In this document: piece after piece, positions 1-48,081 of the stretch
Layout: each line of letters begins with the position of its first letter
Numbering within the stretch: the stretch's first letter is position 1
Source: Acidiphilium iwatense
GTDB taxonomy: Bacteria; Pseudomonadota; Alphaproteobacteria; Acetobacterales; Acetobacteraceae
NCBI RefSeq assembly: GCF_021556475.1
Contig: NZ_JAKGBZ010000027.1
Location: forward strand, 1-48,081
Length of the DNA: 48,081 nucleotides
Direction: 5' to 3'
Notes under the pieces: generated by a model
The model's input: the letters and a program-made list of their open reading frames with translations, nothing else
What the model was told of the DNA's origin: nothing
Database searches by the model: none
Position numbers and translations under genes: made by a program

Positions 1-391
1 TTGAGCGTACTCAGGCCAAAGCGCTCCACTGGTTCGCCGATCTTGGGTGATTAACCATCTGATACTAGCTCTTCATTGCCTATAAGTTACGATTATATCT
101 TACGAAAATTTCGAAAGTCTTGAAATTTGGACAAGGCGGGTATCAATAACGTCCTTCAAGCGCACCAGCCGCGCGTGCGGGCCGAGGCTTCGGGGCTGAT
201 CGGCCGCGCCGGCGATAGGAGTCTCGCATCGCTCGGCGGCAGCGAACCCGATCTTGCGCCGGCGCCACGCCGTCGATCCGATTCGGCCTGATCGTTTTCA
301 TCACGCCCGTGCGGAAATTCACGTTTGCGACAGGATGGATCGCTTCGGCCGCTGCGCGGCCTCGCGATGACACGTTGGGGATGTGACGGAC
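1..391. other. Left-edge non-coding stretch
   Basis: I see no supportable gene in this stretch. The first 140 bases are AT-richer than the rest and could be the end of a feature lying outside the window. Positions 334-371 carry a copy of the dispersed palindromic repeat described separately. A short open frame on the minus strand here reads through the repeat and has no recognisable protein signature. Confidence 0.5.
334..371. repeat. Dispersed palindromic repeat, copy 1
   Basis: The copy starts GATGGATCGCTTCGG and ends CCTCGCGATGAC, with a GC-rich inner palindrome (GGCCGC/GCGGCC) between. The same outer blocks recur near 3674, 5770, 5809, 15730 and 17853. It lies in the non-coding DNA downstream of the HU gene. 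Confidence 0.6.
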
Positions 392-421
392 GCCGTGGCG
401 CGGTTTTTGCCGCGCCACGGC
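392..421 (-). terminator. Hairpin downstream of the HU gene
   Basis: A perfect 12-bp stem (392-403 with 410-421) encloses a 6-nt loop, 18 nt past the HU stop codon. There is no T-run on the exit side, so it may be a Rho-independent terminator lacking a U-tract or only a 3'-end stabiliser. Confidence 0.5.
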
Positions 422-439
422 TGACCGGGGTTTTGGCTG

Positions 440-709
440 TCAGACCAGCTTCTTGAGCGAGGGCGAGGCCTTGAAGCGGACGGTCTTGCCGGCTTTCACC
501 TTGATTTCCGCGCCGGTGCGCGGATTGACGCCCTTGCGTGCCTTGGTCTTGCGCACGGTGAAGGTTCCGAAGCTCGGCAGGGTGAATTTGCCGTTCTTTT
601 TCAGTTCCTTGACGATCGCCTCGATCAGGTCGGTGGCGGCGCGATTGGCGGCAACGCCGGTGATCTCGGCAGAGCCCTGGATGACTTCGGCGATAAACGC
701 TTTCGACAT
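440..709 (-). CDS. hup: HU family DNA-binding protein
   Basis: This 89-residue protein has the usual length and fold signature of HU/IHF. An alpha-helical N-terminal half (residues 1-45) is followed by the GTFxVRxxxARxGxNPRTG core, with NPRTG at 62-66 forming the arm that enters the DNA minor groove. HU dimers bend and compact DNA in the nucleoid. The NPRTG version with many lysines fits HU better than IHF. The ATG is preceded by a GAGG ribosome-binding site. It is a single-gene unit followed by a strong hairpin. Confidence 0.95.
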   Translation of the reverse strand: MSKAFIAEVIQGSAEITGVAANRAATDLIEAIVKELKKNGKFTLPSFGTFTVRKTKARKGVNPRTGAEIKVKAGKTVRFKASPSLKKLV

Positions 710-874
710 GGTCGAAGCCTCTTTCGTGTTCTTGATCGGCGCTCAGGCCGATGCCGGCGTTGCCGGCGGGTTGAGGAATCTCACACGCCGGCCAACAACG
801 AATCGGCAGGCAACGATTCTTCTAGCGATTCGCGAAGAGTTTGAACAGAGGAATGATGCCGGGCAGCCGGAAAA

Positions 875-1453
875 TCATCCGAGCGTCATGACCGCGACGC
901 CGGCGAGAAAGGCGAGGCCGCCGAGACCGAGTGCGGCGAAGCCGAAACCAAGGATTTCGGTGACCACCGAGACCGACGCCAGCACGATGGCGATCTGCAA
1001 GGCGCCGACCACGATTTCCAGCATATGGTAGCGTTCGAGCTGACGGTCGCGCGCCTCGGCCTGGCGCAAGGCGAGCTGCTTGAGCTGCGCCTTCCCCTCG
1101 CGCCCGGCCGGATCGGAGGTTTCCTTCGCCGCCCGCGCCGCCGCCGCCTTCGCCGCGGCTTCGAGGGCCGGATCGTTCGAATGCGCGGCGAGGCCGCCGA
1201 GAATTGCAGAGGCGGCGCCGGCGACATCGGCCTTGATCGCCTTGGCCTGGTAGAACCCCCAGGTGTCGTTCACCGCGATCTGCTTGGCGATGTAGTCGTT
1301 CTGGGCGGATTTCTCGCCCATTTCGCAAATCGCCAGGGCCGCGGCGAGAATGCCGATGAGCAGCGCCATGCGCCGCGCGTGCTTGTTCTCCGGGTGTTCC
1401 TTGAGGTGCTTGTGGCGTTCCAGGCTGTCGGTCGCGGTTTCGATTCCGTCCAT
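875..1453 (-). CDS. DUF4337 membrane protein
   Basis: This 192-residue protein matches the DUF4337 pattern: a short charged N-terminus, a transmembrane segment (about 27-46), a long alanine/lysine-rich helical segment predicted to lie outside the membrane (about 50-140), and a hydrophobic C-terminus with one or two transmembrane spans (about 144-192). Function is unknown across the family. It lies between HU and tRNA-Phe on the same strand with non-coding gaps on both sides, so context does not suggest a role. Confidence 0.8.
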   Translation of the reverse strand: MDGIETATDSLERHKHLKEHPENKHARRMALLIGILAAALAICEMGEKSAQNDYIAKQIAVNDTWGFYQAKAIKADVAGAASAILGGLAAHSNDPALEAAAKAAAARAAKETSDPAGREGKAQLKQLALRQAEARDRQLERYHMLEIVVGALQIAIVLASVSVVTEILGFGFAALGLGGLAFLAGVAVMTLG

Positions 1454-1500
1454 GACGGCGGCATCCGTGCGGTGAAAAGTGAGTTCGTTTTACCGGAAAA

Positions 1501-1576
1501 TGGTGCCCAGGGGCGGAATCGAACCACCGACACTGCGATTTTCAGTCGCATGCTCTACCAACTGAGCTACCTGGGC
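1501..1576 (-). tRNA. tRNA-Phe (GAA)
   Basis: The 76-nt sequence folds as a full cloverleaf. The acceptor stem GCCCAGG pairs with CCTGGGC. The D arm contains AGCTCAGTTGGTAGAGC, the anticodon loop CTGAAAA gives anticodon GAA, and the T arm has GGTTCGATTCC. The CCA end is encoded. It lies between DUF4337 and minE on the minus strand. Confidence 0.97.
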
Positions 1577-1656
1577 CTCTCTGACCGCTCATCACGGCGC
1601 GAGAGGGATCTAGCCGAACCGCGCGCGGTCATCAAGCCGTCATCGCAGCGGGCGGT

Positions 1657-1920
1657 TCAGTTCCTCACCAGCACCGCTTCGGGCATCTCGATGTCGATTT
1701 CGAGCGTCGAGATCGTGCCATCGCGCTCAAGCTTGACGTTGACCTTCTCGCGGTCGATCGCGATGTGCTTCGCGATCACCGCCAGGATTTCCTCCTGCAG
1801 GATCGCCGCGAGATCGGATTTGCCCGACAGTGCCCGCTCATGCGCGAGCAGCAACTGCAGGCGTTCGCGCGCGACCGGCGCGGTGCGCGGGCGGGAAAAG
1901 AAATTGAACAGGTTCATCAT
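1657..1920 (-). CDS. minE: Cell division topological specificity factor MinE
   Basis: MinE stimulates the MinD ATPase at the membrane and drives pole-to-pole oscillation, keeping the MinCD inhibitor away from midcell. The 87-residue length is typical. The N-terminus ([10 protein letters not shown]) is the membrane-targeting amphipathic segment, followed by the MinD-binding region (about 12-35) and the topological-specificity domain with the ILxVIxKH pattern. Its start codon overlaps the minD stop (ATGA at 1917-1920), so it is last in a minC-minD-minE operon. Confidence 0.96.
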
Positions 1921-2732
1921 GCGACTTTCCGGCCGAACAGCCGGCTCATCAGTCCCTTCCGCTCGATCGGGGTGACGACCTCGATGATCTCGCCCATCAG
2001 CCGGCGGGCAGCGTCGGCATAGGCGCGGGCGGGAGCGGAAATCGGGTTGTGCAGCGTGACCGGACAGCCGACATTCGAGGCGCGCAGCACCTCCTCGCTG
2101 TCGGGGATGATGCCGAGCAGCGGAATCGCGAGAATTTCAAGCACATCCTCGACCTTGAGCATCTCGCCGCGCGCGGCCCGCATCGCATCGTAGCGGGTCA
2201 GCAGCAGATGCTTCTCGACCTTTTCGCCCGCCTCGGCTTTCGCTGTCTTCGAATCGAGCAGGCCGATGATCCGGTCCGAGTCGCGCACCGAGGAGACCTC
2301 GGGGTTGGTGACCACCACCGCCATGTCGGCATGGCGCATCGCGAGCGTCGCGCCGCGCTCGATGCCGGCCGGGCTGTCGCAGACGATCCAGTCGAATTTC
2401 GCGCGCAGCTCGTCGATTACCCGTTCCACGCCTTCGGGGGTGAGGGCGTCCTTGTCGCGGGTTTGCGAGGCGGGCAGCAGCGACAGGGTTTCGACCCGCT
2501 TGTCGCGGATCAGCGCCTGGGCGAGCTTGGCATCGCCTTGCACCACGTTGACCAGGTCGAACACCACGCGGCGCTCGGCGCCCATGATGAGGTCGAGATT
2601 GCGCAAGCCGACATCGAAATCGACGACGACCACGTTTTGCCCGGTCTGCGCCAGTGCGGCACCCAATGCCGCCGACGAGGTGGTCTTGCCGACTCCGCCC
2701 TTGCCCGATGTAACGACCAGAACCTTCGCCAT
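1917..2732 (-). CDS. minD: Septum site-determining ATPase MinD
   Basis: MinD is a ParA-type ATPase that dimerises on the membrane with ATP and recruits MinC and MinE. The 271-residue protein has the deviant Walker [10 protein letters not shown] at 10-18, a [14 protein letters not shown] switch region near 40-55, and the C-terminal amphipathic membrane anchor ([11 protein letters not shown]). I chose the ATG at 2732, which gives the canonical [13 protein letters not shown] start. The open frame continues upstream only as a shadow of minC. It begins 11 nt after the minC stop and overlaps minE. Confidence 0.97.
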
Positions 2733-2743
2733 GCCACTATCCT

Positions 2744-3478
2744 TCAATCGAGCGCCGCGAGGCGCAGCGTCTTGTCGTCCAGCCAGATCTGCACCGCCTT
2801 GCCGTGCAGCCCGTCGCCCCAATGATCGGCGGTGCGGTAGAGCCCGTCGATCGCGAGCAGTTCCGCCGCGAGCTTGCGGCAGAAAATCCGTGCGTCCGGG
2901 CGGCCGAGCAGCCCGGCGATCGCCCGGCCGCGCAGCGTGCCGTAGATGTGGATCGAGCCGCCGGCGATGATTTCCGCCCCCGAGGCGACCGGGCCGATCA
3001 CGGTGACGTCGCCCTCCTCGAACACGATCGACTGGCCCGAGCGGACGGCCCGATCGATCAGCAGCGCGGCGCGCGGCGGCGCCTCGGGTTTCGGCGCGGG
3101 CGAGGGCGCCTCGGCCTGCGGTTCCGGGATATCGACCGCGCGATCCGCGCGGCCTTCGCGGGCGGGAGCGATGGCCAGCGTATTCGCCCATCTGGTGCCG
3201 CGCAGGAGTGCGGTGTCGGCGCCTTCGACACCGATGATGCGCAAATCCCGCGCGTCGAGCGCTTCGAGCACGGCGGCGGGATCGTCATCCTCGGTCTCGG
3301 CGAGGGCGGCGAGATTGACCACCACCGGACGGCCGGCGAAGAACCCGGCGGAGCGCTGCATCTGCTGATCGAGTGCGACGAGCCAGGCATCGAATGGCGG
3401 TTCCGGCGCCACGATCAGCGCCATGAAGGACCGGCCGCGAATCCTGATTGCCGGAAGAGGGAGCGTAGTGTTTGACAC
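2744..3478 (-). CDS. minC: Septum site-determining protein MinC
   Basis: MinC blocks FtsZ polymerisation away from midcell when recruited by MinD. The 244-residue reading has the N-terminal domain (IRGRSF near 10-15), a proline/alanine-rich linker (about 118-140) and the C-terminal beta-helix with SGQSIVFEEGDVTVIG and the GGSIHIYGxLRGRAxAG signature that binds MinD. The GTG at 3478 is preferred because it places IRGRSF at the usual distance from the N-terminus. A TTG at 3517 is possible but adds an unusual extension. It is the first gene of minCDE. Confidence 0.93.
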   Translation of the reverse strand: MSNTTLPLPAIRIRGRSFMALIVAPEPPFDAWLVALDQQMQRSAGFFAGRPVVVNLAALAETEDDDPAAVLEALDARDLRIIGVEGADTALLRGTRWANTLAIAPAREGRADRAVDIPEPQAEAPSPAPKPEAPPRAALLIDRAVRSGQSIVFEEGDVTVIGPVASGAEIIAGGSIHIYGTLRGRAIAGLLGRPDARIFCRKLAAELLAIDGLYRTADHWGDGLHGKAVQIWLDDKTLRLAALD

Positions 3479-4074
3479 GATCAGCACGTAGCGTCGCGCG
3501 CATCCGCGCGTCAACAACGGACTGCAGACCGGATGCGATCGATTTGAAAAAATTCAGGAAATATCATGGGATTTTCGGTCGATACGGATTGGTGCCGACA
3601 GCCGCGCCGGCATTGGCGACTCGGGCATGATGGCAATCGGGTGACGGCGTTCCGGCGCCGGGGTTTGCGGCGCGATGGATTGCTTCCGCCGCGCGTGACG
3701 CGCGGCGTCGCAATGACGTTTCATAATCAATTCGCAATAACTTATCTGTCATGACCCGTTCGTCATGCCGGCCGGACCGGCAGGATGCTTCGGGGCAAGC
3801 GTTCGGATTGTGTAAATTAAAAAACATCCACAATTCAGACATGTTTTGTTGCAATTTTTGCATGGATTCGACAAAATCTCCAGATGACTCGTGCCATGAT
3901 TCTGTTTACCCTAGATTGTCGTTATGACTCAGGACCTTACCGTCCGGTCAGAAAATGTTATCAAGCCGGCGTTCATCGTCATTAAGGATGTGAAGAAATC
4001 AAAAAAAGATTGAAATTGATACGCGTTTCGGTTAGGTAATTTTTAGAGAGAAATTTAATTTTTGGGAGCGGATC
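3479..4074. other. Intergenic region upstream of the Hint gene
   Basis: About 600 bases separate the divergent minC and Hint genes. The first half is GC-rich and contains a copy of the dispersed repeat (3674-3718). From about 3720 to 4070 the DNA becomes clearly AT-rich, as expected for promoter DNA, but no convincing sigma70 promoter stands out. A GGGAG ribosome-binding site lies at 4062-4066, just ahead of the Hint start codon. No coding sequence is supported. Confidence 0.6.
3674..3718. repeat. Dispersed palindromic repeat, copy 2
   Basis: The copy runs from GATGGATTGCTTCCGCC to GTCGCAATGACG, with a GCCGCGCG/CGCGCGGC inner palindrome between the conserved ends. It is in intergenic DNA. 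Confidence 0.65.
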
Positions 4075-5709
4075 ATGAGCGGGACGACGATTGTTACGAT
4101 CGGGCTGGGGGGCACGAGTAACATTACGACCTCGGGGACTTATGAACTGGATGTCACCGGCATCGGGACCGCGAATATCCAAGGGCCGGGGACGACGGGC
4201 ACGCCGATCAGCGTCGCGGTCGTCGGGTTGCTGGGGGCAGGTCTCGTCTTCACCACCGATATCAGCAACGGCGCCAGCGAAATTCTCAATCCCGTCGCCG
4301 GTCTGTCGCTGATCGACAATTTCAATATCGGCGAGAATGCCAGCGGGTCGATCCTGGGTGACGGCACGCTCGAACTCGGGTCGAAGCTGCTCGGTGTCAC
4401 TCTCGCGCAGGACATCAATTTCTTCGGGACCGACAACAAGCTGATTCTCGACCCCGGCCTGAACATTCAGTTGCTCGATTCGCTGCATAATTTTGCCGCT
4501 GGCGACACGATCGAACTGAAAGGTATATCGACAGCGACCCACGCGACGTTTGTGCCGGGTCTGTTGGGCGGCGGCACGGTCGAATTGTTGAATGCGGGCG
4601 GAACTGATGTAGGCAATATTGTTCTCTCCAACGGCAGCTATTCCCCCAACGAATTCCAGGTGACGCCGGACCCGAATGGCGGCGTCGACCTCACCGTCTG
4701 CTTCCTCGAAGGCACAAGGCTGCTCGGGCTGCACGGCGATATCGCGGTGGAGGACATGGAACCGGGCGACCGGCTGATCACCAATAGCGGCGCGATGCGG
4801 CCGGTGCGCTGGGTCGGCAAGCGGGTGATCGACGCCGAGCGGCATCCGCGCCCGGAGACGGTCTGGCCGATCCGCATCGAGGCGGGGGCGATCGACCATG
4901 GGCTGCCGGAGCGCACCCTGTACCTGTCGCCCGACCACGCGCTCTATCTCGACGGCAGGCTGATCCCGGCCAAGGCGCTGGTGAACGGCCGTTCGATCGT
5001 GCAGGAGAAGCGCCGCCACATCGCCTATTATCATGTCGAGCTCGAGACCCACGACATTCTGCTCGCCGAATCGCTGCCGGTGGAATCCTATCTCGAGACC
5101 GGCAACCGCAATTTCTTCGAGAATGGCGGCGGCGCCATGGTGCTGCACCCGAACATGGCGCAGGCGATGCGCGAGGCCAAAGGCTGCGCGCCTTTCGCCG
5201 AGACCGGCAAAGAAGTTGCCGCGATCCGCGCGCGGATCATGGCCCGGCTGCCGGCGCCGGCGCGCACCAGCGATTGCGGGCTGCGGGCGATGGCGGGCGG
5301 CGCGGCACTTCGGGTCACCTGCATCGATCCGCTCACCTACTGGATTGCGCTGCCCGAAGAAGGGGCGGACGTGGTTCTCGCGTCGCGCAGCATGGTGCCG
5401 GCCGAGCAGGATGCGAGCGTCGAGGATCGCCGGCGGCTCGGCCTCGATGTCGGCGAGCTCGCGGTCGAAAGCGCCGGGGCGATCGGCGCGATCGCGCTCG
5501 ACGATCCCGCGCTGAGCACGGGCTGGCATGCGACCGAGGGGACGCATCGCTGGACCGATGGGCTAGGCGTGATTCCCGCGTCCCTGCTCGGCGATGCGAC
5601 GGCGCTGATCGTCCGGCTGCAGGCCCTGGCATCCTATCCGGTCGAGGCCGGGAGCGGCGCCGCGAGGCCGGCGAAGCCGGTCTCGACCCATCATTTAACC
5701 GCGTCGTAA
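4075..5709 (+). CDS. Hint (Hedgehog/intein) domain surface protein
   Basis: The 544-residue protein has three parts. Residues 1-200 are Gly/Thr/Asn-rich with repeated beta-strand-like segments and no classical signal peptide, resembling secreted adhesin-type N-termini. Residues 205-345 are a Hint_2 domain: the putative nucleophile Cys209 sits in VCFLEGTRL, followed by EDMEPGDRL, LSPDHALYLDG and VELETHDILLAE. Hint domains self-cleave or ligate at the cysteine. Residues 405-525 form a C-terminal module (SRxxxP...DRRRLGL...GWHATEGTHRWTDG) that also ends the glycosyltransferase at 15806-16981. The gene stands alone between an AT-rich upstream region and a strong terminator. Export, processing and substrate are inferred, not shown. 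Confidence 0.85.
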   Translation: MSGTTIVTIGLGGTSNITTSGTYELDVTGIGTANIQGPGTTGTPISVAVVGLLGAGLVFTTDISNGASEILNPVAGLSLIDNFNIGENASGSILGDGTLELGSKLLGVTLAQDINFFGTDNKLILDPGLNIQLLDSLHNFAAGDTIELKGISTATHATFVPGLLGGGTVELLNAGGTDVGNIVLSNGSYSPNEFQVTPDPNGGVDLTVCFLEGTRLLGLHGDIAVEDMEPGDRLITNSGAMRPVRWVGKRVIDAERHPRPETVWPIRIEAGAIDHGLPERTLYLSPDHALYLDGRLIPAKALVNGRSIVQEKRRHIAYYHVELETHDILLAESLPVESYLETGNRNFFENGGGAMVLHPNMAQAMREAKGCAPFAETGKEVAAIRARIMARLPAPARTSDCGLRAMAGGAALRVTCIDPLTYWIALPEEGADVVLASRSMVPAEQDASVEDRRRLGLDVGELAVESAGAIGAIALDDPALSTGWHATEGTHRWTDGLGVIPASLLGDATALIVRLQALASYPVEAGSGAARPAKPVSTHHLTAS

Positions 5710-5734
5710 GCGCGGAGGCTGACGAATCGTTGCG

Positions 5735-5765
5735 GCGCGGCCGGTATTCCGGCCGCGTCTTTTTT
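5735..5765 (+). terminator. Rho-independent terminator after the Hint gene
   Basis: A perfect 9-bp GC stem (5736-5744 with 5749-5757), a TATT loop, then TCTTTTTT. It lies 26 nt past the stop codon and is a textbook intrinsic terminator. Confidence 0.9.
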
Positions 5766-5769
5766 GTTG

Positions 5770-5793
5770 GCGATTGCTTGCGGAGCAATGACG
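5770..5793. repeat. Dispersed palindromic repeat, short copy 3
   Basis: A shortened version (GCGATTGCTTGCGGAGCAATGACG) carries the same GATTGCTT and CAATGACG ends as the longer copies. It lies 15 nt from copy 4, between the convergent Hint and nadE genes. Confidence 0.5.
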
Positions 5794-5808
5794 GAGGGTA
5801 AATCGCCA

Positions 5809-5846
5809 ATGGATTGCTTCGGTTGCTGAGCGACCTCGCAATGACG
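5809..5846. repeat. Dispersed palindromic repeat, copy 4
   Basis: The copy runs from ATGGATTGCTTCGG to CCTCGCAATGACG and sits immediately downstream of the nadE stop codon. Confidence 0.6.
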
Positions 5847-5854
5847 GAGCAGGG

Positions 5855-7519
5855 TCACTTCACCAGATTGGTGAAGCCGTTGGTGATCGGGTAGCGGCGG
5901 TCGCGGCCGAAGGCGCGGGCGGTGATTTTCACCCCCGGCGGCGCCTGGCGGCGCTTGTATTCGGCGCGATCCAGCAGGCGCCAGACCCGTGCCACGGTCG
6001 CCCGGTCATGGCCGGCCGCGGTGAGCTCGTCGATCGAGGAATCGCCCTCGATCAGCCCGGCGAGGATCGCGTCCAGCACCTCGTAGGGCGGCAGGCTGTC
6101 CTGATCGGTCTGGTTCTCACGCAATTCGGCGGTGGGCGGCTTGGTGATGACCCGCTCCGGCATCACCGACCCGGAAGGGCCGCGGGCGTGCGCGGGGCGG
6201 TGAGCGTTGCGCCAGCGCGACAGTTCGAACACGGTGGTTTTGTAGACATCCTTGAGCACCGAATAGCCGCCGCACATGTCGCCGTAGAGGGTGGCATAGC
6301 CGACCGACATTTCGGATTTGTTGCCGGTGGTGAGCACCATCGCGCCCAGTTTGTTGGACAGGGCCATCAGGATCAGGCCGCGCGAGCGGGACTGGATGTT
6401 CTCCTCGGTGATGTCGGGCGCACGGTGTTCGAACAGCGGGGCGAGGCCGGCCTCGAAGGCGTCGGTGGCCGCGCCGATCGGCACGGTGTCGCAGCGGATG
6501 CCGAGCAGGCGGGCGCATTCCGCCGCATCCTCCAGGCTGTGCGCGCTGGTGTAGCGGCTCGGCATCATCACCGCGCGCACCCGCTTCGCACCCAGCGCAT
6601 CAACCGCGACGGCGGCGGAGAGCGCGCTGTCGATCCCGCCGGAGAGGCCGAGAATCACGCCGGGAAAGCCGTTCTTGTTCACGTAGTCGGCGAGGCCCAT
6701 CACCATCGAGCGGTAGATCAGGTCGAGCCGGTCGGGCTCGGGCGGCAAAGGGTGGGGCGTGCAGACCAGTCCGCTATTGGTGCGCCGCCATTCGGTGAGG
6801 GAGATCGCCGGTTCGAAATGCGGCATCCGCAGCGCGAGGCTGCGATCGGCGTTGAGGGCGAAGGACGCGCCGTCGAACACGATTTCGTCCTGGCCGCCGG
6901 TGAGGGCGGCGAAGATGAAAGGCAGGCCGGTTTCGACCACGCGGTTCAGCGCGAGCTGGAGGCGGGTGCCCTGCTTGCCGTCCTCGAAGGGCGAACCGTT
7001 GATCGAGATCAGGATTTCGGCACCGGTTTCGGCGAGGGTTTCGGGCACCGAGGGGAGCCACCAATCCTCGCAGACCAGCATGCCGAGCCGAAAGCCGCGA
7101 AAGGCCACCGGGCCGGGCGCGGGGCCGGGATCGAACACGCGCTTTTCGTCGAACACGCCGTAATTCGGCAGCTCGTGCTTGGCGCGGCGGGCGATGACCG
7201 AGCCGCCATCCATCACGAAGGCCGCGTTGTGCAGCGCGCCGTTCGCCCGCCAGGGCAGGCCGGCGACGATGCCCGGCCCGCCATCCGCGGTGTCGGCGGC
7301 GAGGGCTTCGGCGGCCTGTTCGCAGGCGGCGACGAAGGCGGGTTTCAGCACGAGGTCTTCGGGCGGATAGCCGGCGATGCCGAGTTCCGGGGTGATCAGC
7401 AAATCGGCGCCGAGCCGTGCGGCCTCGGCGCGGGCGGCGCGGATCGAGGCGAGGTTTTTCTCGATGGCGCCGACATGCAGGTCGAGCTGGGCGATCGCGA
7501 GCTTCAGCGTTTCGGTCAT
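5855..7519 (-). CDS. nadE: Glutamine-dependent NAD(+) synthetase
   Basis: NadE makes NAD from deamido-NAD, ATP and glutamine in the last step of NAD synthesis. The 554-residue protein has an N-terminal nitrilase-type glutaminase domain with the Glu45 (TPELGIAGYPPEDL), Lys114 (KHELPNYGVFDE) and Cys150 (LVCEDWW) triad, then an ATP-pyrophosphatase synthetase domain with SGGIDS near residue 291 and TTGNKSE further on. The conserved tail (RDRRYPITNGF) is present, so the gene is intact. A nicotinate phosphoribosyltransferase gene lies 2 kb away, which puts two NAD-pathway genes in the same neighbourhood. Confidence 0.96.
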   Translation of the reverse strand: MTETLKLAIAQLDLHVGAIEKNLASIRAARAEAARLGADLLITPELGIAGYPPEDLVLKPAFVAACEQAAEALAADTADGGPGIVAGLPWRANGALHNAAFVMDGGSVIARRAKHELPNYGVFDEKRVFDPGPAPGPVAFRGFRLGMLVCEDWWLPSVPETLAETGAEILISINGSPFEDGKQGTRLQLALNRVVETGLPFIFAALTGGQDEIVFDGASFALNADRSLALRMPHFEPAISLTEWRRTNSGLVCTPHPLPPEPDRLDLIYRSMVMGLADYVNKNGFPGVILGLSGGIDSALSAAVAVDALGAKRVRAVMMPSRYTSAHSLEDAAECARLLGIRCDTVPIGAATDAFEAGLAPLFEHRAPDITEENIQSRSRGLILMALSNKLGAMVLTTGNKSEMSVGYATLYGDMCGGYSVLKDVYKTTVFELSRWRNAHRPAHARGPSGSVMPERVITKPPTAELRENQTDQDSLPPYEVLDAILAGLIEGDSSIDELTAAGHDRATVARVWRLLDRAEYKRRQAPPGVKITARAFGRDRRYPITNGFTNLVK

Positions 7520-7679
7520 GGGGCATGATAGCCTGGATCGTGCTCCGTCGTCATTCCCTCCCGCTCATCCTGCCTTGTTTTGGCCGCAACTCGCCGTTAG
7601 AGCCTCACGCGCCCGTGAAGCCGGATTCCGAACCGGACGGCCTGGGCGCGAGACTTCACTTAACCAACGGAGATTCCCT

Positions 7680-8009
7680 ATGACCATCCGTACGATCCTT
7701 CGCGCGACGATTCCCGCCCTGGCGCTGACCTTCGCCGTCGGCGCCGTCGGCACGGCGCATGCCACCAGCAAGAAGAAGAAGGCCGAGACCGCCACGAGCC
7801 ACGCCACGATGAGCCACGCGAAGCTGCCCGGCTACAAGACCGAGGCCGCAGCGAAGGCGGCCTGCGGCATGGGCGGCGTGGTGTGGCACGCGACCGGCAG
7901 CAAGGCGTTCCACGGTCCGAAGTCGAAGTATTTCGGCAAGACCAAGCACGGCGCCTATGTCTGCGAGAAGGCGGCGCTGGCCGACCATCTGCACGAAGCG
8001 AAAAATTAA
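7680..8009 (+). CDS. Small secreted protein of unknown function
   Basis: This 109-residue protein starts at an ATG preceded by a GGAG ribosome-binding site. A signal peptide (residues 1-29, ending AHA) is followed by a lysine-rich stretch and a domain with two cysteines (KAACGMGG and YVCEKAAL) that might form a disulfide. The pattern GxKTEAAAKAAC...VVWH..GSKxFH resembles small periplasmic proteins found in acid-living Alphaproteobacteria, but I cannot name a family. It is followed by a 12-bp hairpin and appears to be a monocistronic unit. Confidence 0.75.
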   Translation: MTIRTILRATIPALALTFAVGAVGTAHATSKKKKAETATSHATMSHAKLPGYKTEAAAKAACGMGGVVWHATGSKAFHGPKSKYFGKTKHGAYVCEKAALADHLHEAKN

Positions 8010-8037
8010 CCGAACGCGCGATTAATCCTGTTTGACT

Positions 8038-8070
8038 CGCGGCCGGAATCGCTTCTTCATTCCGGCCGCG
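8038..8070 (+). terminator. Hairpin after the small secreted protein gene
   Basis: A perfect 12-bp stem (8038-8049 with 8059-8070) has a 9-nt loop and starts 28 nt past the stop. No T-run follows, so it is a hairpin-only terminator candidate. It could also shape the leader of the next gene. Confidence 0.5.
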
Positions 8071-8110
8071 GGTCCGTTGCGAGCCCGCCGACACAAACAT
8101 GGAGGCTGGG

Positions 8111-8470
8111 ATGGGCTTGTTCGATCAGGTTTCCGGAATGGTCAGCGGCGCGCTCGGCGGCGGCTCGGGCGGTGTCGCCGGTCAGTTGATGGGCGTGCTC
8201 CAGCAGAACGGGATTTCCGGTGTTTCAGGGCTGGTGCAGCAATTCGAGCAGAACGGCCTGGGTGCGCATGTCGCGTCCTGGGTGGGCAGCGGAGAGAATC
8301 TGCCGATTTCGGCCGATCAGGTCCAGCAGGTGCTCGGCAGCCCGGTGATCGCCTCGATCGCGCAGAAATTCGGCGTCGATCCGCAGACGGCGGCGCAGCT
8401 CATCGCGCAGCATCTGCCGGCGGCGGTGGATCAGGCGACGCCGGGCGGCGCCGTGGCGGACGCGTCGTAA
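8111..8470 (+). CDS. YidB family (DUF937) protein
   Basis: This 119-residue protein is rich in Gly, Gln and Ala and matches YidB/DUF937: an MGLFDQVSGMVSG start, repeated hydrophobic turns, and VGSGENLPISADQVQQVLG followed by an AQKFGVDPQTAAQLIAQHLP helix. The function of the family is not established. The ATG at 8111 follows a GGAGG at 8101. An ATG at 8099 is also in frame but is less likely because it overlaps that ribosome-binding site. Confidence 0.88.
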   Translation: MGLFDQVSGMVSGALGGGSGGVAGQLMGVLQQNGISGVSGLVQQFEQNGLGAHVASWVGSGENLPISADQVQQVLGSPVIASIAQKFGVDPQTAAQLIAQHLPAAVDQATPGGAVADAS

Positions 8471-8474
8471 ATCC

Positions 8475-9029
8475 GTGACGGGGTTCAGAATTCTCGGTAT
8501 CTGCGGCAGCCTGCGCCGTGGGTCGTTCAATCTGGCGGCGCTGCGCGCGGCGGTTGATCTGGCGCCCGAGGGGATTTCGCTCGAGATCGCCTTGATCGGC
8601 GAGATTCCGCTGTTCAACGACGATGTCCGCGCCGTCGGCATTCCGGCGCCGGTCATCGAACTGGCGGGGCGGATCGTGGCGGCGGATGCGGTGCTGATCG
8701 CCACGCCGGAGTATAATTATTCGATCCCCGGCGTGCTGAAAAACGCGATCGACTGGGTGTCGCGCTGCGATCCGCAGCCGTTTCGCGACAAGGCGGTGGC
8801 GATCATGGGCGCGAGCCCCGGCGCGATCGGCACGGCGCGCGCCCAATACGATCTGCGCAAGGTGTTCGTGTTTCTGGATGCTCATGTGATGAACAAGCCG
8901 GAGATCATGATCAGCGCGGCGGGGCAGCGTTTCGACGGCGCAGGGGTGCTGACCGACGCGGCGACGCGCCAGCTCATCGGCCAGCAGCTCGCGGGGCTGC
9001 GGGATTGGGCGATGCGGTTGCGTAGCTGA
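8475..9029 (+). CDS. NADPH-dependent FMN reductase
   Basis: This 184-residue flavodoxin-fold enzyme belongs to the NAD(P)H:quinone/chromate/azo-reductase group. The FMN phosphate loop GSLRRGSFN is near residues 11-19, and PEYNYSIPGVLKNAIDWVS near 76-94 is the family signature. Such enzymes transfer hydride from NAD(P)H via FMN to quinones or other acceptors in the cytosol. A GTG start lies 4 nt after the YidB stop, so the two genes probably share a transcript. The physiological acceptor cannot be read from sequence. Confidence 0.9.
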   Translation: MTGFRILGICGSLRRGSFNLAALRAAVDLAPEGISLEIALIGEIPLFNDDVRAVGIPAPVIELAGRIVAADAVLIATPEYNYSIPGVLKNAIDWVSRCDPQPFRDKAVAIMGASPGAIGTARAQYDLRKVFVFLDAHVMNKPEIMISAAGQRFDGAGVLTDAATRQLIGQQLAGLRDWAMRLRS

Positions 9030-9032
9030 TCC

Positions 9033-9069
9033 AAAAAGATCGCCCGAACCGGGCTTCGGTTCGGGCGAT
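9033..9069 (-). terminator. Intrinsic terminator inside the ArfA-like frame
   Basis: A perfect 12-bp stem (9039-9050 with 9058-9069) with a 7-nt loop is followed on the minus strand by CTTTTT. It spans codons 47-57 of the ArfA-like frame. Being 9 nt past the FMN reductase stop codon, it can also serve as that gene's 3' hairpin on the plus strand, where the exit tract is weaker. Confidence 0.85.
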
Positions 9070-9209
9070 TTCAGCGGCAGTTTATGTTTGGCGCGGCGAT
9101 CCCAGCGATCCGCCTTTCGCGCGCGTTCGGCACGAGATTTCGTGTGCCTGGCGCGATAGAGCGGATTGGTCAGGAGGTCGCGCGCCATGGGATTGCGTTT
9201 GCGCGCCAT
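9033..9209 (-). CDS. arfA: ArfA-like ribosome-rescue factor, gene without a stop codon
   Basis: ArfA recruits RF2 to ribosomes stalled at the end of mRNAs lacking a stop codon. From the ATG at 9209 the frame gives about 59 residues, starting MARKRNPMARDLLTNPLYRA and then strongly basic. The NP-x5-LL-x-NPLYRAR block aligns with the E. coli ArfA block N-A-I-E-A-LL-HDPLFRQR. An AAGGAG ribosome-binding site lies 6-7 nt before the ATG. No stop codon occurs before the hairpin and T5 tract at 9069-9033, and the frame then runs on into the opposite-strand FMN reductase. E. coli arfA is known to be truncated the same way by a hairpin inside its coding region. The name rests on a short motif and on this architecture, and I know the family mainly from gamma- and betaproteobacteria. 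Confidence 0.65.
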
Positions 9210-9239
9210 GGCGGTCTCCTTTCGCGAGAGACCGCCATG
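9207..9239 (-). promoter_or_regulatory. Hairpin sequestering the ArfA-like start codon
   Basis: CATGGCGGTCTC (9207-9218) and GAGACCGCCATG (9228-9239) form a perfect 12-bp inverted repeat with a 9-nt loop. In the minus-strand mRNA the 3' arm contains the start codon and most of the GGAG ribosome-binding site, so folding would hide both. It could also be a DNA palindrome bound by a protein. Confidence 0.6.
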
Positions 9240-9241
9240 AT

Positions 9242-9531
9242 ATCATAAATCGATGCGAAAGCGGAGCCCTTCGGCGCCGCCATGGGAGTCGGGCTTGCGG
9301 AACCGCTCCACCAGCACGCCGCCATTGTTCAAAATGACGCGCTGCGAGGCAATGTTATCGGGATCGGTGCTAATTTCGACGAAATGGAGGCCCTGCGCGG
9401 CGGCTTCGGGTAACATGAGAGCGACGGCGCGCGTCGCCCAGGGCGGTGCTGGTCGAATAGCCAGCTTCCAGCGCCGCGCGGAATTCCGCCAGATCGGCGA
9501 GAGCGGGCTTGCGGAGGGAGCAGACAGTCAT
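9242..9531 (-). pseudogene. GNAT N-acetyltransferase remnant with internal deletion
   Basis: The first 30 or so codons (TVCSLRKPALADLAEFRAAL) match the N-terminus of a GNAT acetyltransferase. The last 60 or so codons, in another frame, read ALMLPEAAAQGLHFVEIST, DPDNIASQRVILNNGGVLVE and end GLRFRIDL, which is the acetyl-CoA-binding C-terminal half. The middle of the domain, roughly 80-90 codons, is missing, and the join near 9430 shifts the frame. The start codon overlaps the nicotinate phosphoribosyltransferase stop (ATGA), so the intact ancestor was translationally coupled to it. Confidence 0.8.
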
Positions 9532-10682
9532 CCCCGGTCGCGGAGCAAAAATTCGCGGCCGATCTTGACCCGCGGTTCGCCGTCATAGGCGACGATATCG
9601 GCGGTGGCGTAGGTTTCGGGCCAGTTTTCCGGGATGAAGCTGCCGGTGCCCACCACGTCGATCGGGGCGTGGGCGTCGGCCATCACGCTGCATTTTTCCA
9701 CGCCGAATCCGGACGATACGACGATGCGCACCCGGATGAAGCCGGTCTCGTCCAGCGCCTCGCGCAGTTTCCAGATGGCGGCGGCGGAAACCCCGGTGCC
9801 GATCAGGTAGCGCAGCTCGCTCTGGCTGCGATAGCGGCGGATCGCGCCAGGGGCGTGGCGCTCCAGCACCGCGTAGCTCTCCTGCGGGTCGAGCCCTTCC
9901 ATGAATCGCCCGCCATGGGTGTCGAGCCGGACCGCCAGACGCCCGGCTTCGGCGAGATCGGGGAAGCGGTGGCAGACGGCGAGCGCGTCGGTGACTTCAC
10001 GGCCGAAAAAATCGGTCAGCACGGTGATGTCGTCGTCCGGGAAGGTTTCGCGGAACATCTCGGCGGCGCGCACCGTCGATCCCGCGTAACCGATCAAACC
10101 ATGTGGCATGGTGCCGTAACCGTGCGGCGCGCCGAAATAATGCGCGGTCGAGTCGTTGGCGTTGCCGATGAAGCCGCGCGCGCCCTCGGCCTGCGCCGCG
10201 CGCGAGCCGACCGAGGCGGCATAGGCCATCATTTCCTGCATTTCGGCACCCGCGCAGTGCCGCGCCTCCATCGCGAGGAAGCCAGCCTTCGGCAAAGCGG
10301 CGCACATCTGATAGGCGTTGTGCGCGGCGACGCAGGGGGGGCCGAGCTTCTGGAGCAGGATGGTTTCGAGATCGACCAGGAGCAGAAAACTGCCGGTGAT
10401 ATAGGCGATCGGCTCGCCGGCGCCGACCCAGGAGCCTTCCGGGTTCGGCAGCTCGATATCCACCGTCTCGCCGCGCGCGGCGGCGACTTCGCGCAGCCAG
10501 CGCAGCATCAGCGACGGCGCGGATACCACCGGGCGGCGCAGGAACAGCGCATAGGTGACGCGGCTGTCGCCGAAGCGGGCGACGATCGACTTGGTGCGGT
10601 TGAAATAGGCGTCGGTCCGCGCGGCGATGCCAGCATCGAGATCGGAGGCGCGCTCGGCGAGACGCCGCCGCTGGAGGGACAT
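9528..10682 (-). CDS. pncB: Nicotinate phosphoribosyltransferase family protein
   Basis: The enzyme converts nicotinate and PRPP to nicotinate mononucleotide in NAD salvage (Preiss-Handler pathway). The 384-residue protein has the N-terminal TDAYFNRTKSI segment, GNANDSTAHYFGAPHGYGTM and GYAGSTVRAAEMF around the active site, VRLDTHGGRF, and VVSSGFGVEKC with the PRPP-binding VVGTGSFIP end. I chose the ATG at 10682 with an upstream GAGGCAG. It starts 13 nt after the class II DAHP synthase stop. Together with nadE it suggests active pyridine salvage here. Confidence 0.9.
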   Translation of the reverse strand: MSLQRRRLAERASDLDAGIAARTDAYFNRTKSIVARFGDSRVTYALFLRRPVVSAPSLMLRWLREVAAARGETVDIELPNPEGSWVGAGEPIAYITGSFLLLVDLETILLQKLGPPCVAAHNAYQMCAALPKAGFLAMEARHCAGAEMQEMMAYAASVGSRAAQAEGARGFIGNANDSTAHYFGAPHGYGTMPHGLIGYAGSTVRAAEMFRETFPDDDITVLTDFFGREVTDALAVCHRFPDLAEAGRLAVRLDTHGGRFMEGLDPQESYAVLERHAPGAIRRYRSQSELRYLIGTGVSAAAIWKLREALDETGFIRVRIVVSSGFGVEKCSVMADAHAPIDVVGTGSFIPENWPETYATADIVAYDGEPRVKIGREFLLRDRG

Positions 10683-10695
10683 GGCGCTGCCTCGC

Positions 10696-12102
10696 TTACT
10701 GTGCCGCAATATCGGTGCGGTTGGGCGCGCGGCGGGATTTCAGCTCCGCCGCGATCAGGAAAGCGAGTTCGAGCGATTGCTCCGCGTTCAGGCGCGGATC
10801 GCAGAAGGTTTCGTAGCGCGCGCCGAGATCGGCTTCGGAAAGCTGCCGCGCGCCGCCGATGCACTCGGTCACGTCCTGGCCGGTCATCTCGACATGGACG
10901 CCGCCGGGGGCGGTCGCTTCGGCCTCGCTGATATCGAAGAAGCAGCGCACCTCGGACAGGATCGCGTCGAACCGCCTGGTCTTGACCCGGCCCGCGGTGG
11001 TGATCGTGTTGCCGTGCATCGGGTCGCACACCCAGGCGATGCGGCGGCCCTCGCGCCTGGTCGCGCGCAGCAGTTTCGGCAGTTTGGCGGCGACGTGTTC
11101 GGCCCCCATGCGGGCAATGAGGGTCAGGCGGCCCGGTTCGTTGGCCGGATCGAGCCGCTCGATCAGGCGCAGCATGTCGTCTTCCTCCATGCTGGGGCCG
11201 ACTTTCATGCCGATCGGGTTTTTCACGCCGCGCATGAATTCGACATGCGCGCCGTCGAGCTGGCGGGTGCGGTCGCCGATCCAGAGGAAATGCGCCGAAC
11301 AGGCGTAGTGATCGCCGCTGGTGGAATCGACGCGGGTGAGCGCCTGTTCATAGGGAAGCAGAAGCGCTTCATGGCTGGTGTAGAATTCGGTTTCGTGGAT
11401 TTGCGGGGTCGATTGGCTGGTCATGCCGCAGGCGGCCATGAATTGCAGGGTTTCGTCGATCCGCGCCGACAGGTCGTGATAGCGCTCGGCCAGCGGCGAG
11501 CGGCGCACGAAATCGAGGTTCCAGCGATGCACCTCGTGCAGGTCGGCATAGCCGCCGGAGGCGAAGGCGCGCAGCAGGTTGAGCGTGCCGGCGGACTGGA
11601 AATAGCCGAATTCCATGCGCGCGGGGTCGGGGATGCGGGATTCGGCGGAAAATTCCGGGCCGTTGACGATGTCGCCGCGATAGGAGGGCAGGGTGACGCC
11701 GCCGATGGTTTCGGTATCCGAACTGCGCGGCTTGGCGAACTGGCCGGCCATTCTGCCAAGCTTTACCACAGGTAAAGCGCCGCCAAATGTGAGGACCACC
11801 GCCATTTGCAGCAGGACGCGGAACGTATCGCGGATGATGTTCGCGGTGAAATCGCCGAAGCTTTCCGCGCAATCGCCGCCATGCAGAACGAAGGCGCGGC
11901 CTTCGGCGGCCAGGGCCAACGACGCTTTCAGCCGCCGCGCCTCGCCGGCGAAAACCAGAGGCGGGAAGCGGTGCAGCCGCGCTTCCATCGCCGCGAGCCT
12001 GTCCGCGTCGGGATAGGCCGGCACCTGACGGATCGGCCGCGAACGCCAGGAATCGGGCGTCCAGCTTGCGGTGTCGCGGTCGGGCAGGGCGGTTGTCGTC
12101 AT
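10696..12102 (-). CDS. aroG: Class II 3-deoxy-7-phosphoheptulonate synthase
   Basis: This enzyme condenses phosphoenolpyruvate with erythrose 4-phosphate, the first step of the shikimate pathway. The 468-residue length and sequence are those of the plant/mycobacterial class II family: HGGDCAESF around metal-binding Cys78, [41 protein letters not shown] and [15 protein letters not shown]. The starting [10 protein letters not shown] with an AAGGAG ribosome-binding site is convincing. It is the first gene of a short unit with pncB and the GNAT remnant. The symbol follows mycobacterial usage. Confidence 0.95.
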
Positions 12103-12150
12103 GCAAAGCTCCTTGAAGGGCCCGCTATACCCCCGAATCAGGGTGTCGCG

Positions 12151-13524
12151 CTACTCCGCCGCTTTCGCATCGGCTGCGCCGATCCGGCGGGTCTCGCCGC
12201 GCAAGGTGACGAATTCCTCCGCCGCGGTGGGGTGGATGCCGATGGTGCGGTCGAAATCCGCCTTGGTCGCGCCGGCGGTGATCGCCACCGCGAGCCCCTG
12301 GATGATTTCCGGCGCGTCCTCGCCCAGCATATGGGCGCCGATCACCCGGTCGCTCGCGCCGTCGACCACTAGCTTCATCATGCTCCTGCGCGGCCGCCCA
12401 GTCAGCGCGTGGCGCATCGGGGTGAAACGGGTGAGGAATATTCTGGCGCCCCTCGGCGCTTCGTCCTCAGTGATCCCCACGGTGGCGAGAGGCGGGATCG
12501 AGAACACCGCGCTGGGCACGTTTTTCAGGGATACGCCGCGCGATTTGCCGCCGAACAGCGAGTCGGCAAGGGTATGGCCCTCGGCGGTCGCGACCGGGGT
12601 GAGGTTCAGCCGGTCGGTCACGTCGCCGATCGCGAAAATATGCGGGCTGCTGGTGCAAAAACCCTCGTCGATCGGGATCGCGCCGCTGGGGGCGACCTCG
12701 ACCCCGGCGTGCTCCAGCCCGAGCCCGGCAGTATTGGGTTTGCGGCCGGTGGCGAGGAACACGCAATCCCCCTCGATCGCGTCGCCATGGGATGTGACAA
12801 GCCGCTTCGCCGCGTCATGCGCGTCGATATGCAAAGGCGAATGGCCGGGGTGGAGATGCACGCCGCTGGCTTCGAGCGCCTCGGCCACGGCGGCGCGCAA
12901 ATCCGCATCGAAACCGCGCAGCGGCAGCGGCTGGCGATAGACGAGATCGACGTGCGCGCCCATGCCGGCGAAAATTCCGGCGAACTCGACCGCGATATAG
13001 CCGCCGCCGATCAGCACCACGCGCTCCGGGCGTTCGGGCAGGTGGAATGCGTCGTCGGAGACGATGGCGAGGTCCGCACCCGGAATATCCGGGCGGATCG
13101 GGTGGCCGCCGGTCGCGATGGCGATGCGTTCGGCGGTTTTTGTCTCCTCCCCGACCATGATCGTATGGGAGTCGAGGAAGCGGGCGCGCGCATTGAAGAT
13201 TTGCGCTCCCGCGCGGTCGAGCAGCCCGGTATAGACGCCGTTGAGCCGCTCGATCTCGCGATCCTTGGCGGCGATGAAGCGCGGCCAGTCATGGGCGCCG
13301 CGTATGATGTTCCAGCCGAAGCCCGCCGCGTATTCGGCGGCGAAGCCGTATTCGGCGGCCATCACCATGAGTTTCTTCGGCACGCAGCCAACATTGACGC
13401 AGGTGCCGCCCCAGAACCGTTCCTCGGCGATACCGACGCGCGCGCCATGCCCCGCCGCGATGCGCGCCAGCCGGACCCCGGCCGAGCCGCCGCCGATGAC
13501 GAACAGGTCGAAATCATAACTCAT
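12151..13524 (-). CDS. gor: Glutathione-disulfide reductase
   Basis: Gor uses NADPH to reduce glutathione disulfide and keep the cytosolic thiol pool reduced. The 457-residue protein has the FAD Rossmann motif GGGSAGVRLARIAA at 11-24, the redox pair Cys42/Cys47 in GGTCVNVGCVPKK, the second Rossmann GGGYIAVEFAGIFAGMG, and the C-terminal IHPTAAEEFVTL with the catalytic His-Glu pair of the partner subunit. It appears monocistronic: 48 nt separate it from the DAHP synthase gene and 325 nt from the glycan cassette. Confidence 0.94.
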   Translation of the reverse strand: MSYDFDLFVIGGGSAGVRLARIAAGHGARVGIAEERFWGGTCVNVGCVPKKLMVMAAEYGFAAEYAAGFGWNIIRGAHDWPRFIAAKDREIERLNGVYTGLLDRAGAQIFNARARFLDSHTIMVGEETKTAERIAIATGGHPIRPDIPGADLAIVSDDAFHLPERPERVVLIGGGYIAVEFAGIFAGMGAHVDLVYRQPLPLRGFDADLRAAVAEALEASGVHLHPGHSPLHIDAHDAAKRLVTSHGDAIEGDCVFLATGRKPNTAGLGLEHAGVEVAPSGAIPIDEGFCTSSPHIFAIGDVTDRLNLTPVATAEGHTLADSLFGGKSRGVSLKNVPSAVFSIPPLATVGITEDEAPRGARIFLTRFTPMRHALTGRPRRSMMKLVVDGASDRVIGAHMLGEDAPEIIQGLAVAITAGATKADFDRTIGIHPTAAEEFVTLRGETRRIGAADAKAAE

Positions 13525-13849
13525 GCGATCATTCCTTTTCCGACCCTGGTATAGCGGATTCCGGGCGGTGCGGAATGGCGGGAGGCGAAACCGTGAACGA
13601 TGTCATTTATTGCGCGATTACGATCAAACCGGACGGGTTCGTGGTCAAAACATTCCACAAAAACCGCATAAATTTATCTCTATTTTAAGACTTGATTTAA
13701 TTGATTTTGAGAATTAAGCGCTCCGGCGATCCTTGAGTGGCTGGTTTGCGATCATATCCCGACGAATCCGGCTGGCAGCGCGTCCGGGTCGCGGGCTTGT
13801 TTCGTTCGAACCGTCCACGTGACTCGGAACACTGAAAGCGCCTGGACAA
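13525..13849. other. AT-rich divergent promoter region
   Basis: This 325-base gap lies between the divergent gor and DegT genes. Positions 13600-13720 are markedly AT-rich (runs such as AAATTTATCTCTATTTTAAG), unlike the flanking coding DNA, and probably hold promoters for the glycan cassette. No specific promoter hexamers or operators can be assigned with confidence. Confidence 0.55.
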
Positions 13850-15064
13850 ATGCAGATATCGACTCTGAGGAGCCTTTCGTCGCTGAAAAGCGCGAAGGAA
13901 GACACGAGGCGCATGTCCGTCGGGCGCGTGCCGGTCTATCGCGCGAAGCTTCCCGCGGCGGCGCAGATTCTGCCTTATCTGGAAATCATCGACGGCAGCC
14001 GGAACTATACGAATTACGGCGAACTGGTATTTTTGCTGGAACAGCGGCTGCGCGCGATCATCGCGGCGCCGGATTGCGACGTGATCGCTGCCGCTTCCGG
14101 CACGGCGGCGCTTCAGGCGGCGATTCTCGCAACCGCCGGGCGTGCGACAAAAGACCGGCCCTATGCGCTGATCCCGAGCTATACCTTCGTCGCGACCGCG
14201 ATGGCGGCGGAAGCGTGCGGCTACGTTCCGGTTTTCGCCGATATCGACGCTGAAAGCTGGGCGGTGCAGGCGGCAGCGCTGCTCGATCATCCCGCCCTGG
14301 CGAAATGCGGCGTTGTCGTACCGGTGGCTCCCTACGGGCGGGCGCATTCGCAGGAGGAGTGGGTCCGGTTCGCGCGCCGATCCGGCGTGACGGTGGCGAT
14401 CGACGCCGCGGCGTCGTTCGAGGCGCTGCTTGCCGATCCCGCCGGGCTGACCGGCGAGATTCCGGTCGCCGTCAGCTTCCATGCCACCAAATCCTTCAGC
14501 ACTGGCGAGGGTGGCGCCGTGATCTGGTCCGACAAGGATGGACTGGCCAGGGTCGCTCAGGCGCTCAATTTCGGCTTTTTGCGCAGCCGGCAAAGCCGTT
14601 CGGCCGGGTTCAACGGCAAAATGAGCGAATATCATGCGGCGGTCGGGCTTGCCTGCCTCGACCAATGGAAGGCGACGGCGGAGTCCGTCCAAAATGCCGT
14701 TCATGCGTACCGGCGCGTCGCGGCGCGGGCCGGGCTGGAGGACCGGATCCTGACCGCGCCGTTCGTTGCCTCGAATTATGCCTTGTTCAAGGTGGAAACC
14801 CAGGCGGAGGCCGATCAGGTAACGGCCTCGCTGGGTCGGGCCGGAATCGAGCATCGCTTCTGGTACGGCCGGGGCGTTCATGCCGAACCCTATTTCGCGC
14901 GGCGGAAGCGTTGCCTGCTGCCGGGGACAGCGAGGATCGCGTCGCGTCTGATCGGGATTCCCATGTATCCCGACATCGAACCCGAGACGATCAGCCGCAT
15001 CGTCGGCGTTCTCGCCGGGATAATCGGGCGGCAGCCGGTGCCGAATCATCAATATGCGGCCTGA
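13850..15064 (+). CDS. DegT/DnrJ/EryC1 sugar aminotransferase
   Basis: This PLP enzyme family transfers an amino group from glutamate to keto-sugar nucleotides. The 404-residue protein has the SGTAALQAAI cofactor pocket near 83, VAIDAAASFEA (Asp185 contacts the PLP nitrogen) and the Schiff-base Lys214 in SFHATKSFSTGEGG. The usual fold of about 375 residues would begin near VPVYRAKLP at 27-35, so an ATG at 13913 is an alternative start. A 1-nt gap to a NeuD-like acetyltransferase and a following glycosyltransferase imply synthesis and transfer of an N-acylated amino sugar. The exact sugar is unknown. Confidence 0.9.
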   Translation: MQISTLRSLSSLKSAKEDTRRMSVGRVPVYRAKLPAAAQILPYLEIIDGSRNYTNYGELVFLLEQRLRAIIAAPDCDVIAAASGTAALQAAILATAGRATKDRPYALIPSYTFVATAMAAEACGYVPVFADIDAESWAVQAAALLDHPALAKCGVVVPVAPYGRAHSQEEWVRFARRSGVTVAIDAAASFEALLADPAGLTGEIPVAVSFHATKSFSTGEGGAVIWSDKDGLARVAQALNFGFLRSRQSRSAGFNGKMSEYHAAVGLACLDQWKATAESVQNAVHAYRRVAARAGLEDRILTAPFVASNYALFKVETQAEADQVTASLGRAGIEHRFWYGRGVHAEPYFARRKRCLLPGTARIASRLIGIPMYPDIEPETISRIVGVLAGIIGRQPVPNHQYAA

Positions 15065-15065
15065 T

Positions 15066-15809
15066 ATGACGAACAAGATCATTCTCTACGGCTCGACCGG
15101 ACACGCGCTTGCCGTGCGCGAACAGATCAACCGGGTTTTCGCGCATCGCGGGCACGATATCGTCGCGTATATCGATGATTATCGCGCGACCGAAAATGCC
15201 CGTGTCGATGGTGTTCCGGTGATCGGTTTCGAGCAATGGCGCGACGAATTCCGCGACATTCCGGTTATCATCACGGTCGGAGATCCGCGCTCGCGCCGGA
15301 AGCTCGCGGCAAAAATCGAGGCGGCGGGCGGCATTTTCGCATCGATGGTCGGCGACTGGCCATCGATCGCGGGTGATTTCCGGCACGGCGAGGGCTGTTT
15401 CACCGGCGGCCCGAATTATATCGGGCCGAATGTCAGAATTGGGCAGCATGTCCAGGTGCAGCCGATGGCGGCGCTGGGGCACGATTCCAAAGTGGGCGAT
15501 TTTACCACCATCTGTTCCTCCAATATCGCCGGCTGGGTGATCATCGAGGAAGAGGTTTTCATCGGCATCGGCGTTGCCATCGTCCACGGAACCGAGGCGC
15601 GGCCGATCCGAATCGGGCGCGGCGCCTATGTATGCGCGGGCGCGGTGGTCACGAAATCGGTTCCGCCCGGCACGAAGGTTGCAGGAAATCCCGCGCGGGA
15701 CGTCAGCCTCGCGGCGTTGCGCAAACGCCGATGGATCGCTTCGCCATCGGCTCGCGATGACGTTCGTGCACAGGGTTCCGTCAATGGAATTCGGCAGATA
15801 AAAGAATGA
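15066..15809 (+). CDS. NeuD/PglD-like sugar acetyltransferase
   Basis: The 247-residue protein has an N-terminal Rossmann-like domain (IILYGSTGHALAV at 4-16; VIITVGDPRSRRKLA) and a left-handed beta-helix of hexapeptide repeats (about 95-210) ending VAGNPAR, typical of acetyltransferases acting on amino sugars. GHDSKVGDF contains the likely catalytic histidine. The last 25-30 residues (RRWIASPSARDD...) are encoded by a copy of the dispersed repeat and are not part of the normal fold. The ATG at 15066 gives the standard MTNKIILYGS start. It overlaps the next gene by ATGA. Confidence 0.88.
   Translation: MTNKIILYGSTGHALAVREQINRVFAHRGHDIVAYIDDYRATENARVDGVPVIGFEQWRDEFRDIPVIITVGDPRSRRKLAAKIEAAGGIFASMVGDWPSIAGDFRHGEGCFTGGPNYIGPNVRIGQHVQVQPMAALGHDSKVGDFTTICSSNIAGWVIIEEEVFIGIGVAIVHGTEARPIRIGRGAYVCAGAVVTKSVPPGTKVAGNPARDVSLAALRKRRWIASPSARDDVRAQGSVNGIRQIKE
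15730..15762. repeat. Dispersed palindromic repeat, copy 5, inside a gene
   Basis: GATGGATCGCTTCGCC to GGCTCGCGATGACG matches the intergenic copies but lies in frame near the 3' end of the acetyltransferase gene, encoding WIASPSARDD. The reading frame stays open for 15 more codons. Confidence 0.7.
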
Positions 15810-16981
15810 AAATTTTCATTTTGTGCCGGAATCGCCCGATCTATCTCTGGGCCTGTCTCGACAGCCTGTTCAGGCTGACCCGAACCGCGTGCCGATTCAT
15901 CCTGATCGACTCCGCATCGGACGATCCGCTGGTCCGGCCGGTTATCGAAGGATTCGAGCGGCGCGGGATGTTCGAGTCCGTCGTCTGGCTGAAGCGCAAC
16001 GACGCTGGCCTGGTCCGTTCGACGATTCTCGATTTCCTGAGGGAAGAAGACCGTCTCTTCGGATTCATCGAATCCGACGTTTTGCTTCTGCCTGGTCCGT
16101 ATGAATGCTGGCTCGAACGGATGCGGCAACTCATCGAGCTTGATGCCAAGCTTGCGATGCTCGGTTCGCTGGTTGATGCCGACGATTTCGTGCCGCTGGA
16201 TGTCGCACGCAGGATCGCGCCGCATCTGTCGGAATATGAAATTCGCGATCTCACCCATCACGAAGACCCCGAACGCCAGCGGCATCGGCCCGTCAATCCC
16301 GATCAGCCGATTTTTTCTCCGCATAATCCGGCCGGGCGCTTGCTGATTCTGAAAACCGATGCGGTGCTGCGCGCCGGGGCGGCGAGCGATTTCGATCTCC
16401 ACGAGCGGTTGTTCGAACTGGGCTATACGACCGGCATCAGCACCGAAGTGCGGCATCGGCATCTTTCCCTGATGAACATCTACGACTACCCGCATTACGA
16501 TATGCACAAGCGCAACGAGTATATGTATAGCCTGACCTATAAGGCGCAGACGGAGAGAGCGCTTCGGTCCGGCGAAGATGCCGCGAGCCTTTTGACCAAG
16601 GAGCCCGATCTGCATCTGGAGGTCGACGGGATTCGCATCGAGCCGGAACGTGGCGACAAGAACTATCGTTTTACGGTTCCGCCCGGCGGGCGGAATATTT
16701 TTTTGGTTTCGCGCAAGGGATTCGCGCTCGGTTCCCCCGATCGGCGCCCTCTCGGCGTTGCGATCGACCGCCTGTGTCTCGATGGCAGGGAAGCGCTGCG
16801 GGCTTCGGCACTGGTTCGGGGCTGGCGTGCCGATGAAGGCGGCTGGCGCTGGACCTCGGGGCGCGCCGAATTACCAAGCTGTTCGACCCTGGACGTTCAT
16901 GTGGTCGGAACGGTGGATTATGTTCTGCGCCCGACCGAGGGTTTGTCGGCGGCGGGACTGGAGTCAGGTTTCGGGGCGTGA
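15806..16981 (+). CDS. GT-A glycosyltransferase with C-terminal GW/RWT module
   Basis: Residues 1-230 look like a family-2-type glycosyltransferase: FILCRNRPIYLWACLDSL at the N-terminus, FILIDSASDD, and FIESDVLLLPG with an acidic Glu-Ser-Asp at the usual DxD position (89-91). Residues 275-376 form a separate beta-rich module (VSRKGFAL, PDRRPLGVAI, GWRADEGGWRWTSGRAELP) shared with the Hint protein C-terminus at 4075-5709. No signal peptide or membrane span is seen. It is third in the cassette, overlapping the acetyltransferase by ATGA. Its 3' end overlaps the convergent slipin gene by 18 nt. Donor and acceptor are unknown. Confidence 0.82.
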   Translation: MKIFILCRNRPIYLWACLDSLFRLTRTACRFILIDSASDDPLVRPVIEGFERRGMFESVVWLKRNDAGLVRSTILDFLREEDRLFGFIESDVLLLPGPYECWLERMRQLIELDAKLAMLGSLVDADDFVPLDVARRIAPHLSEYEIRDLTHHEDPERQRHRPVNPDQPIFSPHNPAGRLLILKTDAVLRAGAASDFDLHERLFELGYTTGISTEVRHRHLSLMNIYDYPHYDMHKRNEYMYSLTYKAQTERALRSGEDAASLLTKEPDLHLEVDGIRIEPERGDKNYRFTVPPGGRNIFLVSRKGFALGSPDRRPLGVAIDRLCLDGREALRASALVRGWRADEGGWRWTSGRAELPSCSTLDVHVVGTVDYVLRPTEGLSAAGLESGFGA

Positions 16982-17800
16982 TGCCATGACGGGCATGACG
17001 CCGGCCATCGCGCTGGCGAGCTCGGTGGGTAACAGGATGGTCGCGCCCTTGTTCTTGTTCATCTCATAAATCAGGTTCATCTGCCGGATTTTCAGCGCTG
17101 CGGGGTTGGCGAGATAGATCTCGCCGGCGCGGACGATCTGCTCGGCGATCGCGACCTCGGAACTCGCGAGCGTGACGCGCGCCTGTTTCTCTTTTTCCGC
17201 CTGGGCGTTGCGGCTCATCGCGTCGTTCAGCTCGGCGGGGATGCGCACGTCGCGGATTTCCACCGCGATGCCGCCGATCCCCCAATCGGCCGATTTCGTC
17301 TGGATCGCGTTGCGGATATGCTGGTCCATCTGTTCGCGATTGCCGAGGATTTCCGCGAGCGACATGAAGCTGATGGTTTCGCGCAGCGAGGTCTGGGCGA
17401 CCTGGCCGATCATCGCGCGATAGTCGAGCAGTTCGGTCGCAACCCGCTTCACGTCCTCCACCTTCCAGAACAGGATGGAATCGACGGCGACGCTGACGCC
17501 ATCGAGCGTGAGGGTGTTCTCGGCGCTGATGACGGTGCTCTGCTTTCTTGTGTCGACGGCGACATAGATCGTCTCGATCACCGGAATGATGAAAAACGCG
17601 CCCGGCCCGCGAATTCCGGCGAACCGGCCGAGGCGCAGCACCACGGCGCGTTCCCATTCATTCGCCATGCGCAGCGACAAGGCGACGGCGATGCCGATGA
17701 CGACGACGATCGCACCGGGGACGATCAGCTTTAACAATCCGATGAGTGCGGCGCCGACGGCGATGATGATGACGGCGATGATGCTGGCGGATCGGTTCAT
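16964..17800 (-). CDS. Slipin (SPFH/band 7 membrane protein)
   Basis: This 278-residue stomatin-like protein has an N-terminal double hydrophobic segment (about 6-45) anchoring it in the inner membrane, then the SPFH domain (ANEWERAVVLRLGRFAGIRG, VDTRKQSTVISAENTLTLD, WGIGGIAVEIRDVRIP) and a helical tail (AMSRNAQAEKEKQARV). Slipins form ring-like microdomain scaffolds, often beside an NfeD protease gene. No NfeD is visible here. The HflC/HflK family is related but differs in sequence at the DVRIP region. Confidence 0.9.
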   Translation of the reverse strand: MNRSASIIAVIIIAVGAALIGLLKLIVPGAIVVVIGIAVALSLRMANEWERAVVLRLGRFAGIRGPGAFFIIPVIETIYVAVDTRKQSTVISAENTLTLDGVSVAVDSILFWKVEDVKRVATELLDYRAMIGQVAQTSLRETISFMSLAEILGNREQMDQHIRNAIQTKSADWGIGGIAVEIRDVRIPAELNDAMSRNAQAEKEKQARVTLASSEVAIAEQIVRAGEIYLANPAALKIRQMNLIYEMNKNKGATILLPTELASAMAGVMPVMASRPET

Positions 17801-17852
17801 GATCGTGTCCTTTTCAATGCCCTCGGGTGCTGGCCTTGTCAGTTCCGCAATA

Positions 17853-17884
17853 GATCGCGTCGCCTTCGGCTGACGATGACGCGC
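17853..17884. repeat. Dispersed palindromic repeat, diverged copy 6
   Basis: AGATCGCGTCGCCTTCGGC followed by TGACGATGACGCG keeps the spacing of the repeat but has several changes in its ends. It lies between slipin and valS. Confidence 0.4.
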
Positions 17885-17906
17885 TCCCCGGACATGGTGA
17901 CCGTCA

Positions 17907-20582
17907 TCAGGCGATTCGCGACAATGCGGCGTCGAGCCGGGCGAGTTCGGCCTGTGCCGCGTCCAGCCGGTCGCGGTTCTCGGCGACTACATCCTCCGGC
18001 GCGCGGGCGACGAAATCCTGATTGGCGAGCTTGCGGGCGATTTTCTCGGCCTCGGACGCGGTTTTTTCCCGCGTGCTGGCGAGGCGCCTGCGCTCGGCGG
18101 CAAGGTCGATCACATCGGCGAGCGGCAGGATGATCGTCGCTTCGTCGATGATCGCCTGCGCGGCGCCCTTCGGCATGTCGCTCGTAAGTGGTTCCAGGCT
18201 GGCGATCCGGGCGAGCCGGGCGATTTCGGCGTGCCAGCGCCCCGCGCGGGCGATCGTGCCGGGATCGGCGTCGCGGAGCAGAATGGGGATGCGGCTCGCC
18301 GCCGGCACGTTCATCTCGCCGCGCACCGCGCGGATTTCCGAGATCAGGCGGATCACCCAGGAGACTTCGTCGTGCGCAACTTCGGCGCCGGCGACGGCGA
18401 CCCGATCCGGCCACGGCGCCCGGATCAGCGAGCCGGCCTCGCCATAGCCGAAATCGTCCCACAGGGCTTCGGTCACGAACGGGATCACCGGATGCAGCAG
18501 CCGCAGGATGGTGCCGAGCACATCGGCGGCGACCGCGCGCAATTCGCGGGCTTCGCCGGTTTCACCGGAGAGGCCGGGTTTGGCGAGTTCGAGGAACCAG
18601 TCGCAGAAATCGCCCCAGGTGAAGCGGTAGCAGGCCAGCGCGTAATCCGACAGGCGATAGGCGTCCAGCGCCTCGGTCGCTTCCGCGACGGCGCGGTTCG
18701 CGGCGTCGAGAATCCAGCGCGACAGCGGCAGTTTCGCATGGCCGGACTGGAACGCCGGATCGGGCCGGCAGTCGTTCATTGCGCAGAAGCGCGCCGCGTT
18801 CCACAATTTGGTGACGAAGCTGCGATTGGTTTCGACCATGGCCGGACCAAGCTTGATGTTGCGCCCGGCACCGCTCTGCGCGGTGACGGTGTAGCGCAGC
18901 GCATCCGCGCCGTAGCTCTCGATGAGCGCGAGCGGATCGACCACGTTGCCCTTGGTCTTGCTCATTTTCTGGCCGCGCTCGTCGCGCACCAGCCCGTTCA
19001 TCATCACGGTGCGGAACGGCACGTCGCCCATCACGTAGAGCCCCATCATCACCATCCGGGCGACCCAGAAGAAGATGATGTCAAAGCCGGTAACCAGAAC
19101 GTCGCCCGGATAATAGCGCGCGAGTTCCGGCGTATTGTCCGGCCAGCCGAGGGTGGAGAACGGCCAGAGGGCGGAGCTGAACCAGGTATCGAGCACATCC
19201 TCGTCCTGGATGAGCGCTGCGGCGTGGCCGTAATGCTCCTCTGCCTGGAGCTTCGCGTCCGCCTCGGTTTCGGCGACGAAAATGGTGCGGTCCGGCCCAT
19301 ACCAGGCGGGGATGCGATGGCCCCACCAGAGCTGGCGGGATATGCACCAGGGCTCGATGTTGCGCATCCAGGCGAAATAGGTGTTTTCCCAGGATTTGGG
19401 CACGAATTCGATGCGGCCGTCCTCGACCGCAGTGATCGCGGGCCCCGCGAGTTCGGCGGCGTTGCAGAACCATTGCTCGGTCAGCAGCGGTTCGATCACC
19501 GCGCCGGAGCGGTCGGCGTGCGGCACGGTATGGGTATGCGGCTCGACGCGGTCGAGCGCGCCGATGGCATCCAGATGGGCGACGATTTCCGCGCGGGCGG
19601 CGAAGCGGTCCAGCCCCTCCAGGCTGTCGAGGAAGGACGGATCGGCCGGGTGACAATCGGCGCGGATTTCGGCGAGGGCGATGCGCGCGGAACGATCGAG
19701 AATCGAGGGTGCGGCGAGGTTGTGGCGCTGGCCCACCGCGAAATCGTTGAAATCGTGCGCGGGGGTGATTTTCACTGCCCCGGTGCCCTTTTCGGGGTCG
19801 GAGTGCGCGTCGGCGACGATCGGGATTTTCCGCCCGGTGATCGGCTGGACCACGGTTTTGCCGATCAGGTCGCGATAGCGCGCGTCGTCGGGGTGCACCG
19901 CGACGGCGGTATCGCCCAGCATCGTCTCGGGCCGCGTGGTCGCGACGATGATTGCCTGATCGGTGCCTTCGATCGGGTAGCGCAGGTGCCAGAGATTACC
20001 CTTGACCTCGCGCATCTCGACCTCGAGATCGGACAGCGCCGAGCGGAATTCCGGGTCCCAGTTGACCAGCCGCTTGGCGCGGTAGATCAGCCCGTCGTTG
20101 AACAGGCGGACGAAGATGGTACGCACCGCGCCCGACAAGCCGTCATCCATGGTGAAGCGCTCGCGCGACCAGTCCGGCGAGGCGCCGAGCCGGCGCAGCT
20201 GACGGGTGATCGCGCTGCCCTGTTCGGCCTTCCACTGCCAGACCCGGTCGAGAAACGCCTCGCGCCCGATCGCCTGGCGGGTGGTGCCCTCGCGCTGCAA
20301 TTCGCGCTCGACCATCAATTGCGTGGCGATACCGGCATGGTCGGTGCCCGGCTGCCAAAGTGCGTCGCGGCCCTGCATCCGGCGGAAGCGGATCAGTACG
20401 TCCTGCAATGTCATGGTGAGCGCGTGGCCGACATGCAGGCTGCCCGTGACGTTGGGCGGCGGGATCATGACGGTGAAGGGTTTCGCGTTGCGCGACGGAT
20501 CGGCGGCGAAGGCGCCTTCCTGTTCCCATGTCTCGTAAAGCCGCGTTTCGAAAGCGGCGGGATCGAAATTCTTGTCCAGCAT
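17907..20582 (-). CDS. valS: Valine--tRNA ligase
   Basis: ValS charges tRNA-Val and edits misactivated threonine. The 891-residue class I synthetase has the HIGH-type motif HVGH (49-52) in PPPNVTGSLHVGHAL, the CP1 editing domain (TTRPETMLGDTAVAVHP), and KMSKTKGN near 538. It ends in a C-terminal coiled coil (AAERRRLASTREKTASEAEK and on), which clamps the tRNA. Start and length are standard. A cluster of four hairpins precedes it in the gap to the PopZ-like gene. Confidence 0.97.
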   Translation of the reverse strand: MLDKNFDPAAFETRLYETWEQEGAFAADPSRNAKPFTVMIPPPNVTGSLHVGHALTMTLQDVLIRFRRMQGRDALWQPGTDHAGIATQLMVERELQREGTTRQAIGREAFLDRVWQWKAEQGSAITRQLRRLGASPDWSRERFTMDDGLSGAVRTIFVRLFNDGLIYRAKRLVNWDPEFRSALSDLEVEMREVKGNLWHLRYPIEGTDQAIIVATTRPETMLGDTAVAVHPDDARYRDLIGKTVVQPITGRKIPIVADAHSDPEKGTGAVKITPAHDFNDFAVGQRHNLAAPSILDRSARIALAEIRADCHPADPSFLDSLEGLDRFAARAEIVAHLDAIGALDRVEPHTHTVPHADRSGAVIEPLLTEQWFCNAAELAGPAITAVEDGRIEFVPKSWENTYFAWMRNIEPWCISRQLWWGHRIPAWYGPDRTIFVAETEADAKLQAEEHYGHAAALIQDEDVLDTWFSSALWPFSTLGWPDNTPELARYYPGDVLVTGFDIIFFWVARMVMMGLYVMGDVPFRTVMMNGLVRDERGQKMSKTKGNVVDPLALIESYGADALRYTVTAQSGAGRNIKLGPAMVETNRSFVTKLWNAARFCAMNDCRPDPAFQSGHAKLPLSRWILDAANRAVAEATEALDAYRLSDYALACYRFTWGDFCDWFLELAKPGLSGETGEARELRAVAADVLGTILRLLHPVIPFVTEALWDDFGYGEAGSLIRAPWPDRVAVAGAEVAHDEVSWVIRLISEIRAVRGEMNVPAASRIPILLRDADPGTIARAGRWHAEIARLARIASLEPLTSDMPKGAAQAIIDEATIILPLADVIDLAAERRRLASTREKTASEAEKIARKLANQDFVARAPEDVVAENRDRLDAAQAELARLDAALSRIA

Positions 20583-20639
20583 GGATCAATTATGCGCGAA
20601 ATGATCGCGCCGTGAAAGTAGCGGACTCTTGCAAATAAA

Positions 20640-20728
20640 CAGCGAAACGTAGCGCAGCTCGTTTCGCTGCCCCTCGCGAATGCGAGGGCGCGGCTTTAGC
20701 CGCGAAAGCCAAGGGCGCGGATGCGCCC
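20640..20728 (-). repeat. Cluster of four consecutive hairpins upstream of valS
   Basis: Four perfect inverted repeats follow one another: 20640-20649/20660-20669 (10 bp), 20671-20677/20682-20688 (7 bp, loop GAAT), 20689-20695/20698-20704 (7 bp, loop TT) and 20713-20718/20723-20728 (6 bp, loop GGAT). They sit in the 225-nt gap between the PopZ-like gene and valS. This could be a REP-like array, a structured valS leader, or a 3' end for the upstream gene. No T-run follows. Confidence 0.6.
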
Positions 20729-20807
20729 CCCTTCGTTGCGCTTCCAGCGATCCTTCGGGTCGCCGGAACCTTGCGCAACTCCGCCCGGCGTTTGAGGATC
20801 AATCAAA

Positions 20808-21452
20808 TCACCCTCCGTCGCGGCCGACGACGCGTTCGATCTCGGCGCGGACCATGCGCTCGACCAGGCTGGGCAGGTGGGAATCCATCCAGGATTTCAG
20901 CATCGGGCGGATTTCCTCGCGCACGATCTCCTCGACCGTGGGGCCGCCCCTGGTGACCGCGAGCGAGCGATCCGCCGAGATGGTGCGAACCAGCGCGCCG
21001 AACTGGGCCGAGACCGCTTCGGCGGTGCGGGCGCCGATGATCGGCTGCGGTGCTTCCACCGTGCCGGATTTTTGCTCCGGCTCGGCGGACGGTTCGTAGG
21101 GCTGGTCGGTGCCTGCGTTGTCGGGCGGAGTTGCCGAAGGGTCCGACAATTCGACGGATTGTTGGAACGGCAACGGAGGGGGCGCTGTGGACAAGGTGGA
21201 AGACGACGCGAACGCCTCCCGCGCCGGGGTACGAAGCGGTGCGCGGGCGGAGGGCGCTTCGGCGGGCGGTTCGTCGTCCGGCACCATCATCGAGGCGTCG
21301 AGCATGATCACCGATTCGGGCGCTTGGGTCGCCTCCGGCGCGGCCGGCGGAACCTGGACCGGCGGTTCGTCATTCCTGATGATGCGGCGGATCGAGGCGA
21401 GAATCTCGTCCATCGACGGCTCGTTGCCTAGAGGCTGGTTCGAGACGCTCAT
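20808..21452 (-). CDS. PopZ-like DUF2497 protein
   Basis: The 214-residue protein has the two conserved ends of the DUF2497/PopZ family: an N-terminal helix NEPSMDEILASIRRIIRN (9-26) and a C-terminal helical block (PMLKSWMDSHLPSLVERMV, then RAEIERVVGR) joined by a long Pro/Ala/Glu-rich disordered linker. In Caulobacter PopZ the ends mediate client binding and self-assembly at the cell pole. Whether this homologue organises poles here is inference. The MinCDE system 18 kb away is another spatial regulator. The gene is transcribed towards valS. Confidence 0.85.
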   Translation of the reverse strand: MSVSNQPLGNEPSMDEILASIRRIIRNDEPPVQVPPAAPEATQAPESVIMLDASMMVPDDEPPAEAPSARAPLRTPAREAFASSSTLSTAPPPLPFQQSVELSDPSATPPDNAGTDQPYEPSAEPEQKSGTVEAPQPIIGARTAEAVSAQFGALVRTISADRSLAVTRGGPTVEEIVREEIRPMLKSWMDSHLPSLVERMVRAEIERVVGRDGG

Positions 21453-21463
21453 CGGGTCGGCTC

Positions 21464-22987
21464 CTATTTGGTCGCGGCTGGGGCCATCGCCGCCGTTGCC
21501 GCCGGCTCGTTCAGCAGGCGGCCGTCCGGCGTGATCCCGGCTTCCTGATACGCCGCGTTGCCGTTGCCGAACAAGGCATCTTTCACCGAGCGGTAGTATT
21601 TCAGATCGTCGTAATGGGTGACCGGCAAAGCGAGGTCGGTCGCGGTCAGCCGGCCGATCGCCGCCGCGATGGCGTAGGATTCGTCGACCACGTTGGCGAT
21701 GTTCTGGATTTGCGTGGTCTGCGCGTTGAGCAGCAATTGCTGGGCGTTCAGTACGTCGAGCGTGGTGCGGGTGCCGACGATTTCCTGGCGTTCGGTGCCG
21801 TCGAGCGCGATCGCGTCGGAGCGGATCTGGGCGTCGGTGCTGCGCACCGCCGCTTTCGAGGCGATCAATCCTTCATAGGCCTGGGTTGCCGATTGCACGG
21901 CGGTGCGGCGCGCGTCGATCACCCCGGCGATGGCAAATTGCACCTTGTCGCGCGCCTGGCGGATCGCCGCGTATTCCGAGCCGCCCTGGTAGAGCGGCAC
22001 GGTGAGGTTGGCGAGCACCTGGCCGCCGGTGGTGCGCGAATGCGGGCCGCTCGGGTTCGATTCGTCGAAGGCGGAGGCGGACACCGAGATTTGCGGCGCG
22101 AGGGCCGCGACCGCGACATCCACCGCGTCCTGGTTCGCCGCCTGGGTGAACAGGGCGGCGACCACGCTCGGGTTGTTCAGCATCGCCTGCCGGACCAGGT
22201 CGGCCTTGTCCTTGATCGGCAGGACGAGCGGCTGCGGCGGTACCAGATGGCGCGCCGGATAGGCGCCGACCAGTTGGCGGAAGGTTTCGTCGGCGATGTG
22301 GAGATTGCCGCGCGCGACCTCGACCTGTTCCTGCGCGCCGGCGAGTGCCGCCTTGGCCTGGGCGACCGAGGTTTCGGTGATTTCGCCGACATTGAACTGA
22401 TCCTGCACCGCGCGAAGCTGCTGGCCGAGGACCTTGCGGTTGTTGATGTCGAGCGAGAGCAACTGCCGGTCGGTGATGACGGTCACGAAGGCCTGCACCA
22501 CCTTGGTGAACACGCTCTGCTCGGTCGCCAGCAACTGGGCGCGGGCGGCATAGACGTCGTTCTTCGCCTGATGGGTCTTGGCGACGGTGGCGCCGCCCTT
22601 GAAGATCGGCTGGGTGACGGTGATCTGGCCGATCGCCTCGTTGCGCGACTGCGGCAGGGTGGCGCGGGTGAGAGTGGACTGGCCGGTGAACGGATTCGTG
22701 CCGGGAAAGGCTTCTTGGCTGGTGCCGGTGATCCGCCCGGCGGTGCCCTGGATTTCCACGGTCGGGCGCCAGCCGGCGAGGGCGGCTGGCACGGTTTCGT
22801 CGGTCGCGCGCAGATTGGCGCGCTGCTGCTGCAGCGTCGGGTTGTCGGCATAGGCCTCGGAGAGCGCCTGGGTGAGCGTGGCAGGGCGGGCGGAGCGCGG
22901 CGCGTTGCCTGCGGCCAGTGCCATGGGCTGTGCGATGAGCGCGGCGACGGGGATTACGGCGCAGAGAGCGGTCGATCGGCGGCGCAT
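21464..22987 (-). CDS. TolC family outer membrane efflux protein
   Basis: TolC-type trimers form the outer membrane channel of type I secretion and RND pumps. The 507-residue protein starts with a signal peptide (MRRRSTALCAVIPVAALIAQ, cleaved after LAAG or nearby) and has two OEP repeats: TLTQALSEAYADNPTLQQQR, then the second half beginning near LVLPIKDKADLVRQAM. It lacks a lipobox cysteine, so it is TolC-like rather than NodT-like. The ATG at 22987 has GAGGAAG upstream. An ATG at 23032 overlaps the upstream stop (TGATG) and would lengthen the leader. No membrane-fusion or pump gene is adjacent. Confidence 0.93.
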   Translation of the reverse strand: MRRRSTALCAVIPVAALIAQPMALAAGNAPRSARPATLTQALSEAYADNPTLQQQRANLRATDETVPAALAGWRPTVEIQGTAGRITGTSQEAFPGTNPFTGQSTLTRATLPQSRNEAIGQITVTQPIFKGGATVAKTHQAKNDVYAARAQLLATEQSVFTKVVQAFVTVITDRQLLSLDINNRKVLGQQLRAVQDQFNVGEITETSVAQAKAALAGAQEQVEVARGNLHIADETFRQLVGAYPARHLVPPQPLVLPIKDKADLVRQAMLNNPSVVAALFTQAANQDAVDVAVAALAPQISVSASAFDESNPSGPHSRTTGGQVLANLTVPLYQGGSEYAAIRQARDKVQFAIAGVIDARRTAVQSATQAYEGLIASKAAVRSTDAQIRSDAIALDGTERQEIVGTRTTLDVLNAQQLLLNAQTTQIQNIANVVDESYAIAAAIGRLTATDLALPVTHYDDLKYYRSVKDALFGNGNAAYQEAGITPDGRLLNEPAATAAMAPAATK

Positions 22988-23031
22988 GGGCTTCCTCGCA
23001 GAGAATGTCGTCGGATCGGAATGACGGATCA

Positions 23032-23694
23032 TCAGAATACGAATTCGGGCTTGCGCCGGAAGGCGGTGAGCGGGCTGGCATGGCAATCGGCGACGGCGCG
23101 ATGGGCGAAACCATCGCCGCTCGGCTCGGCACGCACGATCCGGCCGATCCCGCGTTCGTACAGGATCGCGATCAGCCGGCCGCCGGGGGCGAGCTGGGTG
23201 GTCAGGGTGTCGGGCAGGAATTCGACACCGCCCTCGATCACGATGAGGTCGAACGGGGCGTGTTTCGTATCCCCCCCGGCCAGCGGACCCGCGACGAGCC
23301 GCACCTCCGGCGCTTCGGCGGACAACGCCTGTTCGGCGATGGCGCGCAATGCAGCATCGTCTTCCAAGGCGAACACCGCGCCGCCGCAGGAGGCGATCAC
23401 CGCTGCGCCATAGCCGGTGCCGGCGCCGATCACCAGCACGCGCTCGCCGGGGCGGATGGCGGCGAAATGGGCGAGCTTGCCGATGGTCAGCGGCGGCGGC
23501 AGCACCCGTCCGCCGCCGAGCGGCAATTCGGTGTCCGCATAGGCGCGGGAGGCGAGCGAAGCCGGGACGAACCGCTCGCGGCGCAGCGTGCGCATCGCGG
23601 TGACGATGCGGTCGTCGATGATATTGTTGGGGCGCACCTGGCTGTCGACCATCAGGGCGCGCGCCGCGCGGAAATAGGAGTCGGTATCCGGCAT
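23032..23694 (-). CDS. pcm: Pcm-type protein-L-isoaspartate O-methyltransferase
   Basis: The 220-residue protein has the SAM-binding motif VLVIGAGTGYGAAVIA (about 82-97) and the PIMT region LPLGGGRVLPPPLTIGKLAH in place of the canonical SQPYIVA substrate motif. Proteins of this divergent form are often found just before TolC genes in Alphaproteobacteria, and here it overlaps the tolC-like frame. The altered substrate motif means the isoaspartate repair activity is uncertain even though the fold is clear. Confidence 0.85.
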   Translation of the reverse strand: MPDTDSYFRAARALMVDSQVRPNNIIDDRIVTAMRTLRRERFVPASLASRAYADTELPLGGGRVLPPPLTIGKLAHFAAIRPGERVLVIGAGTGYGAAVIASCGGAVFALEDDAALRAIAEQALSAEAPEVRLVAGPLAGGDTKHAPFDLIVIEGGVEFLPDTLTTQLAPGGRLIAILYERGIGRIVRAEPSGDGFAHRAVADCHASPLTAFRRKPEFVF

Positions 23695-23709
23695 CGTGAA
23701 GCCTCTACG

Positions 23710-23785
23710 CCAGTGTGGTGGTTCTGAAGTTCCTGTGTACTCGCGGTGGCGATTTTAGGAACTTCAGAACCAAAAACCACACTGG
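23710..23785. repeat. 25-bp inverted repeat upstream of rne
   Basis: CCAGTGTGGT plus GGTTCTGAAGTTCCT (23710-23734) is the reverse complement of AGGAACTTCAGAACC (23757-23771) plus ACCACACTGG (23776-23785), with only an AAAA bulge and a 22-nt loop. The perfect pairing over 25 bp suggests a mobile palindromic element or a very stable RNA hairpin. Confidence 0.8.
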
Positions 23786-23798
23786 AATCATATGTTTG

Positions 23799-23873
23799 CT
23801 AGTGGTCCTCCCGATTTGGAAGGTCGTAGAACGCCTTTGCCGGCACCGACGAACTTCCAAACCGGGATACTAG
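23799..23873. repeat. Second, imperfect inverted repeat upstream of rne
   Basis: CTAGT..CCCGATTTGGAAGGTCGT (23799-23827) pairs with ACGAACTTCCAAACCGGG..ACTAG (23849-23873) with two mismatches and a 4-nt length difference. It directly follows the 25-bp repeat and may be part of the same element. Confidence 0.65.
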
Positions 23874-24291
23874 AGCCAGTCCCCCTATAAGGCCAGCCGC
23901 GCGATCCGGCAAAGCGCGGCGGCGGGGTGCGGCGGCCTTGCGCCGCGCGGGCGTTTGCGCCATTACATCGATATTCAAGAGGTTCGGCGCCAGAGTTCAA
24001 TCCGACCGGCGCGGCCTTTTGATCCTTTCCGCACCGTGCGCGTCGATTTCGGCCGAACGGGGCAAACCACCCTGGGCAGCGCTGCCGGATCGGGTATGTG
24101 CCGCCCCACGAGATAAGGACCGATGATCGCGCTTTTTGTCGCACCCATTCAAGCTGGCGCCCACCCATCCGGCGCCGGTCGCGACCAGGCGCCCCGGCTC
24201 TTCAGCCCGACTCTTTTCACAACCCATCACCCGCGCCCGTACCCTGGCGACCCTCCGGTCCCGCTGCCGGCGCGCAGGAGTTTTTCCTTCA

Positions 24292-26958
24292 ATGACCAAG
24301 ACCATGCTCATCGATGCGAGCCACGCGGAAGAAACCCGCGTGGTCGTGCTGGACGGTAGCCGGCTCGACGATTTCGACATCGAGACCGCCGACAAGAAAC
24401 AGATCAAGGGCAATATCTATCTCGCCAAGGTGATCCGCGTGGAGCCGAGCCTTCAGGCGGCTTTCGTGGAATATGGCGGGAACCGGCACGGGTTTCTCGC
24501 GTTCGCGGAAATTCACCCGGATTATTACCAGATTCCGGTCGCCGACCGGCAGAAGCTGCTGGAAATGGAGGCCGAGGAAGCGCGCCGCCGGATCGAGGCC
24601 GAGGATGCCGAGGACGCGCAACCGCGCACGGCCCCGCTGCACGCGGCAACCGCGCCGACGGTAACCGAAATCGCGATCGAGGACGCGCCGCCGCAGGCCG
24701 ATCATGCCGCGGATCACGACGTCGAGCGTGGCGGCGAGCAGATATCCGGGCAGACTGAACCCGACCGTGTCTCGGGTGCGGCGGGGGAGGCCGAGCCGGC
24801 GGCCGAAGCGTCGGCGGATGACGGAGCAGAAGTCGAACGGGCCGAGCCGCCCGAGCAGGTGGGCGGCGAGGACGCGGCGGACGAGGCGCGCGAGCGGCGG
24901 CGGATGCGCACGCTGCGGTCCTACAAGATCCAGGAGGTGATCCATCGGCGCCAGATCATTCTGGTGCAGGTGGTCAAGGAGGAGCGCGGCAGCAAGGGGG
25001 CGGCGCTGACCACCTATATCTCGCTCGCGGGCCGGTTTTCCGTGCTGATGCCGAATTCGCCCAATGGCGGCGGGGTGTCGCGCAAGATCACCTCGGCGGC
25101 CGATCGCAAGCGGCTCAAGGAGGTGATGGCGGAACTCGACATCCCGGACGGGATGGGCATGATCGTGCGCACCGCCGGCGCCAACCGGCCGAAGCCCGAG
25201 ATCAAGCGCGATTGCGAATATCTGCTGCGGCTGTGGGACGATATCCGCGAGCGGACGCTTGCCTCGGTCGCGCCGACGCTGGTGTACGAGGAAGCGACGC
25301 TGATCAAGCGGACGATCCGCGATGTCTATACCCGCGATGTCGATACGCTGCTGATCGAGGGGGACGAGGGGTTCCGCACCGCGCGCGAGTTCATGCGCAT
25401 GCTGATGCCGACCCATGTGAAGAAGGTGCTCCAGTGGCAGGACCGCCAGCCGCTGTTCGCCAAGTACAATGTCGAGCAGATGCTTGACCAGATGTTCCAG
25501 CCGACCGTGCAGTTGCGCTCCGGCGGGTATCTGGTGATCAACCAGACCGAGGCGCTGGTGGCGATCGACGTGAACTCGGGGCGCTCGACGCGCGAGCGCA
25601 ATATCGAGGACACCGCGCTGCGCACCAACATGGAAGCCGCCGAGGAGGTGGCGCGGCAGTTGCGGCTGCGCGATCTGGCCGGGTTGATCGTGGTCGATTT
25701 CATCGACATGGAGGCGCGCAAGCATAACAGCATGGTCGAGCGCAAGCTGAAGGACGCGCTGAAGACCGATCGCGCGCGCATCCAGGTGGGCAGCATCAGC
25801 CATTTCGGGCTGCTGGAAATGAGCCGGCAAAGGCTGCGCCCGTCGCTGGCCGAGACCATGCTGATCCCGTGCCCGCATTGCGCCGGGCTGGGCCATGTGC
25901 GCAGCACGGCGAGTACCGCGCTCGCGGTTCTGCGCGGTATCGAGGATGAGGCGGCGCGGCAGGCCGCCGAAATCGCGGTGCATCTGGCGCCGGACGTGGC
26001 GCTGTATATTTTCAACCATAAGCGCACCCAGTTGGCGGCGACCGAGGCGCGGTTCGGGATGCAGGTGCGTTTCGCAGCCGATGGCGCGGTGCCGTCCGAA
26101 TTCCGTATCGAGAAACTGCGGGCGCAGACCGCGCCGCCGCGCCAGGCCGAGGCGCCGGTGGCGATTGACGCACACGCGGCCGAACCGGTGGCGGATGTTG
26201 CCGACGAGGATGAGGAGCCGGACGAGGAAGGTGTTGCCGGCGAGGCCGCCGATTCGCGGGCCGGCGGCAAGGCGGATGAGGGTGAGCGCGGCCGACGTCG
26301 GCGGCGGCGGCGGCGGCGCGGCGGACGGCGCGAGGATGCCGCACCCGCGCCGGGCGCCGATCAGCCGGATGTGCCGGAAATTCCGGCGGAATTCGCGGCA
26401 CGGCTGGGTCAGCCGGTGGCGGTGCGCTCCGAGCCGGCGAGCGCGGCGGCGGTGACGCCGGACGTCGCACCTGCGGCCGAGATTGTCGAGGCCGCGCCGC
26501 AATCGGCCGTCGATGTGGCATCCGAGGAGGCCAAGCCGGAAGATGCCAAGCCGAAGCGGCGTGCGTCGCGCAGCCCGGTGCGTCGCCGCCGCGCCGGTTC
26601 GGATGCCGAAGCGTCGCCGGTGCAGGAGCCGGTTCTGCCGGTCTTTACCGATATCGCGGACATCTTCGAGGCGGCCGAACAGGCCGAGGCGCGCACACCG
26701 AAGCCGCGCCGCGCGTCGCGCGCCGCGGCGGCGGCGCAGGCGCCCGCGACGGTTGCCGAGGCCGCTCCCGCGCCGGAATCCGAGCCGGAGCGCGTGCCCG
26801 AGCCGGTTCCGGTTGCCGAAGCGGCCGAGGCGCAAACGCCGGAGCCCGCACATGAGCCCGAACCCGCGCCTTCACCCGCGGTGCAGCCCGTGGTGATCGG
26901 TGCGGCAGAGGCGCCGCAGGCGGAGCGCAAGCGCGGCTGGTGGCGCCGGCCGGCTTGA
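24292..26958 (+). CDS. rne: Ribonuclease E/G
   Basis: RNase E is the main endonuclease for mRNA decay and rRNA/tRNA processing and the scaffold of the degradosome. The 888-residue protein starts MTKTMLIDASHAEETRVVVL. It has an S1 domain split by an acidic insertion of about 110 residues (about 90-205), typical of alphaproteobacterial enzymes. The catalytic AIDVNSGRSTRERNIEDTAL lies near 423-442 with FIDM further on, and the Zn-link CPHCAGLGHVRS near 526. The C-terminal 300 residues are disordered, Ala/Glu/Pro-rich with an Arg-rich tract, and end RKRGWWRRPA. I chose the ATG at 24292, where family homology begins. Confidence 0.95.
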   Translation: MTKTMLIDASHAEETRVVVLDGSRLDDFDIETADKKQIKGNIYLAKVIRVEPSLQAAFVEYGGNRHGFLAFAEIHPDYYQIPVADRQKLLEMEAEEARRRIEAEDAEDAQPRTAPLHAATAPTVTEIAIEDAPPQADHAADHDVERGGEQISGQTEPDRVSGAAGEAEPAAEASADDGAEVERAEPPEQVGGEDAADEARERRRMRTLRSYKIQEVIHRRQIILVQVVKEERGSKGAALTTYISLAGRFSVLMPNSPNGGGVSRKITSAADRKRLKEVMAELDIPDGMGMIVRTAGANRPKPEIKRDCEYLLRLWDDIRERTLASVAPTLVYEEATLIKRTIRDVYTRDVDTLLIEGDEGFRTAREFMRMLMPTHVKKVLQWQDRQPLFAKYNVEQMLDQMFQPTVQLRSGGYLVINQTEALVAIDVNSGRSTRERNIEDTALRTNMEAAEEVARQLRLRDLAGLIVVDFIDMEARKHNSMVERKLKDALKTDRARIQVGSISHFGLLEMSRQRLRPSLAETMLIPCPHCAGLGHVRSTASTALAVLRGIEDEAARQAAEIAVHLAPDVALYIFNHKRTQLAATEARFGMQVRFAADGAVPSEFRIEKLRAQTAPPRQAEAPVAIDAHAAEPVADVADEDEEPDEEGVAGEAADSRAGGKADEGERGRRRRRRRRRGGRREDAAPAPGADQPDVPEIPAEFAARLGQPVAVRSEPASAAAVTPDVAPAAEIVEAAPQSAVDVASEEAKPEDAKPKRRASRSPVRRRRAGSDAEASPVQEPVLPVFTDIADIFEAAEQAEARTPKPRRASRAAAAAQAPATVAEAAPAPESEPERVPEPVPVAEAAEAQTPEPAHEPEPAPSPAVQPVVIGAAEAPQAERKRGWWRRPA

Positions 26959-28032
26959 TCAGACCTGATCGAAGTCGATAACCGTGCCGTCGGATATCGG
27001 CCTGGCCTGACAGGTCAGAACGAATCCGGCGGCCGATTCCCACGGTTCCAGCGAATAATTCACCGCCATGGCGGCCGCCCCCGCGACCACGCGGGCGCGG
27101 CAGGTGCAGCACATGCCGCCCTTGCAGGCATAGGGCAGGTCGAGCCCGGCGCGCAGGGCGGCGTCCAGCACTGCTTCGCCGTGCGCGACATCGATGCTCC
27201 GGCGCTTGCCGTCCGAAATGATCGTGACCTGCATGCCCGGCATGGCGGTTTCGGCGCGCTTGGGTGCCGCGCGCGGCGCGCCGCCGAGCGCGGAGACGAA
27301 ACGCTCGACATGGATGGCCTCGGACGCGATGCCGTGATCGAGGGCCGCCACCTCGACCTCGGCGATCATGCCCTCGGGACCGCAGATGAAGACATGATCG
27401 ACCGGGGTGCCGGCCATATGGCCGAGGAGGCGCGCGGCCTTGGCACGGTCGAGCCGTCCGTTCAGGATCGGGATGTCCTGCTCCTCGCGCGAAAGGATAT
27501 GGACCACCGAAAACCGGCCGGTATAGCGGTCTTTCAGGGCGGACAGCGCGTCGCGGAACAGGATCGAATCGGCCGAGCGGTTGCCGTAGGCGAGGAAGAC
27601 GCTGCTTTCGGGTTCGCGCGCGAGGATTGCGCGGATGATCGCGATGACCGGCGTGATGCCCGAACCGGCGGCGAAGGCGGCGACATTGCGCGGGCCGGTC
27701 GCGGGCGGGATCGCGCCGAACCGGCCGGTCGGGGTCATCACCTCGATGATATCGCCGGCGGCGACATCGCGGTTGATCCGGCGCGACATCGAGCCTTCCG
27801 CGATTTCGCGGGCGGCGATGCGCAATTCGCCGTCCTCCGGCGTGGAGCAGATGGAATAGGCGCGGCGCTGTTCCGCGCCGTCGATTATCGCGCGCAGGGT
27901 GAGGTATTGGCCCGGAGCGAAACGATAATCGGCTTTGAGATGATCGGGGATGCGGAAGGCAACGGAGACGGCGTCCGGGGTTTCGTGCCGGATATCGGCG
28001 ACGGTGAGCGGATGAAAGCGCGGGGCGGTCAT
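26959..28032 (-). CDS. paaE: Phenylacetyl-CoA epoxidase reductase subunit PaaE
   Basis: PaaE passes electrons from NADPH to the PaaABC di-iron oxygenase. The 357-residue protein has an FAD-binding ferredoxin reductase domain (FAPGQYLTL; AYSICS), an NAD(P)-binding domain (AAGSGITPVIAIIRAIL; HVFICGPEGM) and a C-terminal plant-type 2Fe-2S domain with the CKGGMCCTC cluster motif and a final Cys in LTCQA. The ATG at 28032 lies 10 nt after the paaD stop. Its stop codon abuts the rne stop codon head-on with no bases between them. Confidence 0.95.
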   Translation of the reverse strand: MTAPRFHPLTVADIRHETPDAVSVAFRIPDHLKADYRFAPGQYLTLRAIIDGAEQRRAYSICSTPEDGELRIAAREIAEGSMSRRINRDVAAGDIIEVMTPTGRFGAIPPATGPRNVAAFAAGSGITPVIAIIRAILAREPESSVFLAYGNRSADSILFRDALSALKDRYTGRFSVVHILSREEQDIPILNGRLDRAKAARLLGHMAGTPVDHVFICGPEGMIAEVEVAALDHGIASEAIHVERFVSALGGAPRAAPKRAETAMPGMQVTIISDGKRRSIDVAHGEAVLDAALRAGLDLPYACKGGMCCTCRARVVAGAAAMAVNYSLEPWESAAGFVLTCQARPISDGTVIDFDQV

Positions 28033-28042
28033 TGTCAGAAGG

Positions 28043-28534
28043 TTAGTGACATTTGAAGTGGTCGAAGGGCTCGCGGCAGGCGGTGCAGCGCCAGATGGAT
28101 TTGCAGGCGGTGGCGCCGAATTCGGCAATGCGTTCGGTGGCATTGGACTCGCAGCGCGGGCATGGGACGGGGGTATTGTCGAACAGGCAGTTAGAGCCGC
28201 GCGCACCAGGCGGGGCGATACCGTTACGGGCGAGCTTGGCGCGGGCTTCGTCGGTCAGCCAGTCGGTGGTCCAGGCCGGCGCCAGCACGAGCCGGATGCG
28301 GGTGTTTTCGATGCCCGCTTCGTGCAAGGCGCGTTCGATATCCAGCGCGATCGCCGCCATCGCGGGGCAGCCGGAATAGGTGGGGGTGATGGTCACTTCG
28401 ACGAACCGATCCACCAGTTCCACGCCGCGCAAGATCCCGAGTTCGGCAATGGTGAGCATCGGGAGTTCGGGATCGGGCACCGCGGCGGCGGCACTCCAGG
28501 CGCGATCGCGCAGGGTTGGTTGCGGCGTGCTCAC
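28043..28534 (-). CDS. paaD: Phenylacetyl-CoA epoxidase assembly protein PaaD
   Basis: PaaD belongs to the DUF59/MIP18-type proteins and is thought to help load metal or Fe-S centres of the epoxidase. The 163-residue protein has the N-terminal DUF59 domain (AAAVPDPELPMLTIAELGIL, ITPTYSGCPAM) and a C-terminal zinc-ribbon-like tail with CPRC and CTAC pairs ending FDHFKCH. The GTG start at 28534 overlaps the paaC stop (GTGA). Longer upstream in-frame starts only shadow paaC. Confidence 0.93.
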   Translation of the reverse strand: MSTPQPTLRDRAWSAAAAVPDPELPMLTIAELGILRGVELVDRFVEVTITPTYSGCPAMAAIALDIERALHEAGIENTRIRLVLAPAWTTDWLTDEARAKLARNGIAPPGARGSNCLFDNTPVPCPRCESNATERIAEFGATACKSIWRCTACREPFDHFKCH

Positions 28535-29307
28535 CAGATCGCTCCGGGATAGGAGCGCGGCAGGATTTGCATTTCCGCAAGTAAATGGCCGAGATGTTCG
28601 GAATGCCGCCCGCGCCGCCCACCGCTCTGCATCCAGGTGGATTGTGGTTTCGCGAGTCCGGCTTCGGCGAGAATCCGATCGAGCGATGCGGTCCAGGCGG
28701 GACGGATGGTTGCGGGATCGGCCAGGATGCCGCCGACGATGAGGTCCGTTTCGGTTTCGGGAATCGCGAACATCTCGCCGGTATAGGGAAACAGCGCATC
28801 CAGCGCGTCCTGCGCGCGGCGATGGCTTTCCTCGGTGCCGTCGCCGAGTCTGATCGTCCATTCGGCGGCGTGGCGCAGATGATAGGCGGATTCGGGGACC
28901 GATTTCGCGGCGATGGCGGCGAGCGCGGCATCGGCCGAGCTTGTCATTGCCTGCCAGAATGCATGGGCGAAAGCGGAGTAGAGATATTGCCGGATAATGG
29001 TGTGCGCGAAATCGCCGTTCGGCTGTTCGACTAACAGAATATTGCGGAACTGGTGCGGATCGCGCCGGTAGGCGTAATCGTCTTCCGTATGACCGGCGTT
29101 CTCGATGGTGGCGGCATACTCATAGAGTAAGCGCGCCTGACCGATGAGGTCGAGCGCGATATTGGCCAGCGCCAGATCCTCTTCCAGCATCGGCGCATGG
29201 CCGCACCATTCCGACAGGCGATGGCCGAGGATCAGCGCATCGTCCGCACGGGCGAGAACGGCGGCAAACAGCCTGTCATCGACGACGGCGATGCTTGTGG
29301 TGGCCAT
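28531..29307 (-). CDS. paaC: Phenylacetyl-CoA epoxidase structural subunit PaaC
   Basis: PaaC is the ferritin-like structural partner of PaaA in the 1,2-phenylacetyl-CoA epoxidase and lacks a full di-iron site. The 258-residue protein shows GHRLSEWCGHAPMLEEDLAL near 28-47, ALDLIGQARLLYEYAA, RDPHQFRNILLVEQPNGDFA and the ARDALDALFPYTGEMF-type C-terminal region (here AQDALDALFPYTGEMF). It starts 6 nt after paaB ends. Confidence 0.95.
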   Translation of the reverse strand: MATTSIAVVDDRLFAAVLARADDALILGHRLSEWCGHAPMLEEDLALANIALDLIGQARLLYEYAATIENAGHTEDDYAYRRDPHQFRNILLVEQPNGDFAHTIIRQYLYSAFAHAFWQAMTSSADAALAAIAAKSVPESAYHLRHAAEWTIRLGDGTEESHRRAQDALDALFPYTGEMFAIPETETDLIVGGILADPATIRPAWTASLDRILAEAGLAKPQSTWMQSGGRRGRHSEHLGHLLAEMQILPRSYPGAIW

Positions 29308-29313
29308 CGGGCC

Positions 29314-29595
29314 TTACATATGCCCGACATCGTCGGGCACCTCGTAGAAGGAAGGGTGACGGTAGATTTTGCTTTCCGCCGGCTCGAACAGCATCGCCGC
29401 ATCGTCGGGGTCGGAGGCGGTGATGGCGTTCGAGGGAACCACCCAGACCGACATCGCCTCGTTGCGTCTTGTGAACAGATCGCGCGCGGCGGCGAGGGCG
29501 AGGGTGGCGTCGGCGGCGTGCAGCGAGCCGACATGCTTGTGCGCGAGCCCGTTGCGGCTGCGCACGAACACTTCCCAGAGTGGCGTGAGGGTCAT
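29314..29595 (-). CDS. paaB: Phenylacetyl-CoA epoxidase subunit PaaB
   Basis: PaaB is a small subunit that bridges PaaAC heterodimers. The 93-residue protein has the conserved [20 protein letters not shown] start, [20 protein letters not shown] and the [19 protein letters not shown]-type end (here [19 protein letters not shown]). It overlaps the paaA stop by 4 nt, so translation is coupled. Confidence 0.96.
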
Positions 29596-30575
29596 GCCGC
29601 CGCCTTGCGCCGGCGCTTTTCGGCGAAGGCGAGTGCCGCCTCGCGCACCCAGGCGCCATTTTCATGGGCGCGGTTCCGCGCGGCGAGGCGGTCGCGGTTG
29701 CACGGGCCGTCGCCGCGCAGCACGGCACGGAATTCATCCCAGTCGATCGCGCCGTAATGCCAATGGCTGGTCGCTTCGTCGAACCGGAGCGCGGGGTCGG
29801 GGAAGCTCAGGCCGAGATAATGGCCTTGCGGCACCGTGGCGTCGACGAATTTCTGGCGCAGCTCGTCGTTGGAAAACCGCTTGATCTTCCAGCGTGTCGA
29901 TGCGTCCGAATGCTGGCTTTCGCCGTCCGGCGGGCCGAACATCATCAGGCAGGGCCACCACCAGCGATCCAGCGCGTCCTGCGCCATGGCGCGCTGCGCC
30001 GTGGTGCCGCGCGCCAGCACGGTCATGATCTCGTAGCCTTGGCGCTGGTGGAAGCTTTCCTCCTTGCAGACGCGGATCATCGCGCGCGCATAGGGGCCGT
30101 AGGAGCAGCGGCAGAGCGGAATCTGGTTCATGATCGCGGCACCATCGACCAGCCAGCCGATCGCGCCGATATCCGCCCAGGTGAGGGTGGGATAGTTGAA
30201 GATCGAGGAATATTTGGCGCCGCCGCTCAGCAATTGCTCGACCAGGGTTTCGCGCGCGACGCCGAGGGTTTCAGCGGCGGCGTAGAGATAGAGGCCATGG
30301 CCGCCTTCGTCCTGCACCTTGGCGAGCAGCGCGGCCTTGCGGCGCAGGCTGGGCGCGCGGGTGATCCAGTTGCCCTCGGGCAGCATGCCGACGATTTCCG
30401 AATGCGCGTGCTGGGCGATCTGGCGGATCAGGGTGCGGCGATAGGCCTCCGGCATCCAGTCGTTCGGCTCGATTTTCTGCTCGGCGTCGATCCGCGCCTG
30501 GAAAGCGCCGAGACGGCCGGCGTCTTCGATGGCGGGCGGCGCCTTGTCCGCCGCGTTGAGGCCTTGGGTATACAT
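29592..30575 (-). CDS. paaA: Phenylacetyl-CoA epoxidase catalytic subunit PaaA
   Basis: PaaA carries the di-iron centre that epoxidises the aromatic ring of phenylacetyl-CoA. The 327-residue protein shows the iron-ligand regions [32 protein letters not shown] and [15 protein letters not shown], and the conserved [12 protein letters not shown] segment. It is the first gene of paaABCDE and sits behind a near-consensus promoter. The ring-opening and beta-oxidation genes (paaG, paaZ, paaF/H/J, paaK) are not in the window. Confidence 0.96.
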
Positions 30576-30601
30576 GGCGAGGTTCCCGGTGTCGGGAGCG
30601 A

Positions 30602-30629
30602 GTTATATTACAAAAATTATCGATGTCAA
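30602..30629 (-). promoter_or_regulatory. Promoter of the paa operon
   Basis: On the minus strand TTGACA (30629-30624) and TATAAC (30607-30602) are separated by 16 bp, close to sigma70 consensus, 27 nt upstream of the paaA start. The region is sharply AT-rich compared with its surroundings. Confidence 0.75.
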
Positions 30630-30645
30630 TTTATTTCGTAATATA
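30604..30645. promoter_or_regulatory. Inverted-repeat operator bracketing the paa promoter
   Basis: TATATTAC (30604-30611) and GTAATATA (30638-30645) form a perfect 8-bp inverted repeat, centre to centre 34 bp apart. One arm covers the -10 box and the other lies just upstream of the -35 box. It is a likely repressor site. PaaR or PaaX is an obvious candidate, but no regulator gene is in the window. Confidence 0.6.
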
Positions 30646-30662
30646 CGAACCGGCGGGCCCTG

Positions 30663-31646
30663 TCAGATGTTTTCGCCAAGCTCGTCCTCGATATGCGCGC
30701 GAATGATCTCATCGAACGAGGTTTCGGCGCGAAAGCCGAGCGCGAGCGCGCGTCGCGCGTCGAAATCCGTCGCCCAGCCGGAGACGATGCGCTCGATCAC
30801 CGGATCGGCTTCGCGGCGGATGAGGGAAGCGGCCTTGTCACCGGCGACGCGACGGAGCGCTTCGATCTCTTCGCCGACCGTTGCTGACAGGCCGGGAAGA
30901 TTCAGATTGCGGCGCGGGCCGACGCGGCCGAGATCGAGGGTCGCGGCATGGATCAGGAAGCCGATTGCGGCGCGCGGGCTCGCGAACCAGTGGCGCACCG
31001 ACTCTGAAACCGGCAGCACCGCTTCCCGGCCGATCAGCGGCTCGCGCAGGATGTTCGAGAAGAAGCCGGAGGCGGCGGCGTTCGGCTTGCCGGGGCGGAT
31101 GCAGATGGTCGGCAGGCGGATGCCAAGCCCGTCGAAGAAGCCGCGCCGGCTGTAATCGGCGAGCAGGAGTTCGCCGATCGCTTTCTGGGTGCCGTAGCTG
31201 GTGAGCGGCGTGGTGAAGAATTCGTCGCCGATCCGCGCGGGAAAGGGCGCGCCGAACACCGCGATCGAGGAGGTGAAGACGAGGCGCGGGCGGTACGGCG
31301 CGCGGGCGGCTTCCGCGCGGATCGCCTCGAACAGGAGGTGGGTGCCGTCGAGATTGACGCGGTAGCCCTTGGCGAAATTGGCCTCCGCCTCGCCGGAGAC
31401 GATGCCGGCGAGATGGAAGATCAGGTCGGGCCGCGCGGCGACGAGGCTTTCGGCAACGCCGGGTAAGGAGAGATCGGCGGCGCGCGTCTCGATCGCCGTT
31501 GCCGCGCCGGGCGGTACCGCGGGATCGACCACGTCGGCGAGGGTGAGGCGGGTGATTTCGCGATCGCTGACCCGCCGATCGGCGAGAATCCGGTGGGTCA
31601 GTTTGCGGCCGATCATGCCGGCGGCGCCGATGATAAGGATATGCAT
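30663..31646 (-). CDS. denD: D-erythronate dehydrogenase (DenD)
   Basis: DenD oxidises D-erythronate at C2 with NAD in four-carbon sugar acid catabolism. The 327-residue extended SDR protein has the MHILIIGAAGMIGRKLTHRI start, the active-site region VFTSSIAVFG then YGTQKAIGELLL (Tyr-x3-Lys), and the family-typical LPTICIRPGKPNAAASGFFS. The next enzymes of the pathway (tetronate kinase, DUF4392-type proteins) are not visible. It faces the paa operon in the same direction but ends upstream of the paa promoter. Confidence 0.9.
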   Translation of the reverse strand: MHILIIGAAGMIGRKLTHRILADRRVSDREITRLTLADVVDPAVPPGAATAIETRAADLSLPGVAESLVAARPDLIFHLAGIVSGEAEANFAKGYRVNLDGTHLLFEAIRAEAARAPYRPRLVFTSSIAVFGAPFPARIGDEFFTTPLTSYGTQKAIGELLLADYSRRGFFDGLGIRLPTICIRPGKPNAAASGFFSNILREPLIGREAVLPVSESVRHWFASPRAAIGFLIHAATLDLGRVGPRRNLNLPGLSATVGEEIEALRRVAGDKAASLIRREADPVIERIVSGWATDFDARRALALGFRAETSFDEIIRAHIEDELGENI

Positions 31647-31670
31647 GGGCGTGGATGGTCTCCGAATGGG

Positions 31671-31910
31671 TTATGTCGTGTGCATTTTGACGGCGGCGGC
31701 AGGGTTCGTCGAGCAGGGCGATTGCGCGGCCGGACCGCCCGACGAGCCCTTGACCTTGATCGGCAGGAACAGGAAGCGCGCGCCACGCACCGGCAGGCGT
31801 TCGAGCCCGGTCAGCAGCTCGACATAGGCGATGCCGTGCGACAGGCCGAAGACATGGACCGGCGCGCCGTCATGCGCGGAGCCATGGTCGCTCGCCGGGA
31901 TTGATTCGGA
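31671..31910 (-). pseudogene. Cyclase (kynurenine formamidase-like) gene 3' remnant
   Basis: The minus-strand frame reads SIPASDHGS...APVHVFGLSHGI then YVELLTGLERLPVRGARFLF and LPIKVKGSSGGPA, matching the C-terminal third of PF04199 cyclase proteins (metal-dependent hydrolases such as kynurenine formamidase). The N-terminal two thirds, with the HxGTHxDxPxH motif, are absent and no start codon fits, so it is a relic. Confidence 0.7.
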
Positions 31911-31995
31911 GGCCGCGCAGGCCGCGATGCTCGAGCGTCTGCGCAACGGCACGCGGTGCGACTAAATTCGGCGGCAAAAGAGAACTGATTTTTTG

Positions 31996-32019
31996 AAAAA
32001 ACGGTTCAAACGATTTTTT
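31996..32019 (+). promoter_or_regulatory. AT-rich dyad upstream of the sugar ABC operon
   Basis: AAAAAACGGTT and AACGATTTTTT form an imperfect 24-bp dyad (9 of 12 pairs) about 90 nt before the binding-protein gene. It may be a LacI/DeoR-type operator, but the symmetry is partial and no regulator gene is nearby. Confidence 0.3.
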
Positions 32020-32107
32020 GTTCTATTTTGGCCGTTGCCCGGCACATCGCGGCCATGCTTATGTCGCGTTCAAAGCCATTCCGATCATAAACCCTGGGAA
32101 GACAGTC

Positions 32108-33100
32108 ATGAAATCAACGAAATCCTGGTTGCTGGCGGCCGCACTTGCCGCCGGTGCGCTCGGCATCGCCGCACCGCGCGCTGAAGCCGCGCAAAGTTGC
32201 GCCAAACCGAAATACGTCATCGGCATGTCGCTGATGACGCTGACCAACCCGTATTTCGAGACCATGGCGAAGAGTGCCGAACTCTACGCCGCCGCCGATT
32301 GCGCCAAGCTGGTCTATTACGGCGGCAATATGAGCGAGGCGCAGCAGCTCAACCAGATCGAGGCGTTCATCCAGCGCCATGTCAACGCCATCATGTTCGC
32401 GCCGGCGGACGCCGCCGCGGCGTCTTCCGCCGTGCTCGCCGCCAACCATGCGCATATCCCGGTCTTCACCATCGACACCAATGTCGACATGAAATCGCTC
32501 AAGCGCGCCGGCGGGCATATCGTCGAATTCGTCCAGTCGAACAATGTCGAACTCGGCGAAACCGCGGCGAAGGAAGTGATCGCCTATGACAAATCCGCGC
32601 TGCACGGCGCGCCGGTCGAGCTCGGCTGGGTCGATTATCCGTTCGCGACCTCGGTGCAGGACCGCGACAAAGGGTTCAAGACGGTCATCGACGGCGACAA
32701 GGCCATTCATGTCGTCTCCCGCCTGAACGGCAAGGGCACTACGCCGGGCGGCCTGTCGGCCACAGCCGCCATGCTGTCCGCGCACCCGAACGTCAACGTG
32801 ATTTTCGATATCAACGCGCCGAGCGGCCTCGGCGCCGTCGATGCGATTCGCGCCGCCAACAAAACGGGCAAGGTCGCGGTGATCGGCCTGTCCGGCAGCC
32901 AGCAGGCGGTGCAGGCGATCTGCGACAATTCGGTCTACAAGGCCGGCGCGCTGCAGGACCCCTCGCTCGAATCGAAAATCGAGGTCGCCAACATCGTCAA
33001 ATATCTCCATCACGAGAGCGTGCCGAAGCTGGTTCTGACCAAGACCTACAGCGTCACCAAGGCGAATTGTCACGACATGCTGAAAATCGCCTATCCGTGA
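32108..33100 (+). CDS. Sugar ABC transporter substrate-binding protein
   Basis: This 330-residue periplasmic protein has a signal peptide (1-27, cleaved after AEA) and the RbsB/LacI-like type I fold: YVIGMSLMTLTNPYFETMAK, an INQIEAFIQRHVNAIMFAPA-like region (here LNQIEAFIQRHVNAIMFAPA), PVFTIDTNVD, and AVDAIRAANKTGKVAVIG. It delivers a sugar or sugar acid to the importer encoded by the next two genes. Ribose, erythritol or tetronates are possible. The nearby denD hints at four-carbon acids but this is inference. It is first in a three-gene operon. Confidence 0.9.
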   Translation: MKSTKSWLLAAALAAGALGIAAPRAEAAQSCAKPKYVIGMSLMTLTNPYFETMAKSAELYAAADCAKLVYYGGNMSEAQQLNQIEAFIQRHVNAIMFAPADAAAASSAVLAANHAHIPVFTIDTNVDMKSLKRAGGHIVEFVQSNNVELGETAAKEVIAYDKSALHGAPVELGWVDYPFATSVQDRDKGFKTVIDGDKAIHVVSRLNGKGTTPGGLSATAAMLSAHPNVNVIFDINAPSGLGAVDAIRAANKTGKVAVIGLSGSQQAVQAICDNSVYKAGALQDPSLESKIEVANIVKYLHHESVPKLVLTKTYSVTKANCHDMLKIAYP

Positions 33101-33110
33101 GAACGCCCTG

Positions 33111-34616
33111 ATGAGCGCGGTTCTGGCGGAGCGGGGCGGCAGCCTCGCTCTGTCCGGCATCGTCAAGCGCTACGATGCCGCCCCGGTGGTGCGCGGCATC
33201 GGCTTCACGCTGCGGGCCGGACGGGTCACCGCCCTGCTCGGACATAACGGTGCCGGAAAATCGACCGTGCTGAAAATCCTCGGCGGCGCCGAACGGCCCA
33301 CCGGCGGCACCATTCTGCTCGACGGCGCGCCGGTCGGCTTCGCGACCCCGCGCGAGGCCGAGGCGCACGGCATCGCCGTGGTCTGGCAGGAACTTCGCAT
33401 CATCGAAAACCTGACGCTGGTGCGGAATTTTTTTCTCAACCGCGAAATCACCAGGGCGGGGCTGGTCGATCGTGCGGCGATGCGCGCCCATGTGGTGCGC
33501 GCGCTCGCCGCCCACGGTCTCGACGCCGACCCCGATGCGCCGGCCGGCGACTTGTCGCCGGGCGACCGGCAGATGCTGGAAATCATCATCGCACTCGACA
33601 AGGGCAGCCGGTTCCTGCTGCTCGACGAACCGACATCGGCGCTCAATGCGAGCGAAATCACCCGCCTGCTGGAAACCGTGCGCCGTCTCGCCGCCGCCGG
33701 AACCTGCGTGGTCATCGTCACCCACAAGCTCGGCGAGGCGCTGGCGGTCGCCGATCATGTCGTGGTGATGAAAGACGGCGACATCGCGCTGGACGCCGAG
33801 CGAGGCGAACTTTCGGAAGCTGATCTCGCCTATTACATCACCGGCCATCGCCGCGAGGCGACGCCTCTTGCCGAAGCCGCGCCGCGCTCGGCCTTCGGCG
33901 GCGACACAATGCTCGACATTCGCGACCTCTCCGCCGGCAATTGCCTTGACGCGAGCTTGGAGATTCATGCCGGGCGGGTGGTCGGCCTCTACGGCGTCGC
34001 CGGCGCCGGGCAGGTCGATCTGCTCGAAGCGCTGTTCGGCGTTCGCAAGCTGCGCGGCGGGCGGATCACGCTGAACGGCACGCCATACATCCCCAGCACG
34101 CCGCGCGCGGCCTTGGCGCGCGGTTTCGGCTTTCTCACCGACGATCGCAAGCGCAACGGCTTCATCCCGGACATGACGATCAGCAAAAACATCGTTCTCG
34201 CCAGCATCAGGCGCTTCGCGCGCGGTCCCTGGTTCGATGCCGATGCCTGCGACATCCAGGCGAAAGCGATGGCCTCGCGGCTCGCCATCCGCTCGCCACT
34301 TACGATGCATGTCCGGCGGCTTTCCGGCGGCAATCAGCAGAAAGTCATTTTTGCCAAATGGGTTACCGCCAAGAGCAGGATCCTGCTGCTCGCCGAGCCG
34401 ACCAAGGGGGTGGATATCGGCGCCAAGGCGGAAATCCACGGCTTGATCCGCGAGCTTGCCGCCTCCGGCGATACGCTGCTGGTCTGCTCCTCCGAGATCG
34501 AGGAGATTCTGGAAATCGCCGATGTCGTTCACGTCTTCCGCCACGGCGTCTGTGCGGGGCAGGGGATTCCCCGCGCCGAGGCGGAAGCGAAGTCGCTTCT
34601 CGCCCTGTCCCTCTGA
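33111..34616 (+). CDS. Sugar ABC transporter ATP-binding protein
   Basis: The 501-residue protein is a fused double ATPase of the RbsA/MglA class. The first domain has Walker A GHNGAGKST, signature LSPGDRQMLEI and Walker B LLLDEPTSALN. The second has a degenerate P-loop (GVAGAGQVDLLEALFG), signature LSGGNQQKV and LLAEPTKGVDIGAKAEI. Degenerate second P-loops are normal in this class. It begins 10 nt after the binding-protein stop and energises the downstream permease. Confidence 0.94.
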   Translation: MSAVLAERGGSLALSGIVKRYDAAPVVRGIGFTLRAGRVTALLGHNGAGKSTVLKILGGAERPTGGTILLDGAPVGFATPREAEAHGIAVVWQELRIIENLTLVRNFFLNREITRAGLVDRAAMRAHVVRALAAHGLDADPDAPAGDLSPGDRQMLEIIIALDKGSRFLLLDEPTSALNASEITRLLETVRRLAAAGTCVVIVTHKLGEALAVADHVVVMKDGDIALDAERGELSEADLAYYITGHRREATPLAEAAPRSAFGGDTMLDIRDLSAGNCLDASLEIHAGRVVGLYGVAGAGQVDLLEALFGVRKLRGGRITLNGTPYIPSTPRAALARGFGFLTDDRKRNGFIPDMTISKNIVLASIRRFARGPWFDADACDIQAKAMASRLAIRSPLTMHVRRLSGGNQQKVIFAKWVTAKSRILLLAEPTKGVDIGAKAEIHGLIRELAASGDTLLVCSSEIEEILEIADVVHVFRHGVCAGQGIPRAEAEAKSLLALSL

Positions 34617-34629
34617 AACGGTGACCGGA

Positions 34630-35664
34630 ATGGCCAGAACCGAAACCACGCCGACCCCACCCGCGACGCCAAGCGCCGCCGCGCCGCGCAAATCCTTCCG
34701 CCTGCCGCCGGAGACCGGCATTTTCATCATCCTCGCCCTCATCATGGGCGGGATGGAACTGCTCACCGGCAATTTTCTCACGGTGGGCAATATCTCGACC
34801 CTGCTGGTCAACACCATCACCATCGGCCTGCTCGCGGTCAGCGAAACCTTCGTCCTCCTGATCGGCGGCATCGATCTCTCGGTGGGGGCGGTGCAGGCGC
34901 TGTCGGGGGTTGCGGCGGCGGTGGTGATCAACCACACGCCGCTCGGCTGGCCGGGGGCAATTCTCGCCGGAATTCTCGCCGGGGCGGCGATCGGCTTCAT
35001 CAACGGAGCGATCACCCATTACGTCAACGTTCCCTCCTTCATCACGACTTTTGCGACTCTCGGCGTTGCCGCCTCGATTCCGCTGATCGTCACCCAGGCC
35101 AACCCGATCCCGATTTTCGACAATACCTTCAACGCGCTCGGCCAGGGCTACGTGCTGAAAATCATCCCGATCGGCGTGCTGATCATGCTGCTGATCGCGG
35201 CGATCGCCCATGTCGTGCTGAGCCGCACCGCGTTCGGGGTGAAGGTCTACGCGGTGGGCGGCAACCGGCACTCCGCCTATCTCGCCGGCGTCAATCTCGC
35301 GCGCATCGACATTCTCTGCTTCACCCTGTCGGGCACCATCGCGGGGTTTGCCGGCGTCATCCTCGCCGCCCGCCTTGCCTCCGGCTATCCCACCGCCGGC
35401 TCCGGCGCCTCGCTGTTCGACGGCATCGCCTCCGCCGTGGTGGGCGGGGTGAGCCTGTTCGGCGGCTCGGGCAGCGTGGCCGGGGCGCTGCTCGGCGCGA
35501 TCGTGATCGGCACCCTCACCGAGGGGATGGACGTGCTCGACCTCAATACCTACTGGCAGCCTCTGGTCATCGGCGTGGTCATCCTGCTCGCGGTCACGCT
35601 GGATACCTGGAAATCGGGCCTGTTCCGCACCCTGATGCGGCGGATCGGGGGCGCGAAGGTCTGA
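34630..35664 (+). CDS. Sugar ABC transporter permease
   Basis: This 344-residue inner membrane protein of the RbsC family has about ten hydrophobic segments. The family motifs LIGGIDLSVGAVQALSGV, VNVPSFITTFATLG, GGNRHSAYLAGVN and SLFGGSGSVAGALLGAIVIG are present. The ATG at 34630 is preferred; an in-frame GTG at 34621 adds three residues. It starts 13 nt after the ATPase gene and closes the operon. A single permease gene implies a homodimeric channel. Confidence 0.92.
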   Translation: MARTETTPTPPATPSAAAPRKSFRLPPETGIFIILALIMGGMELLTGNFLTVGNISTLLVNTITIGLLAVSETFVLLIGGIDLSVGAVQALSGVAAAVVINHTPLGWPGAILAGILAGAAIGFINGAITHYVNVPSFITTFATLGVAASIPLIVTQANPIPIFDNTFNALGQGYVLKIIPIGVLIMLLIAAIAHVVLSRTAFGVKVYAVGGNRHSAYLAGVNLARIDILCFTLSGTIAGFAGVILAARLASGYPTAGSGASLFDGIASAVVGGVSLFGGSGSVAGALLGAIVIGTLTEGMDVLDLNTYWQPLVIGVVILLAVTLDTWKSGLFRTLMRRIGGAKV

Positions 35665-35838
35665 TCGGGCCGGCTGGCATTCAGGCGAATTCAGCCGATG
35701 CGGACGGCAGATGGAGGATGGTTTGCGGAAAGCCATCATCGCCGGTCTGTCGGTGCGGCATATCGTGCCGCCGACCCCGATGCAGCCCGCGGTCTGACTC
35801 CCGATCAATCCGCCTCTTGTCGCCTCTTGTGCAAAAGC

Positions 35839-35882
35839 CTTGACGTTTACGCATTCATGCAACATATGAAGTTGCGTGAAAC
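35839..35882 (+). promoter_or_regulatory. Promoter and dyad operator of the Rrf2 gene
   Basis: A TTGACG -35-like box (35840-35845) is followed by nested dyads: TTCAT/ATGAA (35854-35858 and 35866-35870) and CATGCAAC/GTTGCGTG (35856-35863 and 35871-35878). The dyads overlap the presumed -10 region and the GTG start codon, fitting autorepression by the Rrf2 protein. The -10 hexamer is weak. Confidence 0.5.
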
Positions 35883-36340
35883 GCGATAGTCGATTGTCGG
35901 GTGTGCTCCACATCCTGCTGCACCTGGCCGAGCAAAATGGTCCCGTGACGTCCGAGGTCCTGGCCAGGGCGATGGCCACCAATCCGGTGGTGATCCGGCG
36001 GATCATGGCTGACCTTCGGGACCAGGGATATGTCCGGTCGGAAAAGGGGCATGGCGGCGGGTGGACCCTGACCTGCGATCTGTCAGCGGTCACGTTGCGC
36101 GACATCTACACAGCACTCGGCAGCCCATCGCTTTTCGCCATCGGCAACCGGACGGAGTCGCCCGGCTGCCTCGTTGAACAGGCGGTGAATGCCGCCCTCG
36201 ATCAGACCTTCCGCGATGCGGAAGCGCTGCTGGTTTCGCGCCTTGGCGAAGTGACTCTGGCCATGCTGAGCGCGGACTTTCACCGCCGCCTCGTTACCCG
36301 TGGCGGCTCTCATGATCTGGAGACTGTACATGCGTCATGA
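35876..36340 (+). CDS. Rrf2 family transcriptional regulator
   Basis: The 154-residue protein has an Rrf2 winged-helix domain (RLSGVLHILLHLAEQNGPVT, SEVLARAMATNPVVIRRIMA, SEKGHGGGWTL). The three-cysteine Fe-S cluster motif of IscR/NsrR is absent (only single cysteines at TCDLS and SPGCLVEQ), so it resembles the YwnA/cluster-free group that senses thiols or other stress. The GTG start is the only in-frame start before an upstream stop. It overlaps the following oxidoreductase gene by 11 nt, so the pair is co-expressed. Confidence 0.9.
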   Translation: MKRDSRLSGVLHILLHLAEQNGPVTSEVLARAMATNPVVIRRIMADLRDQGYVRSEKGHGGGWTLTCDLSAVTLRDIYTALGSPSLFAIGNRTESPGCLVEQAVNAALDQTFRDAEALLVSRLGEVTLAMLSADFHRRLVTRGGSHDLETVHAS

Positions 36341-37223
36341 CGCGATCATCATCGGCGGGAGCTTCGCCGGGCTGTCGGCAGCTATGTATATCGCCCGCGC
36401 GCGGCGTTCGGTCTGCGTCATCGACACAGGATCGCCCCGCAACCGCTTCGCGGCACATTCCCATGGCTTCTTTGCGCAGGATGGCAGTGCACCGGGCACT
36501 ATGCTCGCCACCGCGCGCTCGCAAGTTGCGGCCTATCCCACGACAACCTTCGTCGGCGGAGAAGCAATCAGCGCCGCCAAGACGCCGGACGGCTTCTCCG
36601 TCGAATTAGCAGCCGGTCACAAGCTGGAAAGCAGCAGGTTGGTGCTCGCCTTCGGCATCCGGGACGAATTGCCTGCCATTCCCGGGCTGGCCGAACGCTG
36701 GGGCAGCAGCGTGCTCCATTGTCCCTACTGCCATGGCTATGAGTTCGGCGGACAGCGATTGGGCGTGCTGAATGTCTCGCCCATGTCGGCCCATCAAGCG
36801 ATGCTGGTTGCCGAATGGGGACCGACAACGCTCTATTTGAACGGGGCTGCCGATCCCGACGATGAATCGCTTGTCCAGCTGCGGACGCGCGGCGTCGCCA
36901 TCGAGCCGGCATCGGTGTGCGGATTGCACGGCGATGGCTCGCAGCTATCCGCGATCGAACTTGGCGACGGGCGAATGTCGGGCGTGGACGCGCTCTTTAT
37001 CGGCACGCGCACGCGCTTCAACAGCGATATCGCGCGACAACTCGGCTGTGCGACGGACGAGAGCCCGTTCGGCCCCATCATCCGAACCGATGCCGCAAAG
37101 TTGACCACAGTACCTGGCGTCTATGCGGCCGGCGACATCACCCGCGGCGCCCACAACGTGACGTGGGCAAGCGCCGATGGCGTCACGGTCGGCATGGCTG
37201 TGCACCGCTCGCTGATTTTCTGA
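36330..37223 (+). CDS. Thioredoxin reductase-like FAD oxidoreductase
   Basis: This 297-residue protein has the FAD motif IIGGSFAGLSAAMYIARARR (7-26), the redox CxxC pair Cys131/Cys134 in HCPYCHGYE, and a C-terminal FAD motif GVYAAGDITRGAHNVTWA. The NADPH-binding GxGxxA motif is altered (LGVLNVSPMSAHQ), which suggests a non-standard electron source or a partner other than thioredoxin. The ATG at 36330 follows a GGAG. The pairing with an Rrf2 regulator suggests induction by thiol or electrophile stress. Confidence 0.88.
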   Translation: MRHDAIIIGGSFAGLSAAMYIARARRSVCVIDTGSPRNRFAAHSHGFFAQDGSAPGTMLATARSQVAAYPTTTFVGGEAISAAKTPDGFSVELAAGHKLESSRLVLAFGIRDELPAIPGLAERWGSSVLHCPYCHGYEFGGQRLGVLNVSPMSAHQAMLVAEWGPTTLYLNGAADPDDESLVQLRTRGVAIEPASVCGLHGDGSQLSAIELGDGRMSGVDALFIGTRTRFNSDIARQLGCATDESPFGPIIRTDAAKLTTVPGVYAAGDITRGAHNVTWASADGVTVGMAVHRSLIF

Positions 37224-37295
37224 TCAGTCATCGAGCGTCCAGATTGGAACGCATGCCGAAATTCAAACCAAGACATTGTCTTCCGGCCGGGTCAT

Positions 37296-37325
37296 TTGTA
37301 AGCGGGCCGTTTCTGCCGATATAAT
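37296..37325 (+). promoter_or_regulatory. Promoter of the ferritin-like gene
   Basis: TTGTAA (37296-37301) and a perfect TATAAT (37320-37325) are 18 bp apart, about 47 nt before the GTG start. No Fur-like motif matching those at 41868 and 45657 overlaps it. Confidence 0.5.
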
Positions 37326-37372
37326 GAATTGGGTCCCGATCCCATTGCGAAGGCGGTTGCCGGGACGTTACA

Positions 37373-37948
37373 GTGAAAGTCATGGCCATGACCGGAAACC
37401 TCATGTCGGCGGATAATCTCTTCCTCAAGGATGTCGCGGCGATGCGATCGCGAACCCAGGATTATCTGGCGGGCGGCCGCAAGGCGGCCAATGGCGGTAT
37501 GAACTCCGCTGCCGCGATCGGCCTGTTGCAGGCGGCGCTCGCGATCGAAATCGTCTGCGTCTGGCGCTACACGATGATGTCGGTCTCGGTGACGGGGTTG
37601 CGGGACGAGCCGGTCGGGGCGGAATTCCAGGAACAGGCCAATGACGAGCGCAGGCATGTCAGGATGGTCGCCGAACGGATTGGGCAACTGGGCGGAACGC
37701 CGGATTTCGCCCCGAAAGGGCTGAGATCGCATCTGGCCATGGATTATGGGAGCGACACCGATCTCGACGGCATGATCGCCCAGAACCTGGCTGCCGAGCA
37801 GTCCGTGGTCGAATATTACCGCGACCTGATCTTGTATTTCCGGGACAGCGATCCGGTGACCAGCACGATGCTCGAACGAATCCTCCAGGACGAGGAGGAT
37901 CATGCGACCGATATGGACGATCTGGTCCGGCGCGACGGCACTCACTGA
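37373..37948 (+). CDS. Ferritin-like di-iron protein
   Basis: The 191-residue four-helix protein has the spaced di-iron ligands of ferritin/bacterioferritin-like proteins: Glu in ALAIEIVCVWRY (helix A), NDERRH (helix B), AAEQSVVEYY (helix C) and DEEDHATDM (helix D). It probably stores or oxidises iron in the cytosol. No heme-ligand methionine can be assigned. The start could be the GTG at 37373 or ATGs at 37382 or 37388. It is convergent with the OprB gene at the edge of the iron-related region. Confidence 0.82.
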   Translation: MKVMAMTGNLMSADNLFLKDVAAMRSRTQDYLAGGRKAANGGMNSAAAIGLLQAALAIEIVCVWRYTMMSVSVTGLRDEPVGAEFQEQANDERRHVRMVAERIGQLGGTPDFAPKGLRSHLAMDYGSDTDLDGMIAQNLAAEQSVVEYYRDLILYFRDSDPVTSTMLERILQDEEDHATDMDDLVRRDGTH

Positions 37949-37960
37949 CGATCCGATCGT

Positions 37961-39373
37961 TCAGAACGTCACATTGGTTCTGACGCCGACGATCAGCTCG
38001 TTGCGCAGCTTGCGGGCCGGATCGGCCGGGTCGGGGATGCCGCCGCCGGGATTTGCGACATACTGGATATCCGGCTGAATCTGCCACCAGGGTGCGACCT
38101 GGATCTGGTAGGTCGCTTCGATCAGAGTCTCGATACCCCGAACCGGGTAAGGTGTGCCGGTGTAGAAGCCGACGGCACGGTCATAGGCAGCGGCGGCGCT
38201 GCTTACCTTGCCGATGCCGAGATCGATGCCGGCGGCATCGTCGTCGCGGCCGGGCAGCGGATCGGTCAGGGTGACGCCGCCATTGAAGAAATACTGGATC
38301 AGGTTGCGATCGCCCGGCGCGCCCATCGCGCGGGCGAAGACGTTGAGCGTGCGGGCCTTGTTGGCCTTGGATTGCCAGACCGTCTGATCCGCCACCGCGT
38401 AGAGGCTGTAATCGTGCCCGCGCTGCGCCGGAATGCCGGTGCCTGCGGGGTTGGCGAGGGAGCGGCCGGCAGTGTCGACCGCCTGGTCGGGGAAGCGCGC
38501 GGTGTCGTACCAGAAGCCGAGCTTGTAGGTGCCGGGCAGGGTTGGCGCCAACCGGGCACTATACTGGAATTCGGCGATGAACAGCGCGCCGGTGCCGGTA
38601 TTGAAGCGGGCCCCGCCGGCATCGCGCGATTGCGGGTCGTCGTTGAACGGACCGCCGGGCGGATTGTCGTCGAACACGCCGATCAGGATGGTTTCGTCGT
38701 CGGCGGGCTTGTATTGCAGCCGCGCGCCGAGCGAGGACAGCGGATAGGCGGGACCGCCGGCATAGAGATCGTCCGACGGGACCAGCGGCCAGCCCGCCAT
38801 GGTGTTGACGAACAGGCCGGAATATTTGCTGACGATGAATTCCTGATCGATGCTCTGCTGGCCGATCTTCACGTCGACCCGGCCGCGATCGAAACCCTGA
38901 TCGTACCAGAGTTCCCAGAGCCGGGTGGAATTGTCGGCCTCCGTACCGCTCGCGGTCTGCAGATCGTCGAGATAGAAGGGGCTGAGGCTGCGGCCGTGGA
39001 CCTGCAGCGCGCTGACATTGACCATGCCGTCCGGGATGCCGTCCGGGATGCCGAACGCCTTGGCGGTGTCGATCCGCAGCGTGACGGTCGTTAGTCCCTG
39101 CATCGTCGCACCGCGTTTGACCCCGCCCGAAACATTGCCGAGCAGGGTTTCGGTATCGGTGCCGCCGAGGACGATGCCGGAATCGCCGGGTTTGGTGCGC
39201 AGCCCGCCGATCGAACCCAGCATCGTGTCGCGCGACCAGATGTCGTCATTCGACTGTGCCTCGGCCGGGGCCGTGGCGGCGAACAGAACGCCGAGTGTGA
39301 CGCCTGCCATGAGGCCGGGGCGGCGGAACCGGCGCGCATCAGCCCGTGACCGCCCGAACGACGGTGTTCCCAT
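37961..39373 (-). CDS. OprB-type carbohydrate-selective porin
   Basis: The 470-residue protein has a long signal peptide (1-39, ending AEAQ) and an OprB beta-barrel: RLWELWYDQGFDRGRVDVKI, GQQSIDQEFI, LFVNTMAGWP near the N-terminal half, and ETLIEATYQIQVAPWWQIQP then a terminal Phe (RTNVTF) for outer membrane insertion. OprB barrels admit sugars. Its place 38 nt after efeB hints that it belongs to the same transcript. A short tandem (GIPD repeated) occurs near residue 110. An AGGAG lies 9 nt before the ATG. Confidence 0.9.
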   Translation of the reverse strand: MGTPSFGRSRADARRFRRPGLMAGVTLGVLFAATAPAEAQSNDDIWSRDTMLGSIGGLRTKPGDSGIVLGGTDTETLLGNVSGGVKRGATMQGLTTVTLRIDTAKAFGIPDGIPDGMVNVSALQVHGRSLSPFYLDDLQTASGTEADNSTRLWELWYDQGFDRGRVDVKIGQQSIDQEFIVSKYSGLFVNTMAGWPLVPSDDLYAGGPAYPLSSLGARLQYKPADDETILIGVFDDNPPGGPFNDDPQSRDAGGARFNTGTGALFIAEFQYSARLAPTLPGTYKLGFWYDTARFPDQAVDTAGRSLANPAGTGIPAQRGHDYSLYAVADQTVWQSKANKARTLNVFARAMGAPGDRNLIQYFFNGGVTLTDPLPGRDDDAAGIDLGIGKVSSAAAAYDRAVGFYTGTPYPVRGIETLIEATYQIQVAPWWQIQPDIQYVANPGGGIPDPADPARKLRNELIVGVRTNVTF

Positions 39374-39411
39374 TGCAGTCGCTCCTGCTATCGAGATGTT
39401 GGAAGATCGAG

Positions 39412-40710
39412 TCAGGTTTCGAACAGCGCCTGGCCGATATACAAGCCTTTGCGAATTCCGCCAGGGCAGGCGAAGATCGCGCTGCCGACATGGGTGGTGA
39501 ATTGATTGAGCGCGTCGAGCCGCGACATTTTCTCGAACATCGGGATGAAACCGAGGCGCGGGTCCTTCTGATAGGCGACGAACATCAGCCCCGCATCATA
39601 TTCCATCACCTGTTTCCAGGGTGGCCATCGTTCGGCGACGAAGGAGGCGCCGTCGCTGTAATTATAGGCGCGGCGCAGGATTTGCGCGCCGGCGTTCTGC
39701 TCCGGCGCGCCGAGACGTGCATGGGCGGTGGCGGGGATGACCGGATTGCCCCCCTTGTCCTGTGCGTTCAGGTCGAGCGGGTCGAATTCGCGGGCACGGC
39801 CGAGCGGCGCGCCGCTGAGCTTGTGCCGGCCGATCGTGCGTTCCTGAAACCCGAGCGTCATCTGGTCCCAATGCTCCAGCGCGATGCGGATGCGGCGAAA
39901 CACGGCGTAGCTGCCGCCCTGCATCCAGCGCGGCGCCTCGGCACCCGCCCAGAGGTGATCGTTCATCGTTTTCGCGTCGCGGATCGAGGGATTCATCGTC
40001 CCGTCCTTGAATCCCATCAGGTTGCGCGCCGTGCCATTGACCCGATGCGCGGTGGAGAACCCGGCCTGGGTCCAGCGCACGATGGCGGTATCCCGCGCCA
40101 GCCGGACCAACTCGCGAACGGCGTGAAACGCGACCTGCGGGTCATCGGCGCTGGCCTGAACCGAAACGGCACCGCCGCAATGGCGTTTTTCCAACTGGTC
40201 GCCCGGAAACACCGGCAGATCGACCAGGGCGGCGGGACGCTGCCCGGCCAGGCCGAAGCGATCCTTGCCGTTCAGCATGAACAGATCGGGGCCGAACCCG
40301 AAGGTCAGGGTCAGGCGTGCCGAGCCGAGACCGAGCGCATCAAGGTTGTCGAACGGGCGGTTTGGGCTGGCCGGAGGTGCTGCGATGCGGCCCGTGGTCA
40401 TGCGTTCGGCGGCGTCGGTCCAGGCTTGGAGCATCGCGATCACCGGCTTGCGATCGGCGGCGGCGAGATCGAGCGCGGCGAGATCGAGCGCGGCGAAATA
40501 GGTGCTGCCCTGCATGGGGTTCGGCGTTGCGATGCCGTTCTGATGCGGGCCGAAAAACGGCTCGGCCGCATCGTCCGGCGTGGCGCGTGGCGCGCTTGTC
40601 TCGCCGCCCGCGAACGCCGTGTTCGCGCCCAGCGCGGCACCAGCGATGCCGCCGCCGGCGGCGATGAAGCGGCGGCGCGATCCGGCGGGCTGGGCGTCCG
40701 CCCCGGTCAT
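39412..40710 (-). CDS. efeB: Deferrochelatase/DyP-type peroxidase EfeB
   Basis: EfeB is a Tat-exported heme peroxidase of the ferrous-uptake EfeUOB system and has also been reported to release iron from heme. The 432-residue protein has a Tat signal (SRRRFIAAGG at 11-20), the DyP distal motif GFKDGT (Asp236) and the likely proximal heme ligand His330 in AHARLGAPE, followed by RRAYNYSDG. The barrel end GLYIGQALFET is intact. It overlaps the propeller gene upstream by ATGA. No efeU or efeO is present. A 15-bp in-frame duplication (ALDLAALDLAA) occurs near residue 75. Confidence 0.92.
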   Translation of the reverse strand: MTGADAQPAGSRRRFIAAGGGIAGAALGANTAFAGGETSAPRATPDDAAEPFFGPHQNGIATPNPMQGSTYFAALDLAALDLAAADRKPVIAMLQAWTDAAERMTTGRIAAPPASPNRPFDNLDALGLGSARLTLTFGFGPDLFMLNGKDRFGLAGQRPAALVDLPVFPGDQLEKRHCGGAVSVQASADDPQVAFHAVRELVRLARDTAIVRWTQAGFSTAHRVNGTARNLMGFKDGTMNPSIRDAKTMNDHLWAGAEAPRWMQGGSYAVFRRIRIALEHWDQMTLGFQERTIGRHKLSGAPLGRAREFDPLDLNAQDKGGNPVIPATAHARLGAPEQNAGAQILRRAYNYSDGASFVAERWPPWKQVMEYDAGLMFVAYQKDPRLGFIPMFEKMSRLDALNQFTTHVGSAIFACPGGIRKGLYIGQALFET

Positions 40711-41846
40711 CGGCGCGCCTCCATCAGCGTATTGGTGTCGTCCTGCGCGTAATAGAACCCTGACCCGTCCGGCTTCATCGCGATGCCGAAGAGATCGCCG
40801 TTACCGGGCGGGGTCTGCGCCGCATCGGCGTCGATCCATCGCGCGCCGCGCTGGGTGCCGGATCGCGGGTCGATTTCCACGACCTGGCCGTTCAGCGCGT
40901 TGGTCGCGAGTAGGTCGCCGTTCGGCGCCATCGCCAGCGCCAGCGGGCGTTTCAGCATTCCGCCGGAGGTGACGATTGTGCCGGTGCCGGTGCCGGTGCC
41001 GGTGCCAGTGCCGGCGGTGCGGATCGCTGCGTCCTTGATCGCGACGACCCGGTTGGCCACGGCGTCGGAAACATAGAGCGTGCCATCTTGGCCAAGCGCC
41101 AGCCCGGTCGGGCCGATCGCGAAGGCGCCGGCATCGGAGACCGCGCCGAAACCACCGCCGATCACCGTCGAGGATACGACCGATGGCGGCTGGCCGGCCG
41201 GAATCGCCAGATCGAGCAGCAGGATCGTTGCCTTGTGCCGGACCGGCTGCCCCGGCGCGCCCATGCCGAAACCGATATTGCTGACGAACAGCGTCGCCGC
41301 CGTACCGCGGTCGATCACCGCCATATTGCCCCAGGGGCCGTCGATTTCTGGGCTGGTGATCGTTTTCACGACCTTGCCGCTGGAATCGAGCACGATCAGG
41401 CAGCCGCGCCCCAGGGTTCTGGTGGTCCCGTCCTTGCTCGGCATGCTGCCGACGATCACCCAGCCCGATTTCAGCATGGTCATCGCCGTGGTCAGGCCGA
41501 TGCCGCCGGGGCAGGCGGCGAGATTGGCCGGCACGTCGGCGAACAGCCGGGTCGTTTTGGCGGTCGGGTCGTATTGCATGATCGTGGTTCCGGTTCCCTG
41601 CAAATTCTTCCGGTTGTTGAAATTGTCGAACAGCACGTCGCCCTGTTTGATCGCGCCGGCCGAGACGGGCGCGACCACCAGCGAATAGGGATTCTCGTCG
41701 CCGTTCGCCGGAATCGACGAGGTCAGAAGCGCGTGCTTGCGGAGTCCCGCGAGGTAGGACGGGTCTCGCGGCGCGGCGGCGCCGAGGCCGATCGCGCCGG
41801 CGAGCAGGCAGGCGATGGTCAGAGGGCGGGTCGGCAATCGGATCAT
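40707..41846 (-). CDS. Secreted NHL/beta-propeller protein
   Basis: The 379-residue protein has a signal peptide (1-25) and repeated blade-like segments typical of NHL/SMP-30 propellers (GPTGLALGQDGTLYVSDAVA, PLALAMAPNGDLLATNALNG, GIAMKPDGSGFYYAQDDTN). Its binding partner is unknown. It overlaps efeB by 4 nt and is the first gene after a Fur-box-like motif at 41868, so it is probably iron-regulated. A six-unit hexanucleotide repeat encodes a Thr-Gly run between blades. Confidence 0.85.
   Translation of the reverse strand: MIRLPTRPLTIACLLAGAIGLGAAAPRDPSYLAGLRKHALLTSSIPANGDENPYSLVVAPVSAGAIKQGDVLFDNFNNRKNLQGTGTTIMQYDPTAKTTRLFADVPANLAACPGGIGLTTAMTMLKSGWVIVGSMPSKDGTTRTLGRGCLIVLDSSGKVVKTITSPEIDGPWGNMAVIDRGTAATLFVSNIGFGMGAPGQPVRHKATILLLDLAIPAGQPPSVVSSTVIGGGFGAVSDAGAFAIGPTGLALGQDGTLYVSDAVANRVVAIKDAAIRTAGTGTGTGTGTGTIVTSGGMLKRPLALAMAPNGDLLATNALNGQVVEIDPRSGTQRGARWIDADAAQTPPGNGDLFGIAMKPDGSGFYYAQDDTNTLMEARR
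40978..41013. repeat. Hexanucleotide tandem repeat (GTGCCG)6
   Basis: Six GTGCCG units (the fifth is GTGCCA) encode a Gly-Thr run in the propeller protein. Gain or loss of units keeps the frame, so length can vary without breaking the gene. Confidence 0.9.
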
Positions 41847-41867
41847 CGAGCGCTCCTTGAGTTGTAT

Positions 41868-41886
41868 TTAACAATAGTTCTCATTC
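41868..41886. promoter_or_regulatory. Fur-box-like motif before the propeller-efeB genes
   Basis: In gene direction GAATGAGAACTATTGTTAA lies 22-40 nt before the start codon. It differs by one base from the motif at 45657-45675 and resembles Fur/iron boxes (GATAATGAT-type AT-rich dyads). Confidence 0.65.
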
Positions 41887-41927
41887 GCAAAATACGACCG
41901 TGCGACTGTGTCATGCGAGATTCCAGG

Positions 41928-42974
41928 TCAATCCGCTGCGATGGCGTCAGGAAAGGCGGCGACCGTGCCCTCGACCAGAAGGCCGATGCGGCCGGAGGAA
42001 TGCGGCAAGGTGTGGCTGAACACGCGGGACAGCAGCATCGGCGCCGCAGCATCGGCGAGGCGCAGTTCGATCAGCGCGTCATGCCCGAAATAATGCGTGG
42101 CTTCGATCAGTGCCGCCGTGCTGCCGGCGGTCGCCTCGGGAACCGGGCGGATCTGTTCGGGGCGGATCATGATCGTCACCGCGCCCTGCATCGGTTCGGC
42201 GAGGGCGAGCGTGCCGAGCGCGCAATCGGCCTCCGCGCCGTGCGCCATGGCGGGTAGCAGCACCGCCTCGCCGACGAACTGGGCCAGGGCCGCGTCGCGC
42301 GGCCGATGATAGAGCGACGCAGGATCGGTGTGCTGGACGATCCGCCCGTCGCGCAGCACCGCGACCCGATCGCCCATCGACAAGGCTTCCGCCTGATCGT
42401 GGGTGACCAGAATGGCGGTCGCTCCGGTGGCTTTCAGGGCGGTGGCAACGGTCTGGCGCACATCCTGGCGCAAGGTGGCATCGAGCGCCGAGAACGGTTC
42501 ATCGAGCATAACCAGCCGTGGCGACGCCGCCAGCGCCCGCGCCAGAGCGACCCGCTGCTGCTCGCCGCCGGACAATTGATGCGGGCTGCGCGCGGCGAAA
42601 TCGGCCGGCAGCCCGACCATGGCGAGCAATTCGACGATCCGCGCGTCGTGCCGGCCGCGCCCGAGGCCGAAGGCGATGTTCCGCCCCACCGAGAGATGCG
42701 GAAACAAGGCACCTTCCTGGGCAAGATAGCCGATCCGCCGCCGCTCCGGCGGTACATGAAGAGAGGGGTTGGCCACGGCGACGCCGTCGATGGCGATCGA
42801 CCCGGCATCGACCCGGTCGAACCCGGCGATCAGGCGGAGCAAGGTGGTCTTGCCGCTGCCCGATGCGCCGAGAATCGCCAGCACGTCGCCGGACCGAACG
42901 GCGAGGTCGACCCGGTCGAGCACCGTGCCGGCGCCGAACCGCTTGACCACGCCGCCGATATCGAGAGCGGCCAT
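41928..42974 (-). CDS. fbpC: Ferric iron ABC transporter ATPase (FbpC-like)
   Basis: The 348-residue ATPase has Walker A GASGSGKTT, Q-loop, signature LSGGEQQRVALARALA, Walker B LVMLDEPFSALD and a C-terminal TOBE-like domain (TIMIRPEQIRPVPEAT). It powers Fe3+ import through the FbpB permease encoded 2 nt upstream. I chose the ATG at 42974 (MAALDIGGVVKRFGAG). Thiamine or sulfate import ATPases are related, but the permease and binding protein point to ferric iron. Confidence 0.9.
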   Translation of the reverse strand: MAALDIGGVVKRFGAGTVLDRVDLAVRSGDVLAILGASGSGKTTLLRLIAGFDRVDAGSIAIDGVAVANPSLHVPPERRRIGYLAQEGALFPHLSVGRNIAFGLGRGRHDARIVELLAMVGLPADFAARSPHQLSGGEQQRVALARALAASPRLVMLDEPFSALDATLRQDVRQTVATALKATGATAILVTHDQAEALSMGDRVAVLRDGRIVQHTDPASLYHRPRDAALAQFVGEAVLLPAMAHGAEADCALGTLALAEPMQGAVTIMIRPEQIRPVPEATAGSTAALIEATHYFGHDALIELRLADAAAPMLLSRVFSHTLPHSSGRIGLLVEGTVAAFPDAIAAD

Positions 42975-42976
42975 CG

Positions 42977-44557
42977 TCAGTCTCCGAAATCGACGCGTAG
43001 GGACGTAAAGCCGAAGCGCCGCGCGAGCAGCCAGCTCGCGGTCATCGACAGGGCGATCAGCACCGCCGCATAGGGTGCGGCGGCGGCGAAGGCGAGGGTC
43101 GAGGTATCGCCCCAGATGCGGATCGCCAGGGTTTCGGTGCCGATCGGCGCGAGCAGGAGGGTCGCGGTCAGTTCGGTCGACACCGCGATGAACACCAGCG
43201 CCGCGGCGGCGCCGAAACCGGGTGCCGCGAGCGGCACGGTAACCTGCCACAGCACCTGGAACCAGTTCGAACCCAGCGAGCGCGCGGCTTCCTCCAGCCG
43301 CCGGTCGGCCTGCAGCAAGGCAGCGCGGATGCCGACCAGCGCATACGGCATGAACAGGATGGCATAGGCGATCAGGAGCAGCAGCGTGCTTTCGTAGAGC
43401 GCCGGCACCGCGCGCACGGTCGCGGTGATCAGCGCGAGCGCGATGACGATGCCCGGCACGCCCTGGGCCAGCCAGGCGCCGCGTTCGAGTGGAGCGGTCA
43501 GCCTGAAACGCGGCCAGCGGGCGGACAGGACGGCGAGGGGCAATGCCAGAATCAGGGTGAGCAGGGCGGCGCCTGCCCCGAGTTCCACCGTGCTGAGCGT
43601 CGCCATCAGCAAGGCGCGCGGCGAGGCTTCGTCCGGCGTGATCGCCGCGGCACCATGCTGGGTCAGCCAGAACAGTACAGTGAGAATCGGCACGCAGAGC
43701 GACAGGAAGGCGAACAGGGCGAAACCCGGTATCGCGGCCCATCGCCAGCGTCCAAACCGATAGGGCGCCGCCTGTCGCCGCGTTCCTTTGCCGATCCGGG
43801 CATAATGGGCATCGCGGCGCAGCGCCGCTTCGGCGGCGAGGCAGGCGAGGCAGAAGATCAGCAGGATGATCGCAAGTGCGGCGGCTTCCGCGCCGTCGAA
43901 CCCCGAGCGATAGGCGGCGTAGATTTCGGTGGTGAAGGTGCGGAAGCGCATCAGGGCGAACGCGCCGAATTCGATCAGGGCGTTCAGCGCGACCAGCAGC
44001 GCGCCGCCCAGTATCGCCGGGCGCAATTGCGGCAGGATGATCCGTCGGATGCAGCGCCATGGCGTGTCGCCCAGCGCCCGCGCGGAATCCTCCAGCGCCG
44101 GATCGAGCCCGCGCAAGGCGGCGGCGACCGGCAGATAGACCAGCGGCGTGTAGGCGAACACGGTGACGATCAGCGCGCCGCCGAATCCTTCAAGATCGGG
44201 GCTGATCGACACCCAGGCATAGCTCGCGACGAAGGCCGGTACCGCCAATGGTGCTACGGCCAGCACCGCCCAGACCGAACGTCCCGGCAGATCGGTGCGT
44301 TCGATCAGGAATGCGGCGATCGTGCCGAGCGCGATGCAGCATGTCGCGGCGGTGACGGTCAGCATCACGGTGTTGAGCAGAAGAACGCCCACCAACGGCC
44401 GCCAGACCAGATCGATCACCTGGCGGCCACCGGCCGCCGCTGCATCCGCCAGGGTGATCCCGATCGGCAGCAGAACCAGCGCTGCCGGAATCGCGCTGAT
44501 CAGCACCAGCCCGAGCGGCGGGCGCGGAACAGCGGATAATGCGCGGAATGACGTCAC
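42977..44557 (-). CDS. fbpB: Ferric iron ABC transporter permease (FbpB-like)
   Basis: The 526-residue inner membrane protein has about twelve transmembrane segments in two homologous halves, each with the EAA-type loop (LEDSARALGDTPWRCIRRII; LEEAARSLGSNWFQVLWQVT) that contacts the ATPase. The double-length single-chain layout is characteristic of FbpB/SfuB permeases. It lies between the binding protein and ATPase genes in one operon. Confidence 0.92.
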   Translation of the reverse strand: MTSFRALSAVPRPPLGLVLISAIPAALVLLPIGITLADAAAAGGRQVIDLVWRPLVGVLLLNTVMLTVTAATCCIALGTIAAFLIERTDLPGRSVWAVLAVAPLAVPAFVASYAWVSISPDLEGFGGALIVTVFAYTPLVYLPVAAALRGLDPALEDSARALGDTPWRCIRRIILPQLRPAILGGALLVALNALIEFGAFALMRFRTFTTEIYAAYRSGFDGAEAAALAIILLIFCLACLAAEAALRRDAHYARIGKGTRRQAAPYRFGRWRWAAIPGFALFAFLSLCVPILTVLFWLTQHGAAAITPDEASPRALLMATLSTVELGAGAALLTLILALPLAVLSARWPRFRLTAPLERGAWLAQGVPGIVIALALITATVRAVPALYESTLLLLIAYAILFMPYALVGIRAALLQADRRLEEAARSLGSNWFQVLWQVTVPLAAPGFGAAAALVFIAVSTELTATLLLAPIGTETLAIRIWGDTSTLAFAAAAPYAAVLIALSMTASWLLARRFGFTSLRVDFGD

Positions 44558-44577
44558 CGCCCCGGTCCTCCTGGCGA

Positions 44578-45627
44578 TCAGATCAGTCCGGCTTGTTGCA
44601 CCAGCCGCGCCGCCTCGCGGTCGTTGCCCAGTTGCGCGGGCGCGATCGCCGGCGGATGCAACGTGTCCATCGGTGCGAGCAGCTTGTTCGGCGCGATGCC
44701 GGGACGCAGCGGGTATTCGTAATCCACCGAGCTTTTCGCGAACATCGACTGCGCCTCGGCGCTCACCAGAAATGCCAGGAATTGCTGCGCTTCCTTCCGG
44801 TGATGCGACGATGCCAGAATGCCGGCGCCCGATACGTTGATCAGGTTGCCGACATCGCCTGGCGCGAAATGTGCGATCCGGCTCGGGGTATGCGCCGGGC
44901 CCATCTCGGTGCGCAGCCGCGCCCAGTAGTAGTTGTTGATGATGCCGGTCGCGACACTGCCGCGATTCACCGCGGCGACCACCGATTCGTCGTCCTGGTA
45001 GATTTTCGCGTTGCGCTTGAGGCCCTTGAGCCAGGCCAGCGCTTTCGTCTTGCCGTCGGCATGGATCACCGCGCCGACCAGGGGCAGGAAATCGGCATCG
45101 CCCGGCGCGATCGCGACCTTGCCCTTCCAGGCCGGCGCGGCAAGATCGAGCAGATGCTTGGGCAGGGTTGCGTGCTGGATCAGTTTCGGATTCCAGGCCA
45201 GCACGTTCTGCCGTTCCAGCACGCCGAGCCAGCTGCCATCCGCCGCGCTGTCGGCGCGCGGGACGAGCGCGAGCGTTGCCTTGGCGATCGGCGCGAGAAA
45301 ATGCTTCTGATCGAGCAACGTGAGTTCCGGCGAATTCTCGACGAACACCAGATCGGCCGACGAGTTTTTTCCCTCGCGCAGAATCTGGTTGGCGACTTCC
45401 GGCCCCTCGCCGCTATGGACCCGGATTGCGATTCCGGTTTTTGCCTCGAACGCCCCGGTCAGCATCGCCACTACTTGCGGATGCTGTGCGCTGTAGAGAA
45501 TCAGCGCGACTTTGGCCTGGGCAGGGACCGCGCTCCCCGCCGATATGCCAGCGCCGATCAGACCCGTCAGAACGAACTGAACCAGGCGATCGGATCGACC
45601 GGAACGCCGCAGCCGAAGCAAACCCAT
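44578..45627 (-). CDS. fbpA: Ferric iron-binding periplasmic protein (FbpA-like)
   Basis: This 349-residue periplasmic protein binds Fe3+ for the FbpBC importer. It has a signal peptide ending AQA (about residue 38), ILYSAQHPQVVAMLTGAFEA, the SGEGPEVANQILREGKNSSA block and GIINNYYWARLRTEMG with the paired tyrosines that ligate iron. I prefer the ATG at 45627, which follows AAAGGA at good spacing. An ATG at 45642 adds five residues. A Fur-box-like motif lies 30-48 nt upstream, and fbpB starts 20 nt after the stop. Confidence 0.92.
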   Translation of the reverse strand: MGLLRLRRSGRSDRLVQFVLTGLIGAGISAGSAVPAQAKVALILYSAQHPQVVAMLTGAFEAKTGIAIRVHSGEGPEVANQILREGKNSSADLVFVENSPELTLLDQKHFLAPIAKATLALVPRADSAADGSWLGVLERQNVLAWNPKLIQHATLPKHLLDLAAPAWKGKVAIAPGDADFLPLVGAVIHADGKTKALAWLKGLKRNAKIYQDDESVVAAVNRGSVATGIINNYYWARLRTEMGPAHTPSRIAHFAPGDVGNLINVSGAGILASSHHRKEAQQFLAFLVSAEAQSMFAKSSVDYEYPLRPGIAPNKLLAPMDTLHPPAIAPAQLGNDREAARLVQQAGLI

Positions 45628-45656
45628 GGAAAATCCTTTCATGCTCGATCAAATGA

Positions 45657-45675
45657 GAATGAGAACTATTATTAA
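45657..45675. promoter_or_regulatory. Fur-box-like motif before fbpABC
   Basis: GAATGAGAACTATTATTAA on the plus strand (reverse orientation relative to fbpA) matches the motif at 41868-41886 in 18 of 19 positions. The AT-rich block continues to 45678. Confidence 0.65.
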
Positions 45676-46019
45676 TTGTTAGGAATGCGGATATAGGACC
45701 AGACAGATCCTGTCAACCAGTGGAAATGGGGGCCGATGAAAAGGGAGGGGGTTGCCGAACTCGCGGTTGCGGTCTGGCGCGGCGGCTGGGCGCTCGCCGC
45801 CGCGCCATTGTCATGCGGGCGGAATTGCGGCTTGATCGGCCCGTTGAACGCCCAGATCACGCCGAACGGGTCCTTGGTCTGGCCGTAGCGATCGTCCCAG
45901 AACATATCGGCGGCCGGCATGCTCGCAGTGCAGCCGGTTTCGGTCGCGCGGCCATAAGCGGCATCGACATCCGCGACCGGCAGCATCATGCTGAACGCGA
46001 CGGGTTCCTTCAGCGAATG
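45672..46019 (-). pseudogene. VOC/PhnB-like glyoxalase fragment
   Basis: The frame reads MMLPVADVDAAYGRATETG and MFWDDRYGQTKDPFGVIWAF, the C-terminal half of a PhnB-type VOC protein. The N-terminal half is missing, and after the conserved part the frame runs into about 50 unrelated residues and ends inside the fbpA promoter region. It is a decayed fragment, joined head-to-head with the SRPBCC remnant. Confidence 0.75.
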
Positions 46020-46419
46020 GCCGCGCGACCGAACCCGGCCTGCTGAGGCAGTGGTTTGCGCCCGCGCCCTACACCACCCCAGTGGCCGAGGTGGATTTGC
46101 GGGTCGGCGGAGTGAACCGCATCGTGATGTGAGGGCCCGATGGCCAGGACATCGATTGCTCCGGCACCTACCTGGACATCGTGCCGGGGCAGAGACTGGT
46201 GTTCACCGATGCCTATACCGGCGACTGGATGCCGAAAACCTCATGCAAGCCGTTCATGACCGCGATCGTCACCTTCGACGACGAGAACGGCAAGACGCGC
46301 TACACCGCGCGGGTGCGGCACTGGAATGCCGAGGACAGAAGACCCACGAGGAGATGGGCTTTCATCGAGGCTGGAGCCAGTGCGCCGATCAGCTCGTCAC
46401 ACTCGCTGGAACCATTTGA
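46020..46419 (+). pseudogene. SRPBCC/AHSA1 family gene remnant
   Basis: The reading RATEPGLLRQWFAPAPY...VNRIVM is cut by an in-frame TGA at 46130-46132 (where arginine is usual), then resumes GPDGQDIDCSGTYLDIVPGQ, ...YTGDWMPK..., PFMTAIVTFDDENGKTRYTA and, after a frameshift near 46335, HEEMGFHRGWSQCADQL. These are the conserved blocks of AHSA1-type START-fold proteins. The first 20 or so codons are missing too, so the gene is dead by three independent lesions. Confidence 0.85.
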
Positions 46420-46433
46420 AACCGGAGACAACC

Positions 46434-46907
46434 ATGACCATTCAGACGATCACCCCGTTCCTGTGGTACGATGCCGATGCCGAGGACGCCGCGAGATTCT
46501 ACGTTTCGATCTTCGGCAATTCCCGCATCACCCATCTCTCGCGCTACGGCGATGCCGGGGCCGGCCCGAAAGGCAGCGTGATGGTGGTCGGCTTCGAGCT
46601 CGAAGGGCAGCGTTTCACCGCGCTCAACGGCGGTCCGGCCTTCAAGCTGAGCGAAGCCTTTTCACTGCTGGTCGATTGCACCGAGCAGGCGGATATCGAC
46701 CGGCTATGGACCGCGCTGGGCGAAGGCGGGTCGTACAATGTGTGCGGCTGGCTGAAGGACAGGTTCGGCCTGTCCTGGCAGATCAATTATGCCGGGCTGC
46801 CCGCACTGCTGACCGGCGATCCCGGAAAAGCCGAGCGGGTGATGGGCGCGATGATGGCGATGACGAAGATCGACGTGCAGGCGCTGAAGGATGCCGCCGC
46901 GGGCTGA
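46434..46907 (+). CDS. VOC family protein (PhnB-like)
   Basis: This intact 157-residue protein has ITPFLWYDADAEDAARFYVS at the start, a FELEGQRFTALNGGPAFKLS strand pair and a WLKDRFGLSWQINYAGLPAL end, typical of the 3-demethylubiquinone-methyltransferase-like VOC group. Substrate unknown. CGGAG lies 6-10 nt before the ATG. In many genomes an SRPBCC gene and a VOC gene of this type sit together, so this is probably the surviving member of an older operon. Confidence 0.88.
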   Translation: MTIQTITPFLWYDADAEDAARFYVSIFGNSRITHLSRYGDAGAGPKGSVMVVGFELEGQRFTALNGGPAFKLSEAFSLLVDCTEQADIDRLWTALGEGGSYNVCGWLKDRFGLSWQINYAGLPALLTGDPGKAERVMGAMMAMTKIDVQALKDAAAG

Positions 46908-46961
46908 TCCTGCGCGGCGTTTTCCGCACTGACGCATGACCGGCTCGCGCCCGTCTCCGGG

Positions 46962-47060
46962 ATGGAGCGGGGAATCGCGACGGGTTGGCCGCAAGTGTTG
47001 TCGGTCCTCAGAGGAGGGCCGCTGCATGGTTATGCCGTGATCAGCGCGCTTCGCGAGCGC
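46962..47060 (+). pseudogene. PadR-type regulator N-terminal fragment
   Basis: The frame reads WPQVLSVLRGGPLHGYAVIS then ALRER, the first helices of a PadR winged-helix regulator. At about 47060 it switches without a stop into sequence typical of a serine recombinase, so only a fragment remains. Confidence 0.6.
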
Positions 47061-47300
47061 ATCGCCGACGATTCCTACATGGACCAGGGCATCCAGATCC
47101 TCAATCGGGCTCAGAACGCGCACCGGTTGTTCGCGGTCCAGCTCGCGAAAGAGAAACGGAGCCTCTGAATTTCCTACTTTCGAACTGCACCTGAAAGCAC
47201 GGCGCGCTCACCGTCGAGTTCAAAGAACTCTTTGATATCCTTGCAGAAATCATCGCCAAGGCCACCCATCTCGAAGCGGCCGAAGGGATGGAATTTGCAA
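47061..47300 (+). pseudogene. Serine recombinase C-terminal remnant
   Basis: DDSYMDQGIQILNRAQNAHR then LFAVQLAKEKRSL, and in the next frame LNFLLSNCT and GALTVEFKELFDILAEI, match the C-terminus of large resolvase-type recombinases (usual form EKRRLLNFLLSNCTWK..L...FRQPFD). A single base is lost near 47166 and TGA replaces the usual TGG near 47194. The catalytic and DNA-binding parts are absent. It marks a past mobile element. Confidence 0.7.
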
Positions 47301-47578
47301 AATACGAGATATGGCTGCCCTTCGTGGATGATTATCGAACCAAGTGCATCGTGCCAAGATCCTCGTTTCGTCTGATCCTTGAAGCCGCGACACATCTGGG
47401 ACTTGCAGCATGACCACGTCAGTCCGCTCATGTGCTCGACAGCGGAGAATAGCAGAGGAGCCCGCCAAAACGATATGAGCCTCATTTGCGCCCTTGCACC
47501 TTATTTACGACCTGCCGGCCCGATCGGGCGGTAGTCATCCCAGCCCGGCTCGCATTATCTTGACCGGGTACGGTAATG
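47301..47578. other. Non-coding stretch before the antitoxin gene
   Basis: About 280 bases show no supportable gene on either strand. The plus frame continuing the recombinase remnant stops near 47410. A minus-strand open frame across 47174-47485 lacks any recognised motif. A TTGACC box at 47560 may be the -35 element of the antitoxin promoter. Confidence 0.45.
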
Positions 47579-47604
47579 GATATACATCTAACTAGATGTG
47601 TATC
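47579..47604 (+). promoter_or_regulatory. Operator of the toxin-antitoxin module
   Basis: GATATACATCTA (47579-47590) and TAGATGTGTATC (47593-47604) form an 11-of-12 inverted repeat with a 2-nt centre, 13 nt before the antitoxin start. Such dyads are bound by AbrB/MazE-fold antitoxins for autorepression. Confidence 0.75.
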
Positions 47605-47617
47605 TTTTGAGGGCCGC

Positions 47618-47848
47618 ATGCAGGTAGCCAAATGGGGCAATAGCCTAGCCGTTCGCCTTCCTGCGGCTGTTGTTGAAGCCCTCGAATTGAGGGAAGGCGA
47701 CGAAATCGAGATCCATGTCGCAGACATCCGGCAGCTTGGCGTCGTGCGAAAACCTGGGCGCGAAGAGCTTTTGAAGCGTCTCCGTGCCTTCCGCGGCCGG
47801 CTTCCCGCCGACTTCAAGTTTGACCGAGACGAGGCGAATGCCCGGTAG
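47618..47848 (+). CDS. AbrB/MazE-fold (VapB-type) antitoxin
   Basis: The 76-residue protein starts MQVAKWGNSLAVRLPAAVVE, the SpoVT/AbrB swapped-hairpin DNA-binding fold, and has a basic C-terminal tail (GREELLKRLRAFRGRLPADF) of the kind that wraps a PIN toxin. GAGG lies before the ATG, and in-frame codons further upstream cover the operator and are unlikely to be used. The stop overlaps the toxin start by 11 nt, indicating coupled translation with the PIN gene. Confidence 0.88.
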   Translation: MQVAKWGNSLAVRLPAAVVEALELREGDEIEIHVADIRQLGVVRKPGREELLKRLRAFRGRLPADFKFDRDEANAR

Positions 47849-47996
47849 CTTTTTCGACACCAACGTACTCGTATATATCGCTTCGGGCGATGCCGTGAAG
47901 GCGGACCGGGCGGAGGCGTCCATTGCTGCGGGTGGAACGATCAGTGTCCAGGTTCTAATCTTACTGTGTCACAAAATTCTTGCAGCGATTCGTTGA
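47838..47996 (+). pseudogene. Truncated PIN-domain (VapC-type) toxin
   Basis: MPGSFFDTNVLVYIASGDAV is the PIN N-terminus with the first catalytic Asp (residue 7). Homology continues to about VQVL (near 47958) and then changes to an unrelated tail ending after 52 residues, against about 130 in intact toxins. The later acidic residues are missing, so RNase activity should be lost. The break suggests an insertion or recombination at about 47958. Confidence 0.75.
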
Positions 47997-48081
47997 CGCG
48001 TGTGAGTGGGTAGAGATTCTGACTCGTGGAGGCGGGTGGTGGGTCTCGAATCGAACACGCAAGGCAGCGAATCACGTCTGG
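47959..48081. other. Unassigned right edge, possible mobile DNA
   Basis: From about 47959 the sequence no longer matches a PIN toxin. It may be the end of an insertion element running out of the window, but there is too little sequence to identify inverted repeats or a transposase. Confidence 0.3.

Follow-up and report, generated by a model that had tools for sequence, protein, structure and literature searches.

ArfB (YaeJ) is the usual back-up rescue factor of the Alphaproteobacteria. An alternative is arfA of E. coli, which provides the analogy for a gene with a nonstop message and a tagged, degraded product (PMC3989581, PMC8012679). A similar logic has been described for brfA in Bacillus subtilis, where a rho-independent terminator inside the coding region gives rise to a nonstop message that is repressed by trans-translation (PMC6881298). 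According to the survey data of one paper, arfA is present in 0 of 2,376 Alphaproteobacteria and is restricted to gamma- and some betaproteobacteria as well as ten species of the Bacillus subtilis group (PMC11633108); another describes it as 'not present' in Alphaproteobacteria (PMC10070815). Phage-borne ArfA is already known in print, as pelagiphage HTVC027P and phage RXM are described as carrying an annotated ArfA (PMC12753301, PMC8953757).

Here we analysed a 48,081-nucleotide stretch of DNA from the 4.16 Mb genome of Acidiphilium iwatense (hereafter the window). We propose, with a probability of roughly 0.77, that it contains a gene for a divergent, nonstop-encoded ArfA-like back-up rescue peptide that recruits RF2 and occupies the place of ArfB. 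We found no report of this Acetobacteraceae gene in the literature covered, which consisted of open-licence papers.

The frame and its internal hairpin

The ArfA-like nonstop coding frame lies on the minus strand (9033..9209) and comprises 59 codons from the ATG (9209-9207) to a T tract; it is supported by the sequence and by protein-type selection in codons 1-46. An AAGGAG ribosome-binding site, read from the sequence (9216..9221, minus strand), precedes the start at a spacing of six bases. Translation from ATG 9209 gives MARKRNPMARDLLTNPLYRARHTKSRAERARKADRWDRRAKHKLPLKSPEPKPGSGDLF, a short peptide rich in K and R that lacks a GGQ motif. Direct reading confirmed the two basic elements of the original prediction, namely a well-started frame and the lack of any stop codon ahead of the hairpin. 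The frame has 269 open codons up to an in-frame stop at 8400; openness over about 15 GC-rich codons is not significant alone. Beyond the T tract, it runs antisense to a convergent gene for an NADPH-dependent FMN reductase (PF03358; 8475..9029, plus strand), to which read-through from the ArfA-like gene would be antisense as well, and we think that this extension is not made as a rule.

Codons 47-57 form a hairpin (9039..9069, minus strand), a predicted terminator or nuclease site supported by its fold, by pairing in relatives and by few synonymous changes. It has 13 perfect pairs (9069-9039) and a loop of 5, and is followed by CTTTTT (9038-9033), that is, one C and a T5 tract (9033..9037, minus strand) which was identified from the sequence and a terminator scan and at which the 3' end of the message would be expected. 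The original prediction had placed a perfect 12-bp hairpin and a T5 tract at codons 47-59; both are there, with a stem of 13 bp instead of 12. The RNA fold of the region reaches -32.1 kcal/mol (z -3.56), and only 1 of 200 shuffles was as good. Perfect stems of at least 11 bp (loop 3-9) are rare in the 48 kb, with only 5 distinct cases, two of which flank this gene, one at either end. The scan of the region for terminator-like sites returned 4, three of which correspond to this hairpin, where shuffles would give 2.7, so that the match to a terminator consensus is not significant alone and the weight of the hairpin evidence comes from the stem length and the relatives. The dispersed-repeat test of the hairpin covered the 48-kb window.

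At the other end of the gene, stem search and folds revealed a perfect 12-bp inverted repeat (9207..9239, minus strand) in which the start codon and some of the AAGGAG are base-paired. It folds at -27.6 kcal/mol and lies directly after the stop of the upstream frame. Perfect stems across the start are no longer than 2-6 bp in 7 other loci, although several folds there show a mostly paired start codon. From its sequence, the repeat is a possible second control element that might mask the start or couple translation. The upstream frame itself (9243-9531) is acetyltransferase-looking and falls into two pieces in different frames, which looks like a frameshift or a sequencing error; neither piece matched Pfam.

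Related loci in the Acetobacteraceae

A profile search of 397 Acetobacteraceae genomes returned 13 matches at E<=1e-3, of which we judged 11 to be real: six in g1 (the genus of the window), four in g63 and one in g316. The other two were dropped as spurious, L024 having a stop inside and L025 having no ArfA pattern. A broader profile built without the window-family sequences found five genomes at E<=1e-3, namely three g59 genomes with more canonical ArfA-like peptides, G005 with its window-family gene (E 4e-4), and a fifth whose frame (L177) was judged spurious; it did not reach the window gene at this threshold.

We examined 14 loci of the family, 12 from the 11 genomes (G517 has two) and two from further contigs (L030, L033). 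The contig of L033 ends before the hairpin, which leaves 13 loci for the comparison of hairpin and stop. In seven of these (G000, G011, G001, G010, G074, G574, L030) the frame is intact and the hairpin occupies the corresponding position, and in all seven the frame is open from its start through the hairpin, with no stop before it. In five of these intact loci, the stops beyond the hairpin fall at differing codons (64, 72, 81, 87, 269), and the hairpin of G011 has no proper T tract. A further three loci retain the hairpin with a damaged N-terminal part (G433, frameshifted near the start, and both truncated G517 copies), and the last three (G005, G002, G392) end at an ordinary stop and lack such a hairpin. 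The comparison of orthologous loci suggested by the original prediction is therefore favourable for the seven intact hairpin loci and unfavourable for the three hairpin-less relatives, whose ordinary stops indicate that the nonstop design is not universal in the family.

We compared synonymous and nonsynonymous differences in seven loci, with G002, G392, G433, both G517 copies, L030 and L033 omitted because they were divergent, frameshifted, cut short or not included. When the window is paired with three genomes of its genus (G011, G001 and G010), pS is 0.55-0.69 and pN 0.10-0.20 in codons 1-46, and pS is 0.00-0.15 in codons 47-57, on only 8-9 synonymous sites. The hairpin pS of the other three pairs of these four genomes is 0.12-0.23 (for G001-G010, 0.23 against 0.31 in codons 1-46), and that of g1-g63 pairs 0.21-0.54. 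These values indicate protein-level selection up to about residue 46 and to RNA-level constraint on the hairpin, at least within g1.

Pairing in the hairpin was examined in an alignment of nine of the ten hairpin loci, without G574, whose loop is one base longer, and without the hairpin-less loci. Standard pairs fill 96.6% of the pair cells, against at most 47% in slid controls. Stem pairs 9 and 13 have changed on both sides (A-U and G-C). The covariation score was reached by 1 of 500 shuffles and an equal number of doubly changed pairs by 148 of 500, and the doubly changed pairs rest mainly on one split, that between g1 and g63.

Likeness to ArfA and the rescue systems of the genome

The window peptide matched no Pfam or NCBIfam model. 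With PF03889 (curated cut-off 25.5 bits), hmmscan with filters on gave no ArfA match at E<=10 for this peptide or for 8 relatives, and by Pfam's criterion the gene is not an ArfA member. When a profile of eight relatives was searched against 177,635 PDB sequences, the six matches at E<=10 were all ArfA, at E-values that are weak alone (0.37-0.64), and no BrfA chains were among them. In profile-profile comparison by hhalign, the score was 26.4 (P 3.8e-5) with a set of ten ArfA loci that belong to other classes of the phylum, the best of 300 column shuffles reaching 16.4, and against seven alphaproteobacterial ArfA-like sequences (one below the Pfam cut-off) it was 26.8, with a best shuffle of 17.1. 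Over three targets, P was 2.6e-5 to 4.7e-5 and for each of them none of the 300 shuffles reached the score.

The predicted alignment sets L12, P16, L17 and Y18 opposite E. coli Leu19, Pro23, Leu24 and Phe25. The first three are invariant in all eight members, and Y18 is F in one. In the structural account of E. coli ArfA, Leu19, Leu24 and Phe25 bind Trp319 of RF2 and Pro23 packs on A1492/A1493 (PMC5378476). The originally predicted ArfA similarity exceeds composition by profile comparison, although the PF03889 search of the peptide gave no match. The gene is ArfA-like and most likely homologous to ArfA; the label 'ArfA' should better be read as 'divergent ArfA-like', with a function that we infer.

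Against the published absence, PF03889 exceeded its cut-off in 6 of 289 alphaproteobacterial genomes. Three of these loci have an ordinary stop (L008, L009, L011). The open frames of L010, L012 and L013 contain a hairpin ahead of the stop (z -2.96, -2.81 and -1.88, respectively).

As regards other rescue systems, the genome encodes an alpha-type tmRNA, SmpB and two class-I release-factor hits, and no ArfB over the cut-off. The original prediction had named ArfB, not ArfA, as the factor to be expected in an alphaproteobacterium. In the family, 294 of the 397 genomes have an ArfB match at E<=1e-20, and 293 have one over the cut-off. ArfB was found in none of the 14 judged carriers (11 of the window family and three in g59) vs 294 of the 383 other genomes (Fisher 3e-9; 2e-7 for the 11 window-family carriers, again with none), a count that becomes 3 of 17 if the genomes of the rejected L024, L025 and L177, which all have ArfB, are counted as carriers. 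Within g1, ArfB occurs in 0 of 6 carriers vs 3 of 7 other genomes (p 0.19), and some carrier genomes are incomplete (G002 78%, G574 86%, G005 and G010 88%). Because the carriers fall into four genera, and given the within-g1 value and the incomplete genomes, kinship explains part of this difference.

About 89 of the 397 genomes lack both ArfB and a detected ArfA-like gene. Four genomes in g1 (G004, G008, G009, G012) have no ArfB over the cut-off and no detectable ArfA-like gene. When 11 genomes lacking ArfA-like hits were searched at E<=10, the matches were weak, and the seven translated out of 15 looked unrelated.

Viral relatives, alternative readings and known systems

Viral contigs were scanned as well and yielded 175 relatives, of which the best 80 were kept. 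These loci (48 distinct members) and the window family have KRNPxARDL in common (P 1.4e-10; 0 of 150 shuffles), a P that is inflated because the viral set was picked with KRNPxA patterns. The PF03889 result on viral members is unaffected by this choice: two of six tested exceed the cut-off of 25.5 bits, at 38.6 and 36.6, and form a bridge to ArfA. Other members match DUF7230 weakly or nothing. The small viral peptides of L132, L136 and the other IMG/VR loci of L092-L171 may be ArfA-like, to judge by sequence. For viral members the DUF7230 matches are below the cut-off, and for the window family there is none.

By scan, 3 of the 80 viral loci (two distinct peptides) have an in-frame terminator, and the other 77 showed none. 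L083/L092 (IMG/VR 3300017777), L093 and L094 encode a viral ArfA-like peptide whose open frame contains a hairpin and T tract, with a fold z of -5.21; these loci could be a phage version of the nonstop design. Using tblastn, neither the window peptide against phages and plasmids nor one alphaproteobacterial ArfA against phages gave a match.

Five g63 copies of the gene (L074-L078) are located at 98-117 bp from the 3' end of a tRNA gene (tRNA-Lys, -Ala or -Thr), and some are decayed (3 of the 5 g63 copies of the family search). In L077, the 30-base end of the tRNA-Thr gene recurs at a distance of 8,761 bp; an integrase is close to the distant repeat, a primase-like gene lies between the two repeats, and next to the tRNA, at the end of the element, there is an ArfA-like remnant truncated at its N-terminus.

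In the explanation that we favour, the frame would encode an ArfA-like rescue peptide of about 58 residues. Transcription would stop at the in-frame hairpin and T tract, or a nuclease would cut the hairpin, leaving a message with no stop codon. As long as trans-translation works, tmRNA-SmpB would take the ribosomes at the message end and the peptide would be tagged and destroyed; once trans-translation is overloaded or lost, untagged peptide would be released and would recruit RF2 to stalled ribosomes, filling the back-up place held by ArfB in most relatives. Termination at the hairpin, tagging, RF2 dependence and rescue activity are proposed here on the analogy of E. coli arfA and, for the nonstop message and its tagging, of brfA. 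The fail-safe nonstop logic of the original prediction has gained support from the open frame with its hairpin, from the seven of seven intact hairpin loci and from the ArfA similarity, its function being putative.

It could be argued that the gene encodes a real small protein and that the hairpin is merely a two-way terminator shared with the FMN reductase gene, most transcripts being read to the distant stop. The reductase stop at 9029 and the T tract are 4 bases apart, no stop interrupts the frame before 8400, and G011 has kept the hairpin, with hardly any T tract, together with the convergent reductase. Yet the hairpin is also kept where the neighbour differs, with an amino-acid permease gene after it in G010 and tRNA genes beyond it in g63, the longer T run in the window is on the ArfA-like strand, and the stops after the hairpin are scattered over codons 64-269, all of which makes this reading unlikely. 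A purely convergent likeness to ArfA, in which a small basic RNA-binding peptide of other use happens to have a terminator in its frame, would fit the missing PF03889 match, the short K/R-rich sequence and the PDB E-values of 0.37-0.64. We consider it very improbable, since composition-keeping column shuffles reached the score in 0 of 300 cases for each of the three targets, the PDB search returned only ArfA chains and ArfB is present in 0 of the 14 judged carriers.

The mobile copies raise another alternative, that this is a gene of a phage or mobile element, for the element's own use (for example, freeing ribosomes in infection), which has recently settled in the chromosome. It would account for the five g63 copies near tRNA 3' ends, one of them at the end of an integrase element with the 30-base tRNA repeat, for the 175 relatives in viral contigs and for the annotated ArfA of HTVC027P and RXM (PMC12753301, PMC8953757). 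However, the scan detected an in-frame terminator in only 3 of the 80 viral loci. A shared neighbour speaks for vertical descent: in G000, G011 and G001 the gene adjoins the same QRPTase-like gene, which scores under the Pfam cut-off in each genome and is 76% identical between G000 and G001. We find such a recent settlement quite unlikely, and a mobile origin is in any case compatible with the nonstop back-up explanation. More tentatively, and with some doubt, we can imagine that phages and tRNA-integrating elements have spread a separate lineage of ArfA, which replaced ArfB in some Alphaproteobacteria, the nonstop self-switch having been kept or having re-arisen, even on a phage (L083).

If this separate-lineage reading is true, the switch logic is used more widely than the known ArfA family. 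A divergent ArfA missed by standard models, in genomes without ArfB, would show back-up rescue factors replacing one another, and surveys with one profile would undercount them. The locus also offers a small testable system, with a hairpin, a missing stop and a clear prediction for tmRNA.

Among known systems, phrog_20887 and DUF7230 (PF23876) have a KRNPxAxxL..P.Y..R block in common with the window family and are shorter. Six of eight window-family members matched phrog_20887 at E<=0.1 (best 0.0012). In the genome of the window, the one match of phrog_20887 at E<=1 is the ArfA-like gene (E 0.024), a result to which we give little weight as 4 of 14 control genomes also match. HTVC027P and Citromicrobium phage RXM are likewise phages of Alphaproteobacteria; their ArfA is likened by annotation, and the passages describing it mention no nonstop design (PMC12753301, PMC8953757). 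With BrfA, reported from a subset of Bacillaceae, the gene would have in common the in-frame terminator design, as far as the published description goes (PMC6881298). ArfB has the same presumed back-up role for trans-translation, but is an unrelated protein with its own GGQ motif.

The closest counterpart is ArfA (YhdL in E. coli, PF03889), also a small basic peptide with an L..x-P-L-[FY]-R block and an aromatic-x-R-[KR]-x-K-H end. The KGKGSY core that precedes the basic tail of ArfA is absent here, and the linker is four residues longer and ends in DRW or DHW. Both genes lie tail to tail with their neighbour, which is mscL for E. coli arfA (overlapping by 4 bases) and the FMN reductase gene here, in a different host class. 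As in the window gene, the frame contains a hairpin ahead of its stop in 15 of 19 scanned ArfA loci from other classes of the phylum.
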